From positions 1 through 52,543 of the forward strand of contig JAQIWT010000028.1 of NCBI GenBank assembly GCA_034696485.1: a stretch of 52,543 nt of DNA, given 5' to 3'. This stretch comes from Isohypsibius dastychi (lineage: Eukaryota; Tardigrada; Eutardigrada; Parachela; Isohypsibiidae). The position numbers and the translations under genes are program-made. Below the pieces are notes generated by a model, which did not search any database, was not told the DNA's origin, and was given only the letters and a program-made list of their open reading frames with translations. Position 1 is the stretch's first letter, and every line of letters starts with the position of its first letter. This document shows, in pieces, positions 1-52,543 of this stretch.

Positions 1-3000
1 TGTCCAGAATCAGGTTTAGATTTCGGAATTGGTTTTTGGTGCAGTCGCCAGCCTGTTTCTGGCCTTACCCTCTTTCTAAAGTCCCAACATTCGAAAATTG
101 CAACTTTCAGACCAGAAACAGGTATGCCTTAGCTGGGTGATATACGCGTTGTATACGTGATCATAGAGAGGACCGAGGATAGAGGGACCGGACCGCTGTG
201 TTCCGGTTCAATCAACTATTAGTGCTTTAAGCGCCACGTCAGCTCAGCGGCTGAACGAAACGGTGACGCTGCATGCACGTTTATCAATAAGAGGCAGATG
301 GCGCATCTCGTCGTATATCTTGGCACATTTTTTGCCATCTCCTATGTTGCTGCGAGAGATTAACACATTCAATAACGTCCAGCTTCAGCAATGTGAACAA
401 ATCAGCCAGCAGTACTTGGTTGACATTTTTGAATCCCTTTGAAAATTTTGTAAATTAGCTAGATCCAGAAAACACATCTTTCGGTTTCACGTTATGAAAC
501 TGAAACAGTTTTATGTTGACACAAAACTTATCGATTGAGCCAGATACAACGAACATCCCACGTTGATAATCAAATGGAATACCAGAACTCACACTTCCAG
601 CGTCGGACCAAGCTGACAAACTGGGTTTATTTAAGAGATTTTCCGAAAGGTCACACTTGTTTTTACTCGGTTTACTCCTACTTTTAGGCAGTAAAGAGTG
701 AAGAGTCTGTGTGCAATACATGAGTGAGATCAGTGCCCCAGGAGAAGGGTAGAGATCATTGTTCAAAAGGAGTTTGACTGGGGAGCGATTCGGGTTCCAA
801 TCCCATGCGTAGTACTCACTCAGTACTGATGAATGTCGCTTCAATGTTTTACCCAATGATCAGCTTAATCGAGGTGTAATGAAGTCTTCGAGACTCACTA
901 GTCCTCTAACAGTTCTCCGTGTTGTCTCCAAAAAGATGACTCGCATTTGTCTCCTCATGAACTTTGTTTATTACACTGCTAGGTGGTAACTAATACATTC
1001 TCGAAGCCGCGTCTAGACGCTCTTAAAATTACAATCTCTCAGCATCATGGCAGTGAACAAAATCGATACGGACAGAATCGAGCATTTCAAAATTAAGTAC
1101 GGCTATATTGAAAGTGTGGGCTAATCGACCGAAGAGATCCGCATTCCTATATTAAGGCTATTCCCGCGCCGGTTTGGAGCATTGATTTCATTGAACTCAA
1201 GAAGGAGATTTGGCTCATCCTTTTCGCGGTCCGACTCCCGGTGAAGAGGAAGATGGAACTGGCTTCAGATCAGCTTGTTTCATGGTGGTCGGATCGAATT
1301 TGTCCGAGCGGATCAGAACGCCCGGTGAACACATGTTGGTCAAGTTGTCAACCGGTAGGGCAAATACGGAAGTACTGCGAAAAAAGAGATTTCGTTAAAA
1401 GACGGCTTGAATTTCTTGTTTTCAAAGTACGTAAGGTCAGGCGCAATAATTGGAATCTATTTCGAGCTGAAGTTCAATATTTACTCATTCGATACAACGT
1501 CGTTACGCATCGATTTATTGAAAGATCAATTTCAAAGTTCGGAATCCAGATCAACAAACTCGAAGCTGGGGAACATCCGAAAAGTGTACTCTTAACAATC
1601 GAGCAATAAAGTACAGTTGACCTTTGCCCTAACACTTGAGCTTCACGTGGATGGACTGACTGTTTTTCCCGACGCAGCCCATTAAATTGTTGCTTGTTTA
1701 GCTGCTCTTTCGACTAACGACAAAGAATTCGTCTGCGATTGGACGATTATGCGGTGAAGATTTCTACTTTTGATGCAACTGGGCCAAGGTCCATGTCACC
1801 GTAACCAAACGATTTTCATCTCTCAAAGATACAACTCTGAAATTTTGGCAATTGTTTCTTTCTTGTTTTGCAGATAAAACAGGCGGCGTGGAAACAATTC
1901 ATTCTGCTGGCTGAATTGACTCATAATCAGCTAAATTTTCATGGTCCAACCGAAAAACCAAGAAACTAAGAAAACCTACACAATAACGAAATAATGAAAA
2001 AATGATTTTAGGAAAGAATCTGATTACATTTTCCAAGCCGGGTTGTTTCAAAAAAAATATGTTTATTTATTCATCGTTGGAAAATGCCTTTTCAAATAGC
2101 AAAACCGCTAAAATTACGAACGTAAAACTATACTTCGGAAAAAATCGGTTATCTGCAATTCAACCCGTTCCTTCCGTACAGAACTTTCAAAAAGGGTAAT
2201 TTTCGTCCCATGCTTTGTTCTTCAGGAATTCGTTATGCGAATCCAGGAAACGTGTTGAGCTTAATCGTATAACCTTCGTTAGACGGAAAACTGCTCACAT
2301 GACAGGGACTGTAGTCCGCTGATCTAATGCGGATTAGCAAACCTCTTTTTCACCTTGAACTTTTCGTTAACGTTTCGATCTAAAACGTTTCGTCGCAATT
2401 TCAAACAATGCATCTGATGCGCTCACCTTCCATCAGGATTTGTGCGGGTACTTTGTGTGAACATCTGGTCATTCTTGATGAAATAAGTAGCGATTGTCGG
2501 CCTTTCATGGGTGGCAGATTGTCCTGTTTCGAAAACAAGTGTTTATGTAACGGTAATTTACAGGCTATTTTTGGACGTTTTCTCCACAAACCTGAAGCGA
2601 TCAAAGCTGAACATGGATCGATATCCCCTTTCTCGCATGAGATCTTCGGTCTGTGTTGATGGTTGAGGGCATTGTGAACTCGCGGGGCTGCAAAGCTGGT
2701 GCACGGTACAGTCGACATGGCTGGGTTGATTTGGGAATCCGTGGTTGGAGTGAATGTCAGATAAAAGTGATAAGTTTCGCGGAGATTAACTTCGATGCAA
2801 GCGATCAACAACGAAGAATGCAAACTGAACTGCTCACTTGTGATTGCAAACTGCAGGTCTGACTGAACACACATCTAACTATCGTAGCAGACTGCTCGAT
2901 CGATTGTGATGTATCCACGTGGTTCGTGGGCTGGCACTTCACTTCCTGTCTCAAGCCGTTAGTTATACAGAGTGAGCCCTGATGTCTGCTCGACTGTACT

Positions 3001-3556
3001 GTATCTGGTAAACGATTTTGAACTACAGACAAACTACGACCAAGAATGCGTTAGGTGGCTCTGAGGTCGCCGTTTTCCGACAAGCGATAGTCCAACCAAA
3101 CATGGGACTGTACAAGGCAGCGTCACACATTTTATACTCTTAGAAACTAGAGTATGACTGCACAGCCTTAGCGGCCAGTGAAAATGAAAAGTCTCTCTGC
3201 ATTAACGTAAGATCAGTCTGAAAGTTAATTTAACGAACGTAGGCTTACTGTACATCCACAGACAGCTTCGTGACCTTTGGTGCAAGAAATAAATCGTTTT
3301 TCTTGCTCAAATGGGAGTGTTACACCAAGGGTCATCATAATAAGCTAAATTTCAGCTCTTCCACTCTTGAGTTTCTGCGACCAGAACCACAGTACATCAC
3401 TTGAGCTAGAATCGGCTGCATGCAGTTGCATGAAATTACTATGATAGTAAACTTTACAATATATGTAGTTCCGTTAATCAAAAAGCTTTGTCCAACTGAT
3501 GCGTACAAACCACTGAATAGCTCCACAAAAATGAATCACTTAAACAGGCATCACGG
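1..3556. other. Gene-poor left flank
   Basis: No exon chain with splice sites and family similarity could be assembled here. Open frames of 60-157 codons occur on both strands and overlap one another (for example 2401-2874 minus against 2408-2659 plus), which is what chance frames look like. The longest isolated one, 455-856 minus, is listed separately. No long repeat was seen. Exons of a gene extending past the left edge cannot be excluded. Confidence 0.5.
455..856 (-). CDS. Possible single-exon ORF, unknown product
   Basis: A 133-residue open frame starts with MGKTLKRHSS. It is hydrophilic, has no signal peptide, no membrane segment and no motif that I recognise. Its composition is balanced (Trp, Tyr, Asp and Asn are all present) and it is not overlapped by a longer frame, so it could be a small gene or an exon of one. 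There is no supporting splice site, homology or polyadenylation evidence. A chance frame is at least as likely. Confidence 0.18.
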   Translation of the reverse strand: MGKTLKRHSSVLSEYYAWDWNPNRSPVKLLLNNDLYPSPGALISLMYCTQTLHSLLPKSRSKPSKNKCDLSENLLNKPSLSAWSDAGSVSSGIPFDYQRGMFVVSGSIDKFCVNIKLFQFHNVKPKDVFSGSS

Positions 3557-6500
3557 TCAACCTTTGAGCCAGTCCAGCATGAAAATATTGAGTGGCACGA
3601 CATCCTGACTATACCACCCACGTACTTCTTGATTGAACACACCTGAAAAAATCCCCAAAAGCTCAAGCATTCCGTCACAAAGCATTTTACTGATTGGCGT
3701 CTTACGTATTCCACTTAGAGACAAAGCGATGGCGATGATATATTTGTCAAAATACATAGCTTGCTTGCTTGCATCACCATAACGAACGGCAATCGCATGG
3801 ATAAGTTCAGTTGTCAGCGGGCAAACTGAAACAGCAAACGGAAAATCAGGACATGGTGCATGCCAATATATTCAGTCATACTCGATTCCTGTAACGCCGG
3901 ACGAAGCTGTTCAAAAGTGATGTAACTTGTACCGTTTCTATCATAACGCTCAAATCGCTCCTGTAAAATACAGCTGCAACAGCCAAAATACGCAGTAAGA
4001 TGTCCCAACCTTCCACTGATCAAAATATGCATGAAACGCTAAAAATCGGTCTTCGATGAGTGGAACATCGTCGAACATCGAGCCATTCGCAAATTTGTAC
4101 AAAACGCCCGTTACTTCCGGTCCACAATCTATAGTAAAGCACAGATCGCATTAAACTATCAACAGAAGTCAAAACCAACGGCGACATACCATGTCCAAAA
4201 AGTTGTATTAAGTAATCACTAAATACTGCCAGGTCTATCGTTAACTCTTTTGCAGGTTCGTCTTGATTCGGCACCAATGCGTAAAAGATATTGAGCAGAT
4301 CGTCTCTTCTTTCGGGTTGCATTACTGGCTTTATCTGGAACCAAGAGTCACGTGCTCCAGCTTCATCGACAAATGTGGCAAAGCGCGAAAGCGTGTACCT
4401 TTGCATTTGAAAAAGCATGGAAGAATGCGGTGTACGCATCAACCTTACTGCAAGCCCAATAAGTCAGATACTTTTGCACAACGTACTCAGTTGGACCTAC
4501 TCAATTTCGGCAGGCCTCGAAGTAAGGACTCGGAGCACGAATTTTCTTGGTCGTGGTTGGAGTGTCCACACAGCGTGAGGAATAATGACGTAGTCACCAA
4601 TAGGCAAACACACTCTTTCTGTGTAGGTTTTTTTATAATCTGGACGAGGTTCGTTCAAGTACGTGGGATCGCTTCGAAAAAACGCTTCCAGTTTAGGGGG
4701 TGTTGTGATATACCCATCCAGGTTGTGTCGCTCTTCGATCTACAATCAGGCTTGTCATTGCTTTTGTAACAGTTATGGATTACGATATAGATATAGATGA
4801 AATCCAAAATGAAAAGTAAAGCTCTGACTTTGTGTCATCGAGCAAAATCCCGAATCCAAGGATCTTGGAAAATCATCTTAGAGAACAGGATGTCTCAGAT
4901 GCAAGCTGGGTTTTTGCGGGCATGCTGCTAAATGAAAAACTTTTTAATCAACCAATCTAGTGGGACCGGTTATTCACAAGTGCACCAGGTGGGGGGGGGG
5001 GGGAGTCATTGAGGATGAAATTCTAGGTTCATCCCGCACCTATATATATGATGCTGGTGTCCGTGTTCTTGTTCTCCAAAAGCTACAGAGAGAGATTTTC
5101 GTTGGGTGGTACTTACTGGAAGAAGGTTGATCAGGGCTGTGACGTCCTGTACCACCGCATTTTCAAGTTGAATGATTTCAGGTGGCACCTATAAATATAC
5201 ACTTTCCAGTGAACAGCTCGGTACTATGGAGTCTTCCTCTAGGAAGCCCTACGCCAGGCGAACACTGTAACAAACGTACTCTATAGACGCACAGACCAAG
5301 TTTTCCATAGTCGCGTCTATTCATGCCCACATCACTCTGCGAAACGGATAGGACGCAAGTTGCCGTGCCATCATCGTTGTCTGCATGAAGTATTTTGATT
5401 CGATACTGAGGGTTCATGTGGTAGTTGGGATTAGTGTGGATAGGGTCATTAGGACCGGGTTCATCTGGGATCGCGTCATTCGTCATTCTACCGTCTATAC
5501 ATTAGAGCACCAGGGACAGATATTACCTTGGCCAGGGTCTGAAGGAGGACCACCGTCGGATATCCCAGGCTCCCAACAGCCTTTGAATTTGTACGCCAAC
5601 CATTTCATGTTTTCCTTCTTGGTCACATATTCTTCGCTACCTAGATCCGCGTCTGCAAACGTTTTGGGAGGTCAGGTTGAGATGGCTATGCATGGATGGC
5701 GTAAGTATGGACTACTCACGAAAATCACCGTAAAAATAATCGCGCCCGACGTGGCACAGCATCACCTCATAGAAAGTACTTCGGAAATCATCGTAAGTCA
5801 TCCTGTAACAGAGCACATGCAAGTAACTTCAACGGTTACAACCAGTCAAACTGTCAGGTTTCTGAGAAGGGCAAAACTTGAGAAAAAACAGCTTTTAGAT
5901 ATCGTGATCGTGGACGTTTTTTTACACTATTATTATTTCCCTACTACTCGCTAGGTCGAGGTCATACACGTGTTACCGAGATTGTAGATAATTACTGGGT
6001 TGAAATATCATCAACGCCTCTCTGGTCAATGTTACCTGGTAGTTTCTGTTTACTAGCTACCCACCTGATGAAACCCATCACTTACCAGAATTCGGAATCA
6101 TGCGTCAACAGTTTGTCGTAGTCTAGTTGTTCTTTGACTATTGGATCAACCGATTCCCAGATTGCAGACCTGGATATACTTTTGATCTTTGTGCAATAAA
6201 TAGAATAGTCTTCTCCACTAACCCGTGGCTCAAGTCATAGGATTCAGGTATATGATCCACACCGTATACACATTTTGGGTGGTTTGAATCAGTATGATGC
6301 CGTATTAACGGGTCTCTTACACGCACACATGGAATCTCTACCGGTGTGTTGTCTGAACCAGTTCTAGCATGAAGCTGCAAAGTTAGTAAAGATGAGAACT
6401 GTTCACATCATGTTTGGCTCTTGTAGTCACCATATACACACGCGTAATAGCGTAGGCGTGGACAGTCAAAATGCAGGCATGTCTCAGTGCTTCTTCATAG

Positions 6501-8917
6501 AGGCCTGCATCAGGGTAATCATCTGGAATCTAGGTGAATTATACTCTTTTGAAAACTAAAGTGAGCTCAAGAAAAACCCACTACTGTTCCGCAAGCCATG
6601 AGGGTCTGAAGATTCCAGCATTTCAGCAAGTAAGCGAATGGAGTCCTGACAGAGCTCACAAGAGCATCTACAGACATTGGAGCAAGAATCACTGGTTCTT
6701 GATTTCATTTTGCTTACCCTCAACGACCCCGCCAGTGAGAATTTCAAATGCTTCATTGGAAGACCCTGTTGTGAGATACCCGTAACATCCACCTTGTGCT
6801 CTGTATTAACAAACATTGTGTATTGCATGAAACTTTAACGACTGCTTTTCGTGGATGTCAGGCTGCTTCTACAACAAACGCTAGATGACTCAGGCAAAAC
6901 AGTTGCGCTCTGCATTTTTGAGCGAAGTGTTGCCTGGAGGAACACATATGGCTCTCAATATCTGCCACCGAGGCTGGCACTGAATCCACGAAAAGCCGAC
7001 ATCGCAATTCGCGTACTGTGTTGCTTCGATTACCGTGCAAAAATATCACTGGGGTGGGGAATATTACCCATGTAAGCCACTTACTCAGCTGGGCCTAGTT
7101 TCACTGATTGCGCAACATTTCTGCACGGTCTGATCGAAACACAGTACTGGATTGGGCTCTTTTGATGACTCAAGGCAAAATTGTTTTATTACAAACTTGG
7201 CGTAAGCTTTTTCCAGTAAAGCTGGCCACCACTCCCAGTTCTCGGATAAATCCATGAAAATCGGCATGTCATTCGCGGCAATGAGTGGCAATCGGTCGTC
7301 CACATAAACTTCCACCCTTGAAGAAAATAATTTCGAGCACAACAAAACATATCGTACTTCTCCTCTTACCAATCACCATCCCTGTAGAACCTGAATCCGA
7401 ATACACCGCAATAACCATCGGCTCTGCGGAAAGACTGCCATGGCGGGATGATTGTTGAGATCAGTCGAGGGGTTTGGGCGACACAAATAAATGCAGTCGC
7501 TAACCAACAGTCCCCTGTAAAAAAATACAAGAGCCATCATGCTATGATGAATAAAGGTATTGAACATTCTCATTCGCAACGTTGCATGTTGGGCTGCGGT
7601 GCAGGGTTAATATTCTGGACCCCTGTGCGGATTCTTTTTCCTTATAAGTTTAAAACCGGCGAAGCCAGAGTGACATTCTACTTGAGTTGCAGCCGTACCC
7701 TTTGCCAGAGAGTGCCGCATATTGATTGAGAAAACTGGCGACTCCAGCTATGCTCGGTTTTTACAGGGTGCTTAACTCGACGGTCTTACGGGTGCCACCT
7801 CATTCAGGTACCAGATCTCAATCAGGTACCAAAAGTTATACAGATCTCCACTTAATTCTCTGGAAAGCCATGATTGAAATCTTATTGATTGATTTCCTTT
7901 AACCGCTCAACTTGTCAGTCCGCCAAAGCGAAAGGGTGAATTTCCAATGAGAGCGGGTGAGGCGGGTTCACATGTTGAGCAGTGTCAGCCTATCAATCAA
8001 CTGGGTTTCAATCATGGCTTTCCAGAGAATAAAGTGGAGATCTGTACTGTATCTCGACCCTGCCCTCCAGCTCTGTGCTATACAGCTTGACATGACGACT
8101 CACCTATAGAACCTTGTCGGATATCAAAACGACTCAGTCTGGACTCAAGGAAAAAAGGTTCCATTGGCAGTTCGGTAGGGCGTCTCCAAGTAACTTCCTG
8201 ATTCACCAGCGAAACAGGCACCCCCACCGGGATCTCCTCATCTCCTACTTGCTGGAAGTTCGCTTTGCTTATTAGGGATTGTGAAAAGTCAGCATCCTCA
8301 AAAAGGTCATCTCTTGTTGCGTATTCCTGCTGGATTGAATCAAGGGTTCTCGCCACGACTTGACCTGGGACTACCACAGGTTGTCTAGTGGATCTGAGCA
8401 GGGCGCGCCGGGTCTCCGGGGATATCTAAAACCACAAAGATATTCGGGACTTATCATAATGTGCAATGCTGCTGAATCGAAAACTCTGACCCCTCCCCCC
8501 CCCCCCAACTACACTGCCACTTGAAGGTGATTGGAAAACCTCGAACGTGGTTGCGAAGCTACACCGTTCCATGTTACCGATACCAACTCGCTCATAGTGC
8601 TCACAAAAACAGTTAGTTTGAAACATGTAATTGGTTGATACCTCCTGCCATCTTTGGATGATATGTTGCCTTTGGTCAGGCGCCGAATTTCGTGGATAGG
8701 CTTTAGTGGGCATCTTAGCCGATTTAGATACGTTGTCCGACATACGAGGTTGTTTGAATATCTCGATGGCAGGTGGAGGCGGCGGTTCGGCTGGCAGTTG
8801 TGGTAGATTTCTAACTTGTTCCACAAACTGGACTGACACTTGCAGATCTTCGGGTCGCGTGGGTGGAGTAATCTTCTTTTTGGACCCTCCGCATATCGCA
8901 GTGCAGAACTGTGCCAT
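3557..8917 (-). CDS. Calpain-family cysteine protease with penta-EF-hand domain; catalytic Asn motif not visible
   Basis: Calcium-dependent cytosolic protease family. Model of 18 exons: 8642-8917, 8104-8425, 7370-7514, 7197-7316, 6718-6800, 6578-6667, 6431-6522, 6321-6374, 6086-6186, 5720-5802, 5527-5652, 5280-5494, 4501-4739, 4190-4398, 4010-4128, 3882-3960, 3706-3825, 3557-3642, giving 852 aa in phase. A Pro-rich N-terminal region comes first. The protease core has SRFDIRQGSIGDCWLATA (catalytic Cys), VDDRLP, LLEKAYAK and HAYAITRVY (catalytic His). Where calpains carry R-x-R-N-P-W, only RVRDP can be read, at a strong splice donor, so the catalytic Asn is not found. Domain III follows (MNPQYRIKIL; IGDYVIIPHAVW), then EF-hand-like helices (RFERYDRNGTSYITFEQL) and a C-terminus in the style of penta-EF-hand proteins. 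The Asn-region exon boundary (6321 or further left) is the weakest part. A 204-bp foldback element lies in the intron 7515-8103. Confidence 0.88.
7841..8044. mobile_element. Foldback MITE with TA flanks in calpain intron
   Basis: Imperfect terminal inverted repeats about 40-60 bp long start with CAGATCTCCACTT. The left arm runs from 7841 to about 7900 and the right arm from about 7990 to 8044. Each end is flanked by TA (7839-7840 and 8045-8046). The arms share a near-identical 38-base core that includes CTCTGGAAAGCCATGATTGA. There is no coding capacity. Short length, inverted ends and TA flanks fit a non-autonomous Tc1/mariner-like element, but I do not recognise the family. Confidence 0.65.
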
Positions 8918-9539
8918 ACTGGCAGGTAGAACCAAGATCAATAACTTTTTTTAACTGTGTGAAGTACGAAGTCTTTCTTTCCACAAAAACTTGGAAATTT
9001 CTCCAGTTTTGTTGTTGAACAACAGACCTTGGCAACTCAATCATTATGTCATAGTCTTGTTACTCTTCCTCTGGCTGGTATACTTGTAGGGTCTGGAACA
9101 TTTCCAAAGCTCTAAGAACAGCTAGATGTTCACTCTGAGTTTATCTGGAGTCCGCATTTTCAGCAAGGAATAGTTTTGTGTCAGTCGTGCACCATACACT
9201 AAAGTATATGCTCTATTCTAAAAAAACGACGGAAAGTGCAATGCAGTGTACAGTGCTCTGTGTCTCTGAATATCGTAAGATCAGTTTCCGATTCTAACTC
9301 TTCTGTACTTCTTTGATTTTTATGTCTATCTCGTGTTTCACTTCCCTGCGGTAGTCTGCGAAACAGGGAATAAACGGCATCTTTGGCTAGCATTACTCAG
9401 TGACGTCAGCTGGGATGACAATTCTTCGACAAAAATTAGATACAACGTCCGAAGCAACCACTAGTTAACAAATTAGTGTTTGAATCCATCCATGGTACAC
9501 TGTTGCTCAAACAACGAAGCCGATCACTGCAGCAATCTA
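8918..9539. other. Calpain upstream region
   Basis: This interval lies between the calpain start and the stop codon of the MNNL-like gene, both on the minus strand. No coding exon was seen. It must contain the calpain promoter or an untranslated first exon. A CAG at the 3' splice position directly precedes the base before the calpain ATG, which suggests a spliced 5' UTR. Confidence 0.45.
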
Positions 9540-10648
9540 TCAAGAAAATCTCTGGGTAGTCTCATCTCCGCGTCCACCAAAGGTCCTGACTACCTTCGAA
9601 AGGTCTCCCATAAACTCCATCGCAGATCTTATGTACCCATACACGCGTCCAAAGAAATCCTGTGAATCCTGCGGCGGCGTGAATCCACTGGTCGCCTCAT
9701 TCGGATTGTACACAGCTGCAGCAACGTTAACGGGTGCGGAACTCATTCTACACTGTGAAGCACTGATTGGGATGATTCTCCATCGGTAAGACAATCTGTG
9801 CAGAAAAAATCCGTCAAATCTGCAGTTCTTTAAAGGTCACTTTTTCGGACTTACTTAATTTTTGTTGGCTGATGAATTGCATCGCACTGGAGAGTTTCAG
9901 ACCAACCATCCCCTCTGTCTGTTCCGTTCCTGAACGGTCTGAATGGAAATCGGCAGTCGAATTGTTCCAGTAGATCGTTGTTGCTGAACGTGTCAAAATC
10001 ATGGACTTCAACCCTGGCTGTAACCATCTGAAAACACAGAGCTTGGTTAAATCCGTTCAGTGAGTCATGTGGCGCGGTAATTACCGATGGAAAAGTGCTT
10101 CGACTGCACACGTTTCGGAAGACCTTGTTGTTGACGGCGAACCCATTTGAGTCCTTCTTGATTGCCAAAACACGGAAATCATTTGCATTTGTTGCACTTC
10201 CAGGGAATCGTAACATCGGTTTGTCACTGAAAATCCCGCGTGAAGTAATCTCAATGTCAAAACAAAATACCGTAGAACAGCTTACATGTCAATGACGGCT
10301 TTGAGTGAAGGATCGCAGTTGGTGAAGTAGTCACAGTATTGACCATCATGCCGAATTCCCCCGACATTTTCAAAATGTTGGAAGTCAATTTCGATGCGGA
10401 AGTTTCCTTGTCGTGGAAGGGGCCTTGACGGCGTGGCTGTGGTCTCATCCACTGCAGTGTAATCCTGGTCATTTTCCGTCCTCTCCACTACAACATAATT
10501 TGTTTCGTCCACTGCGGGAGCATCCGTGATTAATTGTGCCTGATAAAAAACAACAAATCAATAATGGCGAAAACATTTTTGCGGGATATTCTAGGTCACT
10601 CACTTGAACTATGACGAAAAGACCAGCCAGCAAAAGTAGAGCACGCAT
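9540..10648 (-). CDS. Secreted protein with MNNL-like (Notch-ligand N-terminal) module
   Basis: Five exons (10604-10648, 10286-10539, 10085-10226, 9855-10027, 9540-9795) give 289 aa in phase. Exon 1 encodes a signal peptide, MRALLLLAGLFVIVQ. After an acidic linker comes a domain reminiscent of the MNNL/C2-like N-terminus of Delta/Jagged ligands: FRIEIDFQHFENVGG, a Cys pair in QYCDYFTNCDPS, a central strand set, then ARVEVHDFDTFSNNDLLEQF and KIKLSYRWRIIP. The tail runs to VVRTFGGRGDETTQRFS. No DSL domain, EGF repeat or membrane segment follows, unlike a true Notch ligand. The domain call comes from pattern memory, not a search. The exon chain and secretion signal are firmer than the family. 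Confidence 0.6.
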
Positions 10649-11790
10649 CTTGTGAGCTAATTAAAAACTTGTATTTGTTGACCAAATTGATAGAACGCTA
10701 GTACCGCTCCTTGGACCACGCAACCCGGCGTTTATATGCAATTTTGAGTTTATGTGGTGTTGTGGCTTAGTCATAGAGTGTGTCCAGATTTCGTGGGTCG
10801 ATAAAACTCGCAGATCAGATTGTATGAAACCGATATTGAAACCATCGACGGTCTGTCTTCTGAATATGGCGGAGGTGAGCAACAGGACGAATGAGCGACG
10901 CGGGAAGCCCCACGATAGCCATACGCGGAAATCCGACCCGAAATTGAAGTGAGTAATTGGGTTCTCGCTAAGTGTGTACGCTGAAAAAACGCAAGGTTTG
11001 CCTGTCTGCAAGTCATTCAACCCATTTTGTTCCTGAAAAACACCCAAAAGCTTGAACAACTTATTGTTCTGTTTACGGCCTCAGAAAGAGCCCTCAATAG
11101 TGCTGGTGATTCTATTCACGGCTGTAACCCTATTGGATATGTATTTCTGAATTCCAGAAATTTTTGCGTTGGGGGTTACTGCCTTTAGCAGTTTGCGGAC
11201 CATTGGGGACAACGGTCCCCAATATGCAAACAATATGCATTCTGTGTGCTATCTACAGTAGCTTTTGACAGAGCGGATTCATCAAGTATCTGTTACATCT
11301 GGATAGTGATCCTTTTCGTCAACATACTTGTGATCCGCGAATTTCAAAAAGAGCAAAGGATAAAACGTCAATATTTTCGTGAGTCACTGAATTCGAATTC
11401 ACGCCAGAACACCAATGGAAGGTGTAAGCTATGGGAAATATCCAGACCGATAGCTGAATTATATTTAATGTCTCCACCACTGGAATTCCGGCAGGACAGT
11501 AACGTACATTACCATCTTGCACCTGAGATGCTGACACTTGTCTTTTCGATGGTTAATTCTGCAGATCTCAAAACGAATAGTGCTTCATAAACTGAGTTTC
11601 CAACATTCTGTTCATGGCAGAACTATTTCAAATTTTGATCATAGCCTTTGCAAAAGCTGGAAGTTTCTACGCAGGACATTGTTGTCGCACTTGAAGTCTG
11701 CTCTTCGGCAGCATTAAACTTGAAGGACATTTCGTTGGAAGAGTTAGTCGGGAAAACTCATGTTAGTCTCAAGATAAAAAAATTGCATAA
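10649..11790. other. Intergenic region between MNNL-like gene and PRPS
   Basis: No recognisable exons. A 114-codon plus-strand frame at 11246-11590 contains one hydrophobic stretch (YIWIVILFVNILVI), but no partner exons or homology were seen. The interval must hold the promoter of the MNNL-like gene and the 3' end of the PRPS transcript. Confidence 0.4.
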
Positions 11791-13319
11791 CTAAGGCACA
11801 TTCGTGAATAAAAACGACACAGACTCTCCATTGTGTGTTCGCCGGATCGCCTCGGCAAAGACAGCAGAGACGTCAATGACCTTTAGGAATAAAAACTTGC
11901 TGGATATGCGACAATTGTAGATAAGTTTCTCACCCTCAAAAAACTGCATTTTTTCACGGTTTCTGTTTGCGGGATGGTGTTGGTAACTATGAATTCCGTA
12001 AACGGAGAGCGGTTCACCCGTTCCAAAGCTGTACCCGCGAATATTCCATGGCTAGCAAACGCGTAAATCTTCTTCGCACCAGCTTCTAACAGCCTAAAAA
12101 TGCACGTGGTAAAGCACGAAACTGATCTTGAAAATTGTTCATTACTTATCGGCGGCATCGCAGATTGTTTCAGAAGAATCTAGAAATTACGTAACTATCA
12201 ATGAACATCCTGGCATAGGTGGGTCAGTGTGCGCTCTGACCTGCCATATCATCAATCAGAATTGCGACCTTGTCCTTCACATCTCCAACCAGCATCATGG
12301 TCACGTCGTCACAATGTTCTCCATTCGTCCTTTTCCTCTCTTTGTGAACAAGACCGAAGTCCAAATCTAGCTTGTCAGCTATCGAAGTTACTCTATACGC
12401 GGACAACATGGTAACGTGCATTACCATCATGGTTCGAATAACCGACTAACCTTTTAACTCCCCCTGCGTCTGGCGAGATAAGAACACTTGACTGCCAGCC
12501 GGGTATATGCCCCTTGATCCACTGGATGACTGCTGGCTCCGCAAACAGATTGTCCACTGGGGTGTCAAAGAATCCCTGAATTCGCAGAATCTACTGATAT
12601 CAGCGAAGAACATGCATACAACCCACTTGAATCTGTGCGACGTGTAGATCCATTGTAATGATGTGATGAGCACCCGCCACAGAGAGCATTCTAGCCACCA
12701 GTTTCGCCGAAATCGGTGCTCGTGACTGGAAAAGAGACTCATGCAGGCAGTGAGAAAAGCATACGAGAACGCGGGCAATTTTTAGCAAAGAGCGGTGCAA
12801 GGAAGAGCAAAGGTCACTTGCTCTAGCTACACGGGCACAGCCAGGTAATTAGCACAACTGTGAATAAAAGATGAATCAGGTAACTTTTAAGAAGAGCTAT
12901 CTACAGAGATATCCATCAACATAAATGACGAAATATTCGAGTTTCCCTCACTTTGTAAATCTTGCTTTGGCGGGCATATGGGAAACACGGAATGACTGCT
13001 GTAATCCGAGAAGCAGCTGCAATTTTGCAGGCGTTGATCATGATGAAGGTTTCCATAAGATGGTCACTGATATTTCCTGCACCAGTCTGAATTATGTACA
13101 CATCATGTCCACGTACCGATTCGCCAATTTTTACGCTTTGAAACGGGAAAATCATGTTAGACGATTCAAGCAATTCATGGGGTTTTACTATTTTTACGCG
13201 ATCTCTTGATTGCTGAACTTGTTGATCGTCACTTTGGACAGCTGGATTCCCAAATGTTCTGCTATTTTCTCGGCAAGCTCAGGATGCGAAGATCCGGCAA
13301 AAACTTTGACACTCGTCAT
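11791..13319 (-). CDS. PRPS: Ribose-phosphate pyrophosphokinase (PRPP synthetase)
   Basis: Makes PRPP from ribose-5-phosphate and ATP for purine, pyrimidine and NAD synthesis; cytosolic. Eight exons: 13198-13319, 12952-13135, 12627-12725, 12451-12575, 12241-12392, 12146-12179, 11934-12093, 11791-11880. They give 321 aa, against 318 for human PRPS1, with all phases consistent. Visible hallmarks are the N-terminus [17 protein letters not shown], then [57 protein letters not shown], and the PRPP-binding segment [20 protein letters not shown]. The C-terminus [16 protein letters not shown] is diagnostic. The residue pair Lys-Asp of human ARQDKKDKS is replaced by SKIYK here, a flexible-loop difference. 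The 34-nt exon 12146-12179 is required to complete the PRPP loop. Confidence 0.95.
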
Positions 13320-13834
13320 CTTTTCCCAGTTCAGTCACCCAGAGAAATTATAAATGGTCAGCTGAATATTACCACCAAGATGTTCGGCAGTAACAAATGC
13401 AAAGCCAACTGGAACACAAAACACAACAAATACTGCACTTCGTTGGTAAGACTTGCTTCGACGAAGCTACGATCTAAATCAGAAAAACGTGATAGGGGCA
13501 AAATTCAGTGGATGCTTGGTTTGTCATTTCATCAGCAGGCCGTGAAGGGGCAATGTACAACATACATGCATTTCACTGTCAGATATACGCTTCTGTATGG
13601 ATCACACTTGACATACTGTATTATTCCAACGATACTGCCGTCATATACAATGTCTGAAAGGTCAAATTTTCTGAAATAACTCCATTCCGTATGATCATTC
13701 TTGATTTATGCTTTCGAAGCTGCATTTCAGAAAATGAGCGTATCACAGAAGATTAAAACAAACTTTCGGCAATAAGGCAGAGAGCAACGAACTCACAAAG
13801 GACCTAGACTAATTTACAAATTACATGCGAAGTT
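13320..13834. other. PRPS upstream / RAB3GAP2 downstream region
   Basis: Head-to-tail gap between the PRPS start codon and the RAB3GAP2 stop codon, both on the minus strand. A 157-codon plus-strand frame (13206-13679) overlaps PRPS exon 1 in antisense and has no family features, so it is treated as chance. No repeat was seen. The PRPS promoter must lie here. Confidence 0.5.
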
Positions 13835-16800
13835 CTATGAATTCACAACGGTAGACTGCATCCATTCGAACACTTCCAAACAAAGTTTGTAATCCGGATC
13901 ATGCTTCTTCATCACATGAACGATATTTCGAACTAGGTGATAAGTGGATTGCCCATCGGCATTCTGGTTGGCTAAAGATGAAAAATCCTACAAAGAAAAA
14001 GAGAACGTAGAGAAAGTCACCAATTTCGGATACCGGTTTGATTACTTTTAGACAAATCAGAAAAACATAGAATAAAAGAAGAAAATTTCTCACCATCGAT
14101 CGAATCCAAGAAACCATCTTAGGAGTCATCGTCGACAAATTTCTCGCGTAATCAGTTTGTGACGTTGTACTGGTTGTCAAAAGTGCAAGCCGTTGTCCAA
14201 CCAAGGTCAACAGTGGTTTCAAAACCGGATTCTTGTCAGTGATGGCGCCGAAGACACCTTCACCGATCTCATCCATTCCATGTGAAAACAACTCCATAAC
14301 ATACATACTCCGCGTTTCATCCCCACTTATTTCCCAATAGGTTGCAATCTCCAATAACCGCTCAACCCATTCCACATCCGGCTGGATGCAGAGTTCCGAA
14401 GCAGTCCTCACAACGGCTGAGAAAGCTCGCGACAAAAACTGAAAAGTTAGTAACGTGAAACCCATATCATCCATCATCTAGGTCACTCAAACCTGCGTTC
14501 GATTTTGTAAAACAGTTTGATCGACTTCCATAACAGAGAGAAGTGGGTGCGATGTCAAATCTTGAAAGAACGCTTCCTTTCCTTTGAAATCGAAGAGTGA
14601 AAGTGGCTTGACGTTTTTCAGGTTGAATTCCATAATTGCCCGAAGAATATCGAGGAGAACGAGGTGGTGTTTTAAGAGAGGAGCTGTTGTCAGAGGCTGC
14701 AGGATAGAAAGCTCAACCACGGATGTCCGAACTGTAGTCTCAGCTTCAAGCCAAAGAAAGTCGTGTTGCGGAGCAAACGTGTTGGCCGTTGACGTTGTAT
14801 CAGCCTGGAAGAAAGAAAGACAGCGTATTTGAAACCCTGGAATAGTTCCGGGAATGATGAGCCATGTACAACTTACATCGAGCATATACCCCAGAAGTTT
14901 GTGAGTTAAGACGAGAAACGCAGACACAGCTGACTCGTTCATATTCATATCCCGGGTGAACAATCTTTCTTTTGGAACTTTCCCCACCTTTTCGAGCAGG
15001 TTTGCAAACTGCGACACTCGTTCAGCTAAAAACGTTTTCCACATCAGGAATGAAAGCCCTAAAAACAGAGTTAGTTTCAAACGCCAGATATGAACTTCAA
15101 ACAGCGGTTGAACCGACCATGCACTATTGGTCCATCAACGATATCCTTCAGGTACATCACAGCAGTATTCAGCACCGCAACTTCCTGTGGATTCTTGCTC
15201 CAGTTAACCACCGAAGCCCAAGCACATTCAGCCAACAAAACATCTGGATGAAGGCTTTTTGGAAAGATTGCTTTCAGGACACTCAGAGCTTCAGTGATTT
15301 CTTTTTGGTCAAACAGTAATTCTTGCGTGTTTAGAAACCTCAACGGTCGGTCATCTTTTTCTTCCGATTCGAGTGATGGCAGGCGAATTTCGATGTCAGA
15401 TGAATAGAATGACTTCATAATTGCAGTCGGCGGAAGATCCAGAAAGCCGTTTGATGTCCAGGAAGCAAGATACTCGGCTGCGGCGCAACTTCCACGTGAA
15501 ATGAATTCGCGGACGGAGAGCTGATTGGCATCAACCAAAGACTTAGTTACAGGCATGAAGCGCACCAAGAAACCCTGCAAAATATCCATAATTAACTGAA
15601 AATTCTGCTTGGAATTACGCCACATTCAAATTGTGGATAATAAAAGAACTGCAGGCATGGTTCACGAAAATGTTCCAAGATGGTGTTAGAAACTCTTATA
15701 GATATTGTACCTGAAGCGAGAGTAGACTCTCGATGCGTTGAGATAACCGGGTCCATTCAACGGATTCCTTGCAAATGGACTCCCACTCATCTGATTGAGC
15801 CTCCACTTGCTGATCCAAATTTGAACGGGGTAAGAATGTGGTGATGATCACGAAACTGAAAGTCAATGCGGCTGGAAGATTACGAGTGTTCTCAATGAGC
15901 AGACGAGTTTCTGGCAGTGCTTCAGGAACCTGAATGCCAAACAACGTTGAAAGAAACGACTGCAGCAGTTCCAGCTTTCCACGTAAATCACCTGAAAAAA
16001 CACATGGATCGATCACAAAATGGCGCAAAACATTTTACACAAACGAAATCTTGTAATAAGTGGTTCCGGACACCTCCGTACCTGACAAATCGAATTTTTC
16101 TGACAGCCAGAAACGCACAAGCAGACTGTAGACTTCATTTTTCTCCAAGAAACCGAAAACATCTTGAAAGTCTCCACTGGTAGCGATTTTTCCCAGAAAG
16201 TATGCTTCAAATAGAATCCGCAGAAAATCGAAGGATTCGAGGGAGTTTCCCTCATCCTGTATCACAGTAATCACACCGTGGGAGTCCTGATGTAGAGCTG
16301 ACTGACAAAGATCCACGAACGTTCTCCAGTCAATCACTTTGATCTCCGAACCCGATGGTTTCCGAGCTGATGCGACGGAGGTCAGAAGCGGGAATCCGAC
16401 GCTTTCGGAAATCTCATTCAGTTTCTTCACAAAAGTTTCATCGAGCAGGGAGCATCGAGAAGATTGCTGCGATAAACGTTTCCAACTCACGATGATCCGC
16501 TGAAACAAATCAGTTGTCAATCGCGGAAACTACGTTTGCATGACGTCCACACTATGCACAACGCAATTCCAAGAATATCTTTCAAAATCGCAATAAGAAA
16601 AATTCGAGACCAAAACTTCAGCAATTTTAGCTCACAGAAATTAAGTCATACTTGTGTAATAAAACATATAGGTATTATTACAAAAGTGCTTCATACCAAA
16701 CGAAGTAAAACACAAATCCACATTATTTTCGATTGTATTCGGAAAGAAGCTATATTTCAATACCAGGAATCAGGGCTGGCATAGCCCAGCCCAAAAATTT

Positions 16801-19596
16801 TTGGGCTGAGCTGCAGCTCAGTCAGTTTTTGTGCTAAGCGAGAGATTTTGAAGATGTTATTCGCTCATGTATCTCGTATTTCAAAGTATTCAAAATTTCT
16901 TGCTTAGCACAAAAACTGACTGAGCTGCAGCTCAGCCCAAAAAATTTTGGGCTGGGCTGTGCCAGCCCTGCCAGGAATTTGTATAAAATAATCAATTTTT
17001 CGTAATACACCACACAAAATCCGGAATAAAAACTGTGGCAGTAAATGTAAAAGTTTACCTGATACCAACGAAGGTACGCCAGCAGTGCCTGCCATTTTTT
17101 CGTGAACGCTCTCCATTCCTCTTCCTGCGGTTCACTTGAAAATGTCGCTATTTGGGTTTCCAGAATTTCACACAGATCGTCGATTTCCAAGAGACATTCT
17201 GGATTTCGAAGAATCAACTCCACCGCTTGATCTTTCATTGCAGGAGAGATAACTTCATCCAGATAACTTCTAAGTTTCTCAACCGAGCCAAAGATATTTT
17301 CCTTCAGCTTGTGAAATGCCTGAGCATCCCGGGCGTCTTCCACATTCGCTCCTTCCTCAACCAAGTAGAACGGGATATTCAGGGAGTAAATGTTTCCAGA
17401 AATATCCAGGAAATAACAAGAACTTGTGGCAACGCATGATTGGTCCCCAGAAGGCGAATTTAAGTGGAGAGGATGTGGGCTGATGGGAACAAGTCGCAAT
17501 CCCTGACTCACGTGCAATGCCACTAAACGGCGACCGGATAGGGCGCTCCATACTTCCAAAAGATGTCGACGTGGAGCATATATTATAAGGCATTCCACAA
17601 ACCTACATTTTTAACAAAATGTAATTCAAATCGCATTTCAACATGTTTAGAATTTTATTCAAAATAATGAACTGGAGTAGTTTACATACAGCGTCTTCTT
17701 GTCTGAGCCGGTCCCGCTTAAAGTAATCCAAGCTACTTCCGCTGACCGGTAGCCTTTCCACATTTTGACAATGAGACCGGAAGTGCAGTCGAGAAGCAAA
17801 ACTCGCCCAAAATAGTCCGTCATAGCCGCTAAGCGGTGACTCCCTGATAAGAAAATGGACGAAGCGCAACGCCGGTCGTCGAAAATACTGAAACGAGGAT
17901 TGACGTCTTTTGCTGATTTGGGAAGGACTTTGTTCTTCTTTTCTGCTGGCTTGGTCGACGGCATCGCACGGTTCAAAAACCCCTGTAAAACAATATTTCA
18001 GATCCTCTATACCAGTTATGATAACAGTAACAAACATGCGATATCAAAGTATGTCAGTACCTGTAAACCGAACCGCGAGGCAGCGCTGTTGATTTTCGAG
18101 GTGACGACCGAGCTGACTTTACTGGCCACCGCTTTCGCAACTTCTCCCAGCTCCAGTCCAGTTTCCCCCTCCATGATAAAATAACTCGAGACCAGTGGGT
18201 ATCCGCCAACAGCCACAATCCGCCGGAAACTGGGTAGCGGCATCTTGACACTCGCACTTCTTCCGCCCAGTATCGAGGCGTTGAGCAGCTGATCGAAGCC
18301 ATTAATCTGGCTGGAGCCTAAGGAAGCTATGTCATGGATAGTCTGCTGCGTTTCCAGCTGGAATTTCTCGTGGTTGATGGACCGGGTCTCAACATCTTCA
18401 TCTTCCGCTCGCTTCCGGGAAACGGCATCGGCGGCACAATTTTTGAAACTCTGAAAAGACTATGAGATTTTATTGAGAGATCTTCGTACTGCAACGGAAT
18501 GCAAGCTAGACAAACAGAGCTTAATTCAACGAAAACTAGAATTGACTTGAAATTTACCTGAAGGGAATGGTAAAGCTCGGGTCCATTGATGACAATGACA
18601 ATCCCATTGTCGTAGAGAATAACAAGTTCTTGCGTGGAAATCTTCCCGCTAAAGCTGAGGCTGGGAGGAGAGACGAATTTAATTTGTACAACCGATCCGA
18701 TATCGAATTGCTGGCGATGTACAGTGTAGCCAGTTTCGGTATGGAATGCGACAAAGCCACTTCTGAAACCATAGACAATACAGGTCCAGTCAGGAACTCC
18801 GTCGGACGATCGATGCCGCGAGGTCAGTGGAAGCGTGATGCAACAGGTCAGTACTTCCGTCGAACCAGTTTCTGAAAACAAATAGGTAAATTTACAACGA
18901 TGCTGGAAACTACGATCAGCCCCAAACAACTCCAGGTTTCTCAGCAAAGCGGAAATCACGTTGTGGCAAAATAGTTGAAGACAAAATTAGTTTGGAGATC
19001 GCTTCCGTTTCTGATGGAAAATAGTTTTAAAAAAAAATATGTCGAACAAACCTTCAGCAAGTGATCCATTCCAGAATTTGCTAAAAACCTGTTTATCTGA
19101 TTTCCATTTGTTGGATAAAACTGTAATTTCTTTTTCCGATGCAAGCACCATGAATCTGCCATCGCAGCTGATGTCAACTAGAACGTTCTTCGTCCACAAC
19201 TTTCTCTGCCTTTCAGCTTCGTCAGTTGAACCAGCTTCGTCTTCCGAAATTCCGATTGCAGTAGTAGCATCTTTTTGTTCTGAAATGAAATAAATCGATT
19301 TCACATGTTATGATGTTATCTATATCGTCATGTTTTTGTTCGAAGAAAAACAAATAAGTCGACAATTTTGCTGTCAGTTATTACCGTATTTTCAGACAAA
19401 ATTACTACACGAAATAAACAAGAACTAGTTCATGTTAAACATACCAACCTGTAGGTGTTGAAAGAAGTGATGATTTTGACGAAGAAAAAGATATCTGAGC
19501 TCCGAGCCCGAGAATTCCAGTAAGACTATGAAGATCTTCAATCGTACCAATCTGCTGTAAAACGTCCTGATTTGAGCCTGCTTTTGTGACCGACAT
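13835..19596 (-). CDS. RAB3GAP2: Rab3 GTPase-activating protein non-catalytic subunit
   Basis: Regulatory partner of RAB3GAP1; the pair acts on Rab3/Rab18 at vesicle and ER membranes. Thirteen exons: 19449-19596, 19052-19279, 18558-18871, 18061-18450, 17690-17982, 17059-17602, 16082-16499, 15711-15991, 15118-15574, 14877-15058, 14493-14804, 14094-14438, 13835-13987. They give 1354 aa, against 1393 for human. Family signatures are PDWTCIVYGFRSGFV, HRLAAMTDYFGRVLLLD, VKMWKGYRSAEVAWI, LIIYAPRRHLLEVWS, FPKSLHPDVLLAECAW, LKNVKPLSLFDFKGKEAFFQDL and the C-terminal TYHLVRNIV helix. The N-terminal WD-like half and helical C-terminal half are both present. The intron between 17059 and 16499 carries a hAT-like MITE. 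The start is 332 bp from the divergent TP53RK gene. Confidence 0.95.
16771..16970. mobile_element. hAT-like MITE with 8-bp target duplication, in RAB3GAP2 intron
   Basis: The element is exactly 200 bp long and begins CAGGGCTGGCATAGCCCAGC. Its right end is the inverse complement, with two mismatches over the first 69 bases and weaker similarity to about 80. The 8-bp sequence CCAGGAAT flanks both sides (16763-16770 and 16971-16978), a perfect target-site duplication. An 8-bp duplication and CAGGG ends are characteristic of hAT transposons. It has no coding capacity, so it is a non-autonomous copy. Internal AGCTGCAGCT palindromes add further stems. Confidence 0.88.
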
Positions 19597-19928
19597 GGTG
19601 ACATATGCAAATCAAGATAAATGAACTTATAAATATTGTATTTTGCCCAGTGAGATTTCAGGAAGGAAAAAACGAAGGAGAGGAAAAGAAGGAGCTGAAA
19701 CGACGGGGAAACAAAAAGACGTAAAATAAAACGTAAACAATCACTTTTTGTGGGGTTGATTGATTGTGGATGGGTAGCAAGCCGCTATTGCAGGCGCATA
19801 TGCTGGGACCCTCACCGACCATTATCACAATTTATTTCGATTTTCGAGATTTTACGGTTTTCTTGTTTGGCTTATTTATCCAGGGAGCTGCCCTTCCTGC
19901 ATCACGGCCTTGAATTTGTGATAGAAAT
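19597..19928. promoter_or_regulatory. Shared divergent upstream region, RAB3GAP2 / TP53RK
   Basis: The two start codons lie 332 bp apart in opposite orientation, so this interval must contain both promoters and both 5' UTRs. No TATA box at a convincing distance was recognised. Housekeeping genes arranged this way commonly share a bidirectional promoter; that part is inference. Confidence 0.5.
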
Positions 19929-20703
19929 ATGGATGATCTTTCAGCTTTCAAACTCTGGAAACAGGGAGCTGAAGGGAGAATTTATCTTGGTGAATTTCTC
20001 GGAAGACCGGCTGTCGTGAAAGAAAGATTTGTGAAAAAGTACCGTCATCAATTTCTCGACCAACATTTGACGCAAGAAAGGTTCAAATCGGAAGCCAGAA
20101 TGCTGGTGCGGTGCAAAATCTCAGGTTCGTGCCCAAACGTCCTTGCGCATCACGCATCAGCGTTTTCTTCCGTCTTACGAGTTGATATTGATACCATACT
20201 TTTTTTCAGGTTTGAAAGTTCCGACGGTTTATTTCGCGGACTACGGCACCAGCCGTCTATGTTTGGAATATTTCCCGAATTCAGTCACCTGCAAGGCCTT
20301 CGTTGATGATCTCCTAAAGAAGAAAGAGACCGAAACTAACGGCGGTCAGCTTTTGGTGAAGCTTATGGAAATACTGGGAATCATAATTGCCAGATTACAC
20401 GAAGGCGACAATATTCATGGAGATCTCACAACCTCAAACTTTGTACTTCCGCCACCCGCAGAAAACCTCGACGTGCATTTCATCGATTTCGGGCTGGGAT
20501 ATGTCAGCAAAAGCCCGGAAGACAAAAGTGTCGATTTGTATGTCTTAGAGAGAGCGTTCCTGAGTTCGCATCCGGGAACTGAAAAATTATTCGCGATACT
20601 GCTGGAAAACTATTTTGGGAACTGCACCAGGGATAAGAAAGAAATCGCCAGCAAATTCCACGAGGTCCGGTTACGCGGCCGGAAGCGGGTCATGATTGGA
20701 TGA
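19929..20703 (+). CDS. TP53RK: TP53-regulating kinase / Bud32 of the KEOPS complex
   Basis: Small atypical kinase/ATPase subunit of KEOPS, needed for N6-threonylcarbamoyl-adenosine on ANN-decoding tRNAs. Two exons (19929-20124 and 20210-20703) give 229 aa, with a phase-1 intron of 85 bp. Motifs are a glycine-rich start LWKQGAEGRIYLGEF, invariant KERF-KKYRHQFLDQ, HGDLTTSNF (catalytic loop), HFIDFGLGY (DFG) and the terminal VRLRGRKRVMIG, which is diagnostic of Bud32. The P-loop is reduced and the activation segment short, as is normal in this family. An AATAAA polyadenylation signal lies at 20746-20751. The gene is divergent from RAB3GAP2. Confidence 0.95.
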
Positions 20704-21052
20704 AATAATTCAGCTGTCCCTCAGAAGTCCGTATTTTGTGGAGTAAATAAAATTTCTTCGTGAATGGGAACTACCCACGTGATCATAGTAAATATAAAGT
20801 GAAGTGATACCAAACTTATGATTTACTTTTTTTCTGAAATTGACTCACAATTATCAGTTTATTGATGACAACAACGATTCCCTGTACAGAAAACACACTC
20901 GGCTGCGCACGAATGCACGATCAAACTTTGTGCGGAAGACAGATGTACTTTCCTTGACTAATACAATCTAGCCGTACCCCACAAATACAAACGGCAAACG
21001 ACAACCAGAGACAAATACCCTTTAAATTTATGGGAGATAATTATAAAAACAA
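20704..21052. other. Convergent 3' region, TP53RK / bL33m
   Basis: Tail-to-tail gap. It contains the TP53RK poly(A) signal at 20746-20751 (AATAAA). The rest is AT-rich, with no exon or repeat recognised. Confidence 0.5.
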
Positions 21053-21232
21053 TCATCTGTCTTTAATGGATTTGAGCTTTTTGACCTCCCGATAAAGCAC
21101 TTCTTCGCGGACCAGAGGATCCCAACGAACCTGCTCCAGCTTTGCCTCCAGCCTTCCTCGGACGGCCATCACTTTGTGGGATGTAGCCAAGCTTTGAAGC
21201 ATCACAGTCACAAACTTGGATTTCGGGGCCAT
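21053..21232 (-). CDS. MRPL33: Mitochondrial large ribosomal subunit protein bL33m
   Basis: A single-exon frame of 59 residues. It starts MAPKSKFVTVMLQSLATSH and ends WDPLVREEVLYREVKKLKSIKDR. Human MRPL33 has the same length class (65 aa) and the same ending pattern, with YDPVV followed by VLF-EKKKI. The protein acts in the mitochondrial ribosome near the E-site. The N-terminus is short and basic, as expected. It is missed by length thresholds because a longer frame overlaps it in another phase. The CCT3 gene diverges 495 bp away. Confidence 0.82.
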   Translation of the reverse strand: MAPKSKFVTVMLQSLATSHKVMAVRGRLEAKLEQVRWDPLVREEVLYREVKKLKSIKDR

Positions 21233-21727
21233 TTCTCAAACAAAACTCGACAAGAAGTCCTAAATGCCGACGCCAAATGATCATAAACACAGCAGCGGAA
21301 ATTGAACTCAGATATGAATGTGAAGTTTGGGGACAAATCATCAATTTGGAATATAATTGGTGATGAACTAAAGAGCAGATTGAAACGTAACTTCAGATCC
21401 TGGATTTGAAATTTCAGTGTGAACCATCCAGCTATGCGAATGGAGATCCATGCTATTTGAACGACAGACCCCTGTATTACCCCTGGCCTGGCTTAGGGGG
21501 CTGGTCTACAGGTCTCCACCGTTTCTGCATGGAACTCGAGTAAATTTTGAAAACTTCTGCTTTGCTCGTCTCCCTAGATCTCTCCGTGATTAATTCCCAG
21601 GTTTCACCCAGATTTTCTGAATTTCTTCCTTTCGAGCCCGAGCCTGGTGAATGTCATCCTGTTGCTTCTGCTGATTTAGATCTGAGAGTTTGGAATCCAC
21701 CTACACCGGAAATTTTCAAAAATGATG
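21233..21727. promoter_or_regulatory. Shared divergent upstream region, MRPL33 / CCT3
   Basis: A gap of 495 bp separates two start codons in opposite orientation. It should contain both promoters. A 68-codon plus-strand frame ends just after the CCT3 start in another phase and has no family features. Confidence 0.45.
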
Positions 21728-24700
21728 ATGAATCGTCCTATTCTTGTACTTAGTAAGTAGGCCGTGAGTTATCCTCACCATGCATTTTTTGATTTGTTTT
21801 GATGATTCTAGATCAAAATACGAAGAGGGAATCAGGCAGGAAGGTGCAGACTGGAAACATCAGTGCTGCCAAGGTATGGGCTCCTCGTGGTTTTCGATGG
21901 GTCCTCGACGAATGTACTTTTCGTCAGGATTTCTCAGCGATTGTCGAGCCAAAATGTTGAAAGTAATTGAGAGTATCTTTTTATAGACTGTTGCCGACAT
22001 TATCCGGACATGCCTGGGTCCTCGAGCAATGCTGAAGGTGAGAAGTGATATTTGCGTTTTTAGAATTATTATGGATAAATGCTGTTGAAGGCCGTATGTT
22101 AAATTGGTTGAACATTACTGGAGATAGATTTTCGTTACTTAGATAGTCGTTTTGGTTTTTTATAATGTCCACAATCTTCAGCCAGTTCGCCAGCTTGATG
22201 GTGTCTTGGCCATACTGTATTTTGTGGAAGATTGAGAGTGTCCAAACAGTTGACTGCTTTAAAAAATGAGGATGGTCATAGTCTCTGAACATACAAGTGT
22301 TTCTTGACTCGCATACGTACTCAAAATATTTATTCCAAATATCTTTCTAAAACAAAGTTCTATTTTATAGATGCTCATGGATCCCACCGGTGGAATCGTC
22401 ATCACCAATGATGGCAACTGCATTCTTCGCGAAATCACTGTCCAGCATCCTGCTGCAAAATCGATGATCGAAATCAGCCGTACTCAAGATGAGGAAGTTG
22501 GGGATGGTACCACTTCCGTCATTGTTCTCGGTAAGACGATCTTGGCATCAGTGAAACCAAAAAAAAGTTGGTGCAAAATCGGACTAGTTTTCCTTTCAAG
22601 TTGAGACGAAGTTTCAGTAGATTTACTGCAGATTGGTTGGAAACACGGTCAGGTTTGGGATTGCTAATTTTTGGAAAATGGGCTACCACGATCTTCAGCG
22701 AGCATGCCTTCCAGTGGCATGTTGGCCTTATTTCGTGGAATATTGAGTGGGCTCACACAGTTGAAAATGACGATAACAGTCATGGTCATAGTCTCTGAGC
22801 AAACAAGAAACTGTCCCCTTATTTTTTATATTTTCATCAGTTTCATGAAATTCGATGGAAAAAATTACTGTTATTATGAAAACATGGTCATTATTTATTA
22901 TCACTGTTATTTCCGGTCGTTTTTCCAGCTTTGACGATGGTTTTCTATCATATGGCTCAATTGGTTCATATTTTTATTGGTTGTTTTAGCCGGAGAGATG
23001 CTGACAGCCGCGGAACCCTTCCTAGAAAATCTCCATCCAACTATCATCATCAGCGCGTATCGCCAGGCTTTGGAAGATATTATAAATATTGTCCGAGATC
23101 AGATTGCAGTCACTGTTGATACGACCAGCAAGGACAGAATGTTGGAGATCATTGGTACATGCTTGGGGACCAAAATGTTGGGAAGCTGGTAAGAAAAACA
23201 ATAGCCCATCGGGACACTGTTGAGTTAGATTTTTCGAATCTCATCAGTGATTCTCATTAGTGGTTTCTTTATCGTGTCTATGAAGTCTCACCACAGGGAG
23301 TCAGCTGATTCATTATCTATTCGCTAGAAATTATACGATGTCTCGGCGTTAACTTTGTGGAAGAGTGATGTTTGGTTCAAAAGAGTTGGTGTTGATCGGA
23401 GTTCACAGTGTTGAATTCCTGTTCAGCGCCTTAGTTTATGAACTCACATACTTTTATTTATCAATTTCGCAAGACAGTTTTTAAACTCGAGTGCGTTTCT
23501 TTTTCAGGGGAAATTTGGCGTGTGAGTTGGCTTATGATGCGACCAAAACTGTCTTTATTGATGATGCTGGAAGGAAGGAAGTTGACATCAAGCGGTATGC
23601 CAAGATTGAGAAAGTTCCTGGTGGATCCGTGGAGGATTCCCGAGTTTTGGACGGAGTTATGGTTAACAAAGACGTTACGCACGCCAAAATGAAACGGTAA
23701 TTCTTAAATTGAATTTCTTCGGGTTTTTATCTGCGTTTTTGTTCTTTTATCTCATTTCCTGGACGTTGCTTTTTTTAGCCGAATCGAAAATCCGAGGATC
23801 ATTCTTCTGGATTGCAATTTGGAATACAAGAAGGCGGAGAGCCAGACTAACATAGAAATCACTCAGGAAGCCGACTTCACCAAGCTTCTTCAGTTGGAGG
23901 AAGAATATATCAAGAATGTTTGCGACGATATCATCAAATTTAAACCGGATGTTGTCTTCACGGAAAAGGGAGTTTCCGATCTGGCGCAACATTTTCTCTT
24001 GAAAGCAGGCATTACGGCCATTCGTCGTGTCCGCAAAACCGACAACAACCGCATAGCTCGGTAATATATTTTTAAGACTTAGAAGAATGCTGGAAAAGAA
24101 CAGAAAGAAAGATCTCTATTTTAAGAAAACCTGAAATTTCAGTGTGATTTGATTTTTCGAGTGGTGGTTAATGTGCCTAACTGTTTTTTAGTGCTTGTGG
24201 AGCTCGGATCGTCAATCGAACCGACGAGTTACGCGAGGAAGATGTTGGAACTGAAGCAGCATTGTTCAACATTGAAAAGATCGGCGATGAATACTGGACC
24301 TTTGTGACAGGCTGCAAGAATCCCAAAGCTTGTACCATTCTTCTCCGTGGTGGAAGCAAAGATCTTCTGAATGAAGTAGAGCGTAATCTGCATGACGCAA
24401 TGAATGTTGCCCGAAATGTCCTGTTGGAGCCACTCATTGTTCCTGGTGGAGGTGCCGTTGAGATGGCCATTTCTCAGGTGAATATTACTGTAACAAATTA
24501 ATCTGGACGGTTTCATTTCCAAGAGATTTTATTTGTCGCAGTGAAAGTGAACATCCAGGAGCACTTGGTTGTAAAGAGTTTTCTTGCAGGCCATGGCGAA
24601 AAAGGCCGATGGAATCACTGGTGTCCGGAAAGGGCCTTACGCCGCTGTTGGGACTGCTCTTGAAGTTATTCCTCGAACGTTGGCGCAAAATTGCGGAGCT

Positions 24701-25178
24701 AGTCCGATTCGGTCGTTGACAGCCCTCCGGGTGAGTTCCGCTATTTTGTCGACTCTGTAAAATGACTTCGCTGTTTTCCGTTACTTTTTCGTTTGTTGAT
24801 TGTTGGATTTGGCATGGGAGTGCTAGTGAATCGCATGTTTCATGGACTGTTTTCGTTCATCCAGGCAAAGCATGCGTCTTCTGGGAACTCGACGTGGGGC
24901 ATAAACGGGACTACCGGTGAATTGGTTGATATGAAGGAATATGGAGTTTGGGAGCCATTTGCCGTCAAAGCTCAGACTTACAAGACAGCTGTGGAGGCAA
25001 GTCTTTATTACTCTAGTGGTTGGAAGCTACATATTTCTAGTTGTGTTTTTGTAAGTAGACGGCGATTCTACTTCTGAGGATTGATGATATCGTATCTGGG
25101 ACGAAGAAAGCAGCTGATGCAGATAAACCAAAGCAGATGCAAGCCCAGCCGACAGAAGAGTCGATGAATCATGACTAG
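21728..25178 (+). CDS. CCT3: T-complex protein 1 subunit gamma (CCT3)
   Basis: One of eight subunits of the cytosolic TRiC/CCT chaperonin that folds actin and tubulin. Eleven exons: 21728-21752, 21812-21873, 21987-22037, 22371-22530, 22990-23188, 23508-23696, 23779-24060, 24192-24477, 24590-24730, 24865-24996, 25059-25178. They give 548 aa, against 545 for human. The start MNRPILVLNQNTKRESGRK identifies the gamma subunit. ATPase motifs are DEEVGDGTTSVIVLAGEML, RVRKTDNNRIARACGARIV and VPGGGAVEM, and the end is VEVTAILLLRIDDIVSG-like. The intron after 24996 starts with GC (gcaagt), so the last junction is GC-AG. Start and stop were fixed by phase closure. Confidence 0.97.
24997..25058 (+). other. 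GC-AG intron in CCT3
   Basis: The exon ends GTG GAG and continues with gcaagt; the next exon starts ACG GCG ATT after TAG. Joining at these points gives V-E-T-A-I-L-L-L-R-I-D-D, which matches the conserved CCT3 C-terminal helix. No GT donor nearby restores the frame. The intron is 62 bp. Confidence 0.85.
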
Positions 25179-26011
25179 AAGTTTCGGCAACTTGTCCAAC
25201 TTGGGATGTGCGGCTTTTCAGTAGCTGCTGTGTTTCCGTTTTCTTCTTCATTTGTTTCTCGTAACATGCCGAGTTCAGTTTGTCATCCTGATTTTGTATC
25301 TAACCAGTTAGTAAGACTTCGTGAGTCTGATGAAGCTAGCGTCACTGTTTTTTCTATTGTTTGTCGAAAATTGGCTTTAATTCGGAAATATGCTTGCGTG
25401 ATCGCGGTTGGGGAAAGAAAAAAAAACTTCACCGGAGAAGATTATTTCCATAATTTCCAGCTGTATGATTGATTGGTAGAATAGACGTTATCTGCTGTCA
25501 AAGACGAAGTTAACGTATTCATTCTGGATTGTCTCAAGTTCACTATACCGGTGATCCAATCCAAAGTTCCAAACGGTTAACCAGTAACTACGTCTCCTCC
25601 AATAAGTTCAAGCCACTTGCCCATCTCCCTTCAGTCAATCGATAGGGCAAAGGTGGCTTGAACTTATTGGAGGAGACGTAGTTACTGGTTAACCGTTTCT
25701 CCCTTCAGTCAATCGATAGGGCAAAGGTGGCTTGAACTTATTGGAGGAGACGTAGTCGTTCGGCGTTGTTGGAACCTGATAGGAAATCGTATTCTCGGCC
25801 TGAGCAACAAGCTGTCATGTTCAGCTGATTCGAAAAGGCCATAAAAATTCTGATATTGAATTTTTTGTTTTTGTCCATGTTCGGTGGTCTCATCGATTAA
25901 CTGACATGGGTCGCGGAACTTCGGGACGGAACTAATTGTCGCTGTTTACGGACGTGATACTAAGAGCATTGTCATCAGCAGCGTTCTCATCATCCAACGG
26001 ATTCAATCAAC
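25179..26011. other. CCT3 to MATH-BTB intergenic region
   Basis: Same-strand gap containing the CCT3 3' end, the hairpin/direct-repeat block at 25571-25756 and the promoter of the MATH-BTB gene. An 88-codon plus-strand frame at 25206-25472 shows no family features. Confidence 0.5.
25571..25756. repeat. Perfect 46-bp inverted repeat overlapping a 59-bp direct repeat
   Basis: 25571-25616 and 25653-25698 are exact inverse complements (46 bp) around a 36-base loop that can pair further (TTGCCC with GGGCAA). In addition, 25624-25682 is repeated exactly as 25698-25756, a 59-bp direct repeat with a 74-bp period. The perfect identity implies recent origin or gene conversion. There is no coding potential. 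Confidence 0.92.
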
Positions 26012-27169
26012 ATGGCAGCGATGACTAGTTCGGGCGAGCCCGCCGTTTTCGACAATGATACCGAAAATGACATTTATAAGTGCGTCATTGGGTTAGAATT
26101 GCATGAGTTTTCCAAAGTGAAAGTCGGGAAAAGTGTACTCAATGCTTATCTCCCGATGAGGAACTTGGGCTTGAAAGGAGTGCACGGCGTATGCTGGAAA
26201 CTCGACGTTTATTCTTGCTCGAAAGTAGTGCCTGAAGGGGAGCCTTCGTACTCCGAAAAGAAAGATCATATTGGAGCATTTTTAGCGCTGGACAACGAAA
26301 CCACTCTCGAATTTGACACTGACTTCTATTTTGTGTGAGAGTGCAATCGTCCATGAAAATGGGAAGTGTCCATCTGTGAGCAATCTGATTCATTTTCTAG
26401 AGCACTCAGTCAGGATGGAGAAGTTCTTGCACACGGAGATGAGGCCAACTTTGTATTCAAAGATCAGGATGACACTAAAGGATCCCATTATCTTCTTCGC
26501 CATGACAGTCTGTTCAAAAACGAGTTATTCATCGATGACTACATTCGAATTGAAGTCCGAATCCAGTTCACCATAGTGGCAGGGGATCTTATAGAAGACC
26601 TGTTGACCCCGTCAGATCTTGTGGGTCGATCGATGGCCATGCTCTACAAATCGAAACAGCACAGTGATTTTCAGCTGCAGTCTTCAGACGACAAGCTTTT
26701 CTCCGCACATAAACTGGTATTGGCAACCCGGAGTGAAGTGTTCGCCGCCATGTTCGAGCATAACTTGAAAGAAGTCCAGACAGGGGTGTGTGTGATTAAA
26801 GATGTCGACGGTGAAACCCTGGAAGGGATGCTCAAGTTTCTTTACGGACAGAATGAATGGAATCCGAAACTTGCGGAGAAGCTCATCATTGCAGCTAACA
26901 AGTACAAGATAGTTGATTTAATCAAAGGTTGCACACGCGAGCTCACCAAGCATTTGACCTTCTGGAACGCAGCTTATTTTCTGAACCTTGCGGAGGAAAA
27001 CACAATGTTGGAGCTGAAAGAAAGTGTGTCGGATTTTATTGTGAACGACGTGGAAGGCTTCTTTGCCGCAGGAGGATTTCTAGAACTCCGAGAAAATGTA
27101 GCCTTGTTGGAGCATTTACAAGAACTTACCGAAGATAGAAGAAAGACGAAAAAACTAAAAACATATTAA
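26012..27169 (+). CDS. MATH-BTB (SPOP/TDPOZ-like) cullin-3 adaptor
   Basis: Two exons (26012-26334 and 26401-27169) give 363 aa. The N-terminal half reads as a MATH domain (LNAYLPMRNLGL, EFDTDFYFVALSQDGE, FVFKDQDDTKGSHYLLRHD), which binds substrate. The BTB/POZ domain starts near LVGRSMAMLYKSKQHSDFQL and carries FSAHKLVLATRSEVFAAMFEHNLKE and LEGMLKFLYG. A BACK-like helical tail follows. The family recruits substrates to CUL3 ubiquitin ligases. The intron is 66 bp with donor GT|gtgaga. MATH-BTB genes are often expanded in invertebrates; only one copy is in this window. Confidence 0.9.
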
Positions 27170-27582
27170 AAATCCAGTTTGGGATACATATTGATTCTCG
27201 AACTCCGTCGGCCGCTTCTGTGTGCCCTTGGACTTTCATCAACATACTTTGAACATGGCTCATAAGGATAGCCGACTGGGCAATCGTAGATTTCCATTGT
27301 AGAGAGGCGCTCGGAGCGCCAGTTCAGAGAAGCGCCTTCCTGCCGTGAATGGTTAACATAATCGGTGTGTGTGTAAATTTCCTCACATGGTTTGGTATTT
27401 CCCACATGTCGGCAGCAGTAACTTCGAACCACAATATTTTCAATGTTTTTCGATAATGCTCTGTCCACCGTCATCTGGTCATCTGCATCCAGGTGAAAGA
27501 TGTACAGCGGTAAGTTAGCTATATGGATATATGGATACGGTAACTGTATGAATTCACAGTACTGTACCGTAATAGCGATCAA
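27166..27582 (-). CDS. Possible small cysteine-containing protein, unknown
   Basis: A 138-codon frame whose last 105 codons (27480 downward) follow a good 3' splice motif (GGATGCAG), so it may be a terminal exon. It contains a Cys-Cys pair (VRSYCCRHVGNTKPCEE) and a later CPVGYPYEPC motif, which is suggestive of a disulfide-bonded secreted peptide. No convincing signal-peptide exon was found upstream. Its stop codon overlaps that of the MATH-BTB gene on the other strand by two bases. It could be a chance frame. Confidence 0.3.
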   Translation of the reverse strand: MIAITVQYCEFIQLPYPYIHIANLPLYIFHLDADDQMTVDRALSKNIENIVVRSYCCRHVGNTKPCEEIYTHTDYVNHSRQEGASLNWRSERLSTMEIYDCPVGYPYEPCSKYVDESPRAHRSGRRSSRINMYPKLDF

Positions 27583-27721
27583 ACAAAAACAGGGCTAGAC
27601 ATACTAAATACTTCAGCGTGATCAGGCTCGATGCAGGCTCTCGCCACAACCATTCCATCAGCCAGCATGATAAGACAAGTGCTAGCACTACCCGAATTGG
27701 TACCGGGATGTCATCTTCTGG

Positions 27722-29456
27722 CTACCACCATGGCGCATTCTCGTCGATTTTCATTTTCACTATCGCTGAACCACCGGATTTTAAGTTGTGCCTGGACAAA
27801 GTGGCAAGGTCTTCTGTTTCGTTCGAGGGAACACGGGCAAGACGATCTCCCGAAGCAGATTCCTGTTCTGTTTCTTCCACCAAAGCAAAGCCATACAGGT
27901 CGACTTCTTGTAATCCTTTTACGTCAGCCTTTTTCTCCTTGGGTTCCTCGGTTCGACCAATCTCGGCCAGGTTCATAAAGTTTGCTGATTTGTAGAACTT
28001 TCGTTCTAGCATTCTTCTGACGTATGTTTCGTTGCGGAACATGAAGCCGATCTTTTGCAGCGTCTGGAACCTCCGGTCAAATAACCGGTCCAAGCCATGT
28101 ACCTCTTGCTGGATGATGCGAAGTTGTTGATTGTAGCTGACTAGTTCACCTTTAACACGGTTCATTTTGTCCTGCAGATCTGACATCTTCCTCGTGTCAG
28201 TTTCAGAGAGTGGAGGAGGATTATTGATCATATTCATGTAGGAGTCATATTCTTCTTGTATAGCCCTGAAGAGCTTGGTTTCTTCTACAAGCTGATCTTT
28301 CAGCCTACTCAGCTGCGACTGTTGTTGACTTTCCAGAGCTGCAGAATGAAAAACAATCTATACTCAAAGGTATGTTCCAACTGGAGACATTCATGCCACA
28401 AACCTGCTGAGTCGTTCTGAAGTCTGTTAAGCTGTTCTTGTAACAGTCGAAGATGTGCATCCTTCTCTGCCAGTGCAGCTTTCAAGGTCATTTCCTCACT
28501 TCGCATCAGCTGGGTTTTCATGTTGACCCTGTCGACGTTTAGCTGCATCCGATCAAGTTCTTTCTGTTTCTTCTTGAGTTTCCCTTTACTTTTCTGTTCT
28601 TCCTCTCGTCTTCTGTCGTCAATCTGCTTAATCTGATCGTTCAACGAATCCATCTAAAAACGCATTCATGGTAAAATCGCCTTCAGCTGATTACAAAATG
28701 CACTTACTTCTCGCTGCAGAAAATCAACAGTGGCTGCCTTGTCCCCGATTTGTTTCTTGTATGTCCGTACCATGACCTGGATTTCGTTGTTCGCATCCGC
28801 TAGTTCGCGCTCGAATCTGATACTTAGAGATTCGTCATAGAGCTTCCACCATCGCATCAAGCTCGCTATAGCATCGTGGTATTGTCGGTCAAACCACCGT
28901 TGTAAACGCTGCAGTTCACTGAGGCTATCCAACTGTGCCTTTTCGATGCACTGCACGATTTCACTGTAGAGCTTCACATGAGCCAGTCCAACTTGCCTAT
29001 CTGTGAACAAGGTTCGATAAACATGGTCAACTATAGGTTTCTTAGAGCTCACCTGTCGGCTTCCACTGGTATCATCTCGTGGATCTGTTTGTATTCACTG
29101 TTCATACTCTGGAGCTCAATACACATCTGATCAGCAGCCAGCTCGACATCTGCCAGATCCACCAAATCAGCCGCAATCATCTGAGTGGAATGATCAACCA
29201 GCATGCATTTCTTCTTTAAGCCGTCCGCTACGGAGTGGTATACCACATCGAACCCGAACTTGATCGTTCGAAATTTGTCCATGCTTTTCTGAATGACGGC
29301 TTCTTTGTCGAGCACATGACTGCGGTGCTCGCTGAGGCTGAGTTCCTCATATGGGATGAGCGGATCAAGAGTAGGTACCACGGCCAAATACAACTGATCA
29401 AGATTGAGTTTGCAAGGATCAATAGACTGCTCCGGACAAGAACTAGGGGGCTCCAT
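27722..29456 (-). CDS. Coiled-coil protein, possibly axonemal
   Basis: Four exons (29053-29456, 28708-28996, 28404-28653, 27722-28338) give 519 aa in phase. After a short acidic start (MEPPSSCPEQS) the protein is largely heptad-rich and charged: RWFDRQYHDAIASLMRWW, ERELADANNEIQVMVRTYKK, then EEEQKSKGKLKKKQKEL and IQEEYDSYMNMINNPPP. A conserved-looking block, RRMLERKFYKSANFMNLAEI, precedes an acidic tail ending ENAPWW. There is no membrane segment and no signal peptide. I do not recognise the family. Its divergent pairing with IQCH, a sperm-flagellum protein, and the overall architecture resemble dynein-regulatory-complex type proteins, but that is inference. Confidence 0.75.
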
Positions 29457-29631
29457 TCCAAATATTCGTGTTCAACTGAAACGCTTATCTGTACTCAGTC
29501 GATTTTCGAATCACCAGAGCTCGTCATGACAACTCTCTGCTGTTTACGTCGATGGAGGCGATTCTCCCTCATTGCATTGATCCTGTACCAACTGCACTGC
29601 GATTTGATATCACATTAAAAGCAACGTCAGA
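29457..29631. promoter_or_regulatory. Shared 175-bp divergent upstream region, coiled-coil gene / IQCH
   Basis: Only 175 bp separates the two start codons, too short for independent promoters with separate UTRs. A shared bidirectional promoter is the simplest reading. I saw no perfect RFX X-box palindrome, though one could be degenerate. Confidence 0.55.
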
Positions 29632-32600
29632 ATGTTCGTGGATCTTGAAAATCTATTATCATCGAGTGAAGTCGGAAAATTAGTTCTGCTAGTCGGAGAA
29701 GAGATCCAGGCTCTCAGTGCTACGATCGCATCATTCAGTGTTCCGAACGAAGTTTCATCCGCTGTCATGAAATGTAAACAAAACATCGATGTGAGTTGAT
29801 GGATGTTCGAAGACTGGAATCATGGACCACGGGCATATTATCCGTTCGTAGGCTTACATCTCCAAACTTGGTGACATTTATGTTAAAAACGGAGCTGCAG
29901 CAGTGTTTAAACCAAAACAGGCGGGACTGGGGGCAAAACGTTTGGCTAACTGCACCCGCCTTGTGCAAACCCGAGCATTTACGGGGGTCAGGTCAGAATC
30001 GACTAGCCGTGACGGACGCGAAGTCGCGAAATTGGATCACCGAAAAGCCGTGAAACTGGTGAAGTCATCAGAGGACATAGCCAGTCGCAAACCCAGTCAA
30101 CCTGTAATTTAGTTTTCGGAATATTGTCTTCTCTAGATGCAGACTTATGATTTACTAGAGTAAAAGCAGCAAGTCTGTTCCTCGGGGTCTCATTCTTCTG
30201 CGAAGGAAAATTGAGAGCCTTGATAAACCGATGTGCAATTGGCGCGATCACGACGGCTTCCAGTACGGATTTCAAAGAAAAGAACAAGGTACAGTTCTAT
30301 CTGCCTTTAGACGCCCTAAGACACCATCTCAACTCTTGTTCACGATACAACTGTACATTATCTGCTTGTAGGGCGATGCTCCTTATCAAAATTCACTGAT
30401 AAATCCTCCCCAAACCAAGAGCTTCAGAGCGTACCGGCCACTCCCCCCTCCAACCTAGTGGTTCAGAATTATCTGTTACCACACACCTTACCTTCTATCA
30501 TTATACGAGATGGAAAACTGGACGAAAACGACGCGCAGCTTGTTACTGTTCTCACTGCCTTCTACGATTTCATTCCAAGGTCAGCTGGTACGGGCTTGGT
30601 GTTTTGCCAGCAGGTCTAGCCGGCAAGTAATCATTCTATTTGGCTTTCAAATAATCTAAGGTCAATTCCAGAATCGAAGCAGTATTACATGCCATGAAAG
30701 ACTTTCTCAAATCCTACAACATCCCAACTGCTTCCATTACTGCAGCCAAGCTGGGCAAGAAGGTCACCAATCTCGGAATGCGAGATGTGTTCTCGAAAAG
30801 CGAACTAGTGGACCTGCTCGATAATAAGGACGAGGTTATGAAATTCTTGAAAACTCCGGTAAGACCGGAGTATATTGATATCAACTTCATCTTGAACGAA
30901 GCTTTTTACGCCAGGGATGGCGATTCAAGGGAGAGAATGGCCGAAACATCGCAGCAACCGTTTTACAGGCGAACTGGCGACGCTTCTACATAAGACGACA
31001 CTATCTTGAATATAAACGGAGGCGAAAAGCAGCCAATATCATCTCAAAGATTTGGATGCAGTGGATGCAGACGAAAGCTATCCGTGAAAAAGTGGTTTTC
31101 ACCAGAGAACAGGCATACCTGTTCTATCAAGAGAAGTCCAAGGTACAAACTGCAAATACAAAAGTACATCGATAGGCACGCTGGTTCTTGTAGTAGGAGC
31201 TCGAGATCAACTGGAGAAGTTTCAGAGCGAACCGACGAACATACATCCACATGCCCTCCCTGGGATGGGAAGAGAAATTCCGACAAAAGGTTCGGGGCAT
31301 TGGCCTTCGGGAAAACCGACAGTTTGGACGTCTCGGTGACTTGAGAGGTATGACAGCTGTTTTAGTGGATGTGTAGCCGCTTGTTCTGGTCGCTCAGATT
31401 TTTACTACGTAAACGCAGTTCATCGCTCTACGCAGACACCCAATCCTTTTCTTTGTTCTCCTACAGATTCCAACGTCACCGTGATTTATGTTTCCCCAAT
31501 GCCACTACAGGATCGTGATACCGAATATTCTCGTCAATTTATTCGGCTTGCTAGCATGGGTCACGAATCAACCGAACAAGCTATGAACAAACGCTTTTCA
31601 CTAGAAGTCCCGGTACATATCGACCGCTTTCCGGTCAGTATACCCCGAATTCAAATTAAGACTTGGAACGATTTTGAGCCTTAAAATAATAGTCCCCGTG
31701 CAGGCATCCGAGTTCTGCCTTTCCACGCTATTCAAATACAGTGGTGTGAGCTTGCATTCAGTTCGAGACGCCATCAACGGTCAACCTGCTTGTTTAATAA
31801 GTGGATTCCCTCATCTTGACGACCTCGAAGTCGCTCATTTCCTTGGAGTGCCGTACCTCGGTATCGATCCTCACTTGGCTTCCATTTTCGGAAGCAAGTG
31901 TGGCGCACTCCGCATTCTGCAGGAAGCTGGGATTCCGCTGCCGCCGTGCGAATCGAACGTTTGCTCACAAACTCATCTCATAGAAGCGCTGTCAGTCCTG
32001 ATTGTGAAGAACCTCGAAATTCCAACGTGGCTGTTCAAAACCAACCAAAGTCATGATGGCCATGGGATTGCCACGTTTGCGACAAACGATCTTCCTTGTT
32101 TAAAATGGTTGTTCTTACAAAGATCCAAGCGATACAACCAATGGCAGTTTACCTGGGCCCATGAATACGTACTCACACGAGTTCAGGGGGAGCTGGCGAC
32201 CGTTCTACCTAAAGCTGCCATCATTTGCAATACGACGCTTTATCAATCTTGGGGGATCTATATGCAAGATTTCACTGAGAAAGGTGGTGTTATCCAAGCT
32301 ATGCCACCGACGACAGATTACACCTGTTTGACGGTTGACGTTTTCATCGACCCCGAAGGACAATTTAGTATCGAGGGTTGTGGGGACCAAATAGTCGACC
32401 GACGCCCATTTTCCAAATTTGGCATCACTATTCCGCAGACCTCAGTGTCACCTGAGCTTCTATCAGCATATATCAGGCAAATCGCAAAAACAGCAAGATC
32501 GGTTGGCATCATAGGTTATCTGTCAGTTGACTTCGTCACATTCATTGACGAAAACAGCCAGGTATGGTCAACCGGCCATTTCTTCTTTTCGTATGAACTG

Positions 32601-33322
32601 ACCTCTATTTTTTGCTCTAGCAAACAGTATGGGGAGTCGATCTAGGTATAGGCTATTCGGACAGCCTCGCTCTGTTCAACGTCGTGACCTTTTCCCTGAA
32701 CGCCTGGCTTAATCAAGAAAGTTTGGTTCTGGAAACTAAGGCGCGTATTCCAGCCGGAAGAAAAAAGCTCAAGCAGTCGAAAGATGTAAGGGTTCAGAGT
32801 GTTCCCGATTAAGTGATATAGCTGTGATTATCGAGCACAGGTTTCTGTCATCACTTCAAAATTTGCCGTCGCAAGCTGCGCCTTATATCACAGCAATCTA
32901 GAGATTCTTCCTCCAAATATATTCTTCCAAATTTGCAAATCTATCAGTATGGAGCTCAGTCCACTTGTAAGTGGTGACAAGTTATACCATCTGATGTACG
33001 GTTTCACTTATGCAATGTTTTTTTACAGACGAAAGAAGGCACAATTTTTCTCCCCGTGGATAACTTAAAACGAACGTCTATGGGAATGGTGTAAGGAAAC
33101 AGAAAGTAAACTGTCTAGATTCTCAGTGACTTTGTAGCTTACAGAGTGATAGCTGATTCACTATTTACCGCTGTCAGTAACTACAGCCAGAACCTGAAGC
33201 TGATGAACGAAGAAATAACCAGCTCAACTATTCAAGGGGATAACAATTTTTCAACAGCACACAGCACTCTGAGGAAGATTTTGCATCAGGTGTCTGGGAA
33301 CCAAGTTAGGGAAAGCTCTTGA
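29632..33322 (+). CDS. IQCH: IQ motif-containing protein H
   Basis: Sperm/cilium-associated calmodulin-binding protein with an ATP-grasp-like C-terminal region. Thirteen exons: 29632-29790, 29852-30103, 30159-30288, 30372-30579, 30672-30858, 30915-31142, 31197-31347, 31467-31633, 31704-32561, 32621-32785, 32841-32966, 33029-33090, 33145-33322. They give 956 aa, against 1027 for human. An IQ motif, IAATVLQANWRRFYIRR, appears only after removing a 56-bp intron. Family blocks are RTYIHMPSLGWEEKFRQ, NVTVIYVSPMP, IPTWLFKTNQSHDGHG, GGVIQAMPP-TDYTCLTVDVF, SVGIIGYLSVDFVTFI and VWGVDLGIGYSDSLAL. Most introns are 55-120 bp. Confidence 0.93.
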
Positions 33323-33764
33323 GGCAAGTAGTTGTACCTATCGGTTTGTACTCCAGAGGTACATTGTTCGTGTATAATTTATAAATTTCGCTTCAGACGT
33401 GTGATTGCTTAAGAGGTTGAACTTCAAGTGAAATGGAACTCATCGCTCACCATTCCTCAGGCAATATTGAAGATCCAGGTTATTACAAAAACTTAGCTGT
33501 TCATTAGAAAAGTCTGTGAGAATTCATAAAAGAATATTGAAAGCTCTGCTTTTTCATTTGCTTCGAAAATTAATCTTCTTTTATCTCAAAAATCGGCATG
33601 TTCGCCGCATGTTGTTGTTTTAGCAAGTGAAATCTATCCTCCGTTAGATATACCGTACATTACGAAAACATGAAACGGCTGAACACGTTGATTGCTGCTT
33701 GCTATGTTTCAGAGGCTAGATCACATCTGAATCGCTACTGGCATTGTTTAGCCAACAATTTTTA
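33323..33764. other. Convergent 3' region, IQCH / ELOVL
   Basis: Tail-to-tail gap, AT-rich, with no exon or repeat recognised. On the minus strand an AATAAA (forward 33761-33766) overlaps the ELOVL stop codon by two bases and may be its poly(A) signal, which would imply a very short 3' UTR. Confidence 0.45.
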
Positions 33765-35100
33765 TTACTCCAGTTTTTTTGGATCTGTTGCGATTCCACT
33801 TTTTGTATACTGGCGTTTTGTCAAATAGCTTCTTGCATAATAATCAGCGAACAAGAAAGACTGAGTGACTGCAAATGGTAAGTATGAATAATAAAGAGCC
33901 TTTGGATAGTCACAGCTCTGGCAGAAGCTGATGCCTTGTAAGATCACCAGTGAAATAAATTGCACCTGCACAGAAATACATGGTTGGCCTGTTGCTGTGA
34001 ACCGAATAGAAGAAACAAACGTACCAACTGCAACTGGCCTAAATACTTCTTCCACCACAAATGTTTCCGCATGCTTGGGAACAGTGTTAGTCCGTAGTAT
34101 CCATACATGATCACATGAGTGCAGCTGTTGATAACGACGACCGATACTCCTGAAACCAAAACCATAACCAAGCAGCCAAAACATAACGTTGAACTTTCTT
34201 TGTCTCTGTACCTTGACAGCATGGCGCTAATATACACGCAAAATACGTCTGGAGGAACAAATTGCACGACGTGTAAACAATCAAATTGAAGCCAGGGAGT
34301 GATCTACAGTACTTACCGCTGGGAACATGAAGAGATGATGCGACACATGCAGAAAGGTCACTTTGTCGTTGTTTTTCTTCAGTATCATAAACAGGGTGTC
34401 TAACAGTTCAAAAGCCTTCAAGATGTAGTACACATATGCCGCCTGAACAATCTGGAACATTTGAGCCAGTTATAATCCAGAACATCAGCTAGAACACCAC
34501 ATGCCTGATGAGTAGTTCTAAGGTCTGCTTACCCGCAGATCTGACTTTGCGTATGAAACCTGATAGGGATTGCAGAGATACTGGTATTTAGATCTTCTCG
34601 CATTGATGAGCATCTACAAGTGAAAAACACGTCAGCCTGCAGTACAGTGTGCTGTTCTGTTATGTTTCCGAATTTTGGAAGCTTGAGGTTAAAGTTCAAC
34701 ATATAAGAGAGTAACGCAATACCTCAATAACAATCCACATTGATACAGCAGACACTGTGAAGTTGTGTAGCACCATGACCGTTCTTAGTTTAAAGGGTCT
34801 TCTGTTTCTCATCAACATCGGTCCGAAATAAATGACGAGTAGGTAAACCATCGTGACCATCAACATATTGTCCATTTTACCGACTAGCCATCGATTTTTG
34901 GTTCTCGGATCTGTCAGCAAGGTTTAGGTTCTTGTAAATCGACCAAAAAGGGAAGTTATGCAAGCTATGGAAGCTGACTCACCTCCGTGATCCAGAAGAT
35001 ATGCATTGAGCTCCTGATATTTCTCCCATGGCGAACTAAACAATTTCATTGTAGATGAGTTTGCGGGGGAATCATCAGTCATGTTGCGTAGTCTTTCCAT
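33765..35100 (-). CDS. Very long chain fatty acid elongase (ELOVL family)
   Basis: ER-membrane condensing enzyme that adds two carbons to acyl-CoA. Seven exons (34983-35100, 34723-34910, 34533-34613, 34317-34451, 34212-34248, 34025-34149, 33765-33965) give 294 aa. ELOVL signatures are DPRTKNRWLVG, YFGPMLMRNRRPF, NPYQVSYAKSDLR, KAFELLDTLFMILKKNNDKV, the histidine box HVSHH, INSCTHVIMYGYYGL and WWKKYLGQLQLVQF. The tail ends KSGIATDPKKLE, without a classical KKxx. The 37-nt exon 34212-34248 is needed to join the histidine-box exon to the YYG exon in phase. The subfamily (ELOVL1/7-like or 4-like) is not resolved. Confidence 0.93.
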
Positions 35101-35739
35101 AATGTTTCACAGATACTCCAAGAATCACTCGGTTCTCGATATAAGAACGCTGGCATAGGAATTTTCGGCGCTGTTCAGACAAAGGTGTTAAACAAAAGAT
35201 TGACTGGTTTCATCGGAGACGTTTTTGCTCAACCGTGAAAACCTCAAATGAGCTTAGGACCAGAGATCATATCGTGGACTGAACCATGTGTACGGTGATA
35301 TACTGAACTAGATCAGCTGAGATCGAATTACGCTTTTCATTCGCAACCGGATTATCAACCACAAACGATCAGTTACAGTTTATCCTCGGGGCATAATGGA
35401 GACTTTGACTCGTTGTCCGCAACCGACATACATGGAGACCGAGACAGTGAATTTGGTTTTTCTAAGACCGAGCGAATAAAGTTTGTAAAACTGGCAACAC
35501 ACCTGATACTTTGCAAAACATAAAAAAAAGAAGTTAAGCCCAACATTCCCCCCCCCCCCCCCATTCGGTGAACTTGGTTCAGTGTTTTTTATCTCAACTC
35601 GATAAGCTCCGAACTGCGTACCTCCGCACGGTTTGCGCGACCTCTATATTGGTGTGTTCTTTTTCTAAGTCTGTTGCATATACCTCCATATTCCAGATTC
35701 TCGATGCACTCTGTAGATGTTTCAATCTAAACGATCAAA
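35101..35739. other. ELOVL upstream / MS4A-like downstream region
   Basis: Same-strand gap with no exon recognised. It includes a 15-base poly-C run (35548-35562) and must contain the ELOVL promoter. Confidence 0.45.
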
Positions 35740-36456
35740 TCAACAAGATTCTGATTTATCTTGACCAATCGGTCGCACAAGAGATGAGCACTCCGGTGGC
35801 ATGATGGTCGACCGGCTTCGAGTGTATTCAACATCAATGATCTTCTTCTGAAGTCCACGAGTCAATATAGAAACTACAGCCAGAAAAAGCTGTGCTAAAA
35901 AAATGCAAAACTGGACCGCTCTTATAAAAAGGGTAGCGTTGAGATCTTTACTGTTGAACATCGCATTTTGGACCACCAAGTGTAAATAAACACAGAATGA
36001 CGCCAAAATCCCCGCCATCAAGGCACTTGTAAAGTTCAGTCCAAAGAATACCCGGAATATGACATGTGAATAATCCGACGAAGCAGACTGCTGCTCTCCA
36101 TCATTTGTTTTCTTCAACAAAATCCCCGAAGCGCCGGTAACTATAAACAGGAGGCCACTCCAGATTCCCGCGCCGACCAAACTTAAGGCATCTTCTTTGT
36201 AGCTTCCAACCGCTAACCCTTTAACCAAATTAAGATCCTATCACAATCGAATATTCTGATGAAAAGACTTACCGAAAATTTCGACGACTATGAGTACTGT
36301 CCCAAGGACGCACTGAGAAACAGCTAGTTTCATTCCGTGTCGGGAACGTCGGTTGGGGTCAAATGGTCGAAGACAAGCTGGCTTCCAAGTGCCTCGTCTT
36401 GCTGTTCCGCTGTTCATCATTCTTAAACCAAGCTTGGTTGAACTTTTGACAAGCAT
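35740..36456 (-). CDS. Four-transmembrane MS4A/CD20-like protein
   Basis: Two exons (36273-36456 and 35740-36218) give 220 aa. A basic cytosolic N-terminus is followed by four hydrophobic segments: AVSQCVLGTVLIVVEIFG, LVGAGIWSGLLFIVTGASGI, FGLNFTSALMAGILASFCVY and FCIFLAQLFLAVVSIL. The second segment pattern (GAGIW-GLLFIVTGASGILLKK) resembles MS4A/CD20-like tetraspans, which modulate membrane signalling and calcium. It lacks the CCG motif of true tetraspanins. The cytosolic tail ends SSLVRPIGQDKSESC. Family assignment is tentative; the membrane topology is clear. Confidence 0.7.
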
Positions 36457-37308
36457 AGAATATCACGTTTCAGAAGTGCAGCTCGATAGAAAAATTCAAG
36501 ACTGAACTGACTGAAGGAAAAGCTTGTGATGAAAGATGAGGGAATCATGGGAATTCCAGCGGAGATGTTACATGTGCAGACGCAGTACACAGGCTGTGTT
36601 TATTTTAGTTAGGGGCGCTGTAAAGTTATTTGTGTTGTAGTCGATCGGTGGGATTCACATATGCCGAGCTGAGATGAGTCTTGTAATTGCTCATCAATCA
36701 TAGTTTTACGCGATTAGCTGATTGACATAATAACGGATCTTTGCACCAATTAGAAAATATGTCGCGACGGAGTGTACATACGTAGGGAACAAACTGCGTG
36801 AGCTTTATTGGACGTAATACATTGAACGTTTAGGCATCCCTTGATCGACATCGATTCTTTCAGAGAAATTTAAACGCAGATACTGTCCAGAATACACCTT
36901 TGTTCTAGGTTGCTGGATTGCAAGTAGAGATATTATCACTTCTGGACTTGCTACAAAAGTAGTCAGAACTGTAAATGGAATACCGTACTACGCGAATCAA
37001 AAGCCCGGCCTATTATTCTTTCAAATCAACTTTATAAAATGCCTTGTGAAAAAACAGTGCGTTTTTCAAAGGATCACTGTGATCCATTTGACCTTCTGTT
37101 GTGGGGAAGAGAGTGTCAAATTACGGAGGTCATCATGTCGGGCTGTACTGTAGGTAGTAAAAGGTAACAATTCGAAGGTCCTTACCGGGTATCATATGAA
37201 AACAAGAAGTTGCGAATAAAGTGCAGGTTCCACAGCATTTACAAATCACAACTTTTACAGTCATATTGTTGTGGCTCAACAAGCATGCTATTATCTGAGC
37301 CCAGCCTG
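36457..37308. other. Intergenic region, MS4A-like / EF-hand-WD40
   Basis: A same-strand gap of 852 bp with no recognisable exon, repeat or RNA gene. It must contain the MS4A-like promoter and the 3' UTR of the WD40 gene. Confidence 0.5.
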
Positions 37309-40300
37309 TTACTTCATAGGGTCTTTTTTACTAGACAAAAAATGACTGCGAAAGGTCCCATATGCACTACAAAGCGGTATTTTCGGTGTCCTCCTACTTT
37401 CATAAATCACTTCGTCCATAGCGAACGGGTTCGCGAATTCGTCGGTTATCTCGACAAACAACTTGTTTTTCTTGGTCTCCCGCTTATGCCTTTTGACAGT
37501 TTCCAGATCAACTAAACAGTCTTCGGTGCTTGGTTCCTCGACTAAGACGGACGCTTCTGTGACCAACTGTTCTTCGGCCTTCTGTTCGGGAATGTCATGT
37601 TCAGAACGGTGTAAGATCTGCTGAGGTTGTTCAACATCAAATCTTTTTCGTTTCATGCGTGGAACTTCAGGTAACTTCCGTGGAATTCCTGTCTCAGTAA
37701 ACAGACTGATCTTCGCGTAATCCTTCGCGTCGACCTCGTTCTTGGAAATCTTCTCAGTTTTAAACAAATCACCGGCATCCGATTGCTCCGAAAGATGCGG
37801 GCTCTTGAGGGAATCATACTTTTTTGTCAACACAGCGTTCAGCTTGCGAACTACTGCTATCAATCTCGTGTTTCTCGCCGTCACTGGAATATTTGTACTG
37901 AGATGCGAAGACTGGACTGCTGAGCTAGAATCGCCACACTTGTGAGCTTTCCCAGGATGTGATGTGTCATGTTTATGTGGGTTGTCAAAACTTTCATCCA
38001 GTGTCTGTTTGCGGCGATCATCTTCCTCTATCAAAAAGCGAAGCAGCCCTTCATTAGCCGGTTGCATCAGGTATCTCGCCAACAAAGGGTGAAATGGCTC
38101 TCCAAGATTACGAAGAGCCATCTCAACGTGCTCTTTGTCTATTCTCTGACCCATTTCCTTTTTCGTCAGAGCTTTCATTTTTTCCTGATAACGTTTATTC
38201 TCGTACCCGTCGCTAAGAATGGAATCCCGTAGTTTCTTCTCTTCTTTCTTTATGGCTGCCATCATTTCACGGAGCGTGTCACCATACAATAACCCTTCAC
38301 TTTGTAGTTTGACATACTTCATTTTCAGCCAATTCGGCAACCGTTTCATCCACTCTGACTGGATTTTCTCGATGCTGTATTCGTAGATACAAGGTGGGAG
38401 TAACTTTTCAACACCTTGGTAAACGGTCATTGGTTTTTCTTTGATATTCGAATACACACTGATGTCTCCGTAGACGTGCCTGTGGGCGGAGCTCATATTT
38501 GACCAATGTTATGAACAATCACGTGAATAACTCACGTGATGGGCGACTTGAATCCAAAATACAAGAATTTTTTGTCGTCCGGGACCGGATCTTGATGACT
38601 GCGTACGTTGAATTCAAATTTAAACAGGTTCAGATCTTCATCGGGCAGATCGATTCCCGTGGAGCTGGGAGTGTCACGAGCAGGAATCGCGTCCACTTTT
38701 CTATTTTTAACTACATCCAGGGTCATTCTTGAGCCATGCGTGATGTCTGGCGGGACTACCGCTCGTGGTTTTGTGAGCAGATTCTCGTCACTCGCTACAT
38801 CTTTGATGGAGTAACTACTTGTAGCGTTTTGGGCACCCTGCTCTTCACGGCTTTGTGGATGGAAAATGTCCTGACTGGTATCGATATAAAGCGCATCCTT
38901 CTGGCCAAGTGATCCAACATACAATCCGGCAAAAGTGAAGAGTCTGACGGAACAATCTTCTGACGCCGTCACGATTATCTTTGAAAACAAAATTTTGGCT
39001 GAGCGGAGAAATCGTGTTTAAGACAGTGTTTTACCTGACGTCTGGTCACGACCTCCAAAGACGAAATGGTCTTGGAATGAGCTCGGAAGCTGTTCAACAT
39101 CGTGGGCCATTTAAAGAATGGCTTGTGTCTGTGATCTATTTTCACGATAGTGAGTCGGTAAAGAGCGTTCTCTCTGATGGAGACATAGGGTGCGAAGTAG
39201 CGAGGATGTCGAATCATTGGGTACGGGCGTGGGTCGAATTCGTGTTGATGGGCATTCAAAGTCACATTAGCCCAGTCACAAATGAACCAAATTTTCACAT
39301 AACCAGCGCTGTCGGAGGTAAATAATAATTCGTTCTTGTCATCCGTGTACATCTGGGTGACAAAATGGTCTGCTGTATGTCCGCCAAAAAACAGGGCTTT
39401 CAAACCGCCATGCGGTACGACTGTAGACCAGGCACGTACAAATCCATCTATCGAGGCGGCCAGAATTGTAGCAACACTCGCGTCGTTTTGCTCACGCTGG
39501 CTCAGATGTAGTAGACTAGTGACTGCCTCCTTGCTGGGATTGGTCAAAGGTGGAATACTAATGATGTTATCTTGAACTTCATCTCTTATATTCTCTCGCT
39601 CACCAAGACTAAGATTGTTCTTTACGCCATGGTAGGGACTGGCCTGTTCTTGCAAATGAAGAACTTCTTCTAGTTCGCCGCTGTCTTGTCGGAACACGCT
39701 GGGATGATCAAGAGTTTTCTGAGAAGCCGTTTTGTTTCTCGCCGATGTGTTGAGAGCAATCAACGATCCGTCTGTGTGCAGGTAACATTTTGGAATCCCA
39801 GAAAACAAATCCCACAAGATTATTTCGCCGTCAAAACTCGCGGAGATCAAAAGTGATTTATCATCGACGAGACAGGGATCCAGCTCATTAGAGGTTGATT
39901 CAGACGTTGTATCATCACCGTTGTCAGAGATAACCTTCGTCACGCTGCCTGACTGTTGCGAAGACGAACTGGCTAGGTCAGGTGTATCGTTCTCGACTGG
40001 ATTAGGGTAGATGACTTCCACTGCAACAATGTCTGAACGGTGGATTACTGGCCAGTGATATTCCGTAGGCTCGATATCGTCTTCGCCACGGGTATCTCTT
40101 GTCATGAATATGTACTTGTCGAATCCTGCTGCGATGACTAGATCTCTGTTTCGATGGTATCTGACAATGTTCACGTCGTGAGTGGCCAATTGAGCAAAGC
40201 TTGATAAGCATGCCCCATTATTGAAGTTCCACATCTTGATTAGGCCATCCTGCAATGTTTGAAAACGTTACCTCTCGTTATTCGATAAAAATTTAGTTGC

Positions 40301-43211
40301 GGTGTTTGTGACATCACTGTGAGCTGGAAGACTCATGCTTCTGAAAATAATCGCTCAGCTATTACCTCACCAACAGTAACCAGTCGTCGCTTGTTTGCAT
40401 CGAAAACCATGTTCTTGATGGCCACCGGAATTTTCCCGCCAGCATGTTCATGGAAGTGTGCGTTTGTAAACTGGATGATCTTTTCACCGGTCTGAAAGTT
40501 CCACACCATGATCGTCGATTCTTTGCATCCAGAAACAACACAGTCAAACAGATCATTGTAGAGTGCGGCCACCACAGGCTGTTTATGTGTCTGGGAGTGT
40601 GTTCCAGAGTCTTTGTGTTTAACCACAAAATGTCGACGGATGGTGAGAATCTCCCGGCAGCCAAACACCACTTCTTCCGTGCTCTGGTTCAGAATCAGAA
40701 ACGATACAAAACTCCGCTTCACTCCGAGATCTGGGTGCTCGAATTCTTGATGCAGAGCGTGTTCTTTGATGTCAAATACGCGAACAGTTCGCATAGCATC
40801 AACCGTAATTGCGGCGGAAAAATGATTGCTTGCCGTAAGCATGACCTTTTCAATGGACATTCTGTGCTGGGGAAATTTCATTTGTGGTTTGTCCAGAGAG
40901 TCTGGTGCCCAAATACAGAGAACACGATCTCGACCGCATGTGGCTATCAAATGCAGCTTGTGGTTGTAGTCGAAACAATTGAATCCTCCATGACGATTCG
41001 AGATTGTCAGTGTTGGCCGACTTGTTTGGATAGGAATCATTGAGAGAGAATAAACAGGGTCACTACTGCAAGCTATGATCTGTACATCAAAGTAAGTTGC
41101 CTTCACAGCACAATTGAAAACTGTTCACTTACACAATTAATTTCCGAGGTGAATTTCATCCGCAAAATCCATTCATCCGCTGCTGGCGTAGCGGCAATTG
41201 TGAAACATTTGTCACTCCGTTTCAGCAGCGCCCATGCTACAACTCCATTTGGGGGCTGGCTGACTCCAAGTGCGGACCAAAAGCCGTCATAAAACAAGCT
41301 TTCGAAACGAATACACTGTATGAGGCCTGCCTGGTCCGCGAACAACAGCAGGCTCGCGTCTTCGCGGAAAACGTAATCCAAACACAGTGGCGGATTCGGC
41401 AACCCGAAGACGACGCAGAAAACAGTGAGCACGTGACCGTTCGTGTGGTAGAACTTCAAGAAACCAGTGCTGAATGCTGAAAATATGCAAGCTGAACTGC
41501 GCGGAATCGGAACCAGATCAGAACACACCTACAACAAGATCTCGTGTCTCCGGCAAGCAAATCATATCACAGACTCTCTCGAAACATGCCGCTGATTTGT
41601 AAGCTGCGATGAGCGGGTAATCGACGCCAGATTGGATGAAATCAATAGACCAGCATTTCACAAGACCGTCCAGTGTTACGGAATAGTACTGTCCGGCAGA
41701 CCAATCTATAAGATCGGTTGAAGAGGCCGTGATATGGGAGCAGAAGACCATGCATTTAATATCGTGTTCAGCCGTCGCTCTTATTCGCGGCTTTGTGTCG
41801 AAATAAACATCTCTGCTGAGCTGGTTCATAATATCTCGTTCTTGATACTCTCGTAGTGTGTACTCCAAGAACTCGTCCCAATCTGGAAAAAAATAATTTC
41901 TTAATTGGATTCGTTCATCCAAAATATTTTTGCAGTTGTGACCCTTTTCACTCTAGAACGAAAATGGACCGCGCTCCGAGCTACGTGGCAGGATAATGTG
42001 CAAGGTGACCAAAAATGTTGGAACATCATCATAGACAGTAGAAAGACACGAAACGGGGACAATTTTTAGTAATGGTTTTGGATTACTGGTACGATATTCG
42101 GACAGACCTACGTTTCCGTCACAGTTGGCATCCACCTGAAAAAGATCTGTGAGTGTGACAGACTATGTACATTACCGTGAGCGGCTCAGCTTGCCTTCAT
42201 GAAGATGAGCTCGATTTCTCGTTCGCTCATGCTATCCCCACTTATTCTCCGCATTGCGATTTTGAATTCATCGATATCCAGGCCAGGTTCATCATCCATG
42301 TCAGATTCTTCAAAAATAATCCGGAGTTTCCGCAGGCGTTCTTTTGCTGAAAACACAACGGCGTCCTCGGACTCAGTTTGCCCCACTGTTCCGCCATCTT
42401 GTGCATTTTCACTATGGATTTCTGACTCTGATTTTTCGGACAACAGTTTGGCAAGCGACTGTCTTCCGCTGGTCATCTCTTCAACTTTTATGGGCTGTGC
42501 ACTTTCGTCTCTGCGTACTTGGCTTTCTTCATCCAGAACCGAAGAGCTACTGTCATCGACCAAATCGAGCTCAGCCGAAGACGGACTTTCGATGTCTTCA
42601 ATACTGTGTTTTAGGTCTGCCAACGCTTGTCTGTTCATTTTGTAGATTTTGCAGTTTTCCAGGTCTTGATCTGATTTCAGCTCGAGATAGTCATTGAAGG
42701 TTAATCCAAATTTCTTTCGGAGGCTATACAGCAGAAGTCGTTGATCTCTCGAATGGAAAAGAAGACCCAACACCTTTTTAGGCTGGTTGTATTCCAGAAT
42801 CTGTTGAAACAGGATTTCGGGACGTTGGGACGTAATGAGGAGTCGGATCCATTGATAATGATCACGCCTGTTCTCAAACAAATCTCCGCCGAGTGGGTAT
42901 TCTCTGTTGATTTCATGGTTTTTCCACACAGTTTGCAAGTGATGCCAGAACAGTCTCTTTCCATCGTTAAGATTGTGGAGCTTCTCATAGAACGCAGACG
43001 CTCGAAGACGTGTTTGAGCCAGGCTATGGGGTTCTTGCTGGGTCTGGTTATGAACAAGATGATGGTGGTTTGGGTGTTTTTTCAAGAGATTACAAACACG
43101 GTTGTATTTTGTTGGTTCAGCATCTTTCATTTCTCGTAACTTGTGTATAAGAGGGAACATTTTTTCTGGCAATATTACAACAAAGGAGGGTATGCAAACG
43201 ATGTGAGACAC
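37309..43211 (-). CDS. Large EF-hand / WD40-repeat protein (WDR49/WDR64/WDY-like)
   Basis: Eight exons (42195-43211, 42108-42135, 41529-41882, 41133-41476, 40366-41100, 39035-40249, 38536-38978, 37309-38491) join in phase to 1772 aa. The N-terminal helical region (about residues 1-260) leads to an EF-hand pair; the second loop, DANCDGNVDWDE, has all canonical ligands. WD40 units follow: HLIATCGRDRVLCIWAPDS, DCVVSGCKESTIMVWNF, KRRLVTVGEDGLIKMWNF, LLISASFDGEIILWDLFSG, LFTSDSAGYVKIWFI, ITVTASEDCSVRLFTFAG-like. A basic C-terminal extension of about 390 residues follows the last unit through a 44-bp intron. The intron after 42195 begins GC. The EF-hand plus WD40 layout is that of WDR49/64/EFCAB8 and fly WDY, found in cilia and testis. 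Exons upstream of 43211 are possible. Confidence 0.85.
42136..42194 (-). other. GC-AG intron in the EF-hand/WD40 gene
   Basis: The exon ends ATC TTC ATG AAG and the intron starts gcaagc; the next exon starts GTG GAT GCC after TTTTTCAG. The join gives F-M-K-V-D-A-N-C-D-G-N, a standard EF-hand entry. No GT donor keeps this frame. The intron is 59 bp. Confidence 0.8.
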
Positions 43212-43928
43212 GGAGCCAAAGGCCCCAGGTTCTATTTACTCTGTTAGCGATGTCAACAGTCATCAAGGTTGTTTAGCAAACTACCAGTTCGAATTGAAGG
43301 CTCTTTCGATTTCGAAAACGACGAAAGATTTTTATAAACAGTATGCTCTTTCATCCGTCACGTAAATCACAGTTATTTTCATCCGACAGGTATTAATGTC
43401 ATCTTCACGCATCTGATCTTTGTTGGAAAGCGCAAAAACGACGTTGACATAGCTCTTGATTTTGGTGTCAATCTTGCAACAATACTCAAATTAGCCTTCC
43501 TCTTTTCGTTGGAGCAAAAATCACTTCAATTTTAGACCCTCTCCCGATCGCATATTGACAATTCAAAACATTTCTTGGATTCGGATTATTCTAGACAGCG
43601 TAGTGGGTACTGTTTCTGGAGTCGACCAGAAAAAGAGCTGTTATGGTATACGGTCCAGCGCTTCCCGCTTCTGTGTTGGTTCTCTCTATTAAATCTCCAC
43701 AGGATGCTTGCAGTATACCTCCAACATTTTGTTAGGATACCGACAGATATTCGCTACCCGACTGATTATAAAGATCACACGTGGTGTAGAAGTTTTATAC
43801 AGTATTCAGCCACCGCATACGACAACCCAGTGAGGGCTAAGACATACCGTTAAAAGCGATATTAGGAATGAAATTAATCCTCTTCCACTGCAGTCAGTCA
43901 AGAGAAATCATAGATATGGCACCTGCAC
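43212..43928. other. Intergenic region before the receptor array
   Basis: A same-strand gap between the WD40 gene start and the receptor A stop. A 92-codon plus-strand frame (43575-43853) is Trp/Tyr-rich but has no family features. No kinase-homology or guanylate-cyclase exon for receptor A was found here on the minus strand. Confidence 0.45.
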
Positions 43929-46697
43929 TCAAGCGCGCGTATGAACCGCGAAAGACGCATTCCCGTCTGTATCGCTAGCGGTATGTTCGACCGCCAGCAT
44001 TCCGATCAGTTTTTCTTCTCGAATTCGCCACCAGCTAAAGTAAGTTTTCTTTGCTTTCATCCCACTACAATATTGCATTCGATTTAAAATGGCATCAGTC
44101 AGGTTTTAATTCCCGAAGGTTACCTAATGGCCACCGCACCAATCAAGAAAAGTACCAGCACTCCAGTTGCAGCACCTCCTGCCGTACTAACGACTGATAT
44201 GTTTGCTAAAACCAAAAAGGAGGATTTGGTAAGAAACGCGGAGACATGTATGAGGGAGACACTTACAGTTGACAAGACAGATGACATTCGTACCAAGGTA
44301 TCCACATTTTGGCTCGTTTGGAGGTGGCCAGTTTTTATTAGGCCAATCAAGTACAGGCAGTGAAATGTTAATGGAATCATCGACTGTTTTGTGAACGTGA
44401 ACCTAAGCAAATTCTTCATAGATGGCACTCCAGACAAGCTCTGCTCACCTACATATCTTTTGCCATCTCGGTCAAAACATGAGACGAAAGTGTCGACACG
44501 TCGCTCTCCAAACTTGTTGATGTATATAGGGAAGGCCTTTGTATCGAAATAGCGGCCGAGTAGTTCTGTCGCAATAGCTGTGCCGGTTGGATTCTGTGCA
44601 ACAGTCTGCTTCTTCCTGGCGTCTTGGATAGCCTGGATGAGAAACAATAAATTTTCACTCATCTGGCAACAAGTCCACATCTCAGCTGCCCACCTCAGCT
44701 AGAGCGAACACTCCGGCGTAAGATGAAGCAATTACCAAATACTGCAACATCAAAACTGATCTTCAGACAACTGGGCTGTTCTTTGCCACAGCTTGTCGTT
44801 CCTACCCTTCCATCAGCTGGATAAGAAATATTGAATTGTTCCAAGGAGCGTCGCCGCATTTCCACTGCCAGCGGCAATTTCTCATAATAGTCTTGACTAT
44901 TCTGATTTGGGTGAAAAAATAGCACAGAGCGAAAAGCTTTTTTGGCGATCTGGAATACACAGGTCATCACATATGTATGAAAGACCTCAACATTTTATTG
45001 CACCTCGTCATTTCCATCTTCAAACTGCCAGTCATTTTTTCCGTAGAGTATCGGGATGTTTGCATTTGGTTCAAATGCCATGTAAACCTGTGTGTAGATG
45101 AGTTGTATTTTTCAAACTGTTCTCCCAGCGCCATGTTGCCTCTGAAGTAAGGTGTAATGACACTACTCACGTGTTCCCCATTCGTCATGTTGTTTGCATG
45201 TGCAGCGATCTATGTTAACAATAAGTTACACCTTCCGGTAGCAAGAAACGAATGGTTGATACGAACCATCAAGTTACGGAACTTTTCTCCTCTTCCGAAA
45301 AAGCACAATACTGAAAATGACCAGATAAAAGTTCCAGTTATTTCAGGAAACTGCATCAGAGTGACTTGCTTCTGCTTGTCTCTTGAAAATAAGTGAGAAG
45401 TTCTTTGAGCTCTTCTGGCTTTCCCGAAGTAATGGTTCGAGTGTAGTACCGCATCGAAAAGCTTGATGAGTCTGCTTTCAGGAGATTTATAAATGCCAAG
45501 TAGACAGGCACTGCTCCAACATCAGCGACCAACAGCACGGTTCGCCATCCGTACATCTGGAACACCTTTGCATACAGTTCGCAATATGAAAGCAAGGATG
45601 TGGGGGCGGTAGTGATCATCGTTGGGTTCAACAGCCTGTTTTGTGTAAGCCCGATACTGGATACTCTAAAAGTGACACAGTGTGTCTGACGTTGAACCTT
45701 TAATTGACCTTGCACTCACGTGGCCAGAAAGAAGGTATACCAGACTTCAGCCATTCGGCTGATGGCAGCAGATTCCGAACATGCTGAAATCAACCAAATT
45801 TCTAATCACTCTAATAGGCGCTGTGTCGAATTTTATAGTTGCATAACTTTCAGGACAGCCAATACAGGTAACAGCTGGCTTACCCCGCCAGTCTAGAAAA
45901 GATTTTCAGTTAACAGTATGATATCTGTACCCACCTGGAGCAAATAATTAAGTAGCTGGGTATATACCATATCATATGGTCAGACTCGATCGAATAGATT
46001 AGAACAGCATGAAAAATTCTGCCATGCACGCAAACATGTAACTCAATGTAATATCAAATCAATACTTTACAGCATCATGTTTAATTCAAAATGTAAATAC
46101 CATTATGACGATAGTACGTAATCCCTTTCATTTTATGAGCATGCTTCTCCGTAGCGTCATCAGTGTTGCAAGTTAATTGTGAATTAAAGGTGCATCCTAA
46201 CCCTCCTTTTTCAGCAGGATGTACTTTATAGACGTTACATTCTTCACGTGCTATTCAAAGATACGTGACTGAGAAGAAAAAATTCACCGAAAATATAGCA
46301 ATCAGATTTTCCTGTATTTAAATTTTGATGTTATCGGATAACTACTGTTTTTTCCGATCTTACCTGGGTTAACTATTACGGATAGTACTTCAGACGACTG
46401 TCGCCGCTCATGGTAATACCATTTCGCCACCATGTGCTCAGCGTTGTCCATAAAGCTACCACAGTCTGGATATCCTTTTTCATAGTATGCTTTGACTGTG
46501 AATTTCAAGCTCCCATTGTAAATCAAGTTCACGTCTTCCACGGCCAACTGCATAGCAGGCAAAGTGTATCCCAGAGATGACAGGCTAGTTGGTTGGATAA
46601 ATCCGAACGAAGCGATATCCACCTCAAGTACACTAGACGAAGCCAATGCCAGGAGAAAAAACGGATGGCAGGTGCGAAGCATTTTCAACCAGGACAT
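43929..46697 (-). CDS. ANF-type receptor A: ectodomain, one membrane helix, short tail
   Basis: Twelve exons (46364-46697, 45720-45783, 45370-45665, 45267-45310, 45171-45209, 45004-45087, 44806-44949, 44694-44741, 44453-44632, 44267-44402, 44124-44205, 43929-44034) give 518 aa in phase. A signal peptide (MSWLKMLRTCHPFFLLALA) is followed by a periplasmic-binding-protein type I / ANF-receptor ectodomain: FGFIQPTSLSSLGYTLPAM, INPGACSESAAISRMAEVW-like, YGWRTVLLVADVGAVP. The juxtamembrane motif WPPPNEPKCGYLG matches receptor guanylate cyclases. After one helix (TGVLVLFLIGAVAI) the tail is about 36 residues (SWWRIREEKLIGM...), with no kinase-homology or cyclase domain. The layout recalls the clearance receptor NPR-C. 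An upstream ATG at 46742 is possible, but 46697 makes exon 1 the same length as in receptor B. Confidence 0.85.
45311..45369 (-). other. GC-AG intron in receptor A
   Basis: The exon ends AGC AGA A and the intron begins gcaagt; the next exon begins TATTGTGC after TTTTCAG, giving S-R-I-L-C-F-F-G-R-G. The only nearby GT shifts the frame into a stop. The same junction in receptor B uses gtaaat at the aligned position, so the donor dinucleotide differs between paralogues. Confidence 0.8.
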
Positions 46698-46742
46698 TTT
46701 TTCACATTTCGTTCGAACCCGCATGCCATTCATATACTCCAC

Positions 46743-47873
46743 ATGACAAGGGTTAGGCCATTATGAGACGCATTTTGACATTAAGAAAGCAAGACCTGGA
46801 GGCAAAGGTACTCTCTTTAGATTAGCAGTCGTCTCTGATCCTTGTGGAAGCTAAAACCAAGACAGTAACGGGAATTTTGTACAGGAAAAAGTGCTTGTTG
46901 AGGGCGATACGTACATCCTGGCACGCAGGAGGATCACAGCGTGTACCCTTTGAAATGAAATCAGATGGTTTTTCATATCCGCATGGACCTGACGCCGAAG
47001 TTTACGGTATTGTTTTCGGTAACACCATAAGCAGCCTTGAAACCTTTGACGATGCGGTGCAGGCTCAAGGTGGAAGCTAATTACGTGGTGCAATGACACC
47101 AAAAAACATGTGTGTTTTGGCTTATACCCCCCTTGGCTTGTTGTATGCTCTCGCCGCAGACCGACTGAGCGCAATTCTACACGTATAAGTTTGAGGTCAT
47201 TGCATGTCGGACTGTGCATAAAGTCTGTCTGGAAGATCGCAGTTAAACAGGCAGGTGACCTTTTGCGGTTCCCAGTACACGGCTAACCTGACTCCAAGTA
47301 TCATATGTCAGTGATTCGCTAACACTACATTAGAATATTCGAAGTATGACCTGGAGCAAACATAATGACCTGGAAAAAGATCGTACCAACATTCAGATCG
47401 GATATCTTCTTCGGAGACCTACGTCGCAACTGCTTTGATTAAATAAGCTTTTATCTACTACTGCGTCGATCTTCAGGAATGTCTGCTGAGCCGAACCTCA
47501 GCCTGTAAAATGAATTTATGCGTGAAGCTCTTTCTAGTCATAACGTCTGAGACAGAAGAATGCACCTTCAAATATGTTGTTTAATTAGAGAACATCAGAG
47601 GTGGTATTTCATTCACACTGGTTCAATATTTGACAGACATTCCTTGGAAGATTATGATGAATGAGTCTGCTTTTACAGGGAAGGTTGGTTCACCGCATAC
47701 CCAGAATGCATTCGCCCACGTAATCGTTGGTCCTATGGGTTTTGATGCACGTGTCGAATGGGAGAAAACTCTTACGCGAATAAACTGCAGTCCATCTTCC
47801 ACCACTCAATAGTTACTCTCTTCGATACCAATTTAAACCTAGAAACAAATTTGATTCTGCCTCATGGTGACGA
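46743..47873. other. Region between receptors A and B
   Basis: No exon with receptor similarity and no transposon was recognised. A 60-codon minus-strand frame at 47623-47805 has no homologous partner in receptor A. At 47850, TTGTTTCTAG could be a 3' splice site giving receptor B an alternative short tail (SLNWYRRE, then stop) joined at a GTAAAT donor near the annotated stop. Confidence 0.4.
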
Positions 47874-50211
47874 TCATTTACTATCAGAATACCCAAAATA
47901 AGAAGCTCCTACTAGAAGCAGAATCATCACTGCGGCCGCGGCTCCAGAAACAATTTTTACTGTAACGGAGATTCCCGCTGGAGCAACAAAAATCGGACGT
48001 GCACAGTACGTCATTCTATATTGCAAGATGACGTACATGTTTGTTGACAGATGACATCCGTGCCAAGATATCCACATCTTGGCCTATTCGGAGGTGGCCA
48101 GGCATCATTCGGCCAATGGGGATCAACCTCATATTTATCGAACACGTCATCAGCATGTTGATGCATGAAGATCTGTAGACATGGTGTAATGAGAATCACG
48201 CTTCCCAAAGAGCTATTTTCCTTACTATTTGAGCGCCATTGCGGTCAAAAAATGATACAAAAGCATCACTTCGCCTTTCTCCAAGATGGTTGACGAACAC
48301 TGTTCCAGCTGGTGTTTGGAATCGTCGGCCCAAAAACCCCTGGGCTAAAATTCGCCCGCTTGATATCTGAGTTAACGGCGTCGTTTCTCTGAGGATCTGA
48401 ACTACCTGAAATATACAGACAGTTTATCATGCTTTTGAAGTTAAGATCAGACCTCAAACCTGGGCTAAAGCAGACACAGCCACATAAGATGTAGAAAAAA
48501 TGGCTGCCTGAAACAAATGTGATCTACCAGATTATCCAATCAGAAATATTACCCAGCTACTCGGCCATCTTTTGGGTAAGTCAAGTTGAACTGTTCTTGG
48601 GAACGGCTTCGCATTTCAGACATCCATGTACTGTTTGTCGCATTGTTCAGGCTTCGGTCTGCGTGTACCAGCAACGCTGAACGGAAAGCCCTTTGTGCAG
48701 CCTGTAGTTGGTTCCAAAACAATTAAAATGGTTGAACCGACGTTCAAAATCACCTCATCAAAATCGTCCCCATATTTCCAATCTGCTCTCCCGTACATCA
48801 GAGGTATGCCGGGTATCACCTCGAACATTATGTAGACCTAACAAACACGCTATGGTTAGCTCGGGTGGAAGATTTTGGATCTGAGTTACATGCTCTCCTT
48901 TCGTCATATTTCTTGCTTCCGCAGCTAGCTGAAACCATGAGAATAAACATACGTAAGATTCGAAACATAAACTCTCACCATGAATTTACGGAAAGTGTCA
49001 CCTCGACCCAGAAAACACAGGACTGAAAAAAAGTCCTATTTAGATTACAGTTCTAGCAGCCAGTTTTGTGGTGTATTTAAAATGACACCCAATTACAAGA
49101 TCTATCTGATTTCAACATGAAACCACGTCATATCATCACACAACCGTTATCAAAGACGGAAAAACAAGTTCACGAGCATCGCTCTCTTAGAAAATCTCAA
49201 ATCCAGCCTGTTTTATCTAAAGCTATAATGAGTGAACCGTCATTCAAGTTTCAATCAAATCGTCTTCAGATTTCTCCTGACAGTGAAAATTTAGGGACAA
49301 TGACCGAACGGACTGGATATCACGAAAACGGTCTAATAGATATTTACCTCTGCTTCTTTCATGAAAGTAGCTGAGTACGTCGCTGTAGTCACTGGTCTGG
49401 GTTGAATCGAACGAATTTTCAAAAAAGCGGGTTTGAAGTTTTGGTTTCAACAGTTTGAGAATCCCCATGAACACTCCATATATTGGCAGTGAAGCCGTGT
49501 CATGGACCAAAAGCACAGTTTGCCATCTGTACTCGTTTAACAATGCCAAATAGAGCTGAGCATGCGAGGTCATTGCTGACTGAAAAGATAGGGAGACTGA
49601 TTCGGTCGGGGATTTGTAACGCTCCATCGGTGACAAACTGAGAAAAAACATTATAGTATGGCGCCTTTGTTACAAAAGTCGGTGAACCTACGTTGTCACG
49701 TAGAGGAGATCCCAAGTCTCTGCCAACTGTCTGATTGCAGGAGCTTTGGTACATTCTGAAACCAAGCAAATTTATCGATTAACCGCGTTTCAATCAATCG
49801 CATCGTATGTATCAGCAGTATTAGCAGTACGGATCCCTGAGATAAATGAAACTGACAGAAACCCCCGGAAGACTCACCAGGGTTTATCATGGCCGAAACG
49901 GCTGCAGATGAAGGTCGTCGATCCCGATAATACCATTTTGCAATCATTCTTTCCATATTCTCAGCGTAGGAAGCACAGTCCCGTTGCTCTACCTCGTAGT
50001 TGAATTTTGCAGTAAAAAACAGACTACCATTGTATTGCCGGTTCATGTCTTCCACCGCCATTTCGATAGCCGGCCAATGATAAGCAAGTGAACCTAAGCT
50101 ATTAGGTTGGACAAAACCAAAAGTGGCTATATCGACTTGGAGTATGTTGGCGATGACGATCGTGGAAGTCATCAGAGGCAAATAAAAAAGAGACATTTCC
50201 AGCAAAACCAA
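47874..50211 (-). CDS. ANF-type receptor B: ectodomain, one membrane helix, minimal tail
   Basis: Eleven exons (49878-50211, 49692-49755, 49348-49637, 48979-49022, 48890-48928, 48754-48837, 48561-48701, 48460-48507, 48226-48405, 48037-48172, 47874-47977) give 487 aa. Eight exon lengths are identical to receptor A (334, 64, 44, 39, 84, 48, 180, 136), which proves tandem duplication. The ectodomain starts VDIATFGFVQPNSLGSLAYHW and contains CTKAPAIRQLAETWDLLYVTT and WRWQTVLLVHD-like strands. The juxtamembrane motif is WPPPNRPRCGYLGTDVIC. After the helix (AAAAVMILLLVGASYFGY) only about five residues remain (SDSK). No cyclase or kinase domain is present. A ligand-binding, non-catalytic or decoy role is inferred. 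Confidence 0.86.
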
Positions 50212-50539
50212 CGATCTGCTCAGTTCCTTGTTCCCGTAAGACTCGCGATCGTTTTAGCGGACCGGCATCGACATGTTCCTACAGGAGTGTCATTTGTTTG
50301 AAGAAACGCATTATTTTGAGACGCGAAAAATAAGAAATAATCAGACTAAGCTCAAGTTCCTACTATTATATACTCCTCGACAAGGTTCCGTGACAAGGCT
50401 GATAAAAGAGTACAGGCGGATACCAAAAGCATCACAAAGAGTCTGCCAAATAACATCCGTGCAAAGAAAAAATGCCTAAACACACAATCAGCTAAGTGAA
50501 GTACCAGTTGAAGGTTTTTCACAACTTTCTTCTCATCTG
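50212..50539. other. Receptor B upstream region
   Basis: Gap between the receptor B start and the decayed receptor fragment. Exons 8 onward of the fragment are absent. It must contain the receptor B promoter; no TATA box was clearly identified. Confidence 0.45.
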
Positions 50540-50904
50540 ACAAATGATCACGTGTAAAAACCGACCGGAAAGCTCTCCGTGCAGCCTGTGGTTGACATTC
50601 AAAAATGCATAATCCAGACGGCGTTGATTGATGATCAAAATCACCTCGTCAAGCTTATCCCCGTATTTCCAATCTGCTCTTCCGTACATCAGAGGTATGC
50701 CGGATACCACTTCAAACGTTATATAGACCTGACAAGTATGCTATGGTTAACTAGGGTAAAAGCTTGTGTATGTGTTCTCCTTTCGTCATATTCCTCGCTT
50801 CTGCTGCTAGCTGAAGTTGTGAGGATAAGCAAAAGAGAGATTCAAAGAATAAACTCTCACCATGAATTTACGGGAAGTGTCACCTCGACCCAGAAAACAA
50901 AGGA
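50540..50904 (-). pseudogene. Decayed third ANF-receptor copy (exons 4-7 only)
   Basis: Four blocks align with receptor B exons 4 (50861-50904), 5 (50772-50810), 6 (50645-50728) and the start of 7 (50585 downward to about 50540), with exact exon lengths for the first three. The encoded pieces are LCFLGRGDTSRKFM, LAAEARNMTKGEH, a piece containing GIPLMYGRADWKYGD, and AARRAFRSVF. The donor after exon 5 reads CAC|atacac instead of gt, exon 7 loses similarity early, and exons 1-3 and 8-11 are missing. It is a relic lying 5' of receptor B. Confidence 0.85.
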
Positions 50905-51579
50905 CTGCAAAGATGAACATCAATAAGCAATAATAGAGCATAGTCCAATCGGCTATAAGCTGGCCGCTTCGCTAAGCAATGCTGAGTTAAATTTCCCGCC
51001 TCCCGCTTTGCCAAAGAAAGCGAAGCGGAATCTGCTTTCCTGTTGACAGTTCCGGCGAGGTTTTCGGTCAGACGTGTGAAAACCGGATTACTTGCGAGCA
51101 GCCGAAGGCTGGGAGTAAGTAATAGGATTGTACCCGATCGGTAAGCTATCATGGAAAAATTATGATCTGAGCTTCTGGCTCTTTCGGTTCGCTTAAGCTT
51201 GAGAAATAGTAAATACGTGCACAAAAATGTTTTTGCGACATAAGACAACTGAGAGGGCACGCAACACTGCAGTCTGTCAGCGAAACAAGACTGCTAGTAC
51301 GTATGCGTGCATTAATAGTCGGGCAGTAAAACCGGCGCAGTCGAGAAGTTTACCCGCTACTGCCGTTGACCACCTACTCTATTGAATTAATCGTCAGCTC
51401 GCTGCAACACAGATGGGACAGAAACTATAAATAGCATCGAGCGCGCACATTTGCACATTCGGTGATCACAGATTTGGACCAAGATCTGAAAGAGGCAGGG
51501 AGGATGAGTGAGTGAACTTTTGAAACCGGATGACAAGATGAGTGGTAGAAAAATTCCACTGGCAAAAATGAATTCTTTC
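50905..51579. other. Receptor-array right flank, no gene recognised
   Basis: The sequence carries no receptor exon. A 126-codon minus-strand frame (50880-51260) overlaps the decayed exon 4 and is rich in Leu, Arg and Ser without motifs. Several small purine-rich palindromic blocks occur near 50990-51130, possibly an old transposon remnant, unidentified. Confidence 0.4.
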
Positions 51580-52400
51580 AGAAATTGTTAATTGTATATC
51601 TGACGTTACAACCATTGGAAAAATAAACGTGACATATGATCAGAAAGAGATTTAAAAGCGCTACAAAAACTCTACGTACAAAAACACTCGGCCGCGCATC
51701 CGTCTTTACTTTACGAACCTCTAACGTGAATTCGGTGAACTTGGCCAAAATGGTGCTTGGTGGCAACCCTCAAAGCCGAGATCTTACAGGTATTCAAACC
51801 GCTCCTAGAAGGGGGGGGGGTGCGCTCTCGAGGATAAGTTTCGACTGAAGAAAATGAATTATTCTAAAAACTGACAACTATTTTCTGATGTTACAAAGAG
51901 AAGAAAAAAATCAAACATTTGTTCGGAATACAAAACGCGCACCACGATTCTTACATACCGTAGTGGTATTATGTGTTAAAAAATGGCATCTACTTGCGTA
52001 TGATTTCAATTCTACGAACTTCTAACAAAACATCATTGAATTCGACCAAATGGAGCTGGGGTGCGGGGGGGGGCAACCCTAAAAGCCTGGACCCACCGGT
52101 ATTCAAATTCAATCTAGGGGAATTTGCGCTTGCGAGTTTTGGAATTGATACTTGTATATCTCACGTTGCAGCTATTGGAGAAATAAAGCGGAATTATTTT
52201 CATGAAGACCGTGAAAAGCGCTGTAACATTGTATGTTTTAAAAACACTCGGCCAAGCATAGATAAAGATTCTACAAAGTTCTAAGAGAAAATCATTAATT
52301 TGACCGAATGGCGCTGGGTGGCAACCCCCAAAAAGTCGGGCCTCGCCGGTAATCAAATTTCTAGGGGAATTTGCGCTTGCGAGTTTTCAGTTCTACCGCT
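51580..52400. repeat. Diverged tandem repeat, about three units of roughly 280 bp
   Basis: Recurring blocks appear in the same order. They are a TTGTATATCT(G/C)ACGTT segment (51592 and 52152), AAAACACTCGGCC (51680 and 52241), GTGAATTCGG/TTGAATTCGAC leading to a GGTGGCAACCC block (51730, 52040, 52300), and GGGGAATTTGCGCTTGCGAGTTTT (52118 and 52362). The units differ by substitutions and by lengths of poly-G runs (51811-51820 and 52065-52073). No coding potential is conserved. The array may continue past the right edge. Confidence 0.7.
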
Positions 52401-52543
52401 GATTGTTATTATACAGAGAATAACCACGTCACAGTGTTTGCATCCTCGAAATAGCTCAAATTTAACCTACCAGCAAGGACACTATATGGGGACACTGCCG
52501 TGATTTTTTAAAATAGGGGACACCCCATTTTTTTTGCACTGGC

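Follow-up and report, generated by a model that had tools for sequence, protein, structure and literature searches.

We found that genes A and B, located in the window (the whole 52,543-nt stretch of DNA analysed here), retain the extracellular part of a receptor guanylate cyclase (rGC), and that their loss of the kinase-homology and cyclase domains is evident at the DNA level. Sequence comparisons suggest, with a probability of roughly 0.6, that A and B are members of a family of non-catalytic rGC paralogues that is old and has expanded, and whose products trap ligand and/or serve as dominant-negative partners in dimers. The short-receptor family is genome-wide and much larger than the A/B array.

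Structure and age of genes A and B

Gene A lies on the minus strand at 46697-43929, and its spliced model has 12 coding exons (exons 1-4: 46697-46364, 45783-45720, 45665-45370 with a GC donor, 45310-45267; exons 5-8: 45209-45171, 45087-45004, 44949-44806, 44741-44694; exons 9-12: 44632-44453, 44402-44267, 44205-44124, 44064-43929). Exon 10 (44267..44402) encodes the juxtamembrane WPPPNEPKCGYLGTNVIC, where the family profile aligns with the PPPDVPKCGFDNEDPAC segment of NPR-A. The single transmembrane helix was located in exon 11 (44124..44205) by hydropathy. Exon 12 (43929..44064), placed by homology and the spliced model, encodes the cytoplasmic tail with SWWRI, has its stop at 43929-43931, and resembles the rGC exon leading into the kinase-homology domain. 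No kinase or cyclase match lies in the interval (43236..43928) that separates A's end from the minus-strand open frame following it.

Gene B, also on the minus strand, occupies 50196-47772 with 12 coding exons in the spliced model (exons 1-4: 50196-49878, 49755-49692, 49637-49348, 49022-48979; exons 5-8: 48928-48890, 48837-48754, 48701-48561, 48507-48460; exons 9-12: 48405-48226, 48172-48037, 47977-47893, 47838-47772). The spliced model and alignment columns place the juxtamembrane WPPPNRPRCGYLGTDVIC in exon 10 (48037..48172). Exon 11 (47893..47977), identified by hydropathy and exon comparison, encodes the single helix and is 85 nt long, as in the full-length genes rGC452 and rGC1453 and in five other short models; exon 12 (47772..47838) encodes the tail EWWKMDCSLFA followed by a stop. 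The first-pass annotation had given tails of about 36 residues for A and 5 for B. We found about 47 residues for A, with the acceptor chosen by homology. For B, a tail of about 27 residues ending in WWKMDCSLFA is more likely, as the 5-residue tail requires read-through of a splice donor to an alternative end of exon 11 at 47874.

Both genes are open over their 12 exons with consistent splice sites, and both products have a hydrophobic N-terminus, an ANF-receptor ectodomain (Pfam PF01094 above cut-off; E 6.5e-20 for A and 6.8e-16 for B), an rGC-type CGYLG...C loop and one membrane helix by hydropathy. Columns C444, G445, Y446 and C453 are invariant in a 13-row alignment and form a juxtamembrane Cys loop with a predicted disulphide. 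Thus, the earlier description of A and B as keeping the rGC ectodomain, the P-K/R-C-G-Y-L-G motif and a single helix holds. Their reported lack of enzyme domains was also borne out: none of 15 rGC intracellular exon queries matched the window below E 0.07, and the contig carrying A and B is absent from the 105 genome cyclase matches and the 65 genome kinase-homology matches, while controls were detected with the same queries.

The window also contains fragment C (50563..50911, minus strand), a partial copy of B that spans exons 4-6 and the beginning of exon 7. In a blastn alignment of 359 positions, including 18 gaps, it is 77.7% identical to B 48679-49029. Fragment C appears decayed, unlike A and B.

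The duplication of A and B had been described as recent, with eight exons of identical length. We found seven equal exons (64, 44, 39, 84, 48, 180 and 136 nt). Since the 64, 44, 39 and 136 nt exons also occur in full-length rGC genes, equal exon lengths cannot date the duplication; they reflect the gene structure of the receptor family, common to full-length cyclases. A and B share 42% amino-acid identity across 494 aligned residues and their synonymous sites are saturated, which indicates that the duplication is old. In the best tree, A and B are sisters (99/97) inside an all-short clade of 15 (95/92).

A genome-wide family of short receptors

We identified 51 loci matching the first exon of A or B, of which 46 have no kinase-homology or cyclase match within 9 kb, the match tables being lower bounds, at least four of the 46 running off their contig and 18 of them lying on contigs outside the fetched set. 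Five loci with such a first exon are full-length. This census left out a kinase table for PF07714, in which 141 of 301 candidates were scored, because that profile is too general. The short loci number in the dozens, are diverged, and several stand in tandem arrays. The first-pass annotation had described a tandem array; A, B and the partial C are indeed present, and the phenomenon extends beyond them across the genome. The census and the tree make an rGC-like family without kinase and cyclase domains well supported, and larger than first claimed.

None of the 15 intracellular exon queries matched the stretches around 20 short loci (L009-L028) below E 0.1. By comparison, all seven full-length receptors fetched (the query sources L029 and L030, and L033-L037) have cyclase and kinase-homology exons downstream of the ectodomain, the kinase homology of L036 being one weak match (E 0.01). 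A point against the proposed reading is that the first two kinase-homology exons diverge fast: over these exons, either full-length query source hardly registers in a search with the other (E 0.002 and 0.6-0.7). Misassembly, which the first-pass annotation had raised against its own reading, is an unlikely source of the truncation because many contigs carry the same truncation.

The spliced models of 24 short genes stop soon after a juxtamembrane WW, with a few models poor in places (406 in its 3' half, 1250a with its 5' end off the contig, 458a with exon 6 in pieces, and 221, 398 and 1501 with odd pieces). The WW is retained in 19 of 23 usable models, a figure to be read with the bias of the spliced aligner, whose profile ends in WW and so favours it in the choice of last exon; a plain text search found WW in 15 of 19 downstream regions. 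With 406 and 173 set aside, tails are 18-47 residues long in 21 of 23 models and range overall from 18 to 85.

In several short genes the WW codons are directly followed by a possible splice donor, as expected if the gene models were incomplete and transcripts spliced on into unrecognised or distant exons. We followed up this splicing downstream and it was not supported: beyond the WW exon, no open coding sequence is common to the downstream regions of 20 short genes, and the similarity there of 771a/b, 623a/b, 741b/c, 1501/398 and about 900 nt of 741a-741b is spread over several frames and interrupted by stops. In the full-length controls the kinase-homology domain lies 1.9-2.7 kb, and the cyclase 3.2-3.6 kb, from exon 1, and the A/B contig has no such match at all. 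We therefore regard incomplete models as very improbable.

The dN/dS of five close short-short pairs was 0.19, 0.29, 0.26, 0.19 and 0.29, with bootstrap upper bounds of at most 0.41; A and B were excluded as saturated, and two of the five pairs include 398 or 458a. Because of these values, most short genes look like working genes under purifying selection. That they are instead decaying copies or truncated pseudogenes would agree with the state of fragment C and with the odd pieces in 406, 458a, 398, 221 and 1501, which may be damaged or mis-modelled. However, neither a dN/dS near 1 nor broken frames were seen in the five pairs or in the frames of A and B, respectively, and we consider decay highly unlikely.

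In the best tree, built with 406 cut to exons 1-7, 1250a cut to its 3' part, rGC240 dropped, and 173 (where the contig ends) kept and not counted as short, the 24 short genes do not form one clade and two changes are needed. A single clade was not rejected (p-AU 0.108).

A protein-database search with B alone and with the 13-row alignment (7998 and 7997 candidates scored, those sharing most words) gave no matches at E <= 0.001. Animal ANF receptors should score, so the database is probably animal-poor and the result has no bearing on distribution. Among marker families sought in the genome, lipocalin gave two matches under the cut-off, and the R&R cuticle domain, COX1 and nematode cuticle collagen gave none; the R&R search also stayed silent in its controls and so says nothing about absence, and for collagen one control responded, under the cut-off.

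Comparison with NPR-C and possible functions

The 13-row ectodomain profile matched the structures of NPR-A (E 1.4e-29) and NPR-C (E 1.6e-29) with equal scores, and B alone scored 65 bits against NPR-C and 62 bits against NPR-A. A and B share with rGCs of the NPR-A/GC-A and nematode gcy types the ectodomain family and its length, the CG[YF]...C loop and the single helix, whereas kinase-homology and cyclase domains are found only in the rGCs. The sequence in NPR-A corresponding to the juxtamembrane WW is LWRV. Of the seven full-length rGCs fetched from this genome, four (L029, L030, L033 and L034) match the short genes in both the WW and the 12-exon layout.

A and B had been said to mimic vertebrate NPR-C. 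The layout agrees, as both have an rGC-like ectodomain of the same family, one helix, a short tail and no enzyme; the NPR-C alignment ends before the CGY loop, and the sequence comparison covers the region upstream of it. Unlike NPR-C, the short family has variable tails and dozens of loci. It is fair to read this as likeness of layout. The short genes have the exon layout of full-length rGCs in the same genome, which suggests a truncation separate from that of NPR-C.

We propose that the kinase-homology and cyclase domains were lost just past the WW, while an ectodomain of ligand-binding type remained under selection, together with the CGY loop outside the membrane, a single helix and a short tail. 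The short receptors would then most likely recognise ligands of the kind bound by full-length receptors, whose signalling they could dampen by holding ligand, as a trap or in clearance. They may also, or instead, pair with full-length receptors. The active site of class III cyclases requires two cyclase domains, so such dimers would be unable to make cGMP. The earlier proposal of decoy, clearance or co-receptor proteins is plausible on these sequence features. Non-catalytic NPR-A isoforms are reported to lower wild-type cGMP output on co-expression (PMC10665444), and this inactive partner offers a model for dominant-negative action. Those isoforms arise by splicing from a single gene and differ by small insertions or deletions, whereas A and B are separate truncated genes.

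Loss of the whole enzyme half is already known in vertebrates, from NPR-C. In the present animal genome, such a loss seems to have given rise to a large gene family under selection, with more members than there are catalytic relatives bearing this kind of ectodomain. Should this be confirmed, the family would be a natural test of the capabilities of rGC ectodomains when no cGMP is made, and would supply paralogues for studying the evolution and diversification of decoy or dominant-negative receptors.

The short receptors might instead signal on their own in an NPR-C-like manner, with the short tail coupling to a G protein or adaptor. Their usual tail length is comparable to that of NPR-C, a clearance receptor with a 37-residue tail (PMC10253422), and the frequent WW suggests that selection may act at the cytoplasmic face of the membrane. 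However, the sequence beyond the WW differs among paralogues, tail length varies widely and no shared motif was seen by eye. The unconserved distal tails argue against one conserved tail function, and we find signalling of this kind improbable.

Alternatively, many short chains and few full-length cyclases could form complexes larger than a dimer, the short chains serving as ligand-specific chemosensory subunits that tune detection. The dozens of diverged loci, several in tandem arrays, against five full-length loci with such a first exon fit this idea, as does C. elegans, where rGCs serve as sensors and one obligate rGC heterodimer is described (PMC5225109). Against it, a dimer of one short and one full-length chain has only one of the two cyclase domains, and rGCs are not known to form higher-order assemblies; we judge it unlikely. 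Another reading that we rate as unlikely is a chemoreceptor-like multigene family in which more than 40 candidate non-catalytic loci would use their ectodomain and juxtamembrane WW to give ligand specificity or a veto to the few catalytic chains.

Gene structure and predicted 3' ends

The window is contig 28 in an assembly of 30.4 Mb and 1648 contigs. We modelled its genes A (46697-43929, minus strand) and B (50196-47772, minus strand) by manual splicing, and repeated the models with a profile-based spliced aligner. Each spliced model has 12 coding exons, and all introns are GT-AG except for one GC donor (A, exon 3). Both proteins have a hydrophobic N-terminus, the PF01094 ectodomain (Pfam E 6.5e-20 in A, 6.8e-16 in B), the juxtamembrane stretch WPPPN-[EPK/RPR]-CGYLGT-x-VIC, and a single hydrophobic helix followed by a short tail. 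At the exon 1/2 junction, the site of GPxC, the chloride-site motif of many receptor guanylate cyclases (rGCs; PMC5225109), has the sequence NPAC in gene A and NPEC in gene B, with Pro and Cys retained and Gly lost; it is GPGC in all three paralogues on contig 741.

The tails, which the first-pass annotation put at about 36 residues in A and 5 in B, were both revised. Of two candidate exon 12 acceptors in A, 30 nt apart, the upstream one at 44064 is the better match to the family, with a predicted tail of 47 residues. The favoured exon 11 of B is 85 nt long, as in two full-length receptors (rGC452, rGC1453) and five short models (1288, 221, 458a, 458b, 845), which points to splicing to the exon with the Trp-Trp motif (WW) and to a tail some 27 residues long; the first-pass short ending at 47874 would require donor read-through.

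In the four WW-bearing full-length receptors, the exon after the helix exon starts about 10 residues before a WWRIP-like motif and runs into the kinase-homology domain (KHD). The short genes retain the start of this exon: of 23 short models, 19 have WW and the remaining four (177, 302, 1501, 398) a single W. The aligner is biased toward WW because its profile ends there; a plain text search placed WW at the expected position in 15 of 19 downstream regions. Tails read to the first stop span 18-85 residues (median 31; 47 or fewer in 21 of 23 models), and these WW and tail counts leave out models 406 and 173. Comparison of the regions past the WW exon in 20 short genes revealed no open coding sequence in common. 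Downstream similarity was limited to close copies and the neighbours 741a/741b; it involves both strands and several frames and is interrupted by stops. On contig 741 (L019-L020), about 900 nt 3' of 741a resembles that 3' of 741b, in several frames with no long open frame. Since several short genes carry a donor-like site after WW, their exact 3' ends, predicted from DNA, are provisional.

Absence of intracellular domains and family census

As intracellular queries we used 15 peptides encoded by kinase-homology and cyclase exons of two full-length receptors from this genome (stretches L029 and L030). None matched the window below E 0.07, and contig 28 is missing from the genome-wide cyclase (105 rows) and kinase-homology (65 rows) tables, which bears out the earlier claim that A and B lack both domains. 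As a control, for 6 of 8 exon types the L029 query detects its L030 counterpart and vice versa (E 4e-12 to 1e-29); the first two kinase-homology exons are fast-diverging. Five more full-length receptors, L033-L037, were recovered with the same queries, at E-values that range by exon from 2e-2 to 1e-48; L036 is represented by one weak kinase-homology exon (E 0.01) and two cyclase exons. No query fell below E 0.1 in the 20 stretches L009-L028, and none was listed at E < 0.03 in loci L038-L041, of which L039 stops at a contig end.

With A, B and two paralogues as genome-wide queries, we identified first-exon matches at 51 loci on 42 contigs, from match tables that are lower bounds, with coordinates transcribed by hand. 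In 5 of the 51 loci, KHD/cyclase rows follow on the same strand no more than 9 kb downstream, at 1.9-2.7 kb (KHD) and 3.2-3.6 kb (cyclase) from exon 1. The remaining 46 have no such row within 9 kb; at least four (C616, C1001:12588, C173, C1250:1809) are uninformative, too close to a contig end, so that the proportion is at most 42/47. C50 and C217 may likewise adjoin contig ends, lengths having been checked for examined contigs only, and 28 of the 46 loci are on contigs whose sequence was examined. Tandem arrays of 2-3 short receptor genes or gene parts occur on C741, C1001, C458, C771, C623 and C1250 (L009-L011, L015-L020, L024-L025), an arrangement resembling birth-and-death receptor families.

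Among the matches listed, titles and abstract openings in the open-licence literature contain no description of a multigene family of such non-catalytic receptors. A 2006 survey of guanylyl cyclase expansions reported tardigrade ESTs without homologues of nematode-specific genes, and its available portion makes no mention of receptors without the catalytic half (PMC1435932). C. elegans has 33 ANF_receptor membrane proteins (e.g. nmr-1) versus 30 guanylate and adenylate cyclases, showing no obvious excess (PMC3534327). The accessible part of a moulting-pathway receptor paper held nothing relevant to truncated receptors (PMC6660194).

Relationships, age and selection

In a tree of 31 ectodomains (450 columns), A and B are sisters (support 99/97) and join 771a, 771b and 1001 in a clade of five genes (100/99), nested in a larger clade (95/92) whose 15 members are all short genes. 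Four of the full-length receptors group together in a single clade (100/99), and two short/full-length label changes are required across the tree. Constraining all 24 short rows together was not rejected (log-likelihood 7.16 lower, p-AU 0.108), and the base of the tree is unsure because of long branches (rGC479, rGC958, 498, 36). The enzyme half may have been lost once or a few times, both being compatible with the tree.

The A/B duplication had been taken as recent. We found 42% identity over 494 aligned residues and saturated synonymous sites, which speak against this; the equal exon lengths are inherited gene structure, since lengths of 64, 44, 39 and 136 nt recur across most short and full-length models. 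Fragment C, a partial copy (50563-50911), is nearer to B (77.7% over 359 positions).

For five closer short-short pairs, A/B not among them, dN/dS (bootstrap upper bound) was 0.19 (0.25) for 771a/b, 0.29 (0.41) for 623a/b, 0.26 (0.34) for 741b/c, 0.19 (0.27) for 1501/398 and 0.29 (0.39) for 1288/458a, the 1501, 398 and 458a models containing odd pieces. In the final 40 codons, spanning the helix and juxtamembrane part, identity falls below the whole-model value in four pairs (0.50, 0.70, 0.55, 0.50) and above it in 623a/b (0.93).

As a single query against solved structures, B matched NPR-C at 65 bits and NPR-A at 62 bits. A family profile built from 13 rows, 12 of them short genes and the other a full-length receptor, gave E 1.4e-29 for NPR-A and 1.6e-29 for NPR-C, and its CGY loop aligns to the NPR-A segment PPPDVPKCGFDNEDPAC. 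Full-length NPR-A chains were matched up to profile position 494 of 495, beyond the helix, in terms of match extent only. The likeness of A and B to NPR-C is one of layout only, and we do not claim orthology.

Possible mode of action and neighbouring features

Class III cyclases generally require two catalytic domains. Since the site needs both, a chain lacking the cyclase domain could not produce cGMP, whether by itself or in a simple dimer. ODR-1 and DAF-11 of C. elegans both contribute catalytic residues to a single cyclase site (PMC5225109). The retained ectodomain and purifying selection suggest that the short chains, known here from one genome's DNA, would bind ligand through this ectodomain. 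They might then pair through it with full-length paralogues and inhibit them, as non-catalytic NPR-A isoforms are reported to do (PMC10665444). A second possible route would be ligand uptake in the manner of NPR-C, which has a tail of 37 residues (PMC10253422).

Downstream of A, two open frames lie on the minus strand of the window (38978-40267 and 42189-43235); one encodes WD40 repeats (Pfam E 4.4e-8), and the other matches an EF-hand-type domain weakly (EH, E 0.0054, under the cut-off). They may be one gene, which presumably would resemble sperm/cilium WD40 proteins. An IQCH-like ATP-grasp protein is encoded at 31605-32645 (plus strand, Pfam E 4.9e-69), which we take as a hint of flagellated sperm. 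The window also holds a RAB3GAP2 C-terminal domain (15080-15625, minus strand, Pfam E 6.2e-19) and a short tandem repeat with a 74-nt period and 2.1 copies (25637-25789). Elsewhere in the genome, stretch L031 (C573) contains apparent tandem lipocalin-type genes, seen by eye around a PF00061 match under the cut-off.
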